From Oceanicoccus sagamiensis (lineage in GTDB: Bacteria > Pseudomonadota > Gammaproteobacteria > Pseudomonadales > Dasaniaceae): DNA of 64,000 nucleotides. The notes beneath the pieces are model-generated. The model saw only the letters and a list, made by a program, of their open reading frames with translations, had not been told where the DNA came from and did not search any database. The translations under genes were made by a program, and so were the position numbers. This document shows, piece by piece, positions 1 through 64,000 of the stretch; positions within the stretch are counted from its first letter, which is position 1; the number at the start of each line of letters is the position of its first letter. The DNA is taken from positions 868,001 to 932,000 of the forward strand of contig NZ_CP019343.1 of assembly GCF_002117105.1 (NCBI RefSeq), read 5' to 3'.

Positions 1-122
1 CAGCGAATAATCCGCGCCACCAGCGAAGTAATCATAATATTGTTAAAGGGCGTCATATAGGTAAGCAGGCGCAAAATAATTTGCAGATTACTCGCCTTTG
101 GCGTTGCTGTTGATGTACTCAT
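1..122 (-). CDS. ABC exporter subunit, N-terminus only (cut by window edge)
   Basis: Reading leftward from an ATG at 122 gives about 40 residues beginning MSTSTATPKASNLQIILRLL and running off the left edge. The start has a purine-rich ribosome site (AAGAGAGAGA) just upstream and sits 30 bases after the stop of the ABC exporter gene at 153-1904, on the same strand. The opening (short polar tail, then LLTYMTPFNNIMITSLVARII) is what the first membrane segment of an ABC exporter half looks like. Tandem half-transporters of this kind usually form a heterodimer, as CydD and CydC do, so this is probably the partner subunit. Only the N-terminus is visible, so the family call rests mainly on position. 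Confidence 0.6.
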   Translation of the reverse strand, partial: MSTSTATPKASNLQIILRLLTYMTPFNNIMITSLVARIIR

Positions 123-152
123 AAGTCTCTCTCTTGAAATAGCCTGCGTTGT

Positions 153-1904
153 TTACGCAACGGGAACTGCCGCTTCTCTTTCAATATTTTGTTTAGTCTT
201 AATCATGCTGGCGTAAATACCATCGTGATCCAGCAGCTCTTGTCGGGTGCCACTCTCACTAACGGCACCGTGGTCCATAACAACAATACGGTCAGCCTGC
301 TCAATCGTACTTAGGCGATGTGCAATCAATAATACGGTTTTATTCTTCGTTAGACGTTCAATAGCGCGGTTTAATAAGGCCTCGGTTTCAACATCTATTT
401 GTGAGGTTGGCTCATCAAGTACAACGATTGGCGCATCTTTTAATAGCGCGCGGGCTATGGCTAATCGTTGCGCCTGACCGCCACTAAGTGCTGTACCCTG
501 ATCACCTACCATAGTATTGATACCGGCAGGGCTGCTTTGCACAAATTCCCAAAGCTCCGCGGCTTTTAGCGCTGCTTCCAACTCAGCTTCGCTGGCGTCG
601 TCTTTAGCAATGCGCAGATTATCGGCAATGGTGCCAAAAAATAGAAACGGATCCTGCGGCACTAAAGCAATTTGTTCTCGAATCCAATCCAGCGACAGTT
701 CTTCATCTTTATGGCCATCAAAATATATATGCCCCTTATTTGGGTCCAGCGTCCTTAGCATTAAATTAGTGACGGTGGTTTTACCGGAACCGGATTTACC
801 GATTAACGCTACAGTTTCATTGGGTTGTAACGCCATGGTCAGGTTTTTAATGGCAGGCTCTTCTGCTCCCGGGTAAGTAAAATCAACGGCTTTAAATTCG
901 ATGCTAATAGCACGGCCTTTAGTTGAACCGGGGTTATTTCCGGCATCACTTTTAACGGGGGCTTCCTCATCGAGAAACTTAACAACTTTTGCAGCCACTT
1001 CACGACCTAAAGCACCGGCAAAAAAGAATTCACCGATTAATAATAAGGTACGGCTAAACTCCAGGCTCATAAAGATAACCGCGACCACTTCCCCCGCTGA
1101 CATAAAGCCGCCACTGTAACGGTATAGCGAAACACCCATGGCAAAAGCCGTTGAAAACAACGCAAAGCCTAATTCAAGAAAAACAAACTGAAACTGCGCC
1201 ACCATTAATAAGCGCATAGTTTGCTGACGCTGGAGCTCGTTGCCCTCTTCCATTTCTTTGCCGCGACGCTTGTCCATATTAAACATTTTTAGCGTGCTCA
1301 TACCCTGGATAGAATCCAGGTACTGGGCAAAGTTACGGTTTTTGGTTTCTTCATTGCTGCCACTGATTTTTCTAAAACCCTGTGCAGCCATACCCACAAA
1401 CAAAGGCGTTAGCGGTACGCCTGCCAGCATCCATAAACCCACGACCCAATCGATATAAAAGATGGCCGCACAAAGAAAAATAGGGATAGCGATAGCCACC
1501 CAGATTTGCACAAAGTAAACACTGAAATAATAGTCGAGGTATTCCACCCCCTCAGTGGCAGTGTTAGCCATCTCACCGGTACGGCGCTTACCTAAAAGTC
1601 CGGGACCTAGCTTGATCACCTGTTTATAGATTTGGTCACGGACATTAAGTTTGGCAGAACTGGAAGCACGGAATTGCCCGGTACGGAACACCCATGCCAA
1701 GGCCGCTTTTAACAATACCAGCCCAACAAAGGCGGCAATCCAGCTACGCAACATATTGTTACCATCGACAGCGGCATCAATCGCCAAACCCAGAACATAA
1801 TAAAGAAGGATGGTCGCTGGAATGGTAGCAAGACCGGCAATCAGCCCTACCCTTACCCATTTCATCGTTGCCGGTGTTACCAGCCTGTCATCAACACCAA
1901 TCAT
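153..1904 (-). CDS. ABC exporter, fused membrane and ATPase domains (CydD-like)
   Basis: A 583-residue half-transporter. Residues 1-320 hold about six membrane segments of the type I exporter fold; the ATPase domain follows, with Walker A GKSGSGKTT near 367-375, signature LSGGQAQR near 472 and Walker B VVLDEPT near 493. The overall order and the EFFFAGALGREVAAKVVKFLDEEAP linker region resemble CydD/CydC and Atm1-type exporters that move thiols or thiol-metal complexes out of the cytoplasm. The ATG at 1904 follows a GGAG site. A second exporter half begins 30 bases downstream. A MerR-type promoter (1961-1992) points into this gene, and a Zn/Cd ATPase gene lies divergently, so metal-linked export of glutathione or cysteine conjugates is a reasonable inference; the substrate itself is not visible. 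Confidence 0.85.
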   Translation of the reverse strand: MIGVDDRLVTPATMKWVRVGLIAGLATIPATILLYYVLGLAIDAAVDGNNMLRSWIAAFVGLVLLKAALAWVFRTGQFRASSSAKLNVRDQIYKQVIKLGPGLLGKRRTGEMANTATEGVEYLDYYFSVYFVQIWVAIAIPIFLCAAIFYIDWVVGLWMLAGVPLTPLFVGMAAQGFRKISGSNEETKNRNFAQYLDSIQGMSTLKMFNMDKRRGKEMEEGNELQRQQTMRLLMVAQFQFVFLELGFALFSTAFAMGVSLYRYSGGFMSAGEVVAVIFMSLEFSRTLLLIGEFFFAGALGREVAAKVVKFLDEEAPVKSDAGNNPGSTKGRAISIEFKAVDFTYPGAEEPAIKNLTMALQPNETVALIGKSGSGKTTVTNLMLRTLDPNKGHIYFDGHKDEELSLDWIREQIALVPQDPFLFFGTIADNLRIAKDDASEAELEAALKAAELWEFVQSSPAGINTMVGDQGTALSGGQAQRLAIARALLKDAPIVVLDEPTSQIDVETEALLNRAIERLTKNKTVLLIAHRLSTIEQADRIVVMDHGAVSESGTRQELLDHDGIYASMIKTKQNIEREAAVPVA

Positions 1905-1960
1905 TAGAGAACTCCACCAGGGATGCTTTTAGTTATCACGCGATACTGCGCAGTGTGGCC

Positions 1961-1992
1961 AATCTAGACCTTAAAGCATAGTTCAAGGTCAA
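1961..1992 (-). promoter_or_regulatory. MerR-type promoter for the ABC exporter genes
   Basis: On the minus strand: -35 TTGACC (1992-1987), a 20-base spacer, and -10 TAGATT (1966-1961). The spacer holds an inverted repeat with arms GACCTT and AAGGTC. A spacer of 19-20 bases containing a dyad is the hallmark of promoters remodelled by MerR-family metal sensors (ZntR, CadR, PbrR, CueR). It lies 57 bases before the ABC start codon. The regulator gene is not in the window. Confidence 0.7.
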
Positions 1993-2080
1993 CACCCCAA
2001 CCTCAGGATATTGCTTTATCGATGAAATAGGGCCAAGCAGACTATAGCATCGCCGTTTTAAGCCAATCAGAGATGACATC

Positions 2081-2150
2081 GTAGGGTGGATTATAATCCA
2101 CCAAACCCAGCCAGCAGCTCGTATCACCGGTGGATTATAATCCACCCTAC
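2081..2150. repeat. Paired palindromic repeat (GGTGGATTATAATCCACC family), copy 1
   Basis: Two inverted units, each containing the 18-base perfect palindrome GGTGGATTATAATCCACC, bounded by GTAGG at the left and CCTAC at the right, so the whole 70 bases can fold into one long hairpin or two small ones. It lies between the divergent ABC exporter and P-type ATPase genes. The rest of the 1905-2287 spacer holds the two MerR-type promoters and a half copy of the second repeat family (GGGAATGAC near 2184). Confidence 0.9.
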
Positions 2151-2217
2151 AGGCTTAGTGCCCCAGACAACAATTGGCGAGATGGGAATGACGTAGTAAG
2201 CTCAAAATTGAAAAAGC

Positions 2218-2249
2218 TTGACCTTAAACCCTACTTCAAGGGTGAGTAT
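2218..2249 (+). promoter_or_regulatory. MerR-type promoter for the P-type ATPase
   Basis: -35 TTGACC (2218-2223), a 20-base spacer, then a weak -10 GAGTAT (2244-2249). The spacer carries an imperfect dyad (ACCTTAAA and TTCAAGGGT) very like the one in the opposite-facing promoter at 1961-1992, so both directions are probably controlled by the same MerR-family metal sensor. The ATPase start codon is 38 bases downstream. Confidence 0.65.
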
Positions 2250-2287
2250 CGCCAACATTGCCAGATTACCCCCTGAGGAATTGAACG

Positions 2288-4705
2288 ATGAGCGAAGCCC
2301 TGAGCACCGAAAGTACCGGACCCTTAAAGGTCAAAATCACCGGTATGGACTGCGGCGGTTGTGCTATGACGATTGAAGACAGTATCCGCAAACTGGAGGG
2401 TGTCAGCAGTGCCAGTGTCAGCTTTACTACTGAAACCATGGAAGTTGAAGGCAATATTGCCATGGACAGTATTGAAGCCCGTTTAAAAGAGCTGGGCTAC
2501 AAAATCAATAGTGATAAACCACAAACCTATGCCGAGCTACCAGACCACCGCGGTGCTGCGGGCTTTGCGCGCTTCTTATGGGAGCAACCCCCTCTGCGGA
2601 TGGCTGTCTGTGTGGCCATTGCCGTTATCCTTGGCATAATCACCTTAAGCGGTATGGACCCAATTAGGGGTGTAGAACCTCTGGATGCTGTATTTGCCGC
2701 CGCCGTAATAATCTCTGGTGCTCCGGTTTTTCTTAAAGGTTTTCGTGCATTAATTTTCGCCAATCGTATTACCATTGATTTATTGATGGCTATCGCCACC
2801 GTCGGCGCCCTGGGTATTGGCGAGTACGGTGAAGCGGTTACTGTGATTTTATTATTTATGTTGGGCGAAGCACTGGAAGCCTATAGTGCCGAGCGCGCCC
2901 GTGACTCACTGCGCAGTCTGATGGCTTTACAGCCACAGGAAGCAACAGTGCTTCAAGCCCATAGCGATAACCATAGCGATCATAAGCACAGCGAGTCTTG
3001 CAGTGATAACGACCACGAGCATAAGCCCAGTGTTGCCCACACACATAACCATGATGACCACAGCCATACTGCGCAGCATGCTCACGGCCATAACCATGAG
3101 CAGGGTGAAAACTGTAGTGGCCATGATCACCAGAGCCACGATCAAGGCGATCATGACCACACTGTAGTTATGCCCGTTGATCAAGTACAAATCGGTGACC
3201 GAGTGCTAGTTCGCCCCGGTCAGCGTATCCCTGTCGACGGGGTTGTTATCAAAGGCTTATCCTCCGTAGACCAGGCCCCGGTTACCGGTGAAAGTGTGCC
3301 GGTGGTTAAAGATATTGATGATACTGTTATGGCCGGTACCGTTAACGGTGAAGCCGCCCTTGAAATTCGCTCCACCAAAGTGGCCGCAGAAGGCACCATT
3401 GCCCGTATCGCCAAACTGGTAGAACAAGCTCAGGCACAACGCAGCCCCGCTGAGCGCTTTATTGATCGCTTTGCTCGCTGGTATACACCAACAGTCGTGG
3501 CTTTGGCGACATTGGTCGTGTTAATTCCCGTCTATGGATTTGGCCAGCCCTTAATGACAGAAGGCGAAACCACCGGTTGGTTATATCGCGGCCTGGCCAT
3601 GTTAATTATTGCCTGCCCTTGTGCCTTGGTTATTAGTATTCCTGTCACCGTTGTTAGCGGCTTAACTCGCTTAGCCAATCTGGGCGTACTGGTTAAAGGT
3701 GGCGCACAGCTAGATCGTATGGCCGATATCTCCGCTATCGCTTTTGATAAAACCGGCACACTCACTTATGGCAAGCCTCGGGTAACCAATATTCGCAGCT
3801 TGCAGTGCTCACACGATGCCGCCAATGATGACAACTGCAGCAACTGCGACAATGTTGTAGCGATAGCGGCTGCGGTTGAGCGTTCTTCTGAACACCCTGT
3901 TGCTCACGCTATTGTGGAAGCAGCACATAACCGTTCCGGTGTAGGCCACCTTGCCGTAGCACAGGCTGTGCAGGCGCACCCCGGTAAAGGTGTTAGCGGT
4001 GAATTATCCGGTGATAAAAAAATCACTGTCGGAACCGGTGATTTATTTAATACCGAGATGGAAGGCTGGGCAGATATTGCCCCCCATGCGGAAGCCGCTC
4101 GTGATAAAGGCGAAACCGTTATGTATGTATCAGAAAACAATAAAGTGATTGGCTATATTGGCGTACACGATGAAATTCGTGAAATCACTCCCGAGGCTTT
4201 ATCCCAATTATCACAAATGAATATTCGCAAAGTGATGTTAACCGGTGACCACCTAAAAGCCGCCAATCGCGTTGCCGATAGTATTAATGACATTGATGAA
4301 GTTCACGCACAGCTAATGCCGGAAGATAAATTATCGGCAATTGAAAAAATTCATACGGATCACGGCGCAGTGGCCATGGTCGGTGACGGTATTAATGATG
4401 CCCCCGCCCTCGCCCGTGCCGATATCGGTATTGCTATGGGCGGCGGTGGTACGGCCCAAGCCATGGAAACCGCCGATGTGGTATTAATGCAAGATGATTT
4501 ACAGGATGTATCACTAGCCCTGCGGGTAGCACGCAAGTCACGCACGATTGTTAAACAGAATATTGTGTTAAGCTTGGTGCTTAAAGTGTTGTTCTTATCA
4601 TTAGCTATTCCTGGTATTGCTACTTTATGGATGGCAGTACTGGCCGATGTAGGTGGCACACTTATCGTTACCTTGAACGGCATGCGTCTGTTACGCGAAA
4701 AGTAA
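2288..4705 (+). CDS. zntA: Zn/Cd/Pb-exporting P1B-type ATPase
   Basis: 805 residues. An N-terminal heavy-metal domain has GMDCGGC (about 18-24). The membrane metal site CPC is at 443-445, the phosphorylated DKTGT at about 487, SEHP near 533 and the hinge GDGIND near 699-704. The last membrane segments read as the P1B-2 (ZntA) group: a conserved Lys in KVLFLSL and Asp in LADVGGTL, ending in NGMRLLR. A strongly His/Asp-rich stretch, roughly residues 222-292, is inserted just before the actuator domain core; ZntA of E. coli has nothing like it there. The start follows GAGGA. The MerR-type promoter upstream supports metal induction. It should pump Zn, Cd or Pb to the periplasm. Confidence 0.93.
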   Translation: MSEALSTESTGPLKVKITGMDCGGCAMTIEDSIRKLEGVSSASVSFTTETMEVEGNIAMDSIEARLKELGYKINSDKPQTYAELPDHRGAAGFARFLWEQPPLRMAVCVAIAVILGIITLSGMDPIRGVEPLDAVFAAAVIISGAPVFLKGFRALIFANRITIDLLMAIATVGALGIGEYGEAVTVILLFMLGEALEAYSAERARDSLRSLMALQPQEATVLQAHSDNHSDHKHSESCSDNDHEHKPSVAHTHNHDDHSHTAQHAHGHNHEQGENCSGHDHQSHDQGDHDHTVVMPVDQVQIGDRVLVRPGQRIPVDGVVIKGLSSVDQAPVTGESVPVVKDIDDTVMAGTVNGEAALEIRSTKVAAEGTIARIAKLVEQAQAQRSPAERFIDRFARWYTPTVVALATLVVLIPVYGFGQPLMTEGETTGWLYRGLAMLIIACPCALVISIPVTVVSGLTRLANLGVLVKGGAQLDRMADISAIAFDKTGTLTYGKPRVTNIRSLQCSHDAANDDNCSNCDNVVAIAAAVERSSEHPVAHAIVEAAHNRSGVGHLAVAQAVQAHPGKGVSGELSGDKKITVGTGDLFNTEMEGWADIAPHAEAARDKGETVMYVSENNKVIGYIGVHDEIREITPEALSQLSQMNIRKVMLTGDHLKAANRVADSINDIDEVHAQLMPEDKLSAIEKIHTDHGAVAMVGDGINDAPALARADIGIAMGGGGTAQAMETADVVLMQDDLQDVSLALRVARKSRTIVKQNIVLSLVLKVLFLSLAIPGIATLWMAVLADVGGTLIVTLNGMRLLREK

Positions 4706-4710
4706 ATTGC

Positions 4711-4767
4711 AGGGTGGATTACAATCCACCAAAACCAGCGGCGGGAAAGGTGGATTATAAGCCACCC
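4711..4767. repeat. Paired palindromic repeat, copy 2 (degenerate right unit)
   Basis: Left unit AGGGTGGATTACAATCCACC and right unit AAGGTGGATTATAAGCCACC, with a few mismatches from the consensus. It fills the gap between the ATPase stop (4705) and the MFS start (4797). Confidence 0.8.
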
Positions 4768-4796
4768 AACGAGAGTCAAAAAAAGAGAACAATAAT

Positions 4797-6092
4797 ATGG
4801 CAAACAAGCTAGGCCCCATTTATTTAGCTGAAGGGGTCCTACCCCGCCACGTTTTAGCTTACCTGTTTGCAGCCTTTGTCAGCATTGGTCTGTTTACTTA
4901 TCTGGTCATTTTAACCCCGTATATCCTGCGCCATAATATTGGTGCAGATCAATCCAACTTTGGCCAGATCACCGGCGACATTCAATTCTGGCAGGAAATT
5001 TTAGTACTCTGTGTGATCGGCTGGTTTGGCGCATTATCCGACCGCTGGGGGCGACGCCGGGTTTATATTATTGGTTTTATCCTAATGGGCTTTGCCTATG
5101 CCACCTATGCCTTCGCCACCACCATTCCAGAACTGATTGCCTTTCGTTTAATTTTTGCTTTAGCGGTCGCCGCCAATAGCGCCATGCTGGCAGCCGTTGT
5201 TGCCGACTACCCCGCCGAACAATCACGCGGAAAACTAGCCGCCACCTCTATGCTACTGAATGGCTTGGGCGCTACCTTTTTTAGCGGTGCTTTAGGTTCC
5301 TTACCGGATTATTTTTTACAGTTTGCCGAAAATGAAATATGGGCAGGCCGCTATGCCGCTCTATCCATTGCCGCTATCGCCTTTTTTGCTGCGTTTGTTA
5401 TGGTCGGTTTAAAACCTGGTTTACCGGCCAATCAAAAACCCAGTAAAGCATCGGTTCTGTCATTAATGAAAGAAGGTTTTTCCGCCGGTAAAAAAGCCCG
5501 CATCGGTGTATCCTATCTGGGCTCTTTTGCCGCTCGCGCTGATATGTCGATTATCACTTTATTTCTGATTTTATGGGCGACTATTGCTGCAACCAATGCA
5601 GGCATGTCCGCAGCCGAAGCCACCAAAATAGCCGGAATGAAAATGGGTATCGTCATGGCCTGCTCTGTTTTCTGGGCACCAGTGTTTGGTATTCTTGCGG
5701 ATAAAGTGGATCGTTTAAATTTATTAATCGTTGGCTTTTTATTAGCCGCTATCGGTTATGGATGGGTTGCAACACAAGCGGATATTTTATCGTCTGCGGC
5801 TATTCCGGCATTGATTATGATGGGGATTGGTCAGTCCAGTACTATCTTGTCCTGCACAGTCATGTTAGGTCAGGAGTCACCGGAAGAATTAAGAGGCAGT
5901 ACCTTTGGTATGCAGAGCTTTTTTGGCGCTATCGGAATTTTAATGATTTCTGTGGTCGGGGGAAGGCTGTTTGATAATGTTGGGCCTTATGCGCCGTTTT
6001 ATGCAATTGCTGTTGCCAATGGACTCGTATTTGCGGTTGGCTTCATGGTCCGGCTAAAGGAACTAAAAAACACCTCACCGGCAACCACGTAG
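4797..6092 (+). CDS. Major facilitator superfamily transporter
   Basis: 431 residues with about 12 predicted membrane segments. The loop 2-3 signature of the superfamily appears as SDRWGRRRV near residues 81-89, and a second, weaker copy as ADKVDRLN in the central loop of the C-terminal half. The N-terminal half carries FRLIFALAVAANSAMLAAVVADYPAEQSRGK, typical of the drug/proton antiporter-like branch. The ATG follows AAAGAGAA. It lies 91 bases after the ATPase gene with a palindromic repeat between, so co-transcription is possible but not certain. The stop codon TAG is formed by the first bases of the next palindromic repeat. Substrate unknown; metal complexes or organic anions are both possible. 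Confidence 0.85.
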   Translation: MANKLGPIYLAEGVLPRHVLAYLFAAFVSIGLFTYLVILTPYILRHNIGADQSNFGQITGDIQFWQEILVLCVIGWFGALSDRWGRRRVYIIGFILMGFAYATYAFATTIPELIAFRLIFALAVAANSAMLAAVVADYPAEQSRGKLAATSMLLNGLGATFFSGALGSLPDYFLQFAENEIWAGRYAALSIAAIAFFAAFVMVGLKPGLPANQKPSKASVLSLMKEGFSAGKKARIGVSYLGSFAARADMSIITLFLILWATIAATNAGMSAAEATKIAGMKMGIVMACSVFWAPVFGILADKVDRLNLLIVGFLLAAIGYGWVATQADILSSAAIPALIMMGIGQSSTILSCTVMLGQESPEELRGSTFGMQSFFGAIGILMISVVGGRLFDNVGPYAPFYAIAVANGLVFAVGFMVRLKELKNTSPATT

Positions 6093-6157
6093 GGTGGATT
6101 ACAATCCACCAAACCTACCCATAGCAGTCAAAACCGGTGGATTATAATCCACCCTAC
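6089..6157. repeat. Paired palindromic repeat, copy 3
   Basis: GTAGGGTGGATTACAATCC at the left and its inverted partner ending CCACCCTAC at the right. The TAG of the left boundary is the stop codon of the MFS gene. It sits between converging genes and may act in transcript 3'-end folding. Confidence 0.9.
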
Positions 6158-6252
6158 GGGCAGCTCGGGAATGGATTAATCAAAGAGCGAAACAGTAGGT
6201 CCAGCCCCGCCTTCTTGGCGAGGATAAGAATATTTAGGTGAGCACCGTGGGT

Positions 6253-7298
6253 TTAGCTAGTAGCTGAGTTATTACCACGCAAAGATTTAAATAATGCCGC
6301 TATTCGCAGAATTAACCACCCAATCAAACCAATGATTATCAAGCCAAGATACTCAACCACCGCAATCCTTGGCACTTCGGCAATCTCAGCCCAGCGGCCG
6401 GAGTAGTAAAATACAATGCCGCCAATATAAAGCAGGGCAAAACCCCAGCGCGCCAGTTTCGACAAGCCCAATCCATGCATCTGAGTGATAATAAAGATCG
6501 TGATAAAACCAAAGAAAAATTGTGCCGGTGTGCCACCCTGGGGGTTATCACCCTGATACACCATCCAGGCTACCATGGTGCCATGGACGACCACCAATAG
6601 CTCCATAGCCAGTGTCCACCATTTGTTGGTATGGGTACGGGTAAAAAACAGGCTGCCCTGCAACAGAATCAAAATGGTATAGAAGGTGCCTAACAGATGA
6701 CCGCTGGTGACCTCGATAGGGTGATACCAGAAGGTATAAATTAATGCCCAGGAAAAGTAATAGCCGTGGTATTTGCGCAATGCTCTGGCCACTTCTTTCA
6801 TAAACGGCATCTTGGCGCCAAACACCACGCCGCGGCGCTGGTTTTCAATCAGCAGGATCATAATCAGCATAATGACCACCGAGCCCATAGAGGTCAGGAT
6901 ATGAACATCCTGGGCCAGGCCATCGTAGGCCACTTTGGTTTGCAGAATATGCAGGCCAATAAAACCGGCATTAGCCAGCAAGGCCATCACATTGACCTTG
7001 TGCAGGCCACTTACATATTTGAGTTTGCTCTTCTGGGCATAATAAATCAGGCCCCAGATGGTTACCTGGTGCAGCGCATACCCCCCCAGGCCGTAAACCG
7101 TGTCCAGAAGGTGGGCTCGGCCAGTTTCCACTCATACCAAAAATCACCCTGATCAGGAGGCAACACAAAACCCTCATCATAGGGACCCAAACCGATAATC
7201 ACCCCCATAATGGCGACGCAGGCTAAAACGCCCCACCACAGGTTATAGGGGTACTCTTTCGTTTCTACGGAGGTGGTTGCGCTAGTATTTTCGCTCAT
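6253..7298 (-). pseudogene. Multi-pass membrane protein with many conserved His, frameshifted
   Basis: Two overlapping frames make one protein. The first (ATG at 7298) encodes MSENTSATTS..., one membrane segment and WKLAEPTFWTRFTAWGG; the second continues YALHQVTIWGLIYYAQ... to 6253. The join is a run of seven G on the minus strand (7081-7087); eight G would restore a single protein of about 348 residues, colinear with the intact paralogue at 57593-58600 (its SWGLYSLHQ matches AWGGYALHQ). About eight membrane segments are predicted. Shared with the paralogue are LHQV, HILQTKV-YDGLAQD, KYHGYYFSWA-IYTFW-HPIE, GH-LGTFY and TQMHG. I do not know this family. The break may be a sequencing error, phase variation or true decay. 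Confidence 0.75.
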
Positions 7299-7505
7299 TG
7301 CCAGGTTACAACTCTTAGATTCAGATAATTAGTGCAGATAATAGACGATTTTGCTTTTGATAGTTTTAATACCGGGGCAATTTTTAGTAAGTAATTGTAA
7401 AGTTTGGGCCCCTATAGTCTCGCCCCTATATCCAGCCTCATTAAGCCATAAATCAACTATACTAAACCTTATAACCTAATAGTCACTGATAACTCATTGA
7501 ACTGA

Positions 7506-8735
7506 ATGCCTTTAACGCTAAAACCCTTATTACGCCTGACCTTGCCTCTGCTGGTATTAGCCCTGTCTTTTTACGCTTTGGGCAAAACCCCGCTGATTAA
7601 TAGCAACTATCTGGAGCTGCTTGGCTTGCTGCCCTATATGATTTTCGCCGTGGTATTAGGGCTGGCGCACTATTTTAATCGCTCACGCTTCTTCTCAGCA
7701 GCACTGCTATTAACTACCGCCTATTGGTTAATCCAAAGCCATTTGCAAACCTCTTTAACTGAGCTTTACCCGCTGTATTTTTATACGGCCCTCAGCCTGC
7801 TCTTACCTCTGGGCTTATTATTTCTGGCGGTTTTACCTGAGCGAGGTCTATGGAATATGCATGGCATATTGCCGCTATCCATTACGCCGCTGCTAGTCCT
7901 TATGACCTATACCGCCAGCCTGCAATATAGCCAGCAGCAGCTAAGCGACTTTACCGGGTTCTTTGCTATCAAACCCTATTCAGGCTATGTCTTATCGATC
8001 TATGCCAGTCTCGGTTTTCTGGTATCGCTGTTACTGGCTCTGGTGATGCTGCTTATTCGCAACAACGAGGCCGAGGCTAGCTTTTGCGCCTGTATTATTC
8101 TCGCCTATGTCACTCTGGCAGGCTTTGACCAACCGTTAATTTCCAGTATCTTATTTTCCGCTTGTGGCCTGACTCTGGCAATTGGTTTGCTGCGTAACTC
8201 TTTTGAGATGGCCTATCGAGATGATCTAACCGGTTTACTGGGGCGCAGGGCTTTTAATGAAAAAATACGTGGGCTTGGCAAGCAGTACTCCATCGCCATG
8301 ATGGATGTGGATCATTTTAAAAAATTCAATGATACCCACGGCCATGATGTTGGCGACGATGTATTAAAAATTGTTGCCAACCATATTGCGCAGGTCACCG
8401 GCGGTGGCATTCCCTACCGCTATGGTGGGGAGGAGTTTTGTGTGATCTTTCCAGGCAAGAAGATGAAGCCCTGCGTGCCACATCTTGAAGCGGTTAGAGA
8501 GGCTATTGCTGATTACAGTATTAGCTTGCGTGATAAAACGACTCGGCCAAAAAACTCAAAAGAAGGTGTGACGCAACGCGGCAAACCAACAAAAAAGAAT
8601 ACCGTCTCGGTCACTATCAGTATTGGTGTTGCGGAGAAAACCGAACACCAGACCAACCCCGAACAAGTACTTAAAGCCGCGGATAAAGCCCTTTACAGAG
8701 CTAAGCAAAACGGGCGTAATTGTTTGGCGCGTTAG
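7506..8735 (+). CDS. Membrane-bound diguanylate cyclase (GGDEF)
   Basis: 409 residues. About seven membrane segments fill residues 1-230, then a GGDEF domain starts at DDLTGLLGRRAF (about 238-249). The signature is RYGGEEF with GGEEF at 307-311, an active variant; the magnesium-binding MDVDHFKKFND stretch and the closing KAADKALYRAKQNGRN are also present. It should make cyclic di-GMP from GTP at the inner membrane. There is no recognisable inhibitory RxxD site five residues before GGEEF (the upstream residues are GGIPY), so product inhibition is doubtful. A short insert (about 340-368, rich in Lys/Thr) interrupts the domain. The last 35 bases overlap the convergent gene at 8701. The 7299-7505 spacer shows nothing clear. 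Confidence 0.9.
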   Translation: MPLTLKPLLRLTLPLLVLALSFYALGKTPLINSNYLELLGLLPYMIFAVVLGLAHYFNRSRFFSAALLLTTAYWLIQSHLQTSLTELYPLYFYTALSLLLPLGLLFLAVLPERGLWNMHGILPLSITPLLVLMTYTASLQYSQQQLSDFTGFFAIKPYSGYVLSIYASLGFLVSLLLALVMLLIRNNEAEASFCACIILAYVTLAGFDQPLISSILFSACGLTLAIGLLRNSFEMAYRDDLTGLLGRRAFNEKIRGLGKQYSIAMMDVDHFKKFNDTHGHDVGDDVLKIVANHIAQVTGGGIPYRYGGEEFCVIFPGKKMKPCVPHLEAVREAIADYSISLRDKTTRPKNSKEGVTQRGKPTKKNTVSVTISIGVAEKTEHQTNPEQVLKAADKALYRAKQNGRNCLAR

Positions 8736-9597
8736 TCGTAGCGCCCCACTTCTTTTCAAATGCATGAATTTGATCAAAACCAATATCGCTACAAAACTGC
8801 TTGAACTCATACATAGGAATATTCTCGGTTTCGCATACTCCTTCGCTCTTTAATGTTCGGTAACTTTTTTCAATCGCCTCTAACATCACCAGAGGAGCCA
8901 TAGCAGGATAGATTGCCATGGCATAGCCCACCTGCTTCAATTCATCGACCGATAACATCGGTGTGCGGCCGCCATTAGACATATTAGCCACACAGGGTTT
9001 ATCGATAGCGGAACAGAAGCTCGCCATTTCTTCTGGCGATTCGGGGGATTCAAAAAATAAAATATCCGCGCCAGCCTCTGCATAGGCATCCATACGACGC
9101 ATAGCCTCATCGAAACCATAACCGGTTCTGGCATCGGTACGAGCAATAATTAAAAAGTCATCTGAGGCCCGGGTATCGATAGCCACTTTAATTTTATTGA
9201 CCATATCCTCTATAGGAATAACGATACGGTGCGGTGTATGGCCACACTTTTTAGGGAACTCCTGATCCTCAATTTGCATGGCACTTATACCTGCCTCCTC
9301 ATAGCCCCTTACGGTATGCGCCAAATTAATTAAACCACCAAAGCCGGTATCGGCATCGGCAATCACCGGAGCAGAACTTTTTTTCACCATTTTGGCAAAA
9401 CGATTAACAAAGTCGGTATAGGTAGCCAGGCCAGCATCGGGGATACCCTGATCTGAGGCAACATTCCAATAGCCGGAAGCGTACACTGCATCAAAGCCTA
9501 TTTTTTCTACCATTAATAGCGACATCATATCGAAGACGCCGGGGGCCGCTATAAACTGGCCGCTGTCTATTTTTTGTTTTAAGGATGCATCTGCCAT
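8701..9597 (-). CDS. Isocitrate lyase/PEP mutase family enzyme (methylisocitrate or dimethylmalate lyase-like)
   Basis: 298 residues of the TIM-barrel family that cleaves or rearranges 2-hydroxy acids. Visible are the metal-site DADTGFGG (about 83-90), the lyase catalytic loop KKCGH with Cys near 118, RTDAR near 155 and FFESPES. The KKCGH Cys points to a true C-C lyase (isocitrate, 2-methylisocitrate or 2,3-dimethylmalate lyase) rather than PEP mutase. Start ATG at 9597 has AAGG upstream. The gene overlaps the end of the GGDEF gene by 35 bases, tail to tail. It lies upstream of nothing obviously prp-like (no methylcitrate synthase or dehydratase nearby), so methylcitrate-cycle function is not supported by context. 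Confidence 0.85.
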   Translation of the reverse strand: MADASLKQKIDSGQFIAAPGVFDMMSLLMVEKIGFDAVYASGYWNVASDQGIPDAGLATYTDFVNRFAKMVKKSSAPVIADADTGFGGLINLAHTVRGYEEAGISAMQIEDQEFPKKCGHTPHRIVIPIEDMVNKIKVAIDTRASDDFLIIARTDARTGYGFDEAMRRMDAYAEAGADILFFESPESPEEMASFCSAIDKPCVANMSNGGRTPMLSVDELKQVGYAMAIYPAMAPLVMLEAIEKSYRTLKSEGVCETENIPMYEFKQFCSDIGFDQIHAFEKKWGATTNAPNNYARFA

Positions 9598-9640
9598 GCT
9601 GTTCGCGCCTTATTGACTGTAAATAATGGATTGGAAAGCG

Positions 9641-10087
9641 TTAACTAGAAAGTGTCACTTCAATTTTTTGCATATTTTTACGCATGCTATCGGGAATTTT
9701 TACCGGCTTGTTAGAAATACGATCCACAAACACATGAATAAAATGGCCGAAGGCACAGGCTTGCTCTTCGCCATCTTTAAAAATACCAATGCCATATTGC
9801 ACTGAGCTATTACCCAGGCGATCAATTCTCACACCCACTTCAATTTTATCCGGGAAGGCAATCGGCGCTAAGTACTCACAACCGGAGCTAACAACAAAGC
9901 CGATAATATCGCCGTTATGCATATCCAAACCGCAGTGGTTAATTAAAAAGGTATTTGCCGCGGTATCAAAGTACGAATAATAGGTCACGTTATTAACATG
10001 ACCATAAATATCATTATCCATCCAGCGGGTGGTAATGGGATAAAAAGCTTTATAATCGTTGCGGGTAATATCTACTTTGGAAGCCAT
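9641..10087 (-). CDS. Acyl-CoA thioesterase, hotdog fold (YbgC/4-hydroxybenzoyl-CoA type)
   Basis: 148 residues, the standard length for single hotdog domains. The active-site stretch reads RWMDNDIYGHVNNVTYYSYF (about 21-40), with the Asp of the YbgC/4HBT subgroup and the HVNN motif. It should hydrolyse an acyl- or aroyl-CoA in the cytoplasm; the substrate cannot be told. It lies between the lyase (8701) and the iron alcohol dehydrogenase (10145), all on the minus strand, and may share their transcript. The upstream region (10087-10130) contains a short direct repeat and no strong ribosome site. Confidence 0.85.
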   Translation of the reverse strand: MASKVDITRNDYKAFYPITTRWMDNDIYGHVNNVTYYSYFDTAANTFLINHCGLDMHNGDIIGFVVSSGCEYLAPIAFPDKIEVGVRIDRLGNSSVQYGIGIFKDGEEQACAFGHFIHVFVDRISNKPVKIPDSMRKNMQKIEVTLSS

Positions 10088-10127
10088 AGTGTTTGCCGTT
10101 TTTTAATCGTAGTGTTTGCCGTTTTTT
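10087..10127. repeat. Short tandem direct repeat in the leader of the thioesterase gene
   Basis: TAGTGTTTGCCGTTTTTT occurs twice, starting at 10087 and 10110 (period 23). It lies between the dehydrogenase stop and the thioesterase start and looks like a local duplication; the T-runs read as A-runs on the coding strand. Confidence 0.7.
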
Positions 10128-10144
10128 TATAACGAGGTGGGGGA

Positions 10145-11287
10145 TTAGTACGCCGCTTGATAAATAGCCAGAGCATCATCTCTGGAAACGTCTCTGGGGT
10201 TATTCACTAATAGCCGCTGTTGCAACATGGCATCATCTGCCAGCATAGGCAAATCAGCCTCGGCAATATCCATCGCCTGTAAACAATTGGGCAGCGCGAC
10301 TTTATCAATAAGCTGTTCCATATAGTCGATAAACCCGTCGCAGCCCGATGCCTGATTGGCTCCCGCCATACAAGGTAATAGCTCAGCATAAAGCTCACTG
10401 GCCTGAGGTGCATTAAAGCGCAGCACATGGGGCAATACCAATGAGTTAGATAGGCCATGGGGGATATGGTAATGGCCGCCGAGGGGGTAGGCCAAAGCAT
10501 GCACAGCGGCTACCGGTGAATTGGCAAAGGACTGCCCCGCCATCATCGCACCCAATAACATATTGGCACGGGCTTCAAGATTAGAGCCATTGTGTACCGC
10601 TTCCAGAATATTGGCAGACATCAGGCTCAGTGCCTGTTTGGCTAACATATCGGAATAAATATTCTTCTTATGCTTGCTGGTAAACGCTTCAATAGCATGC
10701 ACCATAGCATCAATACCGGTTGCCGCTGTCACATGAGCAGGCAGGCCAATGGTCAGTTGTGCATCTAACAGCGCAATATCGGGCAGTAGCTGCTTAGAGA
10801 TAACCCCGGTTTTAGTGGTGGCTCCCGTTGTGATAATAGAGGTGGGGGTTACTTCGGAGCCAGTGCCCGCCGTTGTTGGTACTTGAATCAGCGGCAGGCG
10901 TTTGCCCTGCACATTGCCAATACCATACATCTCACTAATGGGCTGTTCTGAAATTGCCATTACAGCGATCAGCTTGGCCACATCCATGGAGCTTCCGCCC
11001 CCCAGGCCAATCACACCATCAATTTTTTCTGCCCTGGCCACCTCAACCGATGCGAGTACCAGCGCCTCTGGCGGGTCGGCCTGTACATCACTATAAGTAA
11101 AAGTACTTATACCGGAATTTTTTATGGCAGTAATAATAGGGTCAGCCATCCCGGTTTGCATAATACCCGGGTCGGTCACCAACATAACCCGTTGCATATT
11201 GAACTCTCGGCAGTATTCACCGAGTTTATTGGCAGCACCAATCTCGCAGATAACTTTATTGGCGGTGATAAACTCGAATGTATTCAT
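10145..11287 (-). CDS. Iron-containing (type III) alcohol dehydrogenase
   Basis: 380 residues, the usual length. The NAD(P)-binding GGGSSMDVAK lies near 97-106, followed by PTTAGTGSEVT, and the metal ligands are in ATGIDAMVHAIEAF (Asp, His) and HALAYPLGGHYHIPHG (two His). It should oxidise an alcohol or reduce an aldehyde in the cytoplasm with Fe2+ or Zn2+. A good AAAAGG site precedes the ATG at 11287. The head-to-head spacer with the YfiR-like gene carries a 20-base palindrome at 11384-11403 that could be its operator. The family includes lactaldehyde, butanol and 4-hydroxybutyrate dehydrogenases, and the sequence alone does not choose between them. Confidence 0.92.
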   Translation of the reverse strand: MNTFEFITANKVICEIGAANKLGEYCREFNMQRVMLVTDPGIMQTGMADPIITAIKNSGISTFTYSDVQADPPEALVLASVEVARAEKIDGVIGLGGGSSMDVAKLIAVMAISEQPISEMYGIGNVQGKRLPLIQVPTTAGTGSEVTPTSIITTGATTKTGVISKQLLPDIALLDAQLTIGLPAHVTAATGIDAMVHAIEAFTSKHKKNIYSDMLAKQALSLMSANILEAVHNGSNLEARANMLLGAMMAGQSFANSPVAAVHALAYPLGGHYHIPHGLSNSLVLPHVLRFNAPQASELYAELLPCMAGANQASGCDGFIDYMEQLIDKVALPNCLQAMDIAEADLPMLADDAMLQQRLLVNNPRDVSRDDALAIYQAAY

Positions 11288-11383
11288 GGCTAAACCTTTT
11301 TATTGTTGTCAGGTTGACGGGTAAACCTAGTAATAAGCCATAGTATCACCACCAGGAGGCTTTACTGAATAGAACTCTGGCTG

Positions 11384-11403
11384 GCTGTCACCCAGGTGAC
11401 AGC
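11384..11403. promoter_or_regulatory. 20-base palindrome, operator-like
   Basis: Arms GCTGTCACC and GGTGACAGC around a CA centre, a perfect dyad. It lies 97 bases upstream of the alcohol dehydrogenase start and about 100 bases before the YfiR-like gene, i.e. in the divergent promoter region. The size fits a dimeric repressor or activator site. No adjacent regulator gene is present, so the protein that binds is unknown. Confidence 0.5.
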
Positions 11404-11503
11404 TGTGATTAAACCTCACTGAAACGAGGTATTAAGTCGGCTAATGCACTAGTATTGAACTATTATAAACTTAGCTTACTAAGCGTCTATTTATTTGAAG
11501 AAA

Positions 11504-12154
11504 ATGATTCTCTGGTATGCATTCAAGGAATTAGCAAACAGCGTGGCCATGCTGGTGACCTGCGCTGCATCCCCTCGTCGATATATTCTCCCATCCCGCA
11601 TGGCCTTATTGCTTGCCCTTGTCACTATAACGGCAAGTACCTCCAGTCTCGCTGAGCAACATACCAATATCGCAGAGCTAAGAGCTGCCTATTACTTCAA
11701 TGCGCTTAAATTTACCCGCTGGCCGGTTGAACAATTAGACAGCCAAAGCCCACTCAATATCGTGCTGGTAGGTAGCGATTCAGTAAGCGATATACTGGCA
11801 CAAAAGTTACCGGACTATTTAATCCACGGCCATAAACTCTCGGTTAGCTCCTTAACCGCCGAACAGGCCAATGGGCAGAGCAACAAAGACTTGCTGGATA
11901 AAGCCCATGCTATTTATTTTGCCGAGAATACCGAGGACAAATACCCCTATATTCTTGGAAATTTAAAGCGACCAGTTTTAACCGGCAGCAGTATCGAGTC
12001 CTTTGCCAATCATGGCGGTATGGTGGAAATTGCTTACCGGAAGCAATCTCAAAAACTGGTCTTTCATATCAATACGGACAACCTTAAACAGTCCAATATT
12101 TCTATCAGCTCCAAACTGATGAAAATCTCCAATATTGTTACCGACCATCAATAG
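11504..12154 (+). CDS. YfiR-family periplasmic protein
   Basis: About 216 residues from the ATG at 11504 (GAAG upstream); a later ATG at 11600 would leave 184 residues, closer to the family's usual size. A signal peptide core LLLALVTITASTSSLA precedes the mature domain. The mature part begins ELRAAYYFNALKFTRWP and ends with the YfiR signature GGMVEIAYRKQSQKLVFHINTDNLKQSNISISSKLMKIS. YfiR proteins sit in the periplasm and, where studied, inhibit the membrane diguanylate cyclase YfiN/TpbB. No YfiN-type cyclase is adjacent, though an unrelated-looking membrane GGDEF gene is 3 kb away. Start choice is the main doubt. Confidence 0.8.
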   Translation: MILWYAFKELANSVAMLVTCAASPRRYILPSRMALLLALVTITASTSSLAEQHTNIAELRAAYYFNALKFTRWPVEQLDSQSPLNIVLVGSDSVSDILAQKLPDYLIHGHKLSVSSLTAEQANGQSNKDLLDKAHAIYFAENTEDKYPYILGNLKRPVLTGSSIESFANHGGMVEIAYRKQSQKLVFHINTDNLKQSNISISSKLMKISNIVTDHQ

Positions 12155-12159
12155 ACCGT

Positions 12160-13571
12160 TTATAGCTCCCGCACATCAACAAAACGCCCGGCAATGGCCG
12201 CCGCGGCAGCCATTGCCGGGCTGACCAAATGGGTGCGGCCTTTATAACCCTGACGCCCCTCAAAGTTGCGGTTAGACGTCGAGGCACAACGTTGCTCTGG
12301 GCCTAATTGATCCGGGTTCATGGCATTGCACATCGAGCAACCCGCTTCGCGCCATTCAAAGCCCGCATCGAGAAAGATTTTATCCAAGCCCATGGCTTCT
12401 GCCTGCTCCTTCACTAAGCCTGAGCCCGGTACAATCATCGCCCGCTGTACGGATGAAGCGACGGATTGCCCCGCCACCACCTCAGCAACCGCTTGCAGGT
12501 CTTCAATTCTGGAATTGGTACAAGAGCCGATAAATACCTGATCTATGGTTAAATCGGTAATTTTGTTACCACTGGTCACGCCCATATAGTCAAAGGCCGT
12601 ACGCCAGTCTTCACGCTGCACAGCATCTTTGGCCTCTTCCAGGCTGGGTACGATACCGCCAACCGGCACTACCTGATCCGGCTTGGTACCCCATGTGATA
12701 TGGGGCTGGATATCGGCGGCATTTAGCTGCAATACCTTGTCGAAGTGGGCACCTTGATCGGAGTGCAGTGTTTGCCAAAGTTGCAGGGCCTGGTCCCAGT
12801 CATCGCCTTGAGGGGCCGCTGCCCGGCCTTTTACGTAAGCCTCGGTGACCTTATCAAAGGCGACCATACCGCTTCGAGCTCCCGCCTCAATGGTCATATT
12901 GCAGAGCGTAAACCGCGCCTCCATCGACAGGGCTGCCACGGCTTCACCCGCATACTCAATGGCATAGCCGGTACCACCGGCGGTGCCTAGCTGGCCAATA
13001 ATATACAGCGCCATATCTTTAGCGGTGGCACCTGCTGGCAACTCGCCATCTACCCGCACTTGCAAGTTCTTTTGTTTGTTGGTCATCAGGCATTGGGTGG
13101 CCATCACATGCTCGACCTCTGAACTACCGATACCTTGAGCTAAAGTCGCTAAAGCTCCGTGTGTTGAAGTATGTGAGTCCCCACAAACTATAGTCATCCC
13201 CGGCAGGCAAAGACCACTCTCAGGACCAACAACATGCACAATACCCTGCTCTTTGTCGGTGATTTTATATTGCTTAACCCCCACTCATCGCAGTTATTAT
13301 CCAGAGTGATTACCTGGATTTTGGCCATATCATCTTCAATACCCTCAGCCCCCAAATGATGATTTTCAGTAGGTACCTGATGGTCTGCGGTGGCAAACAT
13401 GGTGTCTTTGCGCCATAACCCACGGCCCTCATTACGGAGCCCTTCAAAGGCCTGTGCCGAGGTCACTTCATGGATAAGGTGGCGGTCGATATAGAGTAGT
13501 GCGGTACCGTCTTCACCAGTTTTTACGCAGTGAAGATCCCAGAGTTTGTCATAGAGCGTTTTTGCAGACAT
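12160..13571 (-). pseudogene. leuC: 3-isopropylmalate dehydratase large subunit, frameshifted
   Basis: The N-terminal frame starts at ATG 13571 (MSAKTLYDKLWDLHCVKTG) and runs normally to NNCDEWG. There the frame breaks in a run of five G on the minus strand (13279-13283); six G would give [24 protein letters not shown] and join the second frame, which continues to GRFVDVREL at 12160. Together they make a normal LeuC of about 470 residues, with [23 protein letters not shown] and [12 protein letters not shown], so the iron-sulfur ligands and the usual substrate residues are intact. No leuD or leuB follows; the next gene downstream is on the opposite strand. Either an assembly error or a recent one-base deletion. 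Confidence 0.85.
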
Positions 13572-13619
13572 AGCGTAGTTGACCACCAGTATTGACCGAA
13601 AGATATATCATTATGACAT

Positions 13620-14456
13620 TTATTGATCAGAACTGAAATCCTGCTTAAGCGCTTTCTCTACATCCCCGGGTGAGATGGCAACAAAGCGGCCAAAATTAAA
13701 ATGCTCGATAAAGCGAGTCACCCGCTCATCAACAGGGTTGGATAACAGTGCCTGCTCAAGCGTTTTTAGCTGGGCATCTGAGACACAGGAACCCGCATAG
13801 AGAAACAGGCCGTTGGTTCTACCCATCTCGGCCACCTGAACCAGCTTTTCCCTAAATGTGGGTTGCAGCCAGTCCATCGACTCTCCGATAACAAAGGCAG
13901 CGTCAAAGCGGTCCTGGAACAGCCCCATATAGACATCACTAGGCGACACGACCGAACTTAGCTCAACCGCTTCCAGCAGCCCTGCCTGACTTAGCCGTTG
14001 TTGTGCAATCATGGCCTCAGTAGAGTCCCTCACGGTACCTACTTTTTTATCGCGCAGTTGCTCCATAGAGCGGATTGTCGAGCTTTTCTCAGTGATCAGT
14101 AAAACTCTGGCTCCCGGCGTTCTTATCACCGGCCTTAATTCTGGTTTAGCGTGCACCACATTGAGCATGGATTGGGGGACAAGTACCAAATCAGCGGAAT
14201 TCTGGCTAAAGCCATGTACCGATGCGGACCAGCCATCAGTAAAAAATAACTGCGGTTTTTTCCCTAATGACTCGGCCATAGTGGCAAGAAAAGGCTTAAT
14301 CACGGATAAATAATCTTCGCTGCGCTTAACGGTGGATACCGTCAACCGCAGGGTATCAGTACACTGCGTTTGGGCTTGGGCCAATGCTAAGTGGGGAACA
14401 AACAAAACCAGGGCCAAAACCCATAACAACGGCTGTTTTAATCTGCTCTTGTACAT
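13620..14456 (-). CDS. PhnD-like periplasmic substrate-binding protein
   Basis: 278 residues from the ATG at 14456; a TTG at 14474 is the only alternative. A clear signal peptide (KSRLKQPLLWVLALVLFVPHLALA) precedes a type 2 periplasmic binding fold: LRLTVSTVKRSEDYLSVIKPFLATMAESLG, the YxxLVLVPQSML turn, the DKKVGTVRDSTEAM hinge and FDAAFVIGESMDWL. This matches the phosphate/phosphonate-binding PhnD family (PF12974). Such proteins either feed ABC transporters or act as sensor partners; no permease or sensor lies next to it, so the ligand and partner are unknown. It is transcribed in the same direction as leuC downstream, with 48 bases between. Confidence 0.8.
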   Translation of the reverse strand: MYKSRLKQPLLWVLALVLFVPHLALAQAQTQCTDTLRLTVSTVKRSEDYLSVIKPFLATMAESLGKKPQLFFTDGWSASVHGFSQNSADLVLVPQSMLNVVHAKPELRPVIRTPGARVLLITEKSSTIRSMEQLRDKKVGTVRDSTEAMIAQQRLSQAGLLEAVELSSVVSPSDVYMGLFQDRFDAAFVIGESMDWLQPTFREKLVQVAEMGRTNGLFLYAGSCVSDAQLKTLEQALLSNPVDERVTRFIEHFNFGRFVAISPGDVEKALKQDFSSDQ

Positions 14457-14577
14457 CGAAAACTTAACTCTCAATTAAAATTTAGGCCACTCGCTATGAG
14501 TGCTGCACAGCGCCACTGTAGCACTGGCAAAAGCAACAGTTAAGACCAGCATCGGCCAATATGCCAATAGCAGGTAT

Positions 14578-14612
14578 AAAAAAACCACTTCAATATCACT
14601 ATTGAAGTGGTT
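14578..14612 (-). terminator. Rho-independent terminator of the minus-strand catabolic operon
   Basis: On the minus strand a 12-bp stem (AACCACTTCAAT / ATTGAAGTGGTT, loop of 6) is followed by seven T. It lies 19 bases after the HyuB stop codon and closes the nine-gene cluster that begins at 25328. Confidence 0.9.
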
Positions 14613-14630
14613 TGTTAAGCCGCTAAAAAC

Positions 14631-16490
14631 TTATCTGAAAACAGGCGCCTCTGGAGGCTCAAAACCGGTTTCTTCTTTACAGCGTGCTTTGATTTCTTCG
14701 ATAGTGCCACCGTAGTTAAACAGTGGAATATCATCGCCACGCTCGGCAATCAGCTTATCACGCAAGGCTGTAGTCGCAGCCTCATCCACGGCACCATCAG
14801 TAACAACAACGCCATAACGCTCTGCACCTTTGGCAGTAACCAGACCGCGGTTAACATCATCCATAACCAACTGTGGATCACGGGCATAACGATCACCCCA
14901 GCCACCGCCGCCCCAGGTATTGAAGTAAAGCAGGTCGCCCGCTTTAACGTGAATACCTTCGCACTTGGAAGGAATAAACTCTTCGCTGCCATCGACACGA
15001 ACCAGCTTCTTGGTTGAACGCATACCGGTCTCGCCACCTAATACACCCCATGGGTACATTAACCAACGCTCATCGTGAATACCGATTTCACCGTCACATA
15101 AGAAACGGTAAGCAACACTTAAGCCGTTACCACCACGGTGCAAACCAGCCCCTCCTGAATCAGGGATGGTTTCGTAGTTTTCAATCCGCAGCGGGAAGTA
15201 CGACTCAATAAATTCGTTAGGTACGTTAGTAAAACCGGGCCATAGTGAGTGACCGTCAGGGCCATCACCGATAGGACGACCGGGGATACCACCAAAACCA
15301 ATCTGGAATAACTGGAACCATTCGCCGTTGTCGTCATAACCTGAATAGAACAGGTGTGGCGAATCAGAGAAGCCCGCAGCGTTAAGCATTTGCTCTGGAG
15401 CACCCATACCCAATAACGCGCCAAGGATATCAAAGATACGGCCCAGTGCGTGAGTACGGCCGGAAAGAGCCGCTGGAAATTTAGGCTTAAGCAAAGTGCC
15501 TTCTGGAATACGAACATCTACCAGGTCGTAGAAACCATCGTTAAATACGATATGGGGATCAACAACGTTAATAGTGAATGAACCGAAGAACATTTTGAAC
15601 ATATCTTCGTTCAGGTAAAAGTTAACCGAGGTCTGTGCCTGTGGGTCAGTGCCTTCAAAATCGAAGATCGCTTTTTCACCTTCACGCCACATAGTACATT
15701 TGATTTTGTAGGGACCCATGCCCTTACCATCATCACACAGATAATCTTCAAAAGAGCGAGGCTCTTCCGGGATAAAGTTCTGGATAATATGACCCATGGC
15801 TGATTTGTTACGATCCAGCATAACGCCCATGGCAGTGTGCAGGATATCGTCATCAAAACGTTCAGTCAGTTCCAGAACACGCTTGGCTGCGGTGTTACAA
15901 GCAGCAACCAACGCGTTTAAATCGAAACGGTTCCACTGTGGGGTACGTACATTGTGCAGAATTAATTCCAGCACGTCGGATTGCAACTCACCTTTTTTAT
16001 ACAGCTTGGTCGGTGGAATACGAATACCTTCCTGATAGATATTGGTCGCTTCGATGGGGATAGAACCCGGCACCATACCACCGTTATCTGACATATGACC
16101 AAACATCGCAGACCATGCGATATGGCGACCATCTTTAAATACAGGTACCAGCACTAACCAATCTGGTAAGTGAGATACAGCGGCGTTACACATATAAGGG
16201 TCGTTAGTTAACAGGACATCGCCCTCTTCCAACTCACCGTCATACACTTCCATAAACGGACCAATAAAAGAACCAAACTGGCCAACGACCATTTTGCCTT
16301 CTTTATTCGCGATCATTGGAAAACAGTCACCCTGTTCACGAATACCCGGAGACATAGCCGTTCTAAATAGAACCGCGTCCATTTCTTCACGGGCATTTTT
16401 TAAGGCGTTTTCGATAATATCAATCGTTACGCCATCGACCTCAACTTTCTGAAGAGGCGAGCTGTTGGTTTCAATAATTGTTGCAGGCAT
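14631..16490 (-). CDS. Hydantoinase B/oxoprolinase family subunit (HyuB)
   Basis: 619 residues, belonging to the HyuB family (PF02538): NALKNAREEMDAVLFRTAMSPGIREQGDCFPMI near the N-terminus, LTNDPYMCNAAVSHLPDW, RTHALGRIFD and the Gly-rich GGAGLHRGGNGLSVAYRF near 440. It pairs with HyuA (16507), whose stop is 16 bases upstream; an AGGAG site precedes the ATG. Members are ATP-dependent ring-opening hydrolases (N-methylhydantoin, 5-oxoproline) or biotin-free carboxylases (acetone, acetophenone), and the length fits hydantoinase/acetophenone carboxylase better than acetone carboxylase. The neighbours (lyase, CoA transferases) suggest a role in carboxylic acid breakdown. The reaction is not identified. 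Confidence 0.9.
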   Translation of the reverse strand: MPATIIETNSSPLQKVEVDGVTIDIIENALKNAREEMDAVLFRTAMSPGIREQGDCFPMIANKEGKMVVGQFGSFIGPFMEVYDGELEEGDVLLTNDPYMCNAAVSHLPDWLVLVPVFKDGRHIAWSAMFGHMSDNGGMVPGSIPIEATNIYQEGIRIPPTKLYKKGELQSDVLELILHNVRTPQWNRFDLNALVAACNTAAKRVLELTERFDDDILHTAMGVMLDRNKSAMGHIIQNFIPEEPRSFEDYLCDDGKGMGPYKIKCTMWREGEKAIFDFEGTDPQAQTSVNFYLNEDMFKMFFGSFTINVVDPHIVFNDGFYDLVDVRIPEGTLLKPKFPAALSGRTHALGRIFDILGALLGMGAPEQMLNAAGFSDSPHLFYSGYDDNGEWFQLFQIGFGGIPGRPIGDGPDGHSLWPGFTNVPNEFIESYFPLRIENYETIPDSGGAGLHRGGNGLSVAYRFLCDGEIGIHDERWLMYPWGVLGGETGMRSTKKLVRVDGSEEFIPSKCEGIHVKAGDLLYFNTWGGGGWGDRYARDPQLVMDDVNRGLVTAKGAERYGVVVTDGAVDEAATTALRDKLIAERGDDIPLFNYGGTIEEIKARCKEETGFEPPEAPVFR

Positions 16491-16506
16491 TGTTATTCTC
16501 CTCTTC

Positions 16507-18567
16507 TTATGCGGCTGGGTTAATTAACAGGTTGCCAATCTTATCGACCTTGGCTTCATAACCTGGTAATACCACAGTGGTTGAGTCCATTTCAGTAATA
16601 ATGGCAGGACCGGGAACCGTTAATGCATCGTGCAATTTATTACGATCGTAAAGCGCACCGTTATGCTCCTGACCTTCGTAGTAGAAGCTGGTGTTCTGGA
16701 TTTTACATTCTTCCAAAGAGGTACCGGCTTCACCCAAGGTGTATTCAGCAATGGCATTGGCCTTGGCTTTTACCACGGCACGGATCATTAGAATCTCGTG
16801 GCCATCATCCAGCTTAAAGGTAAACAACTGTTCGTGTTCACGGTCAAAGCTGTCTTTTAGCAAATCCATACCTTTGGCGCGAACATCTTCTTCAGTAAAC
16901 TCAACGGTGATTTGGAATGCCTGACCGGCATAACGTAAATCAGCCTGGAAAGTCACTTCGTGATCACTGGTAGGAATACCATCAGCTACCAAAGACTCTC
17001 CAGCACGTTCTTGTAGCTCAAGTAAATCAGCGATTAATGTATCGCTGCTTACATCTTCCGCCATACGAATATAAGTACGGGTAGCTTCATCCTGTACCTG
17101 AGTGGTTGCATCACCGTAAGCACACAATACACCAGGGCCGGGAGGAATAATTACCGGCCAGGACTGCGCCAGCACACCCATCGCATTGGCATGTAGTGGG
17201 CCAGCACCACCAAAACAAACCAGCGCGAAGTCGCGTGGATCGTAACCTTGCTCAACCGATACCAGACGCAAAGCACCGAACATCGCTTCGTTGGCCACTT
17301 TGATAATACCTTCAGCGGCTTCCATTAAGCTGATACCTGCGGCATCGGCAATTAATTGAACGGCTTTAATAGAGGCATCGCGATTAATTTCCATCGCGCC
17401 GCCTAACTGTGCATCAGAGGGCAAGTAACCTAATACAACGTTGGCGTCACAAACAGTCGCCTGCTCACCACCTTTCATATAACAAGCAGGGCCAGGTACT
17501 GCACCGGCAGACTCAGGGCCAACACGTAAAGCTTTGGTTAGCTCAGGCACAAAGGCCAGAGAACCACCACCAGCACCTACCGTACGAACATCCACTGAAG
17601 GAGCACGCACACGCACATCGCCAACAATGGTTTCACGACGAACGCGGGCTTTTGAATTTTGAATTAACGCTACATCGGTAGACGTACCACCCATATCAAA
17701 CGTTAGGATGTCGTCGTAGCCTGCGCGACTACAGAAGTAGACTGCACCAGTAACACCACCCGCAGGGCCTGACATAAGCAGGTTAACCGGTGACTCTGCA
17801 GAAGCGCGGCCAGAAGCCAAGCCACCGTCAGAGCGAAGAATGGATAACAAGGTATCCTCAGACATTTTTTCTTTTAAAGCGCCTTGCAGATTATCTACAT
17901 ATTTGGCTACTTCAGGACGAACATAAGAGTTAACAACCGTTGTTTCAGTCCGCTCGTATTCCTGCATTTCAGGAACCACTTCGCTGGAAATGGAGATATG
18001 CACATCGCTAAAGATTTCTTGCGCGATGGCTTTGGCTTTAACTTCGTTTTCGCCATTAATATGCGCATTAATAAAGCAGATGGTTAATGCCTCAATACCA
18101 CCCTTGGCTTTTAATGCGGTTAAGTCGTCGCGTAATTTAGCTTCATCTAAATCGCGAACCACTTTACCGTCTGCATCCATACGCTCCTGCGCACCGATGG
18201 TTAACTCTAGCGGGGCCAGCAAAGGCTTCTTATTAAAAGTCACCCAACCGCCAAGACCGCCTGGGCAAAATGAACGAGCGACCTGTAAGGTGTGCTCATA
18301 ACCGGCAGTAGTTACCAAACCTACAACAGAGCCTTTACCCTGAAGCACAGCATTGGTGGCAACGGTGGTACCGTGCATAACACGGTTAATTTTTTTGGGG
18401 TCAACACCAGACTCATCACAGATACGGGCAATACCGTTAAGTACACCGATGGATGAATCTTCAGGAGTGGAAGGAACTTTGGCGGTATTGGTCTCACCGG
18501 TTTCTTCATTGATTAAGAGTAGATCGGTGAATGTTCCGCCGACATCTACGCCGAGACGATAACTCAT
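16507..18567 (-). CDS. Hydantoinase A/oxoprolinase family subunit (HyuA)
   Basis: 686 residues of the ASKHA ATPase-like HyuA family. The N-terminal phosphate-binding loop is DVGGTFTDLLLIN (about 8-20); the second half shows GTTVATNAVLQGKG, the PAGGVTGAVYF loop near 268, the FDMGGTSTDVALI phosphate loop near 292 and FGGAGPLHANAMG near 455. It should bind ATP and activate a carbonyl or carboxyl group of the substrate that HyuB acts on. AGAGGAAA precedes the ATG. It heads the HyuAB pair; the repeat at 18632-18695 separates it from the lyase gene upstream. Carboxylase and hydrolase functions are both possible. Confidence 0.92.
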   Translation of the reverse strand: MSYRLGVDVGGTFTDLLLINEETGETNTAKVPSTPEDSSIGVLNGIARICDESGVDPKKINRVMHGTTVATNAVLQGKGSVVGLVTTAGYEHTLQVARSFCPGGLGGWVTFNKKPLLAPLELTIGAQERMDADGKVVRDLDEAKLRDDLTALKAKGGIEALTICFINAHINGENEVKAKAIAQEIFSDVHISISSEVVPEMQEYERTETTVVNSYVRPEVAKYVDNLQGALKEKMSEDTLLSILRSDGGLASGRASAESPVNLLMSGPAGGVTGAVYFCSRAGYDDILTFDMGGTSTDVALIQNSKARVRRETIVGDVRVRAPSVDVRTVGAGGGSLAFVPELTKALRVGPESAGAVPGPACYMKGGEQATVCDANVVLGYLPSDAQLGGAMEINRDASIKAVQLIADAAGISLMEAAEGIIKVANEAMFGALRLVSVEQGYDPRDFALVCFGGAGPLHANAMGVLAQSWPVIIPPGPGVLCAYGDATTQVQDEATRTYIRMAEDVSSDTLIADLLELQERAGESLVADGIPTSDHEVTFQADLRYAGQAFQITVEFTEEDVRAKGMDLLKDSFDREHEQLFTFKLDDGHEILMIRAVVKAKANAIAEYTLGEAGTSLEECKIQNTSFYYEGQEHNGALYDRNKLHDALTVPGPAIITEMDSTTVVLPGYEAKVDKIGNLLINPAA

Positions 18568-18631
18568 TGCTATTTCCTCTTGGTTTGGTGTGAGTAAGTG
18601 TGCTGCTCACATTTTAATTATTGTTACCTTA

Positions 18632-18695
18632 GTAGGGTGGATTAAAATCCACCTTTTTCAAACGCTGTGTTTTGGTGGATTGTAATCCACCCTAC
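18632..18695. repeat. Paired palindromic repeat, copy 4
   Basis: Left GTAGGGTGGATTAAAATCC unit and right TTGGTGGATTGTAATCC unit ending CCTAC, in inverted orientation. It lies between the lyase stop (18699) and the HyuA start (18567), inside the minus-strand operon, so any transcript through the operon must carry this hairpin. Confidence 0.9.
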
Positions 18696-18698
18696 GAA

Positions 18699-19607
18699 TT
18701 ACAGCGTGCCTTTTTCTTGCTGACGCTTTAACCAACGCATTGAATGACCACCATCACAATTACCGGTCAACTCAGTCGCCAAATCGGTAGCGGCAATTAA
18801 TTTATTTAAATCAACACCCGTATCAAAACCCATTTGCTCAAACAACACCACAATATCTTCTGTGGCCACATTACCGGTAGCACCCGGCGCAAAAGGACAA
18901 CCCCCCAAACCACCGATAGAGGCATCAAAAATACGAATACCTGCTTCAAGGGCAGCATAGGCATCGGCAACACCAAAACCACGGGTATCGTGGAAGTGAG
19001 CACCTAAACTTTCAGCACCATATTCAGCGATTAGCTGCTTATATAACGAGGTGACCTGCCCAGGGTTAGCAGCACCAATAGTGTCCGCCATAATAATAGT
19101 TTTTGCACCGGCCTCTAAAAACTGGCCCGTCATTTCTATAACGACTTTGTCATCAACAATGCCTTCAAAAGGACATTCCCATGCTGTTGCAATATAAGGA
19201 ATGGCCTCAATACCGTCCTTTTTACCCGCTTCGATAATATCAACCGTCAGGGCAATAGCTTCAGCATTGTTTTTGCGAATATTTTTTTCGTTCATGGTAT
19301 TGCTGGCAGCAATCGGGAGGTTAACTATTTTTACACCCGCATCACGAGCCAACTCATAGCCTTTCTGGTTGGCGACTAACGCAGAAAAAGCCACATCAGC
19401 CGAAGGCAGGCTGGCAGCAATTTCATCAGTACCCGCCATAGCAGGTACTGCTTTAGGATTGACAAAGCTACCGATTTCAACCGCGGGTAATTTTGCATCA
19501 ACCAATGCATTAATTAACTGCAACCTTTCAGCGGGCGTTAAAATCTTGGCCTGATTTTGCAAACCATCACGGGGGCCAACATCATTAATAAATACTTTTT
19601 CTGTCAT
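18699..19607 (-). CDS. HMG-CoA lyase family enzyme
   Basis: 302 residues from the ATG at 19607 (AAGG upstream), matching the family's 300 or so. The catalytic features of HMG-CoA lyase are present: VGPRDGLQNQ near the N-terminus (Arg and Asp), GSFVNPKAVPAMAGTDE, the metal-binding AHFHDTRGFG pair of His, and the active-site loop GGLGGCPFAPGATGN with its Cys. It should cleave a 3-hydroxy-3-methylacyl-CoA, giving acetyl-CoA plus a keto acid. HMG-CoA is the classical substrate; citramalyl-CoA and 3-hydroxy-3-isohexenylglutaryl-CoA are cleaved by close relatives. Its place between two CoA transferases and HyuAB suggests a pathway-specific version. A second family member is at 40783. Confidence 0.9.
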   Translation of the reverse strand: MTEKVFINDVGPRDGLQNQAKILTPAERLQLINALVDAKLPAVEIGSFVNPKAVPAMAGTDEIAASLPSADVAFSALVANQKGYELARDAGVKIVNLPIAASNTMNEKNIRKNNAEAIALTVDIIEAGKKDGIEAIPYIATAWECPFEGIVDDKVVIEMTGQFLEAGAKTIIMADTIGAANPGQVTSLYKQLIAEYGAESLGAHFHDTRGFGVADAYAALEAGIRIFDASIGGLGGCPFAPGATGNVATEDIVVLFEQMGFDTGVDLNKLIAATDLATELTGNCDGGHSMRWLKRQQEKGTL

Positions 19608-19626
19608 CAACTTTGCCTTCTATCTC

Positions 19627-19684
19627 GTAGGGCGGATTACAATCCACCATCGATGCCGGATTACGCTTCGCTAATCCGGCCTAC
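19627..19684. repeat. Paired palindromic repeat, copy 5 (hybrid unit)
   Basis: The left unit GTAGGGCGGATTACAATCC is like the other copies, but the right unit GCCGGATTACGCTTCGCTAATCCGGCCTAC has a longer, GC-richer hairpin with a CGCTTCG centre. This second form resembles REP-like elements found in many proteobacteria, and ties the window's AT-centred family to them. Confidence 0.85.
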
Positions 19685-19686
19685 TA

Positions 19687-20886
19687 TTACTTGATTACGC
19701 CTTCTTCTTTTAGTGCCGCGATTTCATCGGCGGTCTTACCCATTACCTCAGAAAGAATTTCATCTGTGTCCTGCGCTAATACAGGCGCGGGCGTAAAACT
19801 CTCTTCATTGGTACGAGAGAACTTAATAGGGTTACCCGGGCCTTTAGTAGACTTGCCATTGGGATGACCCAACTCGATCACCATATTGCGGTGCAAGACT
19901 TGCTCATCACTTAATGCCTGAGAAAACTTATTCACAGGTGCTGCAGGAATACGTTTCTCGTTTAACTGATCCAACCAGAACTTGGTGGTATTGGTGGCAA
20001 AGATTTCGTTCAGGTTGCCATCAATAAAATCTTTAGCGGCCAAACGACCTGGCTGACCATCAAACTCTTCTTTTTCAAAACCCTCAAAGTTAACGACCTG
20101 TTTCAGGTTCTGCCAGAAGTTATCGGTAATAACAGCAATAACCAAGTGGCCATCTTGGGTTGGATAGGTGTTATAGGGAACGTGTACAAAGTGGCTATTG
20201 CCGATGGGGAATGGATCTTCACCGGACATAAAGTGCATGGTTGCCATATAGTTCAGCAATGAAATCTGCACATCTACCATAGAGATATCAACATGCTGGC
20301 CTTCACCAGAACGCTCACGCTCTAATAAAGCCGACTGAATACCCATAACCGCAAACATACCGCCGCCTAAATCACCGATAGGAATACCGGCACGCATAGG
20401 GTGGTTAGCATCTTCACCAGTGATAGACATACCACCACCGTAAGCCTGCGCCACCTGATCAAAGGCTGGACGCTTTGAACCCGGGCCATCAGAACCAAAA
20501 CCTGAAATAGAACAGGTAATAATTTTGGGATTAACTTTTTTCAGATTATCGTAATCAATCTTTAGTTTCTGCGGAACGCCCGCACCAAAGTTACTGATCA
20601 CCACATCAGATTCTTTTACCAGATCATAAAATAATTGCAGACCCTTTTCTGATTTCAGATCCATACAGGTAGTGCGCTTATTACGGTTTAGGGTAATAAA
20701 GTATGCACCCATACCATCAATGGAATTATTCGGGTCGGTGGCTAACAACTTACGTGTGCCCTCACCGTGCGGCGGTTCAACTTTAATCGTATCAGCGCCC
20801 AAGTCTGAAAGAATCATGGCACCATAGGGACCTGACAACATATGGGTCAAATCGATAATGCGAATGCCTTCTAAAGGTTTGTTCAT
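19687..20886 (-). CDS. Class III (CaiB/BaiF) CoA transferase
   Basis: 399 residues, standard length. The N-terminus GIRIIDLTHMLSGPYGAMILSDLGADTIKVEPP and NRNKRTTCMDLKSEKG are typical; the catalytic Asp sits in IPIGDLGGGMFA (near 170). Such enzymes move CoA between acyl-CoA and a free carboxylate. It is 80 bases upstream of the lyase on the same transcript, so it may activate the acid that the lyase cleaves, as itaconate or citramalate CoA transferases do. The repeat at 19627 lies between them. Substrate not determinable from sequence. Confidence 0.9.
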   Translation of the reverse strand: MNKPLEGIRIIDLTHMLSGPYGAMILSDLGADTIKVEPPHGEGTRKLLATDPNNSIDGMGAYFITLNRNKRTTCMDLKSEKGLQLFYDLVKESDVVISNFGAGVPQKLKIDYDNLKKVNPKIITCSISGFGSDGPGSKRPAFDQVAQAYGGGMSITGEDANHPMRAGIPIGDLGGGMFAVMGIQSALLERERSGEGQHVDISMVDVQISLLNYMATMHFMSGEDPFPIGNSHFVHVPYNTYPTQDGHLVIAVITDNFWQNLKQVVNFEGFEKEEFDGQPGRLAAKDFIDGNLNEIFATNTTKFWLDQLNEKRIPAAPVNKFSQALSDEQVLHRNMVIELGHPNGKSTKGPGNPIKFSRTNEESFTPAPVLAQDTDEILSEVMGKTADEIAALKEEGVIK

Positions 20887-20958
20887 TATTTATATCTGCT
20901 TTCTAAGTAAAAATTCAGGGGCAGTCAAACTGCCCCCGTTTATGCACATCTTCAACGA

Positions 20959-21987
20959 CTAGTGATCGTGGCTATGGCCGTGATCGTGGTCATGGCTGTG
21001 CGGTTCACCTTCAGGGTGAGAAGCGCTGTGATCATGATCGCCCTCATACTGATGGTAGTGACCGTGGCCAGAAGCCAGATCCAGATCAGCCATACCACCA
21101 CGACGAATCATAGTATCTTCAAAGTCTGTGATACTGTGTGGGTGGTTGTGGCTGCGGCTGTAACCCCAACGGTACAACAGTGGATCACGCTTGGTCATAC
21201 GAGCCAAAGAACGGTCCGCATTTTCTACTGGCGTAGTCCATGGGTTGTAGTGGAAGTGATTAAACAGTTTAGAGTCAGTACGACCTAAAGCGATACAACC
21301 GTAGGCAGAAGCAAACGAGCCGTGGTTGATATACGCAGGACGCCAGAAGTAACCGCCCGTCGGGATTTCACCAAACTGCATCATCCAGCTAGTGCCCCAA
21401 ATATGGTAAGACTCTTCCGCACAATCGTGGTAAGAAATATTGTCCTGGCTAAAGTTAGGTGTCATACAGTACAAGAACGTTAGCGCCTGGCTGTTAGGGT
21501 TAAAGTTCAATACTTTAACAAGACAACCGGTTGCAACAGTTGGGCTGGTTACACCACCGCTTGACCAGGGAATGTCGTCGTAAGAGCTAACATCGTGGTA
21601 CAGGCCAGTCTGGCATAGTGCATGATGCTCATCACTTTCGTGATGATCAGGAGCGCCAGTGTTAAACATCATTAGAACTTCAGCACCTTGCTCGGTGGTT
21701 AACTCACCCAGTGAGTAACCCGCAGGCAAATAGAAGTAGTGACCTTTGCCGTAGCGCTTGCCACCGATATTGATACTGCCCTGAATAACCATCATTTCGT
21801 ATTCAGACATGCTGAACCCTGGTGGACGCTTGTAGCCGCCAGCCAGTTGAACATTCATAGAACATGCGCCAGTTTCGTTATCAAAACTCAGCATTTTGTA
21901 GCTAAAGCCAGTACCAAAACCTGGTAGGGCCATTTTTTTCCAGTGGACATCGCGATCGCAAAACGGTTCGATATGTGGGCGTGCCAT
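20959..21987 (-). CDS. Double-cupin protein with His-rich C-terminal tail
   Basis: 342 residues. Two beta-rich halves resemble a bicupin: residues about 45-110 (MSEYEMMVIQGSINIGGKRYGKGHYFYLPAGY) and about 190-245 (EESYHIWGTSWMMQFGEIPTGGYFWRPAYINHG). The pattern recalls DUF4437-type cupins. The last 40 residues are dominated by His and Asp (GHYHQYEGDHDHS... to HDHDHGHSHDH), a metal-binding tail not needed for a cupin fold. AGGAG precedes the ATG. It may be a metal-dependent dioxygenase or decarboxylase in the pathway. The tail, together with the NicO-type permease four genes upstream, suggests a metal supply chain; that link is inference. Confidence 0.7.
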   Translation of the reverse strand: MARPHIEPFCDRDVHWKKMALPGFGTGFSYKMLSFDNETGACSMNVQLAGGYKRPPGFSMSEYEMMVIQGSINIGGKRYGKGHYFYLPAGYSLGELTTEQGAEVLMMFNTGAPDHHESDEHHALCQTGLYHDVSSYDDIPWSSGGVTSPTVATGCLVKVLNFNPNSQALTFLYCMTPNFSQDNISYHDCAEESYHIWGTSWMMQFGEIPTGGYFWRPAYINHGSFASAYGCIALGRTDSKLFNHFHYNPWTTPVENADRSLARMTKRDPLLYRWGYSRSHNHPHSITDFEDTMIRRGGMADLDLASGHGHYHQYEGDHDHSASHPEGEPHSHDHDHGHSHDH

Positions 21988-22042
21988 AGTTATTCTCCTA
22001 AAACTTTATCTGTTCACAGCTAAAAGCGTGATATTGAATTTA

Positions 22043-22351
22043 TTATTTGCCTTCTACTTCTTCGATTGACTGCTCGCCGTATTTCCAGATCACGATATCT
22101 TCGCGACCTTCAGGCTTAACAGGAATATCAGCTTCCGGGATTTGCACCTTGGTATCCGCATCGGCGTTAAAACCGCGGGTTTTCAGGCGGTGAAAAAACT
22201 CGGCATACCATTGCTCACGACTCGGCTTAAGTGCAGCCATTTCGTCGTAAATTTTCTGGTAGCGAACTTCTTGTTCTGCCGATTCTTCCTTGATCCACTC
22301 CTCAACCTCAGGGGTGCGCTCTGTGTCTATCTTGGTGTTCATAAAAGTCAT
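22043..22351 (-). CDS. Small conserved-looking protein of unknown function
   Basis: 102 residues, acidic and rich in Glu/Lys, with no signal peptide or membrane segment. The N-terminal half is helical and charged (TPEVEEWIKEESAEQEVRYQKIYDEM), the middle has EQWYAEFFHRLKTRGF and the end is strand-like. The ATG at 22351 follows GGGAG by seven bases. It is embedded in the catabolic operon between the cupin and the second CoA transferase, which supports it being a real gene and perhaps a small subunit of one of the neighbours. I do not recognise the family. Confidence 0.75.
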   Translation of the reverse strand: MTFMNTKIDTERTPEVEEWIKEESAEQEVRYQKIYDEMAALKPSREQWYAEFFHRLKTRGFNADADTKVQIPEADIPVKPEGREDIVIWKYGEQSIEEVEGK

Positions 22352-22428
22352 AACAAACTCCCGTCGTGTAAACTCAACAATCTAACTATAGTTATTAAAA
22401 GTACTGCTTTTTTGTAAAACTTTACTGC

Positions 22429-22454
22429 CGTTCCCGCGCAGGCGGGAATGACGG
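22429..22454. repeat. Second palindromic repeat family (TTCCCGC-N4-GCGGGAA)
   Basis: TTCCCGCgcagGCGGGAA followed by TGACGG. Other copies or remnants are at 58741, 37621, 33112, 51103 and near 2184. The shape ATTCCC-N8-GGGAAT matches dRS3-type elements known from Neisseria and other bacteria. Here it lies in the gap before the second CoA transferase's end. Confidence 0.75.
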
Positions 22455-22456
22455 TA

Positions 22457-23659
22457 TTAACTTGGAACTTTCACTGTTCCAGCAGCTAACATGGCATCAA
22501 TCGTAGCATCAGCCAGGCCAGCTTCCTTTAACACTTCAACACTGTTTTCACCTAAACGCGGTGCCAGCTTTCTGATCTCAGCAGGCGTTTTAGAAAAATT
22601 CATCGGTGGACTACTCATACGCACACGACCTTCGGTCGGATGATCAAACTCCTGCCAGAAGCCTGTCTCAACCAGATGCGGATCTTCAACCAATCCATCC
22701 AGGGTATTCACTACCATCATCGGTACTTTGGTGTTACCCAATAAATCCAACCACTCCTGACGCGTCTTGGTGATAATAATCTCGCCAGTCGCTTTATAGG
22801 ACTCATTAATATTTTGCAGGCGCAAACGCATATTTAAAAAGCGAGGGTCTTCGGCCAGATCAGGACGCTCGGCCAATTCGCAGAAAGTATTCCAGTGGTT
22901 ATCCCAGTAAGGCAGTACCGCCAGATATAAGCCATCTTTGGTTTTATAGGGACGGCGGTGTTTTGCCATCAAACGTACATAACCGGCTTCGCCAATATTG
23001 GGTTCAAAGGTTTTACCCCACAAGTGCTCGGTCATGACGTAAGAAGCCATGGTCTCAAACATAGGCACTTCAACTTCCTGGCCTTCACCGCTGCGCTCAC
23101 GATGAAATAAAGCAGCCATAACAGCCTGAACAACCATCAACGCCGTCGTCTTATCCGCAACGATGGTAGGCAGATAACGCGGCTCACCTTCAACCATGCT
23201 TTGCAGCATAGCGATACCGGAAGCGGCTTGAATAGAATCATCCAAGGCACCCTTTTCACCATAGGGACCATTTTTTGCGTAACCATAAGCACCGCAATAA
23301 ACGATATCAGGCTTTAATGCTTTAACGTTATCGTAGGAAAAACCTAAACGATCAATCGCCTGTGGACGAAAGTTATGAATCAGCACATCGGCCGTTTTTA
23401 ATAACTCACGCAAGGCCGCTTTACCGTCATCAGACTTTAAATCCAAGGCAATACTGCGCTTGTTGCGGTTACAGGTCAGATAAAGAGAACCCATATCCGA
23501 GTTATTGCTATGAGGGCCTAAATTACGGTTGGTATCACCTTCCAGCGGCTCTACTTTAATAACATCTGCACCCAAGTCGCCCAACATTTGGCAAGCATAG
23601 GGTCCCAGCACAACACTGGTCATTTCAACAATTCTGATACCGTCTAATGGAGATGGCAT
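22457..23659 (-). CDS. Class III CoA transferase (second copy in the operon)
   Basis: 400 residues. N-terminus GIRIVEMTSVVLGPYACQMLGDLGADVIKVEP, NRNKRSIALDLKSDDG, and a catalytic Asp in LPTIVADKTTALMVVQAVMAAL (near 169). It is clearly distinct from the transferase at 19687 (different Asp loop and C-terminus), so the two probably act on different acids or in both directions of a CoA relay. AGAGGAATTAA precedes the ATG. Spacing to the amidohydrolase gene upstream is 25 bases. Substrate unknown. Confidence 0.9.
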   Translation of the reverse strand: MPSPLDGIRIVEMTSVVLGPYACQMLGDLGADVIKVEPLEGDTNRNLGPHSNNSDMGSLYLTCNRNKRSIALDLKSDDGKAALRELLKTADVLIHNFRPQAIDRLGFSYDNVKALKPDIVYCGAYGYAKNGPYGEKGALDDSIQAASGIAMLQSMVEGEPRYLPTIVADKTTALMVVQAVMAALFHRERSGEGQEVEVPMFETMASYVMTEHLWGKTFEPNIGEAGYVRLMAKHRRPYKTKDGLYLAVLPYWDNHWNTFCELAERPDLAEDPRFLNMRLRLQNINESYKATGEIIITKTRQEWLDLLGNTKVPMMVVNTLDGLVEDPHLVETGFWQEFDHPTEGRVRMSSPPMNFSKTPAEIRKLAPRLGENSVEVLKEAGLADATIDAMLAAGTVKVPS

Positions 23660-23684
23660 TTAATTCCTCTCTTAAAGCTTCTTT

Positions 23685-24545
23685 TTATAACTTGTATAGT
23701 TTGGTCACGTTTTCGTTAACAAACTTTTTACGCACATGGGGTTTCAAATTGAAATCATCAATTTCATCCAACGTGCGCTTAAAACGAAGTACCGGGAAGT
23801 CAGAACCAAAAATCACTTTATCCTGACCGTAAGAGTTAATGTACTTCACCAATGATTCAGGCCAGTACTGTGGGCTGTGAGCATCGGTACAGATATAAAC
23901 ATTTTTATGCTTCCAGGCCATGGCAATCATTTCTTCTGTCCATGGAATACCTACATGGGTACCGATTAATTTTAGCTCTGGCAAATCACAGGCAATATCA
24001 TCCAGATAAATCGGACGACCCACACTGCGACAAGGCTGATCAGGGGCATAAATTAATGACTGGCCCACCTGCATCTGAATCGGAATATCCAACTCAATAC
24101 ACTTGGCATAATAAGGATAATATTTTGCTGCATTTGGCGGCAGGTCAAACCAGTGCGGATAAAGGTGCGCACCAATAAAGTCCATATTTTTAACCGCATC
24201 TTCCATGGCGCGAACACCTTTCATACCCAAGAAAGGATCAACACCAATTAAACCGCGAAAGCGATCCGGGTATTTTTGTACTGCATCTGCCACCACTTCA
24301 GGAGGCATATGATAAGAACCGGGTAGACCGGGGCGACCACTTTTTGCCGCCACTAAAAAACTCATCTGAATACCAGCTTCATCCATCTGCTCAAGCATCA
24401 CTTCCAGTGAAATACCACCGCTGTCGTGCTTGCCTTTCATTTTGTCGATAAAGAAACCATCGGTCCAACCGGGACGATGTGACAGTGCCTCATTGGTCCA
24501 GATATTAACTACGGCATCAATGGCCTTGTAATCGTGATCACTCAT
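23685..24545 (-). CDS. Amidohydrolase-fold protein (PF04909 type) lacking the HxH motif
   Basis: 286 residues of the amidohydrolase-2 barrel family: VMLEQMDEAGIQMSFLV, YPDRFRGLIGVDPF, GAHLYPHWFDLPPN, LKLIGTHVGIPWTEEM and the final VIFGSDFPV with its Asp. Relatives decarboxylate or hydrate acids (ACMSD, resorcylate decarboxylase) or open lactones (LigI). The first strand, where family members carry DxHxH for metal binding, reads IDAVVNIWTNEA here, so the usual metal pair is missing. A metal-free lactonase-like or altered active site is possible. AGGAAG precedes the start. It lies in the operon between the NicO permease and the second CoA transferase. Confidence 0.82.
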   Translation of the reverse strand: MSDHDYKAIDAVVNIWTNEALSHRPGWTDGFFIDKMKGKHDSGGISLEVMLEQMDEAGIQMSFLVAAKSGRPGLPGSYHMPPEVVADAVQKYPDRFRGLIGVDPFLGMKGVRAMEDAVKNMDFIGAHLYPHWFDLPPNAAKYYPYYAKCIELDIPIQMQVGQSLIYAPDQPCRSVGRPIYLDDIACDLPELKLIGTHVGIPWTEEMIAMAWKHKNVYICTDAHSPQYWPESLVKYINSYGQDKVIFGSDFPVLRFKRTLDEIDDFNLKPHVRKKFVNENVTKLYKL

Positions 24546-24563
24546 TTAACATCTACTTCCTTT

Positions 24564-25328
24564 TTATAAACCTAAAAATGCGATGGAGGAGCCACAGGCG
24601 AAAATAGTGGCACCGGCAAAGGCATGACCATAACGCTCCATACTTGGCAGGCGACGCGCCTTAATACCAATCGCTTTTAAACCTACCGTACTCACAAATA
24701 CTGCAAACATCATCGTCAGCATGGTTACCGCACCAAACACACCAGTGACAGCCACCAGGCCCACGGTGCTTTCTTTGGCAGCAGGGTACATTAATAATGG
24801 AATCAAAGGCTCACAAGGGCCCAGGACAAAAATTATAAAAATAGCCCAGGGACCAACTTTGCCAGCCGCCTTTTCACTCACGCTGCCATCATCGGCTACT
24901 GTTACTTTTTGATCGTGAACATGGGCATGCTCAGTTTTATGAGTATGTTGGTGAGAATGTAATTTACCGTCGTGGCGATGCCAGTGGGTATGAGGTTTAT
25001 TCAGATAAGCTCGGCGCATACCCCAAACAAAATACAATAAACCAAAGGCGATTAAACACCAGGCCGCCAAATCACCGCGTACCGATTCAATCATTTCCAA
25101 TTTGCCGACCTGCATTTGCAAAGCCACGCCGACAAAACCCAAACCAATGGAACCCAGGATATGACCAAAGCCACAAAAGGCAGTGACAGCCATCATCTTC
25201 TTAACGGTCCACTTACGAGCCACCCCCATAGACACAAAGGGCAGGTAATGATCTGGCCCCATTAAGGTATGCACAAAAGCAATTGTGGCCGCACTGATAA
25301 TAAGTACGTTAATTTCAGGACTAAACAT
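24564..25328 (-). CDS. NicO/UreH-like nickel-cobalt permease family protein with His loop
   Basis: 254 residues, about six membrane segments. The first segment carries FVHTLMGPDHYLPFV, the HxxxxxDH-type metal site of NicO/RcnA/UreH permeases, and a later one FVLGPCEPLIPLLMYPAA. A cytoplasmic or periplasmic loop between segments 3 and 4 (about 112-140) is very His-rich (THWHRHDGKLHSHQHTHKTEHAHVH). It is the first gene of the minus-strand operon ending at 14631. Import or export of Ni, Co or another divalent metal is likely from the family; the operon suggests it serves a metalloenzyme encoded with it. A sulfite-exporter-like TauE/SafE assignment is the alternative. Confidence 0.78.
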   Translation of the reverse strand: MFSPEINVLIISAATIAFVHTLMGPDHYLPFVSMGVARKWTVKKMMAVTAFCGFGHILGSIGLGFVGVALQMQVGKLEMIESVRGDLAAWCLIAFGLLYFVWGMRRAYLNKPHTHWHRHDGKLHSHQHTHKTEHAHVHDQKVTVADDGSVSEKAAGKVGPWAIFIIFVLGPCEPLIPLLMYPAAKESTVGLVAVTGVFGAVTMLTMMFAVFVSTVGLKAIGIKARRLPSMERYGHAFAGATIFACGSSIAFLGL

Positions 25329-25546
25329 GAATATCTCTACAGGCAGGCTATCAATAAACAGAGCCCGGCTTGTTTGTTCGTTATCAATTAAATTACAGCG
25401 GAGATGAGCACCATGGAAACCGAGTGGTCATCCAAACTGTGCTGCACTTTACAAGACGCTGTTTGCAATCCACCTTAGCAAAGATCAAATTCCTAAGGCT
25501 CATCACAAATATCATAAAGATATAACGTTAATACATTTAAGCGAAA

Positions 25547-25560
25547 TTATGCTAGCATAA
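25547..25560. promoter_or_regulatory. Palindrome overlapping a probable promoter of leuC2
   Basis: TTATGCTAGCATAA is a perfect 14-base dyad containing a -10-like TATGCT. It lies just before the structured leader at 25570-25703. Position fits an operator that covers the promoter of the plus-strand leuC2-leuD2 genes. The left part of the spacer (25329-25546) shows only a half remnant of the first repeat family near 25466. Confidence 0.4.
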
Positions 25561-25569
25561 GGCCAAATA

Positions 25570-25703
25570 TGCAAGTGGCAATGCGATAAGGGTCTGTAGC
25601 TACACTCACAACCCTGATGGATTCGCAGCACAGCAACCATCGGATGACCTGATCCCGTGGACAGAGGCCCTTTACTCAGTAAAGACCGCTTTTGACACTT
25701 GCA
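25570..25703 (+). ncRNA. Possible structured leader RNA upstream of leuC2
   Basis: An 8-bp closing stem TGCAAGTG (25570-25577) / CACTTGCA (25696-25703) encloses three hairpins: AGGGT/ACCCT (25589-25593 with 25611-25615), GATGG/CCATC (25616-25620 with 25637-25641) and CTTTAC/GTAAAG (25670-25675 with 25679-25684). The gene starts 38 bases later. The arrangement resembles a multi-way junction, but I do not match it to a known riboswitch, and short stems can arise by chance. Confidence 0.35.
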
Positions 25704-25741
25704 CCAGTAATTTTGAAAAAAAGCTAAGCTATTGATTTAAA

Positions 25742-27184
25742 ATGGAAAAAACACTTTTTGAAAAGCTATGGGACCAACATACTGTCGCCGACCTTGGCGA
25801 TGGCAATGCTCTCATCTATATAGACCGCATTTTCCTGCATGAGCGCACCGGCTCCATTGCCCTGAAGAGCCTGGAAGCGGACCAGCGCAGCGTGCGCAGC
25901 CGTTCCCGCGTTTTTTGCACTATGGACCATATTGTCGATACATTCCCGGGCCGCGGCGACAAAACGCTGATGCCTTCGGGCCATCTGTTTATCAAGGCCA
26001 CCCGCGAATCCGCCAATGCGGCGGGCATTACCCTCTATGATATCGACGACAAAGATCAGGGTATCGCCCATGTTATCTCTCCGGAGCAAGGTATTGCCCT
26101 ACCCGGCACAACACTGGTTTGCCCCGATAGCCATACCTGCACACTTGGCGGGCTGGGTGCGCTAGCCTGGGGAATCGGCTCATCCGAAGCCGAGCACGCC
26201 CTGGCCACCAATACCCTGCGGGTACAAAAACCCAAAACCATGCGGGTGCAATTTAACGGCGAACTGCCCTTTGGCTGCACCGCCAAAGATATGATTTTGC
26301 ACCTTATTGGCCAACATGGCGCCGCTGGCGGCTCAGGCTATGCCGTTGAGTTTACCGGTGAGGCTATCCGCAATCTGGCCATTGAAGCTCGCCTGACCCT
26401 GTGTAATATGGCGGTAGAGTTTTCTGCCTTTACCGGTATTATCGCCCCGGACCAGACCACGATTGATTATGTAAAGGGAAGAAACTACGCGCCCACTGGT
26501 GATCAATGGCAGCAAGCTGTTGCAGCCTGGCAGCAAATGCATACCGATACAGGCGCCCAGTTCGATAAAGAGATTGTTATCAACTGTGCCGATATCGCCC
26601 CCACCGTCACTTGGGGGACCAGCCCGCAACATGCCGCCGCTATTAATAGCCAAGTGCCAAATCCGGCTGATATGACTGACGGCCATGACCGCGAGTCCAC
26701 CCAAAAGGCGCTGGGCTACCAAGACCTGCAAGCCGGTCAGACCATTCACGATATTGCTATCGATGCTGCTTTTCTTGGCTCTTGCACTAACAGCCGTATT
26801 AGCGATCTGCGAGCTGCCGCCCAACTGGTCGCGGGCCACACTATCGCACCCACTGTTAAAGGGGTTGTTGTACCCGGTTCTCGCAATGTTAAACGGCAGG
26901 CAGAAGCCGAGGGTCTGGATAAGATATTTACCGACGCCGGCTTTGAATGGCGTGATTCCGGCTGCTCTATGTGCTTTTTCGCTGGCGGAGAAACCTTTGG
27001 CGCGGGCAAGCGAGTGATATCCAGCACCAACCGCAACTTTGAAGGCAGACAAGGCCCGGGGACGCGCACCCACCTCGCCAGTCCCTTAACAGTCATAGCC
27101 TCGGCCATTACCGGCCGTATCACCGACCCTCGCGAACTATTGGAAGTCGCCCAACCTGCTATGCAGTCCAATGGGAGTGTCTAA
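25742..27184 (+). CDS. LeuC-like dehydratase large subunit, altered substrate site (paralogue)
   Basis: 480 residues of the aconitase/isopropylmalate isomerase large-subunit family. The [4Fe-4S] ligands are kept: Cys348 in GSCTNSR, Cys408 and Cys411 in GCSMC. Two stretches that are nearly constant in true LeuC are changed: EAGAR becomes EFSAF (about 221-225), and CxAMNPDQL after CSMC becomes FFAGGETFGAG. The leuC at 12160 has the normal versions of both. So this protein probably hydrates or isomerises a different acid, for example citraconate/methylmalate or dimethylmaleate, as DmdA does. Its stop overlaps the leuD start (27184), so the two subunits are translationally coupled. No clear Shine-Dalgarno is seen upstream of the ATG. 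Confidence 0.88.
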   Translation: MEKTLFEKLWDQHTVADLGDGNALIYIDRIFLHERTGSIALKSLEADQRSVRSRSRVFCTMDHIVDTFPGRGDKTLMPSGHLFIKATRESANAAGITLYDIDDKDQGIAHVISPEQGIALPGTTLVCPDSHTCTLGGLGALAWGIGSSEAEHALATNTLRVQKPKTMRVQFNGELPFGCTAKDMILHLIGQHGAAGGSGYAVEFTGEAIRNLAIEARLTLCNMAVEFSAFTGIIAPDQTTIDYVKGRNYAPTGDQWQQAVAAWQQMHTDTGAQFDKEIVINCADIAPTVTWGTSPQHAAAINSQVPNPADMTDGHDRESTQKALGYQDLQAGQTIHDIAIDAAFLGSCTNSRISDLRAAAQLVAGHTIAPTVKGVVVPGSRNVKRQAEAEGLDKIFTDAGFEWRDSGCSMCFFAGGETFGAGKRVISSTNRNFEGRQGPGTRTHLASPLTVIASAITGRITDPRELLEVAQPAMQSNGSV

Positions 27185-27810
27185 TGGAAAAGTTTACTGA
27201 ACATACCGGTGTTGCCGCCCCAATCTTGCGCATTAATGTCGATACCGATGCGATCATCCCCTCGCGGGAAATGAAACTGGTCTCCAAGCAGGGGCTGGGA
27301 GAAGGGCTATTTGCCGGTTGGCGCTATAGCAAGCCCGGCAGCCGGGATATCAATCCGGACTTTATCCTTAATAAAGACGAATACGCCAATACCAGTATTA
27401 TTCTCTCTGGCTCAAACTTCGGCTGTGGCTCATCCAGAGAACATGCAGTCTGGGCTTTAAAGGAATATGGCATCCGGGCCATTATTGCTCCCAGCTTTGG
27501 TGCTATTTTTCATCAGAATTGTATTCGCAACGGTATCTTACCCATAACCTTAAGCGAAGAAGCCATCAATACGCTGGCACAACAGATTGAACAGGCGCCA
27601 CAGCAGCAGCCGTTGACGATCAATTTACCCGCACAGCAAATCATCTCAACCGACAGCAAGCAGCGCTATATTTTTGATATCGAGGACTCGCATAAGGATA
27701 TGCTGGTTAACGGCCTTGATGCCATTGCACTAACCCTCTCCATGGAAGATCAAATCGCCGAATTTGAAAATAACGATCGATCCCAACGCAGCTGGGCCTA
27801 TCTGGACTAA
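27184..27810 (+). CDS. LeuD-like dehydratase small subunit
   Basis: 208 residues. The swivel domain shows VDTDAIIPSREM, GLFAGWRY, SGSNFGCGSSREHAVWAL and APSFGAIFHQNCIRNGILP, with the substrate-binding SSREH conserved. The loop after TDAIIP reads SREMKLVSK rather than the KQFLK form of enterobacterial LeuD. Its ATG overlaps the large-subunit stop by one base, so it is the partner of the protein at 25742. With the altered large subunit it probably forms a hydratase for a substrate other than isopropylmalate. No leuB follows. Confidence 0.9.
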   Translation: MEKFTEHTGVAAPILRINVDTDAIIPSREMKLVSKQGLGEGLFAGWRYSKPGSRDINPDFILNKDEYANTSIILSGSNFGCGSSREHAVWALKEYGIRAIIAPSFGAIFHQNCIRNGILPITLSEEAINTLAQQIEQAPQQQPLTINLPAQQIISTDSKQRYIFDIEDSHKDMLVNGLDAIALTLSMEDQIAEFENNDRSQRSWAYLD

Positions 27811-28064
27811 GCCGCCGCAACGCTGAACAAAGAGCCATCACCAAGCCCTGCCTGAAAAGTGTATTTCGCTTATTAATTAGCCGAATTTGAAGTTTCCCAC
27901 TCCAGAACTAAACTAAGCTACAACTTTGGTTATAAAAAAAAGTGTGAATCAGTTAAAAAGTATAAAGGTATAACTTTACTACATTGCATTCATTACCTAT
28001 CCTTATTGCAGTCTTTTACTATTAAAAAGTATTACAAAAATATCACTACATCTGGGAGTTTTCG

Positions 28065-30656
28065 ATGATCAAACGCAGCGCACCCTTACGCCGCTCCAAG
28101 CTGACGCTAGCAATAGCCATGGCGACCCTGACTACAACAGCACCTACCTTTGCACAGGAAGGGCTATTTGTAGAAGAAATTCTGGTAACCGCTCGTAAGC
28201 AAACAGAAAGCTTGCAGGATGTTCCATTAGCACTATCGGCTTTTAGCGCCAATGAAATTGAAACACTGGCGATCGAAAGTACCGAAGATGTTATCAAGCT
28301 AACACCGGGGTTAACCTATACCCGCGGTATTGGTGGACAGGATTTACGTCCTGATATTCGTGGTCTGACCCCTCTATCCGGTCGTGCCAATATCGCCATC
28401 CTGGTTGATGGTGTAGATATCACGTCCGATGCTCTGCAAGGTACCGGTGCCGGTCAAACGGTTGCACTGGGTTTATATGACCTTGAGCGAATTGAAGTTG
28501 TACGCGGCCCCCAGAGTGCACTGTTCGGTCGAAACGCCTTCGGTGGTGCGATTAACTACATCACTAAAAAGCCTTCTTCTGAATTTGAAGGTAGCATTAA
28601 CTTAGAAGCGGCCGAGTGGGAAACCTATAAAGCCAAAGCCAGCTTATCTGGCCCAATCACCGATAATATTCTTTACCGATTAAATATCGCCCACTCTGAG
28701 ACCGGAGGTCAGTATGACAACCCTTCGGAAGGCAATAGATTGGGTGAAGAAGAAGTTGACTCCATCTCTGTGGCATTACAGTTTTTACCTACAGACGATA
28801 TCGAAATCTTAACCCGTCTGGATTACTCCGATCAGGAAATGGGCCATACCGCAGTTGGTTATAACGGCGCCAACGCTTGTTTTACTGAAGACTATGACGA
28901 GACAGTTAAAGTCGTCACCAACGATGTCACGACTGGTGCACCGGTTGACGTAAGAGATTGTGATACCGCTGCCGGTGAAAACGCTGGTGCTCGTTTTTAC
29001 GGTACCACCCCTGACTTTGATGAAAGCCAGATCGGCCTTTCTGATGATTCACGCTTTGGTACTGAAACCGAGCAACTACAGTGGACCACATTGGTCAGCT
29101 ACGAATTTGCAGACGACTATACCTTTACTTCGAATACCGCCTATACCGATATGGAAGGTACGGATTCTTTCGATCTGGATTACAGCCCAACCGTCACCTC
29201 CGTTGGTGACTGTATCGGCTTTGCTCCTGCTTTTGTTCCCGGTAGCTGTAGCAGCCAGGGCCTACCCAATTTCCAGCTAAGTTCGCTGGCAGTATTTCCA
29301 TGGGTAGACGGTGATAACCCATTTAACTATATCTCTGACCGTGACTACGAACGTGAAGTTATTTTCCAGGACTTCCGTCTAAGCTTTGATGCTGGCGACG
29401 ATGTTCGCTGGTTAGTGGGCCTTGAGTATTACTATGAAGAAACCAATCAGGATGACTATTCTGCGGCCAATGGTAGCAATCTGGACCGCAACGGCGGCAC
29501 GGTAACAGGTAAGATTTCAGCCTTCCCACCACCAGCCGGTACAGTCGTTACACAAACCTGGGATGGATCACCTTTCACCGCCGAGCGTGAAGTGAACTCT
29601 TTCGGCATCTACGGTAGCTATGACTGGATGTTCCAGGAAGACTGGGAGATTTCATTATCTTTCCGTTACCAAGAAGAAGAATTTGATATCGAATACGACA
29701 ATTCAATTGCTTCAGGTTTAGTACCTACACTTGTTGACCCATTAACCCCGGTCACTAAAGCCGATGGTGACTATGATGCATTTAACCCCCGTGTTGTATT
29801 AACACATTACTTAAACGACGACATTATGCTTTATGGTTCTGTGTCAAAGGGTACCAAGCCTGGTGGACACACTATCGAACCTGATATTTCTGCAGCCCCT
29901 GGTGCCGACGTAGACAAGCTAACCTACGATCAGGAAGAGTTAACCTCTTACGAATTCGGTTGGAAAACCAGCTGGATGAATGATCGTTTTATTGCCAACG
30001 GTGCTTTATTCTTAATGGATAATACTGACAAGCAGGCAAATAACCGTGAGTATGTAACCGTTTCAGGCACACCTCGAAGCTTTGTTGATAATATCGGTGA
30101 AACCGAAATTCAGGGTCTGGAATTACAACTGGTTGGCGCCGTCAACGAGTACTGGACTGCAACACTGAACTACGCCTTTATCGAGACCGAAGTTACCGAT
30201 TTCCAGAACCAAAGTGCATACGGTATTCCTTCACCCCCACGCGGTACTCCAGCAGATGAAGCAACGCGACTGGCTCTAGCCGACCCCGATGCTGACCAGA
30301 GTGGTAATGACCTACCTTACACGCCAAAGCATAACTTACAGCTAAGCAACAACTTTGATTTTGCTGTAGGTGATGAGTTTGACGGTTACCTTCGAATTGA
30401 TGGCCGCTTTATGTCTGAGCGCTATCTTTCAACGGATAACTTAAGCAAGGTTGACGACGCTATTGTTTGGGACATTAAAGCCGGTATCACTAACGGTGTT
30501 TACGAAGTCACAGCCTATCTGGATAACGTTGAAAACGAAGACGCTCCAGCCAGCGCGATCACCTTCCCGCGCTTTGCCGAGAACCTTCGTGACCAGGCAC
30601 TGGTTTACCCACGCGCTAAGAGAACAGCAGGTGTTCGCTTTAAGTATAACTTCTAA
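28065..30656 (+). CDS. TonB-dependent outer membrane receptor
   Basis: 863 residues. A signal peptide ([19 protein letters not shown]) is followed by the TonB box EEILVTARK, a plug domain ([45 protein letters not shown]-like stretch near 140-175) and a long beta-barrel ending in GVRFKYNF with the C-terminal Phe. The absence of any siderophore gene nearby and the setting beside a catabolic block favour uptake of an organic nutrient over iron, which is common in marine relatives; that is inference. CTGGGAG precedes the ATG. The 27811-28064 spacer is AT-rich and holds an imperfect dyad near 27957-27977 only. Confidence 0.92.
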   Translation: [863 protein letters not shown]

Positions 30657-30677
30657 GCCAGCATCTAATGTTTAAAC

Positions 30678-30705
30678 AAAAGGGGAGCTTCGGCTCCCCT
30701 TTTTT
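30678..30705 (+). terminator. Strong rho-independent terminator after the TonB receptor
   Basis: Stem AAAAGGGGAGC / GCTCCCCTTTT around a TTCG tetraloop, followed by a T-run. It lies 21 bases after the receptor stop codon. Confidence 0.95.
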
Positions 30706-30794
30706 ATTGCAACCAGGGCAACATAACGGGCAAAACAACCATGGAGCAACTGTCTCACAGCCCGCAAAAACCCTGAGCTTTTAGGCAATTTAAA

Positions 30795-30828
30795 CGCCCA
30801 ATACCAGAATATTTTGGTATACTGGGCG
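30795..30828 (+). promoter_or_regulatory. Inverted repeat with extended -10 promoter before a small gene
   Basis: CGCCCA-ATACCA ... TGGTAT-AC-TGGGCG forms a 12-bp stem with a small bulge. Its right arm contains TGGTATACT, an extended -10 (30815-30823). The following gene starts at 30877. A protein-binding dyad over the promoter is the simplest reading; no T-run follows, so a terminator is unlikely. Confidence 0.45.
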
Positions 30829-30876
30829 CCACTTAAGAATTATTTTTATATCGGGAATAACTGGGAGTAAACAACT

Positions 30877-31134
30877 ATGTCAGATGGTAAATGTATCGTA
30901 GCGGGTGAAGATTGCGCCTCAAAAAACTGTGCTGACGGATGTATAGCACAAGAAATTAAAGATTTGGGTGATAGCCTGGATGAAAACATTACATTCAGCC
31001 TTGAAGCCTCTAAAGACTTAACACAAGTGCCAAAACTGTTTCGTAAGATGGCGTTAAAAACCATTCTTAAAGGCGCTAGAGGAGAAGGCGTTACTGAGAT
31101 TGATCGCGCATTTGCGGACAAGTTTAAGCCTTAA
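30877..31134 (+). CDS. Small Cys-rich N-terminus protein, PCP_red-like C-terminus
   Basis: 85 residues. The first 25 carry four Cys (CIVAGEDCASKNCADGCIA), a spacing that could hold a metal or iron-sulfur cluster. The last 35 (VPKLFRKMALKTILKGARGEGVTEIDRAFADKF) resemble the small helical domain at the end of light-independent protochlorophyllide reductase subunits (PCP_red, PF08369), which also occurs alone in non-photosynthetic bacteria; I hold that at low confidence. GGGAG precedes the ATG, and the gene has its own promoter and terminator, so it is a real single-gene unit. Function unknown. Confidence 0.75.
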   Translation: MSDGKCIVAGEDCASKNCADGCIAQEIKDLGDSLDENITFSLEASKDLTQVPKLFRKMALKTILKGARGEGVTEIDRAFADKFKP

Positions 31135-31150
31135 TATCTGTCCAGAAATC

Positions 31151-31196
31151 GCAGGCAAAAAAATCCCGGCAATGACCGGGATTTTTTTTTGCCTGC
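31151..31196. terminator. Bidirectional rho-independent terminator
   Basis: GCAGGC, A-run, ATCCCGG, short loop, CCGGGAT, T-run, GCCTGC: a long nearly perfect stem with A and T tracts on opposite sides. It serves the small gene ending at 31134 and the ferredoxin gene ending at 31219 on the other strand. Confidence 0.9.
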
Positions 31197-31218
31197 AGCT
31201 TTTGACTGCGACAACTGT

Positions 31219-31536
31219 CTAGTCTTCCGGAGCCAGGATAACCTGGATGCCATCCAATTCTTCAGTAAACTCTACCTGACAACCTAAACGTGATTCATCT
31301 TCACGGTAGTATTCGCTCTCTTCTACCAAAACCTGCTCATCACCGCTACGGGCTGGCAATTTGGCATTTACATCAGCCGGTAGATAAATATGGCAGGTCG
31401 CGCAGGAACAAACCCCACCGCAAATAGCCGCTATATCCTGGCCATTAGACTGAAGGACATCCATCAGGCTATAACCAGTATCAGACTCGATTACCGCATC
31501 ATTGCCATCACGATCAATTACATTAAGGACTGCCAT
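31219..31536 (-). CDS. [2Fe-2S] ferredoxin, adrenodoxin type
   Basis: 105 residues from the ATG at 31536, where AAAGAGG lies upstream; a longer reading to 31626 adds residues unlike any ferredoxin. Cluster ligands are Cys39, Cys45, Cys48 and Cys86 (C-x5-C-x2-C ... C), the adrenodoxin/putidaredoxin spacing. It should carry single electrons to an oxygenase. The Rieske oxygenase gene lies 129 bases upstream on the same strand, so this is probably its electron donor; the reductase that feeds it is not in the window. Confidence 0.92.
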   Translation of the reverse strand: MAVLNVIDRDGNDAVIESDTGYSLMDVLQSNGQDIAAICGGVCSCATCHIYLPADVNAKLPARSGDEQVLVEESEYYREDESRLGCQVEFTEELDGIQVILAPED

Positions 31537-31665
31537 TGCTCTATAAACCTCTTTCTTGAATAAAGTGTTGCTCTGTTTAAACAAAACCGCCAAGCACGAA
31601 GTGCTTAGCGGTTGCGATTGTATCAATTAATACAGCAAAGTATTAACTAAAAATTCTGGTATTTA

Positions 31666-32811
31666 TTACTCACCAGCAATCAGTGGTACCGGATCAAATA
31701 CCCAGCCTTTCTCAGTACGACGACGGGGAGAAGGTATAGCAAAAATCTTATTGTGCTTATGACGATCGATTTCAGCGCTATCAATACGCCAGCCTTTAGC
31801 ATCCCATTGTTTCAACATTTTGCGGTATGAGACAATCATCTTATCCGCCGGCATCATCACTTCAGAGGTCATATTATCTGGCGTTAAGGGTGGCTGAATC
31901 TCTTCCAGCACTACCACGTCATCCTCAGCAATAGCACCGTTCATATCACGGATATCATCATCATCGGCGACATCTTCAGGCAAGAAGTTGGACATACTCA
32001 CGTTAAACGCCTTGGTATTGTAATCATCGATCGGCGTTTCATAGAGATACTGGTGCATAAAGTTGGTCGTAGTCATATGGATATAAGTCCACACATTGTT
32101 GGGGCCACTATGACCAGCACCCGCTTCCAAATCACCTTCTTCCGTACGGGAAGTCTCACCGGCATGTGCCGTCTCGTGAGTACTCGGCGGCGCCTGGAAT
32201 GTCAGCATAAAGCCAGCACCCCAATCGTGATCAGTCAGGTCGTATTCCTGAACTTTATAGGTATCTAAACGCGCCCCTGAGAAACCGTGACGCTCATGCA
32301 CAAACTCATTATGGGCAGGGTCAATGCCGTTTTCGACATTGCGCTCATAGTTGGATTTTAGCGGCCAGGTCTGGGTAACCCAACGCCATTCATCACCGGA
32401 GTAATCAATGCCATTGGGATTATTATGAGGACGTAATAGGGGGGGACGCTCGTCTTCTGGCAAGTCGCCAAGAAAGGCCCAAATAACACCATGCTCTTCA
32501 TGTACAGGATAAGAATCTACTTTGGTACGAGCAGGGATCTTCTGGTTATCTTTACCCAGCGAAGGAATGTACTTACAGTCGCCGTTACCATCAAACTGCC
32601 AACCGTGATAAGGGCACTCAACATGGCTGCCATTCATTTTACCCTTCGATAAAGCGCCACCACGGTGAGAACAAACATCATGCAAGCAATGGGCATTCCC
32701 GTCTTCATCACGGAACAGGACAAAATTCTGCTTTAGAAAAGTAACACGGTGCGGCTTGTCTGACGGCACATCTGCGGTTTCTGCCATCGCGTACCAAAAG
32801 TTAATATACAT
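31666..32811 (-). CDS. Rieske non-heme iron oxygenase, catalytic subunit
   Basis: 381 residues. Rieske cluster ligands are Cys47-x-His49 and Cys66-x2-His69 (CSHRG and CPYHGW). The mononuclear iron site is in ENGIDPAHNEFVHE, with Asp164, His167 and His172. The shape (N-terminal Rieske, no beta-subunit gene beside it) fits the single-component-type oxygenases such as vanillate demethylase VanA, phthalate 4,5-dioxygenase or carbazole/steroid ketosteroid hydroxylases. The ferredoxin just downstream suggests a three-component system. Substrate unknown. The ATG follows a GGAGAATAAT site. Confidence 0.92.
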   Translation of the reverse strand: MYINFWYAMAETADVPSDKPHRVTFLKQNFVLFRDEDGNAHCLHDVCSHRGGALSKGKMNGSHVECPYHGWQFDGNGDCKYIPSLGKDNQKIPARTKVDSYPVHEEHGVIWAFLGDLPEDERPPLLRPHNNPNGIDYSGDEWRWVTQTWPLKSNYERNVENGIDPAHNEFVHERHGFSGARLDTYKVQEYDLTDHDWGAGFMLTFQAPPSTHETAHAGETSRTEEGDLEAGAGHSGPNNVWTYIHMTTTNFMHQYLYETPIDDYNTKAFNVSMSNFLPEDVADDDDIRDMNGAIAEDDVVVLEEIQPPLTPDNMTSEVMMPADKMIVSYRKMLKQWDAKGWRIDSAEIDRHKHNKIFAIPSPRRRTEKGWVFDPVPLIAGE

Positions 32812-33111
32812 ATTATTCTCCTAAACACGCTAAAGCGTTGTTTGTGCAGCCGGGCTAGCCGGCTATATTCGTGCTGTTAATGCCGTACGCTCAACTCAGG
32901 GAAGCGAGCAATAACAATCGGCGCATTATACCTAACAACCACAATTTTTGGATGGAAATTGAACACCAAAGGCAGCTAAGTCATTGTTTTTTACAAAACT
33001 TTACGTTTTTTAAATACCCTTATAAATGGGTACAAGCTTACTACGACTTAAACTAAAAGATAGATGACTAACGGGAGAAATAAGCGCTTCTAACCCCGCC
33101 CATCAACGTCG

Positions 33112-33133
33112 TTTCCGCGAAGACAGGAATGAC
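33112..33133. repeat. Degenerate copy of the second palindromic repeat family
   Basis: TTTCCGCGAAGACAGGAATG keeps the outline of TTCCCGC-N4-GCGGGAATGAC with several mismatches. It abuts the paired repeat at 33139. The rest of the 32812-33348 spacer, upstream of the Rieske gene, shows no gene or clear site. Confidence 0.45.
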
Positions 33134-33138
33134 TGCCC

Positions 33139-33209
33139 GTAGGGTGGATTATAATCCACCGGTTATGATTGCTTCGAGCAGGGCCCTGGTGGATTATAAT
33201 CCACCCTAC
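33139..33209. repeat. Paired palindromic repeat, copy 6
   Basis: GTAGGGTGGATTATAATCC with its inverted partner ending CCACCCTAC, 71 bases, both units carrying the perfect 18-base core. It sits between the Rieske oxygenase start and the UbiX stop. Confidence 0.92.
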
Positions 33210-33348
33210 AGTCCAGCCGTCTTGAAAACTCTGATTGACTTAAAATGCCGACGCCACGATACCCCTGGTCTTATTTAAGGCCTTTCACGAAAGCAGGTAG
33301 TAACCACCGTATAGTTTCGAGAATTTAACCGCATTGCCCAAGACCGAG

Positions 33349-33939
33349 CTAGCCAGCATCAACGCCCCAACGCTTGACCATGCCCGTATCAATATCGAAT
33401 AAATCCAATACCCTACCCACACTATGATTAACAATATCGTCAATGGATTCAGGCTGGTTATAAAAGGCAGGTAATGGTGGCGCGACAATCGCCCCCATCT
33501 CCGACAGAGCTGTCATGGTGCGTAAGTGCCCGGTATGCAAAGGCGTTTCTCTAACCATCAGTACCAGCTTACGACGCTCCTTTAAAATCACATCGGCGGC
33601 ACGGGTTAAGAGTGAGGAAGTAATCCCTGAGGCAATCTCTGACATACTGCGCACCGAACAGGGAGCTATGACCATCCCCATCGTAGGAAAAGAACCACTG
33701 GAAATAGAGGCCCCCACATTTTTTACCGAGTGCACCTCATCCGCCAAAGCATGCACATCTTTGGCCTTGATATCCATCTCATAGCCCAGCGTCAGCTCGG
33801 CGGACTTACTCATCACCAAATGCGTTTCAATATCGGTTTCTTTTAACATCTCCAGCATTCTTACTCCGTAAACAATACCGGAGGCACCTGAAATACCAAT
33901 AATCAGGCGACGGGGTGAGGCATGGGACTGATCAACCAT
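33349..33939 (-). CDS. ubiX: UbiX/Pad1-family flavin prenyltransferase
   Basis: 196 residues from the ATG at 33939 (AGGA upstream; a TTG at 33969 is less likely). The family signatures are visible: RLIIGISGASGIVYGVRML, APCSVRSMSEIASGITSSLLTRAADVILKERRKLVLMVRETPLHTGHLRTM and the C-terminal NHSVGRVLDLF. UbiX joins dimethylallyl phosphate to FMN to make the prenyl-FMN cofactor of UbiD decarboxylases. It sits directly downstream of an FAD oxidase gene with 50 bases between. No ubiD is in the window, so its partner decarboxylase must be elsewhere, or it is the housekeeping copy. Confidence 0.92.
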   Translation of the reverse strand: MVDQSHASPRRLIIGISGASGIVYGVRMLEMLKETDIETHLVMSKSAELTLGYEMDIKAKDVHALADEVHSVKNVGASISSGSFPTMGMVIAPCSVRSMSEIASGITSSLLTRAADVILKERRKLVLMVRETPLHTGHLRTMTALSEMGAIVAPPLPAFYNQPESIDDIVNHSVGRVLDLFDIDTGMVKRWGVDAG

Positions 33940-33989
33940 AATGCGTATATTCCTGCTCGTTATTCTCAATGCTACAAGAATAGCCTAAA

Positions 33990-35558
33990 TTACAATCCAA
34001 GACAGCCCGGATTAATCCGTCGTGTCGGGTCAACCACGGCTTTAATCGCTTTAATCAATTCAAAGGCTTCAGGTTTAAGGCCATCCCTATAGATATATTC
34101 TTTGCCCACCTGCAGATGAGATGCCCCCATCTCGGAAAAAGCAGCGACTAACTCCTTGCGCATCGATTCAACCGCATGGCGGGCTTCCAGGTTTGCGCCA
34201 AAACCTTTCTGCTTAGCCAGTACATTACCTTCAACCGTTTCCCGGTGTAATTCATTAAGCTCATCCGGCCAAAACCACAGCGGCTCCATAAAAAAGCAGT
34301 TAGTGGACACGGTAGTAAACAGAAAGCCGGTAACAATATGATGCTTTTCAATCATATCGCTATATTTTTCATAAATAGCCTCGGTGACTTTGACGGACTC
34401 AATCACTTTTGAATGGGGCAACAAAGCATGTACCGGCACCCAACGCTCACCCTGCGGACCCACCATATTATTGAGAGGGTTAAAGGGGTTGGCACGTACA
34501 ATAGACGGCACCGAGTTTTCGATTTTTTTACCACCAAACTGTTGGCAAATCGCCGCTATCTGATCAGCCACTTCATCGGCGGCGGCATCGCAACGCTCTT
34601 CAACATTGGCATGCACAGGGTAGCTGGCGTTTTTAACCAGACGGCGGCCTGCCATCGCAATTTTGGCGCCCTGTTTGACGGCACCTAATAAAGAGTCCTG
34701 CGCTTTTAATACCCCGCCTAGCGCTTTTACATCATTCATTAAGCTATCGCGCTGGGCCCGTATTTGACCGAGACCAGGATCAGTACCAAACATTTGTGCC
34801 GCCAAATGTTGCCGTGAAATTTCACTGAGAGCTTTTATCTGACTCTCATAATTATCAAAATCATAAGAGACATGACGGATCGATTTAAACTCTGGCATTA
34901 AACGCAATGTAATCGTCGATTTAATACCCAGGGCTCCGGTATCACAGGTAAATAAACCGGTTAGGTCAGGCCCAAAATGACGGAAGAAAGGGCTGCCATT
35001 TTTTTGCGCGGCAGAACCTGTTGAAAGCACTGAACCATCCGCTAGCACCACATCCAAACTGACCACAGAATCCGCAGAGGCCCCAAATAAACCCGCGCCA
35101 AAAAATACCGAACTCTGGGAAATACTGCCGCCCACTGTGGCATGAAAGCCGGATAGCGGCCCCCAAAAAGGTGTGCGTAAACCGGTATCTTTTAAGGCTT
35201 CGTACAGTTTTTTCCAACTGCAGCCCACCTGTACCGTGACATACATATCTTCCTGATTAATCGCAATAACAGCATCCATACGGCTGGTATCCACCAAAAT
35301 GCTATCGTCCTCTTCAGGCACATAACCACTGGTATAGGACATACCACCACCACGGGGGACTACGGCAAAACCTGCAGCAACGGCAGCGGCCACCAGACGG
35401 GATAACTGCTCGGTAGTTTCCGGCTGTACCACACAGGCTGCGGTTTTATCCCGGGTAAAAACATCCTGCGCATATAAAATACAGGATGCCTCGTCGGTCA
35501 GCACATAATCTGGCCCGACAATCGCTGCCAGGGTTGCGCTAATTGATTCACTACTCAT
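33990..35558 (-). CDS. FAD-linked oxidase (vanillyl-alcohol oxidase/4-cresol dehydrogenase type)
   Basis: 522 residues from the ATG at 35558. The PCMH FAD-binding domain shows VVQPETTEQLSRLVAAA, PRGGGMSYTSGY, VQVGCSWKKLYEAL and FWGPLSGFHATVGGSISQSSVFFG; the C-terminal cap ends in the family's RINPGCLGL. This is the VAO/PCMH superfamily, with the fold of 4-cresol dehydrogenase and glycolate oxidase. A phenolic alcohol or alkylphenol, or a 2-hydroxy acid, could be the substrate; I cannot tell whether FAD is covalently held. UbiX follows 20 bases from its stop region, suggesting a two-gene unit that handles aromatic compounds (inference). Confidence 0.85.
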   Translation of the reverse strand: MSSESISATLAAIVGPDYVLTDEASCILYAQDVFTRDKTAACVVQPETTEQLSRLVAAAVAAGFAVVPRGGGMSYTSGYVPEEDDSILVDTSRMDAVIAINQEDMYVTVQVGCSWKKLYEALKDTGLRTPFWGPLSGFHATVGGSISQSSVFFGAGLFGASADSVVSLDVVLADGSVLSTGSAAQKNGSPFFRHFGPDLTGLFTCDTGALGIKSTITLRLMPEFKSIRHVSYDFDNYESQIKALSEISRQHLAAQMFGTDPGLGQIRAQRDSLMNDVKALGGVLKAQDSLLGAVKQGAKIAMAGRRLVKNASYPVHANVEERCDAAADEVADQIAAICQQFGGKKIENSVPSIVRANPFNPLNNMVGPQGERWVPVHALLPHSKVIESVKVTEAIYEKYSDMIEKHHIVTGFLFTTVSTNCFFMEPLWFWPDELNELHRETVEGNVLAKQKGFGANLEARHAVESMRKELVAAFSEMGASHLQVGKEYIYRDGLKPEAFELIKAIKAVVDPTRRINPGCLGL

Positions 35559-35670
35559 AAATAGATATTTCCAGAAAATAGGCCCCAATACTTAGCTGGG
35601 GTGATGAGTATAGAAGTTTAAAGGGCGGCGAATATTGAGCGTTGAGAATTATCAATATTTTACGTTTAGG

Positions 35671-36351
35671 CTAGTTAGAAAAGGCCAACTGCTTTAATTG
35701 CTCCGCATCCAACACTTCAACATGATGGGCTGATTGAATTTTAATAACACCTTCCTTTTGCAAGCGGCTAAATGCACGACTAACAGTCTCCAGGGTCAAA
35801 CCCAGATAGTCAGCGATATCCTGCCGGGTCATAAATAATTCAAAACTAAAACCACCGCTAATGGTTTGCCGGTCTTTTAATTGCTGTAATAAAAACCCCA
35901 AGCGCTCATGGGCCTTTTTTTGCCCCAGTGCAAACAGCTGATCAAATAAGCCCAACATCACTTTGTTGCCAATCACTTCGACATTTTTTTTCAGTGTGGG
36001 TATTGCTTCACCCAAACGAATAAAATCATGTCGCGAACACTCTAACACCCTGGCAGGGGTCAGAGTCTGAACACTGTATTCAAAAAAATCATTATGGGTG
36101 AAGCCCACAAAATTACCGGGAAACATAAACGACATAATCTGGCGCCGGCCATTCTCGGAGGAGCGCTCCACCATCAACACCCCTTCTTCGATGATATAAA
36201 TCGAATTGGCATTAGAATGTTGATGAAATAGGTACTCACCAGCCGCGACATCCTTCGAGCGAGAGATAGCCATCAACTGCGCGACTTCAGCCTCAGATAA
36301 ACCCTCGTAGAGCGCGACCTTATGGCAAGGTAATTGGGGAGTTCCCGACAT
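35671..36351 (-). CDS. Crp/Fnr-family transcription regulator
   Basis: 226 residues. An N-terminal cyclic-nucleotide-like beta-roll (GEYLFHQHSNANSIYIIEEGVLMVERSSENGRRQIMSFMFPGNFVGF) leads by a long helix to a winged helix with recognition helix LTLETVSRAFSRLQKEGVIKI near 186-206, the FNR-type ExxSR contact. Only two Cys are present (near 9 and 105), so the four-Cys iron-sulfur site of FNR is absent; the effector is not clear. The upstream spacer has a weak FNR-like half site (ATCAA at 36420-36424). It may control the neighbouring oxidase or oxygenase genes. Confidence 0.9.
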   Translation of the reverse strand: MSGTPQLPCHKVALYEGLSEAEVAQLMAISRSKDVAAGEYLFHQHSNANSIYIIEEGVLMVERSSENGRRQIMSFMFPGNFVGFTHNDFFEYSVQTLTPARVLECSRHDFIRLGEAIPTLKKNVEVIGNKVMLGLFDQLFALGQKKAHERLGFLLQQLKDRQTISGGFSFELFMTRQDIADYLGLTLETVSRAFSRLQKEGVIKIQSAHHVEVLDAEQLKQLAFSN

Positions 36352-36489
36352 CGATGATGTACTCGTTTAGTCATTGCGATTGAGCGGGAATTGTACACTA
36401 TTTTTACCCACTGACATTAATCAAAGCATGGCCACAGGCATCTTCTATACTAAGCAGAACGCCATACCAACCACCACCACGAGAACGCC

Positions 36490-37470
36490 ATGCTTAACCC
36501 ACGATTCATTGCCCTCTGCGGCCTGCTAACCCTTGCCGCCTGCGCCACCCTCCCCGCCGCCGATAATAGTCTGGAGCAGGATTTTCAGCGCTTTGTGCAG
36601 TGGTTTGAGGGTGAATACGACAATCACGAGCAAGTATGGCAGCAACGGCAAGATAAGGCCGAAGTGCTTAAAGAGCATATTCACCATATCTTTAAGGCCG
36701 TGGATACTCCGGCGATTGGCCCCCATACCTTCTTTGTAAAACAGACCATACCCACTGATAGCAACCGGGTATATCGGCAACGGTTATATCAGTTAAGCAA
36801 AGATGAGCAGCGACAAGCCATTGCGCTTAAGATTTATCGCTTTAAAGATGAGGCCGCTTACCAGAATGCCGATAGCAATAGCGAGATATTAAAGGCGCTC
36901 ACTCTGGATGAGCTGGTTTCTATTCCTGGTTGCGATGTCTATTGGACCTTTGCCGATAATGCCTATACCGGCCAAATGGATAAAGCTAGCTGCTATTACT
37001 TTTCCAAAAATCTGGATAAAACGATTTATGTGACCGACAGCCTTAAGCTCACTAAAGATACTATCTGGATTAATGATTCAGCGGTCGATGAAAACGGCGA
37101 AGCTGTTTATGGCGACAAAGATGGCGTAGCCCATAGAAATCGCAAGGTAAGCTATTACACTGGCTGGGGTGGTTTTGAAAAACAGCGCATTGACCCAACA
37201 GCAAAAAAAGATGAATGGGTTTTTATGCAGGGTATCCGCATTCATAATGAAGGCCAACGCCTTCCTTTGCTGGATAAAGATGGCAGTGAATCCGGCGTAG
37301 AAATTCAATTAGCGAAACTAACTTATCAAAATACTAAGGTGCCTATTTTGGTATTAAAGTTTTTTAAGACAGGGGAAGAACAATCTTTTGCTTATAGTTG
37401 GGCAGAAAGTAACTCGGCCCGGGTTGGCATTAATATGCGATGGATACAAGCAGGATTAACCCGAGAATAA
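36490..37470 (+). CDS. CpcT/CpeT-family lipoprotein
   Basis: 326 residues. The N-terminus LLTLAACATL is a lipoprotein signal with lipobox LAAC. The body matches the CpcT/CpeT family (PF06206): WFEGEYDN near the start, HTFFVKQTI-xx-NRVYRQRLYQLSKD, IPGCDVYWTF-x-G-MDKASCYYF, then DSAVDENGEAVYGDKDGVAHRNRKVSYYTGWGG. In cyanobacteria these proteins attach bilins to phycobiliproteins; in non-photosynthetic gammaproteobacteria their job is not known and may be a lipocalin-like binding role. It lies head to head with the Crp/Fnr gene. The start has only weak ribosome-site signal. Confidence 0.82.
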   Translation: MLNPRFIALCGLLTLAACATLPAADNSLEQDFQRFVQWFEGEYDNHEQVWQQRQDKAEVLKEHIHHIFKAVDTPAIGPHTFFVKQTIPTDSNRVYRQRLYQLSKDEQRQAIALKIYRFKDEAAYQNADSNSEILKALTLDELVSIPGCDVYWTFADNAYTGQMDKASCYYFSKNLDKTIYVTDSLKLTKDTIWINDSAVDENGEAVYGDKDGVAHRNRKVSYYTGWGGFEKQRIDPTAKKDEWVFMQGIRIHNEGQRLPLLDKDGSESGVEIQLAKLTYQNTKVPILVLKFFKTGEEQSFAYSWAESNSARVGINMRWIQAGLTRE

Positions 37471-37509
37471 CCCCAGCCCCCACTCACTCTTCGAGTTCTC
37501 GCAGTAGTT

Positions 37510-37585
37510 GTAGGGTGGATTATAATCCACCAACACCAACACCAACCCAGAGTCTTCAGAACCGGTGGATTATAATCCACCCTAC
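37510..37585. repeat. Paired palindromic repeat, copy 7
   Basis: GTAGGGTGGATTATAATCC and its inverted partner ending CCACCCTAC, both with the perfect 18-base core. It lies between two convergent genes. Confidence 0.92.
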
Positions 37586-37620
37586 AATACTTAACTAGCG
37601 ACGGATTTTTTATACATCAC

Positions 37621-37641
37621 TTCCGCGCGGGTGGGAATGAC
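37621..37641. repeat. Degenerate copy of the second palindromic repeat family
   Basis: TTCCGCGCGGGTGGGAATGAC, close to the TTCCCGC-N4-GCGGGAATGAC consensus with one arm shortened. It follows copy 7 of the paired repeat by 35 bases, the same pairing seen at 33112/33139 and 58653/58741. Confidence 0.55.
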
Positions 37642-37644
37642 AGA

Positions 37645-38496
37645 CTATCGACTAAATTTCGGCCACAGACTTGGCACCGTCTTTTTATACTCCTGATAGG
37701 CTGGGTCACTACTGTATTGTTGATCTTTTTTAATATCACCCCGCCTTGCCGAGTCCACCATCAAAGCAAATAAATAAAACGGCGATATGGCGGCGGCAAG
37801 GTACTCATACCAAGCCTGATAAAAATCCAGACCCGCAACAAAAACACCTACGACAAAAATAATTTCACCCAAATAGTTTGGGTGACGGCAGCTGGTATAT
37901 AAACCTATATTGCAAAAAGAACGGCTGGTCGCTTTAAAAGCCTGCTTCTGCGCATCGGCCAGGGTTTCCATCACCAAATCCACTATCATCAAGATCACAC
38001 CAAAGGCCAGTGCCATTGGCAATTCAAGCAAACCTTCTGCGGGATAGCGTGACACCACAAAATACGAGGCCAGGCTATAAAAGAGATAATTCCAACTGGT
38101 AAAAACCCATAAAATAATTTTTACAAAAAAGGGCATAGCCTGGCTGGCATCCTTTATCGCCGCCCGGGTTTGAGCATAACTGGGGTTGTTGTAGCGCCTA
38201 TATTGAAAGATCATTAACCGAGCGCCATAGAGCATCAACATAATGCTAATCAGCGATGCCATTAGCGGCGGCTGGTAATAAAGCAATAATATGGCGTTAA
38301 GTGATAGCGTTGCCCCCGCATAACCAAAGGTAAACACATGCACAAAGTTAACAAAGGTAATCAGGCAAATAAGCTGGCTAAGCAATAATAAATACAGATA
38401 TAAAGGACCAATAACAGCCTGGTTATACATCCAATAAAACAATAACCAGGAACTGATCAAGCAGACTGGCATTAATGCCCTTAATGGCCCTTCCAT
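37645..38496 (-). CDS. DUF1295/steroid 5-alpha-reductase-like membrane protein
   Basis: 283 residues, about seven membrane segments. The C-terminal GLYTSCRHPNYLGEIIFVVGVFVAGL and VDSARRGDIKKDQQYSSDPAYQEYKKTVPSLWPKF are the hallmark of the DUF1295/ICMT-like reductases, in which the RHPNYLGE motif and final helix bind NADPH or a methyl donor. It probably reduces a double bond of a lipid or isoprenoid in the inner membrane. It follows the NAD(P)-binding exported protein by 17 bases, so they share a transcript. Confidence 0.83.
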   Translation of the reverse strand: MEGPLRALMPVCLISSWLLFYWMYNQAVIGPLYLYLLLLSQLICLITFVNFVHVFTFGYAGATLSLNAILLLYYQPPLMASLISIMLMLYGARLMIFQYRRYNNPSYAQTRAAIKDASQAMPFFVKIILWVFTSWNYLFYSLASYFVVSRYPAEGLLELPMALAFGVILMIVDLVMETLADAQKQAFKATSRSFCNIGLYTSCRHPNYLGEIIFVVGVFVAGLDFYQAWYEYLAAAISPFYLFALMVDSARRGDIKKDQQYSSDPAYQEYKKTVPSLWPKFSR

Positions 38497-38513
38497 AACT
38501 TCAACCCTTATTC

Positions 38514-39278
38514 TTAATCGGCTTTTAAGGCTTTAAAACGAGGTTCAAAGTCTTCAACACGCTCACCGACCACAGCCATAATTTCATAGGACTTATTATC
38601 AGCAGAGCTAGATTGCAGTGCTGCCAAAACAACGCGGGAAACATCTTCACGCCTAATTGGCCCACCCTTTAATTGATCACCCTGATAAAACTGTACCACT
38701 TGCTCAGGGCCAGGCTTATTGGTTAAACCGCCCGGACGAATAATGCTATACGTAACACCGCTGGCGCGAAGCGCTTCTTCACCTTTAAATTTCCACTTTA
38801 ATACATCGTTAGCAATGCGGTTAAGAAAGTGATCTTCCTGCGTCACCCCCATTGATGAAATCAGCACAAACTTTTTGATGTTATTCTCTTTGGCAAGGTC
38901 AACCAAATGCACTGTGCCTTTATAATCGATCCACTCCGGGGTGGCTTTGCCTTTGCTTTTTAGACCAGCACCGGCGGTATTAATCACCACACCAACACCT
39001 TCAAACGCCGCAGCCAGGCTTGGCTTATCCGTCAGGTCAGCCTTAACCAGCGGTACATTATCGCCCAGCGCTTCTCTACCCCGGTCAAGGTCGCGGACCA
39101 TGGCTTTGACCGTGTAATTTTGTGCCAACAGGTCACGCACAATCAGTTTGCCCGTGCCCCCAGTCGACCCAACGACTAAAATAACATCACCTTTGGCGAC
39201 AGTCGCTGCCGCAGCCCCTGTAGCCATTATTAGCAGTAACAGAAAAGTACTGATAGCTTGCTGAATAAAATGCCGCAT
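38514..39278 (-). CDS. NAD(P)-binding SDR-like protein with signal peptide
   Basis: 254 residues from the ATG at 39278, which has AAGGA 9 bases upstream. The first 25 residues (MRHFIQQAISTFLLLLIMATGAAAA) form an ordinary signal peptide or anchor. Then an atypical short-chain dehydrogenase domain begins: ILVVGSTGGTGKLIVRDLL (GxxGxxG), VLISSMGVT, YSIIRPGGLTN. The fold is the NmrA/ylbE group of NAD(P)H-binding proteins. A Rossmann enzyme with an export signal is odd, since NAD(P)H is cytoplasmic; it might instead be membrane-anchored facing the cytoplasm. It is the first gene of a unit with the DUF1295 protein. Confidence 0.8.
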   Translation of the reverse strand: MRHFIQQAISTFLLLLIMATGAAAATVAKGDVILVVGSTGGTGKLIVRDLLAQNYTVKAMVRDLDRGREALGDNVPLVKADLTDKPSLAAAFEGVGVVINTAGAGLKSKGKATPEWIDYKGTVHLVDLAKENNIKKFVLISSMGVTQEDHFLNRIANDVLKWKFKGEEALRASGVTYSIIRPGGLTNKPGPEQVVQFYQGDQLKGGPIRREDVSRVVLAALQSSSADNKSYEIMAVVGERVEDFEPRFKALKAD

Positions 39279-39392
39279 AGTTATGTCCTTGTTATGATTT
39301 ATTGATGCTGCCAACATAAACCAGCCACAAAAAAAAGCCACCCTTTTTCAAAGATGGCTTTTGTTTTTACACTTCTTTACTTAGCATTATAC

Positions 39393-40589
39393 TTATTCGA
39401 CGCGGATAACCCCGTCGGCAATCATCTGCTCAATATCGTCATTGGCATAACCCGCCTCTGCGGCGGCTTCTTTAGAATGCTCGCCCTCACGGGGAAGGTC
39501 CTGACGTACACCTAAGCGCTCACCAGAAAACTCAATGGGCAGTGCAGGCAATTTAACGACTTCGCCATCTTTATCACCGCCAGTTAAGGTCAGGTCAACC
39601 AAGCCACCGGCATTAAGATGTTCATCATCAAACAGGTCAGCAGGTTTATTAATAGGTGCAAAAGGAATACCGGCCTTATCCAGGCGAGACATCATTTCTT
39701 CTTTGCTCATACTGGCAAACATATCAGTAATCACCGGTACAATTTTGTCGCGCTGTTTAACCCGCTCATTATTCAAGTTAAGTGATTCATCGGCAGAAAA
39801 TTCCGTTAATTCAAACTCATCACAGAAACGCTTCCACAAAGAATCAGACACCACACCGACAAAAACACGCTCAGCATCTTTGGAATGGAAAATATCGTAA
39901 ACCGACCAGGCGCTGCGACGAACAGACATTGGCGGTGGCTCTTCACCAGAAACAGCCTGCTGTGCCATATGCTGGCCAACCATATAGGCGGTGGTTTCGT
40001 ACAGGGAGCTAGTGACTTCTTTACCTTTGCCAGTGCGGTGACGCTCTTCAAGGGCCGCCAAAATACCGATAACACCGAACATGCCGCCAGTAATATCAAT
40101 TACTGAAGAACCTGCCCGCATGGGACGGTCAGGCAACCCCGTCATATAAGCCAGGCCGCCCATCATCTGGGTCACTTCATCCAAGGCAGTGCGGTGCTCA
40201 TAAGGGCCCGATAAAAAGCCCTTTAATGAACAATAAATCAAACCGGGGTTATCGGCACTGAGCTGCTTATAGCCAAAGCCCAATTTATCCATGGCACCGG
40301 GGCGGAAGTTTTCAATCACTACATCCGCTTTAGCGGCCAGACGCTCGGCCAATTGATGGCCCTGCTCTGACTTAAGGTCAACACAAAGACTTTTCTTATT
40401 GCGGTTATACATGGGGAAGTAACCCGCACCAGAGCCTTTTAGGCGGCGAGTATTATCACCCTTCAATGGCTCTACTTTGATCACATCGGCCCCAAGGTCA
40501 GCAAGGATCACCCCTACAGTAGGCCCCATCACCATATGGGTAAATTCAACAACTTTTATGCCTGACAATGGCAGCTCTTTCTCAGCCAC
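39393..40589 (-). CDS. Class III CoA transferase (third in the window)
   Basis: 398 residues starting at GTG 40589, chosen because AGAGGAGG lies six bases upstream and the length then matches the family; longer readings upstream have no ribosome site. N-terminus GIKVVEFTHMVMGPTVGVILADLGADVIKVEPL, NRNKKSLCVDLKSEQG; catalytic Asp in SSVIDITGGMFG. It is divergent from the HMG-CoA-lyase-family gene at 40783 and probably shares control with it, giving a second transferase/lyase pair like that at 18.7-20.9 kb. Substrate unknown. Confidence 0.9.
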   Translation of the reverse strand: MAEKELPLSGIKVVEFTHMVMGPTVGVILADLGADVIKVEPLKGDNTRRLKGSGAGYFPMYNRNKKSLCVDLKSEQGHQLAERLAAKADVVIENFRPGAMDKLGFGYKQLSADNPGLIYCSLKGFLSGPYEHRTALDEVTQMMGGLAYMTGLPDRPMRAGSSVIDITGGMFGVIGILAALEERHRTGKGKEVTSSLYETTAYMVGQHMAQQAVSGEEPPPMSVRRSAWSVYDIFHSKDAERVFVGVVSDSLWKRFCDEFELTEFSADESLNLNNERVKQRDKIVPVITDMFASMSKEEMMSRLDKAGIPFAPINKPADLFDDEHLNAGGLVDLTLTGGDKDGEVVKLPALPIEFSGERLGVRQDLPREGEHSKEAAAEAGYANDDIEQMIADGVIRVE

Positions 40590-40782
40590 GTGGCCTCCTC
40601 TCAATTGCGTTTTATCAATAACGGCGTACTTAATGACTGCTAACCTGAATAGACTCAAAGCACGCAAATCAGTACAATTGACTATATGATATAACAATAG
40701 GCTTTATATGTTAAGGAAGAGTTAAGAGACAAATGTCACAAACTCCCTGACAGTGAGCCTTTACCCACAACAGGTTAAAGCA

Positions 40783-41721
40783 ATGGCAAATTTTGATATA
40801 GAAATCAGTGAGGTAGGCCCTCGCGACGGGCTTCAGAGCATTAAGGCGATTATGCCTACCGAGGCTAAAAAAGCCTGGATCAAGGCCGAATTTGAGGCTG
40901 GCGTGCCAGAAATCGAGGTGGGATCCTTCGTTTCCCCCAAATTGCTGCCTCAGCTAGCGGATACCGCCGAGATTGTCGCCTATGCCCGCACCCTGCCCGG
41001 TTTACAGATTGCGGCCCTGGTCCCTAACCTGCGTGGCCTTGAAGCTGCGGTTAAAGCTGGCGTGCATAAAGTCGGTATCCCCTTTTCCCAGAGTGAAACC
41101 CACTCTATTAAAAATGTGAAGAAAACCCACCCGGAAATGCTGGCCGAAATTCAGCGCTGTGTGGAGTTTCTACAAACAGTGCCCGCTGAGCAGCGCCCTC
41201 GCTTTGAAGTTGGCTTATCTACAGCGTTTGGCTGCACTATTGAAGGCAATGTCGATGAGGATGTAGTGGTTAGCAATGCTGAGAAGGTACTGGAAATTGG
41301 TGCCGATGAAGTGGGCCTGTCCGATACCACCGGTTTTGCCAACCCGGTACAGCTAAAGCGTATTACCCAGCGTATTTGGGATAGCTGCGGCAAAGACAAA
41401 CTTATGGGTGTTCACCTGCATAATACCCGCGGCCAGGGTCTGGCCAATGTGCTGGCCGCTGTTGAAATGGGTATTACCACCGTTGACGCTTCGCTGGGCG
41501 GTATTGGTGGCTGCCCCTGGGCACCCGGCGCCTCCGGTAATATTGTGACAGAAGATTTAGTCTGGATGCTGGAAGCTATGGGCCTGAAGACTGGTATTGA
41601 TATCGACAAGCTATTAGCGGTCAGAGAGTTAGTCAAAGAGGCCCTGCCCGATGAGCCGATGTATGGCTTTATCCCGGATGCCGGTGTACCCAAGGGCTTT
41701 GTACCGGCCTCGGCAGTTTAA
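40783..41721 (+). CDS. HMG-CoA lyase family enzyme (second copy)
   Basis: 312 residues from ATG 40783 (ACAGG upstream); a GTG at 40753 would add ten residues. Key features: VGPRDGLQS, GSFVSPKLLPQLADT, FGCTIEGNV, HLHNTRGQG (metal His pair) and GGIGGCPWAPGASGN with the catalytic Cys. It is distinct from the copy at 18699: longer loop after SQSETHS and a C-terminal tail GFIPDAGVPKGF. Relatives cleave HMG-CoA or citramalyl-CoA. Divergent CoA transferase at 39393 suggests they act in series. Only 35 bases separate it from the copper-related gene downstream, so read-through is possible. Confidence 0.9.
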   Translation: MANFDIEISEVGPRDGLQSIKAIMPTEAKKAWIKAEFEAGVPEIEVGSFVSPKLLPQLADTAEIVAYARTLPGLQIAALVPNLRGLEAAVKAGVHKVGIPFSQSETHSIKNVKKTHPEMLAEIQRCVEFLQTVPAEQRPRFEVGLSTAFGCTIEGNVDEDVVVSNAEKVLEIGADEVGLSDTTGFANPVQLKRITQRIWDSCGKDKLMGVHLHNTRGQGLANVLAAVEMGITTVDASLGGIGGCPWAPGASGNIVTEDLVWMLEAMGLKTGIDIDKLLAVRELVKEALPDEPMYGFIPDAGVPKGFVPASAV

Positions 41722-41756
41722 TTGCCTGCCCAGCTACTCAGGCGTACTATATAGCC

Positions 41757-42074
41757 ATGATAACCAAGCTTTTGTTAATACTGCTGGTCATCAGCAACAC
41801 TTGGTTTGCCAAGTTCTCAATAGCCTCTATTGAGAATAGCCCGGCCTTGATGCAAGCCGCCGGGCAAACCATGGCAGGCAGCCATGACTGCTGTGATGAC
41901 GAGATACCCACCGACAGTGATTGTTTAAATCACTGTTTTCATCTGCTCTCTGTATCACTGGCCAAGACTGAACTGCCAAGCGCCTCCGCCGTTAGTAATA
42001 ACAAAACCATTGAGCTGATAGAAACGGCTCCCTCCCCGCCCCATACCGGAGTTTTTCGTCCACCTATCGCCTGA
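41757..42074 (+). CDS. Small exported Cys/His protein beside the copper oxidase
   Basis: 105 residues. The N-terminus MITKLLLILLVISNTWFAKFSIA is a signal peptide or anchor. The mature part has a cluster DCCDDEIPTDSDCLNHCFH (about 44-62) with four Cys and two His, suited to binding copper, then a low-complexity tail. It precedes the multicopper oxidase by 39 bases, so a periplasmic copper-binding helper is a reasonable inference; it resembles the small proteins that often lead cop operons. I cannot assign a family with certainty. Confidence 0.7.
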   Translation: MITKLLLILLVISNTWFAKFSIASIENSPALMQAAGQTMAGSHDCCDDEIPTDSDCLNHCFHLLSVSLAKTELPSASAVSNNKTIELIETAPSPPHTGVFRPPIA

Positions 42075-42113
42075 TCATTAGCCTATTTTTTTTAATTGAT
42101 CAGGAAGCCTATT

Positions 42114-44120
42114 ATGATGCAGTTTTTTATCGCGCTGATCGCGCTTAGTGTTGTTCTCCCCAGTTGGGGTGAAGAAAAGTTTTATTCACTCACCGTTGAT
42201 ACCCTGCCGGTTAATTTTAGCGGCAAGCCTGTTCAGGCTATGGCAATCAATCAGACCATTCCCGGCCCGGTACTGGAATTTACCGTGGGTGATACCGCCG
42301 TTATTACAGTGACCAACCGTCTGGACAGCGATGCCTCCATCCATTGGCATGGCTTACTGCTCCCCCAGGATCAGGATGGTGTGCCCTATTTAACCTACTT
42401 CCCGATTAAACCCGGCAAAAGTTTTACTTACCGCTTTCCCATCACCCATGCCGGTACTTATTGGTATCACTCCCATACCAATATCGATGAGCAGCGCGGC
42501 CAGTATGGTGCCATTATTATTCACCCCAAAGAAAAAGACCCTCGGCAGTATGATTACGACAAAGTAGTACAACTCTCCGACTGGACCGATGAAGACCCCA
42601 GAGCCGTTTTAAATAATCTGAAAAAATCCGGCGAATGGTATGCCTATAAAAAACACTCTGTAGTCAGCCTGCAAGGCTATCTGGAGCGAGATAAATTTGA
42701 TACCTGGCTTAGTAACCGCTGGCAACGAATGGAAGGTATGGATGTTAGCGATGTTGGCTACGATGCATTTCTCGCCAATGGTCAACAGCAATTACAGCTG
42801 CTACCCCAAGCCAAAGCCGGGGAAAAAGTGCGGCTGCGCTTAATTAACTCCGCCGCCTCCAGCTACTTTTCGATTGAGCAAAGCGACCAGCCTTTTATTG
42901 TGATTGCCGCCGACGGTATTGATGTGCAACCGGTTAAGGTTAAATCCTTATTAATGGGCATGGCTGAAACTTATGATGTCATTGTTACTATCCCAGCCAG
43001 CGGCGCGGTGAATATACATGCCAATAATATCGATGGCAGTGGTTATGCCGCTATTACAATCGGTTCCGGCCAAGCAGTACCAGCACCTCTGCCAAGCAAA
43101 CCTGATTTATACCAGGCCATGGATCATAGCAACCACAGCGCTCACAGCAGCCACCACACCGGGCATGCCATGCACCATCAGCCAGCTATTCGAGCACTCA
43201 GCTACCAGCAATTAAAAACCACCAGCCCGGTTAAATTTTCTGGCCCGCTAAGGGAGATAAAACTCGACCTGACCGGCGATATGGAAAATTATAACTGGAG
43301 CTTTAATAACACTATTTTATCCAACGCCGATAAAATAAAAATTAACCGGGGCGAAGTGGTTCGTATGACATTTAATAACACCACCATGATGCGCCACCCC
43401 TTACACTTGCACGGCCACTTTTTTAAAGTGATTTCCGGCAATGGTGATTTCGATGTAATAAAACATACCGTTGATGTTGGGCCGATGGCGACAGTCACTA
43501 TTGAGTTTGCTGCCAATGCAGAAAAAGACTGGTTATTTCACTGCCATAATCTCTACCATGCTAAAACCGGTATGGCCCGGGTACTCCGTTACAGTGATTA
43601 CCAGGGCAACCCTGCCTTTATGAAAGCCAAAATGGCCAGCAATGAAATTATGGATACCGATGGCTACTGGCGTACTGATACCTCGCTTTACTCGGACTAT
43701 ATCAGCGGAAAAATCCGCTATAGCAATTATCGCTATGCACTGGAAGCCGAAGCGGAAAGATCCGGCTGGGAAGAGTCTGAAGCAGAAGTCGCAGCGCTCT
43801 ATCGTATTGATCAATGGACGCAACTTTATCTGGGCAGCCAATACGAGTGGGAAGATAGCGACTGGGAATATCAATTAGGTGTTCGTTACCATGCCCCCTT
43901 TAATATCGAACTGGATAGCTGGTTAAACGATGACAAAGAAATTCATATTGGCTTTGAAACCAGCTTTCAACTCACTACCCACTGGCAACTGGAACTGGAA
44001 GCCGACTCTGAAGGTGAGCACGGCGGTTTTCTGCAATGGCGTAACTCACCGGCTTATGCCATCGGTATAGGCAAGACCGATGATACCGATATTATGCTAG
44101 GAATTAGCGCAACTTTTTAA
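42114..44120 (+). CDS. copA: Multicopper oxidase (CopA family) with CopB-like C-terminal barrel domain
   Basis: 668 residues from ATG 42114 (AGGA upstream). A Sec-type signal peptide MMQFFIALIALSVVLPSWGE lacks the twin Arg usual for CopA. Copper ligands are in HWHGLLLPQDQDGVPY, YWYHSHTNIDEQRGQYG, RHPLHLHGHFF (about 420) and WLFHCHNLYHAKTGMARV (about 472-489). A His-rich loop (SNHSAHSSHHTGHAMHHQ, about 343-360) lies in the middle. The oxidase ends near 492. The remaining 175 residues alternate polar and hydrophobic positions, include EAEAERSGWEESEAEVAALY and YQLGVRYHAPFNIELDSWLN, and end in LGISATF, resembling part of outer-membrane CopB. Role: Cu(I) oxidation in the periplasm, perhaps tethered at the outer membrane. 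Confidence 0.87.
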   Translation: MMQFFIALIALSVVLPSWGEEKFYSLTVDTLPVNFSGKPVQAMAINQTIPGPVLEFTVGDTAVITVTNRLDSDASIHWHGLLLPQDQDGVPYLTYFPIKPGKSFTYRFPITHAGTYWYHSHTNIDEQRGQYGAIIIHPKEKDPRQYDYDKVVQLSDWTDEDPRAVLNNLKKSGEWYAYKKHSVVSLQGYLERDKFDTWLSNRWQRMEGMDVSDVGYDAFLANGQQQLQLLPQAKAGEKVRLRLINSAASSYFSIEQSDQPFIVIAADGIDVQPVKVKSLLMGMAETYDVIVTIPASGAVNIHANNIDGSGYAAITIGSGQAVPAPLPSKPDLYQAMDHSNHSAHSSHHTGHAMHHQPAIRALSYQQLKTTSPVKFSGPLREIKLDLTGDMENYNWSFNNTILSNADKIKINRGEVVRMTFNNTTMMRHPLHLHGHFFKVISGNGDFDVIKHTVDVGPMATVTIEFAANAEKDWLFHCHNLYHAKTGMARVLRYSDYQGNPAFMKAKMASNEIMDTDGYWRTDTSLYSDYISGKIRYSNYRYALEAEAERSGWEESEAEVAALYRIDQWTQLYLGSQYEWEDSDWEYQLGVRYHAPFNIELDSWLNDDKEIHIGFETSFQLTTHWQLELEADSEGEHGGFLQWRNSPAYAIGIGKTDDTDIMLGISATF

Positions 44121-44211
44121 GCTGTTAACCATAGAGTAAAATTACACAGAGCGAATTCCCCGCATATTAACTAGCCTCAAGCATGGATATGGAAGTCCCG
44201 CCTGCCTCCAG

Positions 44212-44240
44212 TTGACAGCAATCTACCCGCTAATTACACT
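44212..44240 (+). promoter_or_regulatory. Sigma-70 promoter for the DUF1835 gene
   Basis: -35 TTGACA (44212-44217), 17-base spacer, -10 TACACT (44235-44240). Transcription would begin near 44247, at the first base of the structured leader. Confidence 0.65.
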
Positions 44241-44246
44241 GCCCAA

Positions 44247-44350
44247 AGGCTTGGTCAAAGCCTCTGTGTCCGCGGAAAGGGCTGCGCCCATGACCAGGTG
44301 AAACACACCTGTTTTTTGTTTCCCTTTTCTATCTGCCTGGCGGACACAGA
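44247..44350 (+). ncRNA. Attenuator-like structured leader with competing stems
   Basis: Two stems exclude each other. One pairs 44250-44257 (CTTGGTCA) with 44291-44298 (TGACCAGG); the other is a terminator hairpin CAGGTG/CACCTG (44295-44300 with 44306-44311) followed by six T. They share 44295-44298. Between the arms of the first is a GGGC-TGC-GCCC hairpin (44279-44289). An outer perfect 11-bp repeat TCTGTGTCCGC (44263-44273) / GCGGACACAGA (44340-44350) spans the terminator. The gene starts at 44372. This is the layout of a riboswitch or attenuator; I match it to no known class. Confidence 0.5.
44295..44317 (+). terminator. Intrinsic terminator inside the leader
   Basis: CAGGTG-AAACA-CACCTG and six T. 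It could also end the multicopper oxidase transcript, whose stop is 175 bases upstream, but the promoter at 44212 lies between them. Confidence 0.65.
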
Positions 44351-44371
44351 TACTTGGAAAGGGTAACGACC

Positions 44372-45673
44372 ATGACCGATAACTCCACAAGGGGTAATAC
44401 CCCATTTCGTCTTAATCTTGAGCAGCAAAAAAAGCGCGCCAAGGAATTATTGCGCGCCTATCAAGAAAATAAAGCTGAAGCCTTTGCACGCTTTAAACAA
44501 TCTCATCCCCAATACACTAACGAACAAGCAGACACAGCTCCTCGTCTAGCCGATGCGCAACTGGTGATTGCTCGTGAGCTAGGTGTTGCCAGCTGGACTA
44601 AGCTAAAACAACATATTGACGAGATGAGCAATAATCAGCGGCTGATTAAAACGCAACAGATAGCGCCAGACTCAGATTTAACAACACTGCATATCCGCTG
44701 TGGCACCGATATAGAAAACACCCTTAAAGAAGCCGGCTTTAGTGGCGCGTTTTTAGACTATAAGGACCCTGTCTGCCAGGGTCCCGTAGTAAAGTCCGAT
44801 CAATACCACCAAATACGCGCCGAGTTTATTGCCAAAGTCTATGGTGACTTAGTGAATTTATCCTACGAGGAAATCTATCAGGACAGCCTGGCTGAACAGC
44901 AAAGTATTCAAACTCTGGCCAATCACTATCAACGAGTCGTGTTATGGTTTGAGCATGATACCTTTGATCAATTATTACTGATCAAGCTACTAGCGGAACT
45001 GGCCAAATACCCACAACCCGCTGTGCTAGAAATCGTCTCTCCCAACCAGTTCCCCGGTACTGCTCGCTTTATCGGGCTGGGCCAATTACCCCCTGAAGCG
45101 ATTTATTTACTCTGGTCAAAACGTGAAACTATCACCAATGCACAACTACAACTTGGCACCGAAGCCTGGGATGCTTTATGCCAAGACTCGCCAGAGCAAC
45201 TGGCAGTATTAATGAAGCAACCCCACTGCCAACAACTCCCGCATCTGCCAGCAGCCATTCACCGGCACTTGCAAGAATTACCTGCCACGGACAATGGGCT
45301 GGGTTTAACCGAACAACTAACCCTGGAAATTTTAAAACAGCAAGCCCGCCCTTGCGGTCAGCTTTTTAAAGCACTAATGACCGTGTATGAGCCCTTGCCC
45401 TGGCTGGGTGATTTAATGTTTTGGCATATTGTAAAAGGTTTGGCCGAAGGGGATGAACCCTTAGTGCTTATTCAAGAGAATAATGAACAGCATTGGCCAA
45501 ACTATCATGCGGTCTTAAGTGAACAAGGGCTGGCAGTATTAAAGGGTGAGAGCGACTATCTGTCGTTTAGGCCTGATGCTTACTGGTTAGGGGGAGTTGA
45601 AATTAAACCAAAGGCAGCTAATTGGCGCTGGGATAAAAAAACTGCCCAGCCCAGGTGGGGATTTTCCGCTTAA
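44372..45673 (+). CDS. DUF1835-domain protein
   Basis: 433 residues from ATG 44372 (GGAAAGGG upstream). The first 75 residues (NLEQQKKRAKELLRAYQENKAEAFARFKQSHPQ ... LADAQLVIARELGVASWTKLKQHI) are a widespread N-terminal motif also seen ahead of ankyrin-repeat proteins. From about residue 95 (LHIRCGTDIENTLKEAGFSGAFLDYKDPVCQGPV) to about 300 is a DUF1835 domain, with a DUF3658-like end. Function of this domain is unknown. The leader upstream suggests regulated expression; LysE and GNAT genes follow on the same strand and may be co-transcribed. Confidence 0.85.
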   Translation: MTDNSTRGNTPFRLNLEQQKKRAKELLRAYQENKAEAFARFKQSHPQYTNEQADTAPRLADAQLVIARELGVASWTKLKQHIDEMSNNQRLIKTQQIAPDSDLTTLHIRCGTDIENTLKEAGFSGAFLDYKDPVCQGPVVKSDQYHQIRAEFIAKVYGDLVNLSYEEIYQDSLAEQQSIQTLANHYQRVVLWFEHDTFDQLLLIKLLAELAKYPQPAVLEIVSPNQFPGTARFIGLGQLPPEAIYLLWSKRETITNAQLQLGTEAWDALCQDSPEQLAVLMKQPHCQQLPHLPAAIHRHLQELPATDNGLGLTEQLTLEILKQQARPCGQLFKALMTVYEPLPWLGDLMFWHIVKGLAEGDEPLVLIQENNEQHWPNYHAVLSEQGLAVLKGESDYLSFRPDAYWLGGVEIKPKAANWRWDKKTAQPRWGFSA

Positions 45674-45751
45674 AAGTGTCTTAAGTAGATGGAAGTAAAT
45701 CGCCGAGCTTTAAACGGCGATTTACCTAAATCCCATCGAAGCAGGCACACT

Positions 45752-46378
45752 ATGATAGAAACTACTCAAGCATTAGCTTATATCACCGCATTGGCCATCG
45801 CTGCCGCCATACCGGGCCCGGGTATGACAGCCTTGATTGCCAGAAGTATTAGCTCTGGAGCACTAACAGGGTTCGCTATGCTTTTAGGCCTTATTCTTGG
45901 GGACCTTACCTATCTGTCCTTGGCGGTATTTGGGCTTGCTATGCTTGCCAAAACATTTAGCTTTTTATTTATCTTAGTTAAATGGGGAGCTATAACCTAC
46001 CTCTGTTATCTGGCATGGCAGTTTTGGCATGCAGACCATCAACCATTAAATTCAGCCAGCACCCCATCAAAGAAGAGCCTTTTTTCAGCGGGCTTATCAG
46101 GGTATTCAATTACGCTGGCAAACCCGAAAACTATTGCTTTTTATCTGGCACTGCTACCCGTGATGATTGATATTGGAACCATATCCCTACAAAGCTGGGG
46201 CTTAATATTAGTGCCCCTTACCATTCTGGTATTGCTACCTGTAGGTGCGCTATTTATCCTCGCATCTATTAGTGTACGAAGAACCTTATCCAGCACTAAA
46301 GCACAACAGATTTTACATAAAGGAGCAGCAGCTACCATGCTAGGCGCGGCAGGGACGATGGCAGCGAAAGAATTATGA
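45752..46378 (+). CDS. LysE/RhtB-family amino-acid or metabolite exporter
   Basis: 208 residues from ATG 45752. About six membrane segments. The N-terminus YITALAIAAAIPGPGMTALIARSISSGALTGFAMLLGLILGDLTYL carries the family's PGP motif followed by the G-x-x-x-G-L-x-x-GD signature, and NPKTIAFYLALLP the second. It should export an amino acid or similar small molecule. An earlier ATG at 45689 would add 21 polar residues with no ribosome site and is less likely. Its stop overlaps the GNAT gene start (ATGA), so the two are coupled. Confidence 0.88.
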   Translation: MIETTQALAYITALAIAAAIPGPGMTALIARSISSGALTGFAMLLGLILGDLTYLSLAVFGLAMLAKTFSFLFILVKWGAITYLCYLAWQFWHADHQPLNSASTPSKKSLFSAGLSGYSITLANPKTIAFYLALLPVMIDIGTISLQSWGLILVPLTILVLLPVGALFILASISVRRTLSSTKAQQILHKGAAATMLGAAGTMAAKEL

Positions 46379-46866
46379 TCCAAGTATTTAAACAGTCTAT
46401 GGAAAAACAGGTTATAGATCATATTCTGACTATTGAAAACCACGAGTTTCATTGTAATTTAACCTTGGAAGATCAGCCTGACCTACTCAATATACAAGAA
46501 AGCTATATTGATAATGGGGGTATGTTTTGGGTGGCAACTGACCATGATCAAATTATTGGAACTTTGGGGCTATATAACTTGGGCAACGGCAACTGTGATT
46601 TACGAAAAATCTTTGTCCACCGAGATCACAGAGGAGGAAGCTCCTCTATTGCCCAACAAATGCTAAACCGTTTTGAACAATGGGCAGCATCCCACGGATT
46701 TTCAACGATCTACCTTGAAACTAATAGCATCTTTGCCTCCGCTATTAGCTTTTATAGTAGAAATGGCTTTAATAAAATCACCCCTGAACAACTACCTGAT
46801 GGCTTCCCCAAGATCAAAGTAGCAGAATATTTTTTTCACAAAAAAATATCGCTCAGCCCTGCATAA
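46375..46866 (+). CDS. GNAT-family N-acetyltransferase
   Basis: 163 residues. The acetyl-CoA-binding motif A is VHRDHRGGSSSIAQQMLNRFEQWAASHG (about 81-108, with the R-x-x-G-x-S variant), preceded by the WVATDHDQIIGTLGLYNLG strands and followed by YLETNSIFASAISFYSRNGF. The ATG overlaps the exporter's TGA. Linked to an exporter, it may acetylate the exported compound (inference). Target unknown. Confidence 0.88.
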   Translation: MIQVFKQSMEKQVIDHILTIENHEFHCNLTLEDQPDLLNIQESYIDNGGMFWVATDHDQIIGTLGLYNLGNGNCDLRKIFVHRDHRGGSSSIAQQMLNRFEQWAASHGFSTIYLETNSIFASAISFYSRNGFNKITPEQLPDGFPKIKVAEYFFHKKISLSPA

Positions 46867-46975
46867 GCTTAGATGGCAAGGTTCTGTCGTAAGCATGGCG
46901 TATTTCTGTCGTACTATAAGCTAGCACTACAGAGTATGTTTGCTGTTCTACAAACAATATCTGAGGAGCCGGAGA

Positions 46976-47407
46976 ATGGACCCTATGATCAATACAGCAT
47001 TAATCAAAACACTTAGAAACGAACGCGCTTGGTCACAAGAGCAACTGGCGGCCATATCAGGCTTAAGTCATCGTACTATTCAAAGAATTGAAAACGAAGG
47101 CTCTTGCTCTTTAGAATCCAAAAAAGCATTAGCAGCGGCTTTTGATATGGAGGCTGAAGGTTTAGATATTGATACAACGAAAATCACAACACAGAAACAA
47201 ACTATCAAGGGAGTAAAGCTTGCATTTCTGGCGGTAGTACTAGGTATGTTGTGTGCCTATACAGGGATTACTCACTCTTTGATTAATCACCATATCAGCT
47301 CCGGTCAGGCGGGCTTATACTACGGCGGTATTGCGGCCTTTTGTGGTATCTGCAGCGGCCTCATCGGTATTTTATCAAATAGGCTTCAATCCAGTTCTTT
47401 ACAATAA
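46976..47407 (+). CDS. XRE-type DNA-binding protein with membrane anchor
   Basis: 143 residues from ATG 46976 (GGAGCCGGAG upstream). The N-terminal helix-turn-helix runs LIKTLRNERAWSQEQLAAISGLSHRTIQRIENEGSCSLESKKALAAAF, ending at about 60; a charged linker follows, then two membrane segments (AFLAVVLGMLCAYTGIT and YYGGIAAFCGICSGLIGIL). Membrane-bound XRE proteins of this shape are common but their signals are unknown. It stands alone after the GNAT gene, 110 bases away. Confidence 0.85.
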   Translation: MDPMINTALIKTLRNERAWSQEQLAAISGLSHRTIQRIENEGSCSLESKKALAAAFDMEAEGLDIDTTKITTQKQTIKGVKLAFLAVVLGMLCAYTGITHSLINHHISSGQAGLYYGGIAAFCGICSGLIGILSNRLQSSSLQ

Positions 47408-47475
47408 ACGAACCCACCCAGGGTTAATAACAAAGGCAGCGACTTACCCGCGGCAACAAAGGATTGATTAAGCTG

Positions 47476-47504
47476 TTGACCGATAGTACCAAACTTGGTA
47501 CATT
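47476..47504 (+). promoter_or_regulatory. Promoter and operator of the HigBA module
   Basis: -35 TTGACC (47476-47481), 17-base spacer, -10 TACATT (47499-47504). A palindrome GTACCAA-AC-TTGGTAC (47486-47501) covers the spacer and -10 start, as expected for autorepression by the HigA antitoxin. Confidence 0.65.
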
Positions 47505-47526
47505 CTTCGAGTCACAGAAACCATGG

Positions 47527-47885
47527 ATGGTATCTAAACAATAAAAATTATTAGCGTCAGCTTTTTCGCCACCAGCAATGGCAACGAACCCGTAAGACAC
47601 TGGCTTAAGACATTAAGCAAACAAGATAAGCTTATTGTCGGCACTGAGATTAAAACCGTTGAGACAGGCTGGCCGCTGGGTATGCCTGTAGTACGCAAGA
47701 TAAGCAAAGGGCTTTGGGAAGTACGTATTCAACTGTCGGGTAACAAAATAGCTCGCGTACTTTTTACGGTTATTACAGCAAAAATGATATTGCTACATGC
47801 TTTTATTAAAAAGTCACAAGCCACCCCCAAACGGGATATCAGCTTGGCTGACTCTCGTAGAAAACTCGTTATTAAGGAGAACTAA
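47527..47885 (+). pseudogene. higB: HigB/RelE-family toxin, 5' end disrupted
   Basis: From 47538 the frame encodes TIKIISVSFFATSNGNEPVR, WLKTLSKQDKLIVGTEIKTVE, GWPLGMPVVRKISKGLWEVR and ARVLFTVITAKMILLHAFIKKSQATP, the full HigB-type toxin (Gp49-like, PF05973). No ATG opens that frame: the in-frame ATG at 47523 meets TAA at 47535. The ATG at 47527 is out of frame but would join if one A were added to AAA (47536-47538), giving MVSKTIKIISV. Either a one-base error or mutation, or initiation at a rare codon. The toxin would cut mRNA at ribosomes. The antitoxin follows one base after its stop. Confidence 0.6.
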
Positions 47886-47886
47886 T

Positions 47887-48174
47887 ATGAGCCTAAAAAA
47901 TCAACATATCGGTAGTGATTTTGATCATTTTCTGGAAGAAGAAGGTATACTCGCCCAGGCTCAGGCGAAAGCTGTAGCCAAGGTTGTTGCCTGGGAATTA
48001 AAAAAATTCCAAACCGAGCAATCGATTACCAAAGTCGCCCTGGCCAAAGCCTTGCAGACCAGCCGTAGCGGGCTGGACCGCTTATTAGACCCGCAAGATA
48101 CCAAAGTCACCTTAAGCAGCCTGGCAAAGGTAGCACAGGTGATGGGAAAGCGTATGGAGATTCGTTTTATTTAA
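47887..48174 (+). CDS. higA: HigA-family antitoxin (XRE type)
   Basis: 95 residues. AAGGAGAAC gives a good ribosome site before ATG 47887. Residues 45-90 contain the helix-turn-helix TKVALAKALQTSRSGLDRLLDPQDTKVTLSSLAKVAQVMGKRMEIRF. It follows the toxin by one base, the usual toxin-first order of hig modules. It neutralises HigB and represses the promoter through the palindrome at 47486. The antitoxin frame is intact even though the toxin start is not, the state expected if the toxin has been silenced. Confidence 0.88.
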   Translation: MSLKNQHIGSDFDHFLEEEGILAQAQAKAVAKVVAWELKKFQTEQSITKVALAKALQTSRSGLDRLLDPQDTKVTLSSLAKVAQVMGKRMEIRFI

Positions 48175-48200
48175 ACCGAACGGAGAATACCGAATCATCG

Positions 48201-48235
48201 AACAAAAAAATGCCTGCTCAAGATGGAGGCATTCT
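48201..48235 (-). terminator. Rho-independent terminator (minus strand; may also stop higA)
   Basis: On the minus strand GAATGCCT, an 11-base loop and AGGCATT are followed by a run of eight T. It closes the minus-strand gene set that ends at 48362. In the plus direction the hairpin is followed only by CTTTC, so termination of higA there would be weak. Confidence 0.8.
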
Positions 48236-48361
48236 TTCAAAAGGCTTTTTAAGACTGTAGAGGAAAATCGCTAAATCTTTAGCTGCGATTTAAATAACAA
48301 TACATCGCATGCTATCCATACAAGGCACTGCAAACACTATGACGGGAAAGAAACCCCAAAC

Positions 48362-48514
48362 TTAAATAACCGCTGCAAGTACCACTATCAAAACAACCAC
48401 AACCAACAAACCCACAAAAAACCAATTATCCTTAAACTCCCACCAGGGTTTATCCAGCAGGTTTTTTCTGGCTTCTATTTCTTTTTTACTGCCTTTTTTC
48501 TTTTTTTTACTCAT
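48362..48514 (-). CDS. Small single-pass membrane protein (50 residues)
   Basis: Reading from ATG 48514: MSKKKKKGSKKEIEARKNLL, then DKPWWEFKDNWFFVGLLVVVVLIVVLAAVI and stop. A strongly basic N-terminus (nine Lys in the first twelve) and one C-terminal membrane helix. CAGGAG lies 12 bases before the start. It begins 22 bases after the stop of the gene at 48537 on the same strand and before the terminator at 48201, so it looks like the last gene of that unit. No family recognised. Confidence 0.7.
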   Translation of the reverse strand: MSKKKKKGSKKEIEARKNLLDKPWWEFKDNWFFVGLLVVVVLIVVLAAVI

Positions 48515-48536
48515 CTCTATTAGCTCCTGGAGTTCG

Positions 48537-48833
48537 CTAAACCTTAAACGTAGCCACCATATCCATAGGCGAAAAATTGGGTTCTGCTTCGCAGCGCTCT
48601 GAGGTCCCCTCCCCCAACGTCTTATAAAATTCCTGCGACATCAATAAACCCGCTGTAGCATCATCTTTTAAATAGGTCACATGTTTAAAGCTCACCCCAT
48701 CATGCAAATGATAGGCGGTAAATTTTATATCCGGGTTATTAAGCTGTTTTAACTGCGCAGCAAATTCTATCAGAGCTGCTTTTTGCGCACCTACTTGATC
48801 GGCTTTAATTTTATATTCGGTCACTACATTCAT
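48537..48833 (-). CDS. Small dimeric alpha/beta-barrel-like protein (ABM type)
   Basis: 98 residues, soluble. The pattern MNVVTEYKIKADQVGAQKAALIEFAAQL ... KFTAYHLHDGVSFKHVTYLKD ... EFYKTLGEG resembles antibiotic-biosynthesis-monooxygenase or EthD-like ferredoxin folds. Its ATG overlaps the stop of the phosphotransferase gene upstream (48830-48833), so they are translationally coupled. The reaction, if any, is unknown. Confidence 0.65.
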   Translation of the reverse strand: MNVVTEYKIKADQVGAQKAALIEFAAQLKQLNNPDIKFTAYHLHDGVSFKHVTYLKDDATAGLLMSQEFYKTLGEGTSERCEAEPNFSPMDMVATFKV

Positions 48834-49807
48834 AATACGGCCTCAGCCAATTTTAAAGTATAGGCATTAATTTTTGCATGCCCCGGCATCCAACCTTGTA
48901 AGAAACGGTAAAAGTCCGTCCATGCCACCGGATACAGCGAACGCCACTGCTGCTCCAGCTGCGAAAAATCTATTGTCGATTGCTGGCGTACCAGCGACTG
49001 TTGCAATATGGCAAAGTAAAAATCCAGGCATTCTTTTTCATATTTTTCGCAGTCATTTTCATCCATACAACTGCCCAAAAAATACGCTACATCCTTCATT
49101 CCGCAACCGCCACCGACATATTGAAAATCAACCGCGGCCGCATGACCCTCATCAGAGAAACAAAAGTTAGCCACCTTGGCATCACCGTGAACCAAGGTTT
49201 GAAATGAGCTTTCACGCAAACGCCGATCCAGATCCTCAGCAGCCTCTTTTAACTCACCGGCGGGCATCGCCTCAAATTCATCAGGGCGGGTATCCAAGTG
49301 CCAATAACTGCCTACCGGCCATAAGCCCTCAGGGGCTTGCCCCATAAAGGTGCCATGAAAATTAGCCAGCCAACGCAAACACTGTTTAACACCTGACAGG
49401 TCAAGTTCATCTTTTCTATGGGGGTAACCCGCGGCATCCAAATCCTCTAACACCATAACTGTGTGAAGATGATTTTCAACGGGATATTGGTACACACCAT
49501 AGACCTCAGGCACACGGCTATACTCACCACATTGACTGGCAAAGTGCTGATACCAATGCATTTCAACATCGTAGGACTGGAGTTTTCTCTGATGGGAGCG
49601 ATCGGTATTCCAACCGCGGGGATGGTGGGCTTTGGTGGGCGGTGACACCCACTTGACCACCACCGATTGAGCACTGGCATTAACACCCGATAAAAAATAA
49701 CGAACCACTTCGCCGTAACCACTCCATAAAGACTGCAGGGTTTCGCCTTTAATAGCGTGGTCGGCTCCTGTGGCGCTACGTATCTTGTCGTTAAGTAAGT
49801 CGGCCAT
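48830..49807 (-). CDS. Aminoglycoside/choline-kinase-like phosphotransferase
   Basis: 325 residues of the APH/ChoK protein-kinase-like fold. The catalytic loop HGDAKVANFCF (HGD-x4-N) lies near 200-210 and the metal-binding Asp in AVDFQYVGGGCGMKDVAYF near 217. N-terminal ATP-binding lobe contains VVVKWVSPP. Members phosphorylate antibiotics, choline, or acyl carrier groups; closeness to the ecdysteroid/DUF1679 kinase subgroup is suggested by the DVAYFLGSCM stretch. It lies in a unit with a TPR protein upstream and a small ABM-like protein downstream. Substrate unknown. Confidence 0.8.
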   Translation of the reverse strand: MADLLNDKIRSATGADHAIKGETLQSLWSGYGEVVRYFLSGVNASAQSVVVKWVSPPTKAHHPRGWNTDRSHQRKLQSYDVEMHWYQHFASQCGEYSRVPEVYGVYQYPVENHLHTVMVLEDLDAAGYPHRKDELDLSGVKQCLRWLANFHGTFMGQAPEGLWPVGSYWHLDTRPDEFEAMPAGELKEAAEDLDRRLRESSFQTLVHGDAKVANFCFSDEGHAAAVDFQYVGGGCGMKDVAYFLGSCMDENDCEKYEKECLDFYFAILQQSLVRQQSTIDFSQLEQQWRSLYPVAWTDFYRFLQGWMPGHAKINAYTLKLAEAVL

Positions 49808-49839
49808 TAATTATTATTGCCTGCTCTATCAGCACAGGA

Positions 49840-51060
49840 TTAGTCGAAGTATTCATCCTGCGGGTTAATTAATACATCGGGTACGGGTTCAAACTTACTA
49901 TCATCATAGTCTGGCATGGTGGGTACTGCACCCCCTAATGACTCAATTTTTGCTTTGGCATCATCCAGCCCGCGCTGATAGGCATAAGGAGGTCCGTCAC
50001 ACCAGGCCAATTGATAAGCTGTTTGCGCCGCTTTTATGGCTGCTTCGGTATTACCACAGCTATCTTCGACTTCCGCCAGAATATTATAGGAGTCCACATT
50101 GTATAAACGGTAGGGGCCGCGCTCGGCTCGCTCCCAACTCTTGGTTAACCATTCACGGGCTTGATCAAAATTGCCACGGCGGCGCTCTAATTCAGCCATT
50201 ACCCGGAAGTGTGGCAAAATCTCTTCGCCAAAATCCATTCTCGCGGCCTGGATTTCGGTAATCTCCAACCACTCTAACGCTTTGTCATAATTGCCACGCA
50301 GCATTTCTATCTCACCCAACATGCGGGAGCTGGCAGAGAGTACTTTGGTAACCGTTTGCTGGTCAGGGAAGTCGGTTCCTTCGCGGGCCTTGCTCAACTC
50401 CCAGGCGCGGGTATGGTAGCCCTCGGCTTCATCATAATTACCAAACCAAATCGCACTTTGCCCTTTAAAGGTATTGGTCACCGCTTCTGACTGATCCGCC
50501 AATAATTTTTGGAAAATACGAATCGCTCTATCCATCGCTTCAAAAGGCGCCCCCGTAGTCACACCGCGATGGGCAAAACCGGTACCAACCCAATAGAGAT
50601 TAACCGCTTCTTTCATCCGCTTGCCAACCTGACGCTGTAAATCCAGGCCCTGCAAGGCCACTATTTCTGCTTCACGAAAACGCCCAGTCTGGCGCAGGGC
50701 TTTTGAGTGATTACCCATGGCCTCTGCCAACGGCTCCATCGCACCTTCCTGCTTACAGACAGCGGCATGGCGCTCATAGAGGCCAATCGCTTTACCGGGA
50801 TAACCACCGGTCAAACCATAGGTGATAGGTAGCGCCGCTAATACAAAAATATCATGCTGCGGATTTTTTAAACCTGTCGGGTTTTCCACCCCATCGGGAA
50901 ATAACATTTCCAGTAATTCGGCCCGCATTAAGCAAGGCTCGTTAATGCCCATTACTGTTGGCTTATCCAAGTGTTCTATAAAATAGGCACAAGCACCGTC
51001 GTAATCTTTCTGGATAGCCAATGCTTTGTAATTATCGACATGGGTATAAAAATCAGTCAT
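49840..51060 (-). CDS. TPR-repeat protein
   Basis: 406 residues from ATG 51060. The central and C-terminal parts are a series of helix pairs typical of tetratricopeptide repeats, for example KALRQTGRFREAEIVALQGLDLQRQVG, IWFGNYDEAEGYHTRAWELSKAREG, EMLRGNYDKALEWLEITEIQAARM, ERRRGNFDQAREWLTKSWERAERG and CGNTEAAIKAAQTAYQLAW. No signal peptide or enzyme domain is visible. Such proteins hold protein partners together. It is 32 bases upstream of the phosphotransferase gene, probably on one transcript. Confidence 0.82.
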   Translation of the reverse strand: MTDFYTHVDNYKALAIQKDYDGACAYFIEHLDKPTVMGINEPCLMRAELLEMLFPDGVENPTGLKNPQHDIFVLAALPITYGLTGGYPGKAIGLYERHAAVCKQEGAMEPLAEAMGNHSKALRQTGRFREAEIVALQGLDLQRQVGKRMKEAVNLYWVGTGFAHRGVTTGAPFEAMDRAIRIFQKLLADQSEAVTNTFKGQSAIWFGNYDEAEGYHTRAWELSKAREGTDFPDQQTVTKVLSASSRMLGEIEMLRGNYDKALEWLEITEIQAARMDFGEEILPHFRVMAELERRRGNFDQAREWLTKSWERAERGPYRLYNVDSYNILAEVEDSCGNTEAAIKAAQTAYQLAWCDGPPYAYQRGLDDAKAKIESLGGAVPTMPDYDDSKFEPVPDVLINPQDEYFD

Positions 51061-51102
51061 GGTTTTTTCTCTATATAAAATCAACAGGTCTTACATAATA
51101 TT

Positions 51103-51128
51103 GTCATTGCCGCGAAGGCGAGAATGAC
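51103..51128. repeat. Degenerate copy of the second palindromic repeat family
   Basis: GTCATTGCCGC-GAA-GGCGAGAATGAC: outer arms GTCATT and AATGAC match; the inner arms differ from consensus. It lies between the TPR gene and the MFS gene. Confidence 0.55.
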
Positions 51129-51135
51129 GTTTGTT

Positions 51136-52317
51136 TTAAGCCACTTCCTCTTTCAGAAAGGCACCGTAAATACGCAACTGGCTAACCGCCCAAATACCAA
51201 ATAAGGTGGCGGCGATAGCGGAAAATATCCAGGCCATGGCAAAGCCACCTACCTGCATCATCAGGGCTCCCATTAACGGACCAAAGACTCGACCCAGCGC
51301 GCCCATGGATGCCGTTGTACCTAGCATCCTGCCACGTAATGGCATGGGCGTACGTTTGCTGGTAATGGAGTTCATTACCGGGGTGCAGAAAGTCGCGCCA
51401 GTTAAGGCAATAAAAAATGAAAGCACTATGGTAGAAAACGCCGTGGCCTGAGAAGCGAAAAGACAGCCCACGACCAAAATGCTAATACCAATAAACAGAA
51501 AGCGGAACTCGCCCAACTTTTTCGACAGCGGCGCAATGATGGTGCCTTGCATCAGCGCCATAATAAAGCCTTGTATAACCAGCGTATAACCCACTTCTAC
51601 CGGCGTCCAGCCTAATAAGGCTCCGGTCCAGATCGGAAACATTGTCGTTAATAAACTGACGCAGCTATTTAATAAAAAGTACTGACAAGCCAGTAAACGA
51701 TTACCGGTTTGTTTTAGCATGCCGAAGACTGACAGGGGATTGGCATCGCGATGAGCAGCATTTTCTTTACGCTTTTCCGGGGTTAGAGACTCTTTTAGTA
51801 AAAATATGCCGGCAATAATTGCCGCAAAGGAAAGACCCGCCGCCACCAGCGCCGGCATCACAAAGCTTGCTTCTTTACCGGAGAGAACGCCGCCCAAACC
51901 CGGACCAATGGTCATCCCTAAACCAAAGGCAGCACCCAGCATACCCATACCCTTGGCGCGATCTTCCGGCGTTGTAATATCCGCCATCATTGCCGAGGCC
52001 ACACCAAAGTTACCGGCCATAATGCCAGCAAAGGCGCGCACCAGATAAACCGCCAGCAAGGTGGTACAAAAACTCAGGGCGATATAAGACAAACAAGCGC
52101 CCCCCAAACAGGTCAACAAAATAGGCTTGCGGCCAAAGCGGTCGCTCATCTTGCCCCAAAAGGGGTTAAACAGCGCAGTAAACAGGGAGTAGACCGCGGT
52201 GATCATAAAAATATCGGTATAGCTGGCACCCAGCTGGGGTGCCATAAAAGGCAGGATAGGGATAATTATCCCAAAACCGATCAGGTCGATCAGTACCGTA
52301 AAAAACAAAATGGCCAT
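51136..52317 (-). CDS. MFS drug-efflux-like transporter (TetA type)
   Basis: 393 residues, 12 predicted membrane segments. DLIGFGIIIPILPFM in segment 1 and GKMSDRFGRKPILL in loop 2-3 are classic for the TetA/Bcr 12-segment drug/proton antiporters, as is GMLGAAFGLGMTIGPGLGGVL (antiporter motif C) in segment 5. Substrate unknown. It is transcribed in the same direction as the TPR gene; the repeat at 51103 separates them. Confidence 0.9.
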   Translation of the reverse strand: MAILFFTVLIDLIGFGIIIPILPFMAPQLGASYTDIFMITAVYSLFTALFNPFWGKMSDRFGRKPILLTCLGGACLSYIALSFCTTLLAVYLVRAFAGIMAGNFGVASAMMADITTPEDRAKGMGMLGAAFGLGMTIGPGLGGVLSGKEASFVMPALVAAGLSFAAIIAGIFLLKESLTPEKRKENAAHRDANPLSVFGMLKQTGNRLLACQYFLLNSCVSLLTTMFPIWTGALLGWTPVEVGYTLVIQGFIMALMQGTIIAPLSKKLGEFRFLFIGISILVVGCLFASQATAFSTIVLSFFIALTGATFCTPVMNSITSKRTPMPLRGRMLGTTASMGALGRVFGPLMGALMMQVGGFAMAWIFSAIAATLFGIWAVSQLRIYGAFLKEEVA

Positions 52318-52489
52318 AAATACTCTTCTTGTAGATATAGAAACGAGGCAGCAAAAGTAAGAATGCCCTACTTCTACAACCTCGTCTCCAAATCACTGGG
52401 CGGATTGACAGGTTTACGTAAGAGTGAACCTATCGGTTTAACACAACCCAGTGTCTTTTAAGTGCTGGCCTTTAAACTACCGCTGCGGT

Positions 52490-53176
52490 TTATAGTGGCT
52501 TAGTCGCACACAGGAACGCAATGGTCATAATAATAATCCAGTACAAGTACGCCAGTTTGCGTGTTGCACGGATCGATTTATCCAGCTTGGCTTCAATTTC
52601 TGTCTCATTTTCCGGCTCGGTAACCAGGCGACGGAACATAGTGGTCCACTCGCGCATCACATAGCGCAGAATCAAACCTATAATCAGCGTAATGCCATAG
52701 AGGAAAACTTTAATCGAAAACCACTTCTGCATAGTGCCCGCATTAAAGGGACCATAGCCCATCAGGGAGGTTACGGAGGTAATCATCAGTAGCGGAATCA
52801 CCACATAGCGTATCGATTCATCCCATTTGGTCAGCATAATGCCGCGGTCGGTTTCGCGGTAATAAAAAGCGCCCCAACACAACAGGAACCAGGGTATAAA
52901 GGCGATCCACATCAGGGTTAGCCAGCCGCCGCCATAGGGCTGGATGCCCCACATATTACCCATATGCAAACCCAGAGGTAGCAATAAGATAATGCCGGTA
53001 CGGGCCAGGATATCGATACGATAGGCGGTTTCAAGATGGCGCTTGCGCTCATCCAGGCCGATATTGCGGTTAACGACATTAAAAGACGTTTGGAAGACGC
53101 CCCATTCTCCACCTAACCAGTACACCATCGCAATGATATGTGCCCAGCGCAGAGCGCCTAATTCATTGATCTCCAT
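52490..53176 (-). CDS. Inner-membrane protein, CopD/DUF2269-like
   Basis: 228 residues, about five membrane segments. GALRWAHIIAMVYWLGGEWGVF (segment 1, with a His and a Tyr-Trp pair) recalls the CopD/DUF2269 group of membrane proteins that carry a His near the start of the first helix. AGAGGA precedes the ATG. The C-terminal segment is preceded by a charged region EPENETEIEAKLDKSIRATRK. Spacing to the downstream MFS is 172 bases; 53177-53475 upstream holds only a small hairpin near 53321 and no clear site. No function assigned. Confidence 0.65.
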   Translation of the reverse strand: MEINELGALRWAHIIAMVYWLGGEWGVFQTSFNVVNRNIGLDERKRHLETAYRIDILARTGIILLLPLGLHMGNMWGIQPYGGGWLTLMWIAFIPWFLLCWGAFYYRETDRGIMLTKWDESIRYVVIPLLMITSVTSLMGYGPFNAGTMQKWFSIKVFLYGITLIIGLILRYVMREWTTMFRRLVTEPENETEIEAKLDKSIRATRKLAYLYWIIIMTIAFLCATKPL

Positions 53177-53475
53177 TAACTAATCCTCTGAAATGATAAA
53201 CGGATAAACGATATAACTGGTTTTATTATAGGTACAGATTGGGTATCGGCTTTGATAAAAAGCAATTGCCCCTTGCTACCCCATACTGCCGGCTCGTTAA
53301 AGGCGGTTATACTACCTGATTGCAGCCCTCATCGGCTGTAAAGAAAAGTAAAAAAGGGTTAAGCCAACCACTGTCTATTGGCTTCACTATAGAGCTTTGC
53401 TAGTGTTAGCCCTCTTTGTTAAGCGTAGCCTGTTTGCGCTCACAATCACCGATAAAAATACCCCTGGGAGCCCCA

Positions 53476-54681
53476 ATGGAAGTTTCTAAAGAGAATCCAG
53501 TTATTGTCGCCGGCGCCGGCCCTGTCGGCTGTACTTTTGCCTTATATCTGGCCCAGCACGGCATCCCCGTTAGAATACTGGAAAGCGAGCCCGATATGCC
53601 GCTGACCCTGCGTGCCTCCACCTGGCACCCGCCAACGCTGGATATGATGGACACGCTGGGCATTGGTGCCCCACTGGTTGCCACCGGCCTGAAAGTGCCA
53701 CGCTACCAGTACCGTGACCGCCGCAGCGACCTTTGCGCTGAATTTGACTTAGGTACACTGGAAGGCGATACCAACCACCCCTACCGTATTCAGGTTGAGC
53801 AGTACCGCATGACCAGGATTGCCAAGGTGATGTTGGAGACTCTGCCCCACGCTGAGATTGAATTTGGTACCGTGGTTGAAACCGTCTGGCAAACCGACGA
53901 TTGGGTTATGGTGAAAACCCGTACTGCTGAAGGCACCAAAGAGTTCCGCGCACCTTATGTATTCGGTGCCGATGGTGCCAGCAGTAATATCCGCGTTAGC
54001 TCGGGCATTGCCTATGAAGGCTTTACCTTCCCTGAGCGCTTTTTGATTGCCAGCACCCCTTTTGCACTGGACCAGCATATCCCCAATCTGGCATCCGTTA
54101 GTTATTTTGCGGACCCTGATGAATGGTTCCTGGCCCTGCATTGCCGCCCCTTATGGCGCGTGTTAGTCCCTACCGACCCGGAAGCCGACCCTGAAGAATT
54201 AATGTCAGATGACTATCTGGAAAAAACCTTACAAGGCCTGGTACCGAAAAAAGGCAAATACGAAATTGGCCACCGCACCCTTTACCCGGTGCACCAGCGT
54301 GTTGCTGAAACTTATCGCAAAGGCCGGGTATTCCTTGGTGGTGATGCTGCACATATCAACAACCCGCTGGGTGGTATGGGTATGAACGGTGGTATTCACG
54401 ATGCCTATAATCTGGCCGAAAAAATGGTGGCTTTCTTAAACGGTGAAGTGAATGAAGATGCCTTCGATCTTTATGATCGTCAGCGTCGCACCATGGCCAC
54501 CAAGTTTGTTCAGCGCCAGTCAATCCGCAATAAAGAAATGCTGGAAAATAAAGACCCCGAGTCTTCACGCAAACAGATTCAGGAAATGATTGAGATTACT
54601 CAGGACCCTGAGCGCCATAAGGCCTTCTGCCGCGAAAACTCTATGCTGAACTGCTTACAAGAAGCCAGCGAAATCACGTAG
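53476..54681 (+). CDS. FAD-dependent aromatic-ring-type monooxygenase
   Basis: 401 residues from ATG 53476 (GGGAG upstream). The N-terminal FAD motif is PVIVAGAGPVGCTFALYLAQHG; DGASSNIRV follows near 175, and GDAAHINNPLGGMGMNGGIHDAYNLAEKM near 295 binds the flavin ribityl/phosphate. This is the PHBH/UbiH/MhpA class A fold. It should hydroxylate a substrate, probably aromatic, using NAD(P)H and O2. The stop codon TAG is formed by the repeat that follows. The MDR reductase 60 bases downstream may share the transcript and supply or use the same pathway. Confidence 0.9.
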   Translation: MEVSKENPVIVAGAGPVGCTFALYLAQHGIPVRILESEPDMPLTLRASTWHPPTLDMMDTLGIGAPLVATGLKVPRYQYRDRRSDLCAEFDLGTLEGDTNHPYRIQVEQYRMTRIAKVMLETLPHAEIEFGTVVETVWQTDDWVMVKTRTAEGTKEFRAPYVFGADGASSNIRVSSGIAYEGFTFPERFLIASTPFALDQHIPNLASVSYFADPDEWFLALHCRPLWRVLVPTDPEADPEELMSDDYLEKTLQGLVPKKGKYEIGHRTLYPVHQRVAETYRKGRVFLGGDAAHINNPLGGMGMNGGIHDAYNLAEKMVAFLNGEVNEDAFDLYDRQRRTMATKFVQRQSIRNKEMLENKDPESSRKQIQEMIEITQDPERHKAFCRENSMLNCLQEASEIT

Positions 54682-54736
54682 GGTGGATTAAAATCCACCT
54701 TCACCCCACTCATGGTGGATCAATGATCCACCCTAC
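54678..54736. repeat. Paired palindromic repeat, copy 8
   Basis: GTAGGGTGGATTAAAATCC and an inverted partner (TGGTGGATCAATGATCC ... CCTAC). Its TAG is the stop codon of the monooxygenase gene. It fills the gap to the reductase gene at 54743. Confidence 0.85.
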
Positions 54737-54742
54737 AAAGCT

Positions 54743-55825
54743 ATGACTATGACTGATACCAATCGCCAATGGCGCCTGAAACGATTTGTACAACCGGACG
54801 AAATTCTTGGTGAAGAACATTACGAACTCAGTGAATCACCGATGCCCACCATCGACGATGAGCAAATTCTGGTAAAAACTTTATTACTGGGCACCAGCCC
54901 TGCGCAAAGAATGTATGTCACGGAAGAACGTACTTTTCATATTGCCGTTGAGATTGGTGAAGTGATGAGTGGCCGCGGCGTTGGTGTGGTGATGGAATCC
55001 AAACATCCGGATTTTGAAGCCGGTGAAATTATTCAGGCCACTTTGGGCTGGCAGGATTATGTAGCGCTAACCCCGGATGATAAATCTGACACCGGCAAAA
55101 ATGTGAGAACCGTACAAAAAGTACCAAACCCGGTTCGTCCTCTAACAACTATTATGGGGCTGTTTGGACAGCTAGCCTTTAGTGCTTATGTCGGCATTAT
55201 TGAAGTGGGTCAGGTTAAAGAAGGCGATGTCGTTTTAGTCTCTTCCGCTGCGGGTGGCGTAGGTTCTGTAGCTTGTCAGCTAGCCAGAATTCAAGGTGCC
55301 TCAAAAGTCGTTGGGATTGCCGGCGGTCAGGAAAAATGTGACTGGTTGGTTGAACAAGGGCTTTGCGACTCTGCTATCGATTATAAAAAACCCGGCCAGG
55401 ACCTGGCCGCTGCTATTGGCGAACACTGCCCGGACGGTGCGGATGTTTATCTGGATAATGTCGGCGGAGCCATGCTGGACGCCGCGCTGCAAAATATTGC
55501 TGTCGGTGCCCGCGTTGTTATCTGCGGTATGATTTCTACCGAATATATGAACCCGCGCCCAGACGGCCCCAAACACTATTTTAACCTGCTCTATAAGCGC
55601 TCGCGGATGGAAGGCTTTTTTGTCTTTGACTATGTACCGCGCTGGCCTGAGTTTGAGGAACAGCTACGGGAGTGGTATAGCCAGGGTAAACTAAAACTGG
55701 TGGATGATGTCTTTGATGGCCTTCCCAGTGCACCTCGTGCATTAGGCAGTTTATTTACTGGTGGTCATACCGGTGGCTGTGTAATTCGGGTGGCGGATGA
55801 TCCTGAGAATATTCCTGCTATCTAA
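54743..55825 (+). CDS. Zinc-free MDR reductase (PTGR/CurA type)
   Basis: 360 residues. The N-terminus RLKRFVQPDEILGEEHYELSESPMP and LLGTSPAQRMYV follow the PTGR/leukotriene B4 dehydrogenase and CurA pattern. The NADP-binding AAGGVGSVACQLARIQGASKVVGIAGG is near 170-196, and the quinone-reductase-type DVYLDNVGGAMLDAAL near 232. No zinc ligands are seen. It should reduce the double bond of an enone or a quinone with NADPH. It lies next to the FAD monooxygenase. Confidence 0.9.
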   Translation: MTMTDTNRQWRLKRFVQPDEILGEEHYELSESPMPTIDDEQILVKTLLLGTSPAQRMYVTEERTFHIAVEIGEVMSGRGVGVVMESKHPDFEAGEIIQATLGWQDYVALTPDDKSDTGKNVRTVQKVPNPVRPLTTIMGLFGQLAFSAYVGIIEVGQVKEGDVVLVSSAAGGVGSVACQLARIQGASKVVGIAGGQEKCDWLVEQGLCDSAIDYKKPGQDLAAAIGEHCPDGADVYLDNVGGAMLDAALQNIAVGARVVICGMISTEYMNPRPDGPKHYFNLLYKRSRMEGFFVFDYVPRWPEFEEQLREWYSQGKLKLVDDVFDGLPSAPRALGSLFTGGHTGGCVIRVADDPENIPAI

Positions 55826-55876
55826 TCAGCAAGTTTATATTTGAGCTAAAAAGCCTGTTAAAGCCTCGACCGACAA

Positions 55877-55910
55877 AGCCAAAAAAGCTATACCCGTAGC
55901 ATTTTTGGCT
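55877..55910. terminator. Hairpin between convergent genes, likely terminator
   Basis: AGCCAAAAA-A-GCTA / TAGC-A-TTTTTGGCT with a six-base loop; A and T tracts lie in opposite arms. It separates the reductase (ends 55825) from the DUF3291 gene (ends 55935 on the other strand). Confidence 0.65.
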
Positions 55911-55934
55911 GCCTTTATTATCTAGCCTGGATAT

Positions 55935-56387
55935 TTAATCGGGCGCGGGAAAAGATGAGCGAAAAGTAAAGGCATTAACTGTCGGCCCATTATCGCGCAA
56001 TTGTTCCAGGCGTTCTTTAGCCTCTACTACAGTGGGTTGATGACCTGCCTTTACCCACCAGAGCACACTATAAAATTCCATTTTATCAAACCACTCTCGC
56101 CGACGACGCATAATGGATAAATGCCCCTCGCTGCGAAAAACAAATTCTTCCAAAGATTGCTGATCTTGCCATACCGACATATTCACTGCGGTATGGTTAT
56201 CTTCATAGGCTTTTACTTCCAACGCGTTATCAACGCCGCCATCGCCGACTAAACGCCAAATAAAACCCGGCTGAGATTCTGCTGCGCCATTAACACGGTC
56301 GATATTATTGATAAAGTCGGCATTATTTGGATGTTCCATCGGCAAGAGAAACTGGGCGATGTTGAATTGAGCAAGTTGGTAACTCAT
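55935..56387 (-). CDS. DUF3291-family protein
   Basis: 150 residues from ATG 56387, where the body of the domain begins (MSYQLAQFNIAQFLLPMEHPNNADFINNIDRVN). ESQPGFIWRL and NMSVWQDQQSLEEFVFRSEGHLSIMRRRREWFDKM are typical of DUF3291, a ferredoxin-like fold of unknown function. An upstream ATG at 56435 overlaps the MOSC gene but adds residues unlike the family. Last gene of a three-gene minus-strand set with MOSC and GFA proteins. Confidence 0.85.
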   Translation of the reverse strand: MSYQLAQFNIAQFLLPMEHPNNADFINNIDRVNGAAESQPGFIWRLVGDGGVDNALEVKAYEDNHTAVNMSVWQDQQSLEEFVFRSEGHLSIMRRRREWFDKMEFYSVLWWVKAGHQPTVVEAKERLEQLRDNGPTVNAFTFRSSFPAPD

Positions 56388-56415
56388 AGATAAGTCCGAT
56401 GAATAGATAAGAGAA

Positions 56416-56886
56416 TTAAATTTGGATAGGATCACTTATATTGATTAGACCATCCTCCAAAATCTGCGCCCTTAAACCCGCCTTATGTACCATACCGGGC
56501 AATAACTCAGGCACCAGCACTCCAGCCAAATGGGCACAGGGCTCACATAATCGAATACCCCGGAGTCGCACTGCACCAATAGAAAACTCCTGATCAACCA
56601 GACTATTTAAATCAACGCCCTCAGTCACTATATTTCTGCGAAAGTCACCGCTGGAAAAATCAAAACCAAAGGTCTGATTAAAATCTGCAATTTTCTCTGA
56701 CTCAATCAGGGTCAATTCCCTATCGGGCAGGCCTGCCAATTTTTCTGAAAATGTACCTTTGTCATGGTAATAGCGATCGCCGACTATCCCTTTGCCTGAC
56801 TCCAACTGCACAGTATCTACCGCCTGCATCGGCGCCTCGCCATCCTCGGCGATAAACAGAGCAACCACTTTTTTCATAACGCTCAT
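56416..56886 (-). CDS. MOSC-domain protein
   Basis: 156 residues. VQLESGKGIVGDRYYHDKG near the N-terminus, GDFRRNIVTEGVDLNSLV in the middle and VRLRGIRLCEPCAHL near 110 (the Cys that in other MOSC proteins holds sulfur or the molybdenum ligand) mark the MOSC fold found in molybdenum cofactor sulfurases and YiiM/YcbX. The ATG overlaps the GFA stop (ATGA). Likely role in sulfur or molybdenum cofactor transfer; not proven. Confidence 0.88.
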   Translation of the reverse strand: MSVMKKVVALFIAEDGEAPMQAVDTVQLESGKGIVGDRYYHDKGTFSEKLAGLPDRELTLIESEKIADFNQTFGFDFSSGDFRRNIVTEGVDLNSLVDQEFSIGAVRLRGIRLCEPCAHLAGVLVPELLPGMVHKAGLRAQILEDGLINISDPIQI

Positions 56887-57293
56887 AACTCCTCCACCAT
56901 GGCAAACAGCGATGGTTCTTTGCTTTTATGGGCCAACTGATGCGCATGCTTTTCCCAGTTTTGCCCGTCAAAATCAACCACCTCTATTGAGGTTGGCCTA
57001 TTGTCCAGACAATGGATATTAATATCCATCCCATCCGGGTTTGAACGTGGCGTATAGAACGGCTTTACCCCGCAGACTTTGCAAAAAGTATGTTTGGCCA
57101 CGCCGGAATTGAAGGTATAGGTCGAGAGCGCCTCAGCCCCGGTGAGCAGATTAAATTTACTTAAGGGCACAATAAGATGTAAATAACCGGATTTCGCACA
57201 GATGGAGCAATTACAGTAATCGGCTTCAATATGCTCTGGAGCCTCAACTTCAAATGTGACTGCCTGACAATGGCAGCTGCCTTTATAAATCAT
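56883..57293 (-). CDS. GFA/CENP-V-family zinc protein
   Basis: 136 residues. The zinc ligands follow GSCHCQAVTFEV (Cys7, Cys9), YCNCSICAKSG and FCKVCGVKPFY, the pattern of glutathione-dependent formaldehyde-activating (GFA) proteins. Real GFA activity has been doubted for much of the family, so the function is best left open. AGGAG precedes the ATG. It is the first gene of the overlapping GFA-MOSC-DUF3291 set. Confidence 0.9.
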   Translation of the reverse strand: MIYKGSCHCQAVTFEVEAPEHIEADYCNCSICAKSGYLHLIVPLSKFNLLTGAEALSTYTFNSGVAKHTFCKVCGVKPFYTPRSNPDGMDINIHCLDNRPTSIEVVDFDGQNWEKHAHQLAHKSKEPSLFAMVEEL

Positions 57294-57592
57294 GGGTTAC
57301 TCCTTGCAACGGCAGGTAAGAGCTTAGCCAATATAATGACCAAATCACTTCCAGATAGCCATAGCACTCCCGACACATTCATTTAACATTTATAACCGGC
57401 TTTAGCTGACTTGGGGCCCTTAAAGCCAAACTAAAAAACCAATAAATTCAATCAGTTAATACAAAAAGTAAGCCACATCCCGCCATATTGTCGAACGCCT
57501 CCTATTTGATTGCAATTTCCACCCAAAGCAGCAATCCAAAAACCGAAACCCAGCGTACTAAACCTATCTTAGACTTTTCAGATGGTTGTATT

Positions 57593-58600
57593 ATGACAGC
57601 TACACATTATCTCGGTATGTTGGGTTCCCTATTATTAATGGCAGTAGTCGTGGCTGTAGGCCCCTATAGCTCAGCAGATATGTTTGCTCCGGACCAGGGG
57701 CCAGGTTGGTATTACTGGAAGCTACAGGACCCGGACTTTATGAGCCGGTTTACCTCCTGGGGCCTATATTCCCTCCACCAGGTCGCCATCTGGGGCACCA
57801 TTGCCTACGCCCAGATCCAACGTCCCAAATACTCCAAAACCTTGAACCCAGTGAATATTGCCGCTCTTGGTTTAAATGTGCTATTTATTCTGCTGCATAT
57901 TCTGCAAACCAAAGTGTGGTATGACGGTTTGGCCCAGGACACACCGGTATGGTCTTCACAGGCCTCTGTAGTCTTTATGCTGGTGTTTGTGCTGATGATG
58001 GAGAATAGTCGTCGCGGTTTATTTTTCGGCAAGAAAATTGAGTTTGTCGATAAGCCCACCGACTTTCTTAAGCGGTATCACGGCTATTATTTTTCCTGGG
58101 CCGTTATTTACACCTTCTGGTTCCACCCGATCGAAGATAACCTGGGGCATATGCTCGGCACCTTCTATGTGATTATGCTGATGTTACAAGGCAGCTTAAT
58201 GTTTACCCGCTACCATATGAACCGCAAGTGGACCTTATGGCTGGAATGTTTTGTATTGATACACGGCTCTCTGGTGGCCTATATGACCATTGAGGGTGAT
58301 CAGTGGAAAATGTTCTTCTTTGGTTTCCTGACTTTATTTGTGGTGACCCAAATGCATGGCATTGGCCTGGGCAATAAAACCCGTACCGCCATTGTGCTGG
58401 CTTATATTGGCGGTGTGATTGCAGCTTACTACGGTAATTGGGGGGATATGGCCGCTATTATCCGAATTCCTTTTGCCGAATATGGCTTTGTGTTCCTGTT
58501 TGCGGCTATCGCCTGGTTGCCGGTTGGCCTTGGGAGATTGGTTAAATTCCGTAAAGCTAAGCCGGAAGAACCTATCCCGACCAATGTGAGCAACGCTTAA
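57593..58600 (+). CDS. Multi-pass membrane protein with many conserved His (intact paralogue)
   Basis: 335 residues from ATG 57593 (upstream readings from a TTG at 57488 add 35 polar residues with no ribosome site). About eight membrane segments. It matches the frameshifted gene at 6253-7298 throughout: PDQGPGWYYWKLQDPDF, SLHQVAIWG, HILQTKVWYDGLAQD, RYHGYYFSWAVIYTFWFHPIE, GHMLGTFY, RYHMN, IHGSL and TQMHGIGL. About eight His are shared, several inside or at the ends of helices, suggesting bound metal or heme. Family unknown to me. Both paralogues have a copy of the paired repeat shortly after their 3' ends. Confidence 0.75.
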   Translation: MTATHYLGMLGSLLLMAVVVAVGPYSSADMFAPDQGPGWYYWKLQDPDFMSRFTSWGLYSLHQVAIWGTIAYAQIQRPKYSKTLNPVNIAALGLNVLFILLHILQTKVWYDGLAQDTPVWSSQASVVFMLVFVLMMENSRRGLFFGKKIEFVDKPTDFLKRYHGYYFSWAVIYTFWFHPIEDNLGHMLGTFYVIMLMLQGSLMFTRYHMNRKWTLWLECFVLIHGSLVAYMTIEGDQWKMFFFGFLTLFVVTQMHGIGLGNKTRTAIVLAYIGGVIAAYYGNWGDMAAIIRIPFAEYGFVFLFAAIAWLPVGLGRLVKFRKAKPEEPIPTNVSNA

Positions 58601-58652
58601 TGGTTGAAAAAAGCCAGCTGAATAGAGTCTTCAATATTCAACAACGAACATT

Positions 58653-58722
58653 GTAGGGTGGATTATAATCCACCACCCCCAACCTGAAGCAGTCACAAGC
58701 GGTGGATTATAATCCACCCTAC
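58653..58722. repeat. Paired palindromic repeat, copy 9
   Basis: GTAGGGTGGATTATAATCC and inverted partner ending CCACCCTAC, perfect 18-base cores. It follows the multi-His membrane gene by 53 bases. Confidence 0.92.
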
Positions 58723-58740
58723 GGGGTGAGGTATTTCTAG

Positions 58741-58763
58741 ATTCCCGCCTATGCGGGAATGAC
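58741..58763. repeat. Second palindromic repeat family, best copy
   Basis: ATTCCCGC-CTAT-GCGGGAAT followed by GAC: an 8-bp perfect stem. It lies 18 bases after copy 9 of the paired repeat. Confidence 0.8.
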
Positions 58764-58824
58764 AACCCCCTTTAAATGAACAGCATTACGATATTGATCA
58801 GTCTATGTTTTACCAGGTTTTATA

Positions 58825-59199
58825 CTAAGTCTTTGACTTGGCTGTGGCCAAACTCCAAAACACAAAAGCTACTGAACCTCCTAACAACCCCAAGCCCAAT
58901 GCCTGCCACTTGACCCAAGACGCCACATCACTGCCCAAAGGATTAAGCAGCAAGGTAAATATTGCCGGGGCAAAAAAGCCAGCACCAATATAGTAATACC
59001 CGCGAACCAAACCCAAACGGGTCAATAACAGATGCAACGGCAGGGCAATACAAAAAATAGCCACCGTGGCAACAACCAGCGCGCCAATCAATACGGTGTA
59101 AAGTAGCCGGTTATCCAAATCGCCAGAGACTGCCAGTAAAATCAGATAAAATGGAACCACCGACAGAGAGCTCAGCAGTGCAGCAATAAATACTCTCAT
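58825..59199 (-). CDS. Small membrane protein, unknown
   Basis: 124 residues, four predicted membrane segments (about 4-24, 33-55, 70-86 and 96-116), a short basic C-terminus. A GGGGG site lies before the ATG. No motif recognised and no obvious partner: the neighbours are on the other strand. Hydropathy is regular enough to support a real protein. Confidence 0.65.
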   Translation of the reverse strand: MRVFIAALLSSLSVVPFYLILLAVSGDLDNRLLYTVLIGALVVATVAIFCIALPLHLLLTRLGLVRGYYYIGAGFFAPAIFTLLLNPLGSDVASWVKWQALGLGLLGGSVAFVFWSLATAKSKT

Positions 59200-59344
59200 T
59201 TTTAACCCCCATGGTTATTGAGCCCGATAATGAAACGCTTTAGCGGCTAAAGCAATAGCCTGTGGGCACTAATGGTAAAGGAGAGTAAAGCCCCTTCTTT
59301 AGGCTGTTTTTTTTGCTTACCATCGCTGCACTATTATCACGGAA

Positions 59345-60085
59345 ATGGCTTTAATGAATATCTCCGCCACCCTTACCGCCCATGTATTGCAGCGTCTGCA
59401 AGAACTGGAAGCGATTACCGAAGTCTGCCAGGGTAACAAGCCCTACCATAGTTTCTATCATCCCGAATCCGGTGATGAGGTGGGCTATATCCGCTTATAC
59501 AAAGGTGAGCATATTCTTGATCATGTGGTGGAGGTCAATATCCGCGCCGCCACTATGGAGATGGATGCCTATATGATTATGGCCTTTACCCAGCCCGGCT
59601 CGTTATACCCTCACCTGGCTTTTGATACTGAACTGCTGCCCAATGATTCCGCCTTTCATATAGACCTGTTACATAAACGGGAGTTTGCCACCGATATTGA
59701 TTATATCCAATCGGTGATGGCGCCCCTCTCTGACGCCTTTGATGCCGCCAATGCCAACCCCGACTTTCGCTTTAGTGATGCCACCCATTTGATGAAAGCA
59801 CTGCTTAACCCGTGGATGGCCTCCTATCATTGTTCGCCTGAACATTTAGCACAATCGCAAACCACAATTGATGCCTATCTTGATCACTGGCTATCTCTGG
59901 CGGACAGGGCCGAAGGTGAAGTGATCGTCAATACCAGCCATAGCCATCAGGTCGCTGATTACGACCGACAACATAGAGCCGCTATTTTTGACGCCAAGGT
60001 CGATATACTTTGGGATATGATTGCGAATTTAATCGGCACTGATAGCAGGGATTTGATTTTAACATTAGTCAGAGGCCAGAAATAA
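59345..60085 (+). CDS. Unknown soluble protein, faintly bilin-reductase-like
   Basis: 246 residues, no signal peptide or membrane segment. The middle (DHVVEVNIRAATMEMDAYMIMAFTQPG, YPHLAFDTELLPNDSAFHIDLLHKREFATDIDYIQSVM) and later NPDFRFSDATHLMKALLNPWMASYHC recall the layout of ferredoxin-dependent bilin reductases and plant red chlorophyll catabolite reductase, where a strand with an acidic DLxPRxDL-type segment binds the tetrapyrrole. That is an impression from pattern only. It ends 9 bases before the convergent beta-lactamase gene. Confidence 0.65.
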   Translation: MALMNISATLTAHVLQRLQELEAITEVCQGNKPYHSFYHPESGDEVGYIRLYKGEHILDHVVEVNIRAATMEMDAYMIMAFTQPGSLYPHLAFDTELLPNDSAFHIDLLHKREFATDIDYIQSVMAPLSDAFDAANANPDFRFSDATHLMKALLNPWMASYHCSPEHLAQSQTTIDAYLDHWLSLADRAEGEVIVNTSHSHQVADYDRQHRAAIFDAKVDILWDMIANLIGTDSRDLILTLVRGQK

Positions 60086-60094
60086 AACCCGCCA

Positions 60095-60895
60095 CTACTC
60101 CGATGGCAGTGCATACAGTGACTGCAGCACCACGCGAACAATGGCCTCACGTTTATATAAATCCTCTTTCCTATTGGGTGTATCGATATTGAGGGCAAAA
60201 AACACTGGCCCCGTCGGCCATTCAACCCAACCCACCCACCAGCCGTAGCGTCCCTCCCAGCCCGTTTTAGCGCATAAGCGCCAGTCATCCCCCTGCTCAA
60301 CCAACATAATATGTTTGACAATACCATGATGCTCTGTTGAAAAGGGTAGCTGTTCGTTATAGACCTTTTTTAAAAAATCTATTTGCTCATAGGCAGAAAT
60401 AGCCAGATTGCCATCCACCCAGTAATTTCCGCTGCTGGTATATGCATCTTTATTGCCGTAATCTATTTCCATTAAATAGCGCTGCGACCTTTTCTTACCT
60501 ATCTTTTTCGCCAACTGCTCATACACCCATGCCGTAGAATACTTCATGGCCGAGCGTAAATCCTGGTTTTGATTATGCAACTTATAATCTCTATTTGCCC
60601 CATCCCATTGAAATACCTGAAACTCATCCTGCACCACACCGGCATCCAAAGCGAACAATGTATGAGGAATTTTATAGGTAGAAGCGGGAGAAAAACGTTT
60701 TAAAGCACGGCTATGATCAAACACCCAATTTCTGGGGTAGGTTCCACGCTCGTCAACAACAACGATGGTGCCCTTGGCGGCGAACTGTTCAAAATACTGC
60801 ACCCAATCTGATCGCTCAACAATATTGCCCTGGCCGTAACCTGGAGAGCTGAAGAAAAAAACGGCCGCTAGTAAAAAACCTGATTTAATTAGCAT
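60095..60895 (-). CDS. Class D beta-lactamase, OXA-2-like
   Basis: 266 residues with a signal peptide (LLAAVFFFSSPGYGQ). Active-site motifs: Ser72-Thr-Tyr-Lys75 in SPASTYKIPHTLFALDAG, Ser120-Thr-Ala122 where OXA enzymes have S-x-V, Tyr146-Gly-Asn148, the Trp159 region NYWVDGNLAIS, and Lys210-Thr-Gly212 in AKTGWEGRYGWWVGWVEWPTGPVFFALNIDTPNR. From memory this is close to OXA-2 over most of its length. It should hydrolyse penicillins in the periplasm. No integron, transposon or resistance cassette surrounds it, so it looks chromosomal and resident. The Val to Ala change in the second motif is unusual. Confidence 0.93.
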   Translation of the reverse strand: MLIKSGFLLAAVFFFSSPGYGQGNIVERSDWVQYFEQFAAKGTIVVVDERGTYPRNWVFDHSRALKRFSPASTYKIPHTLFALDAGVVQDEFQVFQWDGANRDYKLHNQNQDLRSAMKYSTAWVYEQLAKKIGKKRSQRYLMEIDYGNKDAYTSSGNYWVDGNLAISAYEQIDFLKKVYNEQLPFSTEHHGIVKHIMLVEQGDDWRLCAKTGWEGRYGWWVGWVEWPTGPVFFALNIDTPNRKEDLYKREAIVRVVLQSLYALPSE

Positions 60896-61092
60896 GACAT
60901 TATCTATCTGACACTGAATAAAATTATCCTGTTGGCACCCTTATACACATAAGACACTTATCAAGCAGAAATCCCCACCTCATAAAGACAGAAAATTTAT
61001 AGCGAGGGACGGCGGTCACGATAAAGACAGCAATCACCCTGCCGCAAAGACCATTGTCTATGCAGGGCGATTGATACGATTGGAAAGAGAAA

Positions 61093-64000
61093 TTAAACCA
61101 GAGCGGTTTTTTTGGGTTGGAACAGGACTTTAATCCGCTCCATGCGGCTATCCAGACTTAAGTAAAGTACAGGTACAAACACCAGCGATATGACCGTAGC
61201 GGCCATAACACCAAAGGCCAGCGAAACCACCATGGGGATTAAAAACTGTGCTTGCACACTGGTTTCTAACATAATCGGCAACAGGCCAATCAGGGTGGTC
61301 ATTGAGGTAAGTATAATGGGGCGGAAACGGTCCTGTGCGCCTTCAAGAATAGCAGCCTTAACCGAAACCCCCTGATCACGCAGAAGATTAATACGATCAA
61401 TCAGTACCAGATTGTCATTAACCACCACGCCTACCGCCGCAATAATACCCATCATTGAAAACATACTGATTTCAATCCCTAAAATCACATGGCCTAAAAT
61501 GGCTCCGGTTAAGCCAAAGGGAATGGCCGCCAACACCAACAAGGGCTTCCAGTAAGACTTAAAGGCCACGGCAATCAAACCATAAATAATAACAATACCG
61601 CCAAACAATAATTTCACCATGGCGCCACCAAATTCTTTAAATTCTTTTTGCTCACCACTGGTCACCACTTTGGCACCACTAAAACGCGACTGCCATTCCG
61701 GCATTTTAGTGCGCATTACCGCTGCGGTAATTTCTCCGGCACTGCCCATAGATCGATTAAGGTCGGCTTTAACGATACTGATACGCTGGCGATCTAGCCG
61801 CTCAATTTGCGCATAGCCGTCGACATAGTCCACTTCCGCCACGGCCTCAAAGGGCACCTCGGTGCCATCGGGGGTACGAATACGCATATCCCGTAGAAAG
61901 TCTTCAGAGCGACGTTCGGCATTGGGGTAACGCACCATCACTTTGACATCTTCACGGGCACGGGGAATACGCTGAACTTCCTCACCGTAAAAACCCCGGC
62001 GCACCTGCTTTGCCACGTCCGCTAAAGAAAGATTTAAGGTTTGTGCCTGAGGTTTAAGGCGCAACTGAATTTCCGGGCGCGGACTATCAAGGCTATCGCG
62101 AACATTAAATACCGCGGGGTATTTGGCGAATTCTTCACGGACTTCCCGGCTAAATTCACGCAGGGTTTGGGTATCATCAGCGGACAGAATTAATTCAATG
62201 GGCTTACCCACATTGATGACGGTAAAGTTAATATCAAATTCATCGGCTATAGCCAGATCGCCAATCTTGCTTTGCCAGCTGGCTTTAAGTGCTTGCGGTG
62301 GAATTTTAGCTTTATCCACATTCAGTAACTCAACGGTGACGCGAACCACATTATTCACCGCGTTCGATTCGATATTGCCAATCACCGGATAGTCGTATTG
62401 CTGATTAAATTCTTTTTTAACCAATTTAGCTGCCTGCTCAACGCGATCAACGGTTTGCCGTACTTCGGCAAAAGGTCCACCTTCGGGCATGGTGATATTG
62501 GCTTTCATAAAGTCCGCAGGCACTCTTGGGAAGAAGGAGCTTTGCAGCCACCCCCCCATTAATAACGACAGCGAAATTAAAAACAATACAAAAAAGGAAG
62601 ATACCGTTAGCCGCTTAGCCGCCATGCAACGATCCAGGAAGGGGCGGTACACTTTATCAGCAAAGGTCAGCATACCATTGGCACAGGCCTCCCTAAGCAA
62701 CTGAAACTTTAGCATCCAGGGGTTTTTGCTTTTCTTCTCCGGCCCCATATGGGCCAAATGCGCGGGTAGAATCAGTAAGGATTCAATTAATGAAAAACAC
62801 AGTGCCGCCATTACCACCAGAGCAATCGCTGTCGGTGAGCCATTATTGCCGGGCAATAAAAATAAAATACTGAAGAAGATCATGGTGGAAACCACCGCAA
62901 AAATCACTGGTTTAATCACCAGAGTGGCCCCTTTATTGGCACCGGCCACGCCTTCCAAACCACCCTGCTGATGGGAGTAAACGGATTCACTCACAATAAT
63001 GGCATCATCCACCACAATCCCCAGGATTAAAATAAAGGCAAATAGCGACACCATATCCAAGCTGCCACCGCCGACAGGGATCATCCATAACGCCCCTAAA
63101 AAGGCGACGGCAATACCGATACAAACCCACATAGCCAATAGCGGACGCAAAAATAACATCAATACCAAAAACACCAGTAATAAGCCGCCTAAGCCATTGC
63201 TTAGCAGCGTACCAATACGCAACTCATAAGCTTCCGACATATCTTTCCAGACTTTCATTTCCACACCCGGAGGTAACTGTGGTTTGTAGGATTCTACATA
63301 GTCGCGCACCGCGGTAGCGGTTTTAATGACATTGGGTTCAGAACTGGAAAAAATATTTAACGATAAAGCAGGCTGGTTATTAAAGCGGCCGATAATATCG
63401 GTTTCTGCAAAGCCATCGACAACGGTGGCTACATCGCCGACAAAAATTTGAGTGCCATTTAAATCCCGCAGCAGAACAATGGTTTCAAAATCAACAGCTG
63501 TATAACCCTGAGCACGGGTTTGTAATTGAATATCCCCTTTATCGGTTCTCAGTTTACCGGCGGGTAAATTCAGGGAAGAGTTTCTGATCGCATTGACCAC
63601 ATCATCAAAACGTAGCCCATATCGGCGCAGGCTATCTTCCGACACCTCGATAGACATCTCATAATCGCGGGGGTCTTTCAGTTCTACTTTACCCACATCG
63701 GATAAGCCAGCCAGATCATCGCGAATCTGCTCACCCAACTCTTTTAAGCTGGCCTCATCAATATCGCCATAAAGCGCCACAGTAATCATCCGGCGCTGCC
63801 AACCTATCTCTGCTATTTGCGCACGTTCCGCATCAACAGGAAACGTCGTAATGGTATCTACACGGCTTTTAAGATCATTGACCAAACGCTGGCCATCGTA
63901 ACCGGCCATCACCTTAATTGTTAACTCGGCACCGCCCTCGCGAGCATAAGATTTAATTTCGTCGATACCATCGATATCATCAATGGCCTCTTCGATACGC
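61093..64000 (-). CDS. RND-family efflux pump inner-membrane subunit (5' end cut by window)
   Basis: At least 968 residues; the frame is open through the right edge, reading RIEEAIDDIDGIDEIKSYAREGGAELTIKVMAG before the portion starting at 63912. The AcrB/HAE1-like fold is clear: porter domain, then membrane segments, with the proton-relay pair in LGIVVDDAIIVSESVYSHQ (two Asp) and VGVVVNDNLVLIDRINLLRDQG in the second half. The sequence ends in KVLFQPKKTALV. The family covers multidrug and metal pumps; sequence features here fit the AcrB-like group distinct from CzcA. The membrane-fusion partner should lie beyond the right edge. Confidence 0.93.
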   Translation of the reverse strand, partial: RIEEAIDDIDGIDEIKSYAREGGAELTIKVMAGYDGQRLVNDLKSRVDTITTFPVDAERAQIAEIGWQRRMITVALYGDIDEASLKELGEQIRDDLAGLSDVGKVELKDPRDYEMSIEVSEDSLRRYGLRFDDVVNAIRNSSLNLPAGKLRTDKGDIQLQTRAQGYTAVDFETIVLLRDLNGTQIFVGDVATVVDGFAETDIIGRFNNQPALSLNIFSSSEPNVIKTATAVRDYVESYKPQLPPGVEMKVWKDMSEAYELRIGTLLSNGLGGLLLVFLVLMLFLRPLLAMWVCIGIAVAFLGALWMIPVGGGSLDMVSLFAFILILGIVVDDAIIVSESVYSHQQGGLEGVAGANKGATLVIKPVIFAVVSTMIFFSILFLLPGNNGSPTAIALVVMAALCFSLIESLLILPAHLAHMGPEKKSKNPWMLKFQLLREACANGMLTFADKVYRPFLDRCMAAKRLTVSSFFVLFLISLSLLMGGWLQSSFFPRVPADFMKANITMPEGGPFAEVRQTVDRVEQAAKLVKKEFNQQYDYPVIGNIESNAVNNVVRVTVELLNVDKAKIPPQALKASWQSKIGDLAIADEFDINFTVINVGKPIELILSADDTQTLREFSREVREEFAKYPAVFNVRDSLDSPRPEIQLRLKPQAQTLNLSLADVAKQVRRGFYGEEVQRIPRAREDVKVMVRYPNAERRSEDFLRDMRIRTPDGTEVPFEAVAEVDYVDGYAQIERLDRQRISIVKADLNRSMGSAGEITAAVMRTKMPEWQSRFSGAKVVTSGEQKEFKEFGGAMVKLLFGGIVIIYGLIAVAFKSYWKPLLVLAAIPFGLTGAILGHVILGIEISMFSMMGIIAAVGVVVNDNLVLIDRINLLRDQGVSVKAAILEGAQDRFRPIILTSMTTLIGLLPIMLETSVQAQFLIPMVVSLAFGVMAATVISLVFVPVLYLSLDSRMERIKVLFQPKKTALV

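Follow-up and report, generated by a model that had tools for sequence, protein, structure and literature searches.

Organization of the locus

The window, a 64,000-nucleotide stretch of Oceanicoccus sagamiensis (NZ_CP019343.1, positions 868,001–932,000 of the forward strand; coordinates below are relative to it), contains a gene for a 433-residue protein (44372–45673) preceded by a leader with several predicted pairings, all on the plus strand. The protein begins with a domain of four predicted helices without a Pfam family (N-domain, 44372–44629), followed by DUF1835 and the remainder (44672–45670), with a predicted fold resembling type IIA topoisomerase cores. Upstream lies a gene for a multicopper oxidase (42096–44120) with a long C-terminal extension that resembles a CopB-type outer-membrane part.

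A sigma-70-type promoter (44212–44240), with TTGACA at 44212–44217 and TACACT at 44235–44240 separated by 17 nucleotides, matches 10 of 12 consensus positions. As sole evidence this promoter is weak, because four promoter-like sites were found in 1.6 kb versus 2.1 expected. Many relatives show, by eye, a TATA-type -10-like box directly 5' of the first leader hairpin (P1), and in the window the predicted start of transcription, near 44247, coincides with the 5' edge of P1.

Folding and covariation identify P1 (44247–44263) as AGGCTT (44247–44252) paired with AAGCCT (44258–44263). Its loop, GGTCA (44253–44257), forms the 5' strand of a loop pairing, PK1, with TGACC (44291–44295) as the 3' strand; covariation and the comparison of own with swapped partners point to both. 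PK1 is the 5-bp heart of an 8-bp stem in which CTTGGTCA (44250–44257) is complementary to TGACCAGG (44291–44298), including one G-U pair. A second loop pairing, PK2, joins GTCCGC (44268–44273) to GCGGAC (44340–44345), which lies within the P3 hairpin loop, and is the 6-bp heart of an 11-bp repeat, TCTGTGTCCGC (44263–44273) being perfectly complementary to GCGGACACAGA (44340–44350). The core, GGAAAGGGCTGCGCCC (44274–44289), contains a GGGC/GCCC hairpin (44279–44282 with 44286–44289). It is followed by a terminator-like hairpin and T run (44295–44317), consisting of CAGGTGAAACACACCTG (44295–44311) and six T; three such elements were found versus 1.8 expected, so the hairpin alone does not stand above chance.

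Closest to the gene, the anti-Shine-Dalgarno strand CCCTTTTC (44322–44329) pairs with GGAAAGGG in the Shine-Dalgarno region (44356–44363), 8 nt 5' of the ATG, to form P4, for which there is covariation and folding evidence at both strands. P4 encloses P3 (44330–44352), where covariation and folding pair TATCTG (44330–44335) with CAGATA (44347–44352), and P4/P3 has a folding energy of -15.2 kcal/mol in the window. Only one of 200 shuffles folded better than the strand at 44241–44372 (z -2.84). Each element described in an initial annotation, from the promoter and the 8-bp stem to the terminator-like hairpin and the outer 11-bp repeat, was found in place by a sequence check.

Relatives of the leader

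A DNA similarity search with the leader found nothing beyond close kin, the DUF1835 protein yielded no relative in a protein-pattern scan of genome contigs, and in its own genome the leader is single-copy (the next of 14 matches in a DNA search had E 0.70). A DUF1835 protein search of 95 genomes gave a match in 11. The source genome and three more (G058, G001 and G092) carry core GGAAAGGGCTGCGCCC upstream of the gene (as AGAAAGGGCTGCGCCC in G092), with a complementary strand, GCGGAC or GCAGAC, ahead of the start codon. Within the order, 9 of 390 genomes contain the 15-base core, and a scan with GCRGAAAGGGCTGCGCCC, using one genome per species, gave at least 120 loci. Among the 131 exact cores listed, 102 had the N-domain within 400 nt downstream.

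For alignment we used 99 leader-plus-gene loci, less four (L052 and L092 as chance matches, L038 with its 5' end cut and L103 with no clear start). The remaining 95 gave 60 non-redundant leaders at less than 88% identity (A1), in which core identity is by construction, as the core was the search pattern. In loci found otherwise, the core hairpin is variable (e.g., GGGG-atgat-CCCC and GGAGG-ata-CCTCC). The 60 leaders were split by eye into A2 (17 leaders of the window type) and A3 (35 leaders), with L027, L031, L049, L056, L074, L076, L077 and L153 fitting neither. A further alignment, A6, holds 12 hand-chosen divergent leaders; left out of it were L164–L167, L192, L194, L196, L198, L201, L202, L204, L206 and L208, together with L197 and L203, which are doubtful.

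Among the matches listed, the leader occurs in Pseudomonas, Billgrantia, Thalassospira, Kiloniella, Azospirillum, Methylosinus, Pectobacterium, Acidobacteria and Gemmatimonadaceae, and further copies were found in Gemmatirosa and in Nonomuraea (Actinomycetota; E 1.3e-4 with covariance model R1). By these predicted matches, the phyla carrying the leader are Pseudomonadota, Acidobacteriota, Gemmatimonadota and Actinomycetota. Cyanobacteriota probably carry it too, as two cyanobacterial metagenome-assembled contigs (L118 and L124) contain it, with misbinning possible. On the first of these, a Komarekiella contig, a Group I intron (RF00028) lies close to the leader (L118:5482–5735).

Conserved architecture and covariation

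A common plan runs through the 60 leaders. P1, the PK2 5' strand GTCCGC, the core and the PK1 3' strand are followed by a variable linker. After the linker come the two strands of P4, which flank P3; the P3 loop supplies the PK2 3' strand, and the second P4 strand, which contains the Shine-Dalgarno site, is followed by the start codon. All six PK2 positions pair in 53 of the 60 leaders, and PK2 shows double-sided changes.

Pairing in each alignment exceeded that of slid controls. In A2, 91.6% of cells were paired versus 34.1%–49.5% when slid (96.1% in P3), and there were 12 double-sided pair changes versus 5.3 in shuffles, with none of 500 shuffles reaching 12; pairs changed on both sides comprised four of five in PK1, three of six in P3, two of six in PK2, two of eight in P4 and one of four in P1. 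In A3, 94.2% of cells were paired versus 25%–44%, and no shuffle out of 500 matched the covariation score; the three double-sided changes were not above shuffles (70 of 500 reached this number). The divergent A6 leaders had 90.8% of cells paired versus 41.7%–56.0%, with 10 double-sided changes (reached by 0 of 500 shuffles), three of the four P1 pairs changed on both sides, and changes on both strands of PK2 and P4. A blind all-diagonal scan of A6 for co-varying helices returned 10 rows, all within P4, PK2 or P1.

Own partners also paired better than swapped ones, in permutations that ignore relatedness, for PK1 (0 of 5,000 in the 60 leaders and 0 of 20,000 in A6) and for P4 (0 of 5,000 in the 60 leaders); by this method PK1 went undetected in 17 of the 60. 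Because the hearts of PK1 and PK2 are both conserved and co-varying, the leader stands well above chance. Comparison thus supports the family and its pairings, and the leader is almost certainly one copy of a family of structured cis-regulatory RNAs, judging by these sequence comparisons. The initial annotation's view that the promoter is followed by a leader with regulatory structure and long-range pairings is borne out, with homologous leaders and covariation found in relatives in three alignments.

That the stretch has no regulatory role, and is kept by common descent or as part of an upstream coding frame, is extremely improbable. Leaders and genes are homologous, so that joint inheritance with the N-domain is possible, but the pairings are kept though both strands change, and linker length varies widely. 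Overlap with a reading frame of at least 100 codons did not discriminate (25 of 27 unlinked versus 58 of 104 linked cores). One locus (G200; L028:1460–1800) has damage both in its PK2 strand, which reads GTCCAC, and in its gene, which has an early stop, as if leader and gene were decaying together.

Probable control of translation rather than termination

The initial annotation read the 8-bp stem as an antiterminator that blocks the terminator hairpin, and comparison does not uphold this reading. A transcription attenuator, in which the stem of 44250–44257 with 44291–44298 would block the terminator at 44295–44317, can be drawn in the window, where both elements are present and sterically exclusive. 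However, this stem is the conserved PK1, and the terminator-like hairpin recurs in only 2 of the 60 leaders, and the window accounts for one of these two; by eye it is absent from L015 and L016 (= L030 and L027), the nearest relatives by protein score. We found no conserved terminator competing with an upstream stem, and attenuation is accordingly very unlikely. Since the hairpin sits in the variable linker, translation, not attenuation, appears to be the conserved theme, and the hairpin is probably outside the conserved mechanism.

P4 occupies the Shine-Dalgarno site in every leader type examined, so a closed fold should stop initiation, and in 23 of the 35 A3 leaders the P4 helix reaches the start codon. 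Control of translation through P4 is quite probable on this pattern of predicted pairing. A P4 hairpin alone would bury the Shine-Dalgarno site, as in an RNA thermometer or a salt- or Mg-responsive leader with no specific partner. We consider such a leader improbable, given that a constant core and two loop pairings are superfluous for a simple melting hairpin and that the strict link to one domain (below) would be left without explanation.

An open state can also be drawn. In the window, CCCTTTTC is fully and equally complementary to the GGAAAGGG in the core and the GGAAAGGG of the Shine-Dalgarno region (-9.2 kcal/mol each). We note that this dual complementarity is weak evidence, because a purine-rich Shine-Dalgarno sequence makes pairing with the core likely anyway. 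An open nested fold, with the anti-Shine-Dalgarno strand paired to the core, has an energy of -40.6 versus -46.2 for the best fold, and the closed fold has -27.1, to which the loop pairings would add about -9.6 (PK2) and -5.4 (PK1) if pseudoknot penalties are ignored. As the energies of open and closed folds are comparable, it is conceivable that the RNA has two states of about the same stability.

The controlled protein and its neighborhood

The region containing DUF1835 (residues 101–433) is predicted to fold like type IIA topoisomerase cores (Foldseek E 4.7e-5; Z of roughly 12 across some 290 residues at 4 Å). The model suggests an arrangement of what we take to be TOPRIM and winged-helix domains. 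A sequence search of solved structures gave no convincing relative of the full protein or of the N-domain, and the window protein had no PADLOC match.

The N-domain comprises ~85 N-terminal residues with a consensus of about LNLEQQKKRAKELL...LADAQLVIAREYGFxSWPKLKAHI. No Pfam family covered this region in 16 proteins scanned, and the sole NCBIfam match over it was a sigma-factor stretch below threshold (L063, E 0.0012). AlphaFold predicts four helices (model mean pLDDT 78.1), and a fold search with the model returned nothing at E ≤0.001 and no Z ≥2, which does not imply a new fold. Seventeen aligned N-domains carry a net charge of +2 to +9.

Proteins downstream of the leader are mostly N-domain plus DUF1835. 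The N-domain is joined to ankyrin repeats in L063, L153, L076, L190 and L196, to a SAM methyltransferase in L171 and to a glyoxalase in L197 and L203 (by domain scan for L197). The L171 methyltransferase resembles mad2 in PADLOC, and two proteins (L165 and L166) have two tandem N-domains before DUF1835 with one leader.

Leader and N-domain occur together

When sampling started from the domain, covariance models detected the leader immediately 5' of the gene in 38 of 44 cases across three samples. These were 11 of 12 domain genes in 232 genomes of the class, 17 of 21 further domain genes in 249 genomes of the phylum (16 by R1 at E ≤0.02 and L192 by a second model, R2) and 10 of 11 on plasmid or second-chromosome records. 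The alignment behind R1 included two of the 44 (the own gene and G252), and two identical loci (L219 and L220) are both among them.

Domain genes without a leader match include G551, a weak domain match (E 5e-4) that is probably false, and L199, L205 (the gene of L018) and L019, which are N-domain genes with DUF1835 and no leader; L019, with a domain E of 1e-13, lies outside the three samples. Three further genes gave no model match but show traces by eye: a short core-like half in L197 and L203, and ACACTCGC/GCGAGTGT in L218 (Vibrio). In L197 and L203, TGCGCCC 5' of the ATG complements GGGCGCA of an upstream hairpin, perhaps a minimal version. Relatives of DUF1835 that lack the N-domain (L020–L022) have no leader. 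The leader, which the initial annotation had tied to DUF1835, thus tracks the preceding N-terminal domain, also before ankyrin or methyltransferase fusions.

Starting from the RNA, a domain gene follows 9 of 10 model matches in the 232-genome set and 6 of 7 in the 249-genome set. The two that do not (L170 and L215) lie within unrelated coding sequence and look like chance. These genome-wide R1 searches scored only 12–13 candidates per genome and missed divergent copies found by the gene-upstream R1 search. Exact-core matches without the domain (27, leaving L037 and L091 aside) scored 10 to 28 bits with R1, so the covariance score alone is weak evidence; in divergent leaders the evidence is gene-start position together with covariation. 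A strong leader with no N-domain behind it was found in Photorhabdus khanii (L037, 240–375; 63.9 bits), where the gene seems decayed. Comparison supports the link to one protein domain, with the exceptions named.

Candidate partners

Near-constant placement before the same domain suggests that domain and RNA regulate each other. From this link, the basic charge of the N-domain and the lack of pathway context, we infer an autogenous partner, the N-domain of the gene's own product, for which we see an even chance. Points against it are the absence of domain-specific co-evolution, the leaderless domain genes and the orphan leader L037. A mirror-tree test of 39 genes did not favor the N-domain (partial correlation with the RNA 0.23 versus 0.50 for the remainder); no domain-specific co-evolution is seen, because RNA distances track the rest of the protein more closely. 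Simple inheritance could also account for the link, the leader having stayed with the 5' part of the gene when its 3' part was exchanged.

The main rival is a small-molecule riboswitch, in which the core, PK1 and PK2 would be the aptamer and a ligand would close P4. The compact double loop-pairing, the near-constant core, copies across several phyla, the covarying structured domain in the 5' leader of A2, A3 and A6, and a predicted expression platform in the P4 that sequesters the Shine-Dalgarno site are all in keeping with it, and an N-domain that sensed the same ligand would account for the joint occurrence of RNA and domain. Yet model matches point to N-domain genes and not to pathway transporters or enzymes, the C-terminal parts share no evident pathway, and no link between the controlled genes and a single metabolic or transport pathway was found. 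A riboswitch therefore seems possible but less likely than control by the protein.

The initial annotation also pointed to a following exporter and acetyltransferase. These LysE and acetyltransferase neighbors are not adjacent to the gene in its three nearest leader-bearing relatives (L015–L017), and we rejected them as a clue to a ligand. By eye, no second gene recurs widely behind the controlled gene.

Our preferred explanation, a translational off-switch closed by the basic N-domain of the gene's own product, is one we would hold at about equal odds of being right or wrong as a whole. P1, PK1, PK2 and the P4/P3 hairpin would form, P4 would take up the Shine-Dalgarno sequence and translation would be shut, with the N-domain stabilizing the closed fold (autogenous repression). 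When the protein is scarce, the anti-Shine-Dalgarno strand would instead pair with the purine-rich core, and the ribosome site would be freed.

Relation to known RNAs

The family is apparently widespread and undescribed. At the gathering score, Rfam 15 gave no match over the leader in the window or in sets of 18, 20 and 10 loci, in line with the initial annotation's failure to find a known riboswitch class; below threshold, the best hits (E 1.3 for the window and 0.95 for seven short relatives) were to implausible families. The literature searched, which did not extend to a 2017 survey of 224 candidate RNAs and supplements, describes no such leader.

By its predicted pairings, the leader would act in the manner of autogenous leaders or of translational riboswitches, and is an unproven candidate member of either class. 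Autogenous ribosomal-protein leaders are structured, adjoin the gene of the binder, belong to one protein family and bury the translation start. The leader here is likewise structured, lies beside the gene of the presumed binder and buries the start, but what it accompanies is a domain that occurs in fusion with three or more unrelated C-terminal parts. The preQ1 and SAM-II riboswitch classes are pseudoknotted and sequester the Shine-Dalgarno sequence. Loop pairings and sequestration are shared with them, whereas sequence and layout differ, with no Rfam 15 match or pathway genes.

Two candidate RNAs described in part of the published record are also comparable. Passages in PMC2864571 present the rmf motif, a candidate leader proposed to bind the product of the gene it precedes and confined to Pseudomonas rmf genes; it shares the candidate self-binding role but is rmf-restricted, and Rfam searches gave no similarity here. 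The smtA motif, or Soda Lake RNA, is likewise a structured RNA 5' of a methyltransferase gene, but according to passages in PMC11109978 it exceeds 350 nt and occurs only in Thioalkalivibrio, and we set it apart by this description. Passages in PMC11109978, PMC8632094 and PMC2864571 mention neither DUF1835 nor ankyrin.

Implications

We tentatively suggest, at somewhat less than even chances, that leader and domain form a portable self-recognizing unit grafted onto unrelated effectors in at least four phyla, including the topoisomerase-like DUF1835, ankyrin repeats, a methyltransferase and possibly a glyoxalase-type domain. If these readings are true, a common bacterial regulatory RNA has so far gone unlisted and its likely partner domain is in hand, and an unnamed domain with its own leader heads otherwise unrelated proteins. 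The functions of the N-domain and of DUF1835 would then become directly testable, and an RNA element and a protein domain would shuffle as one regulatory module.
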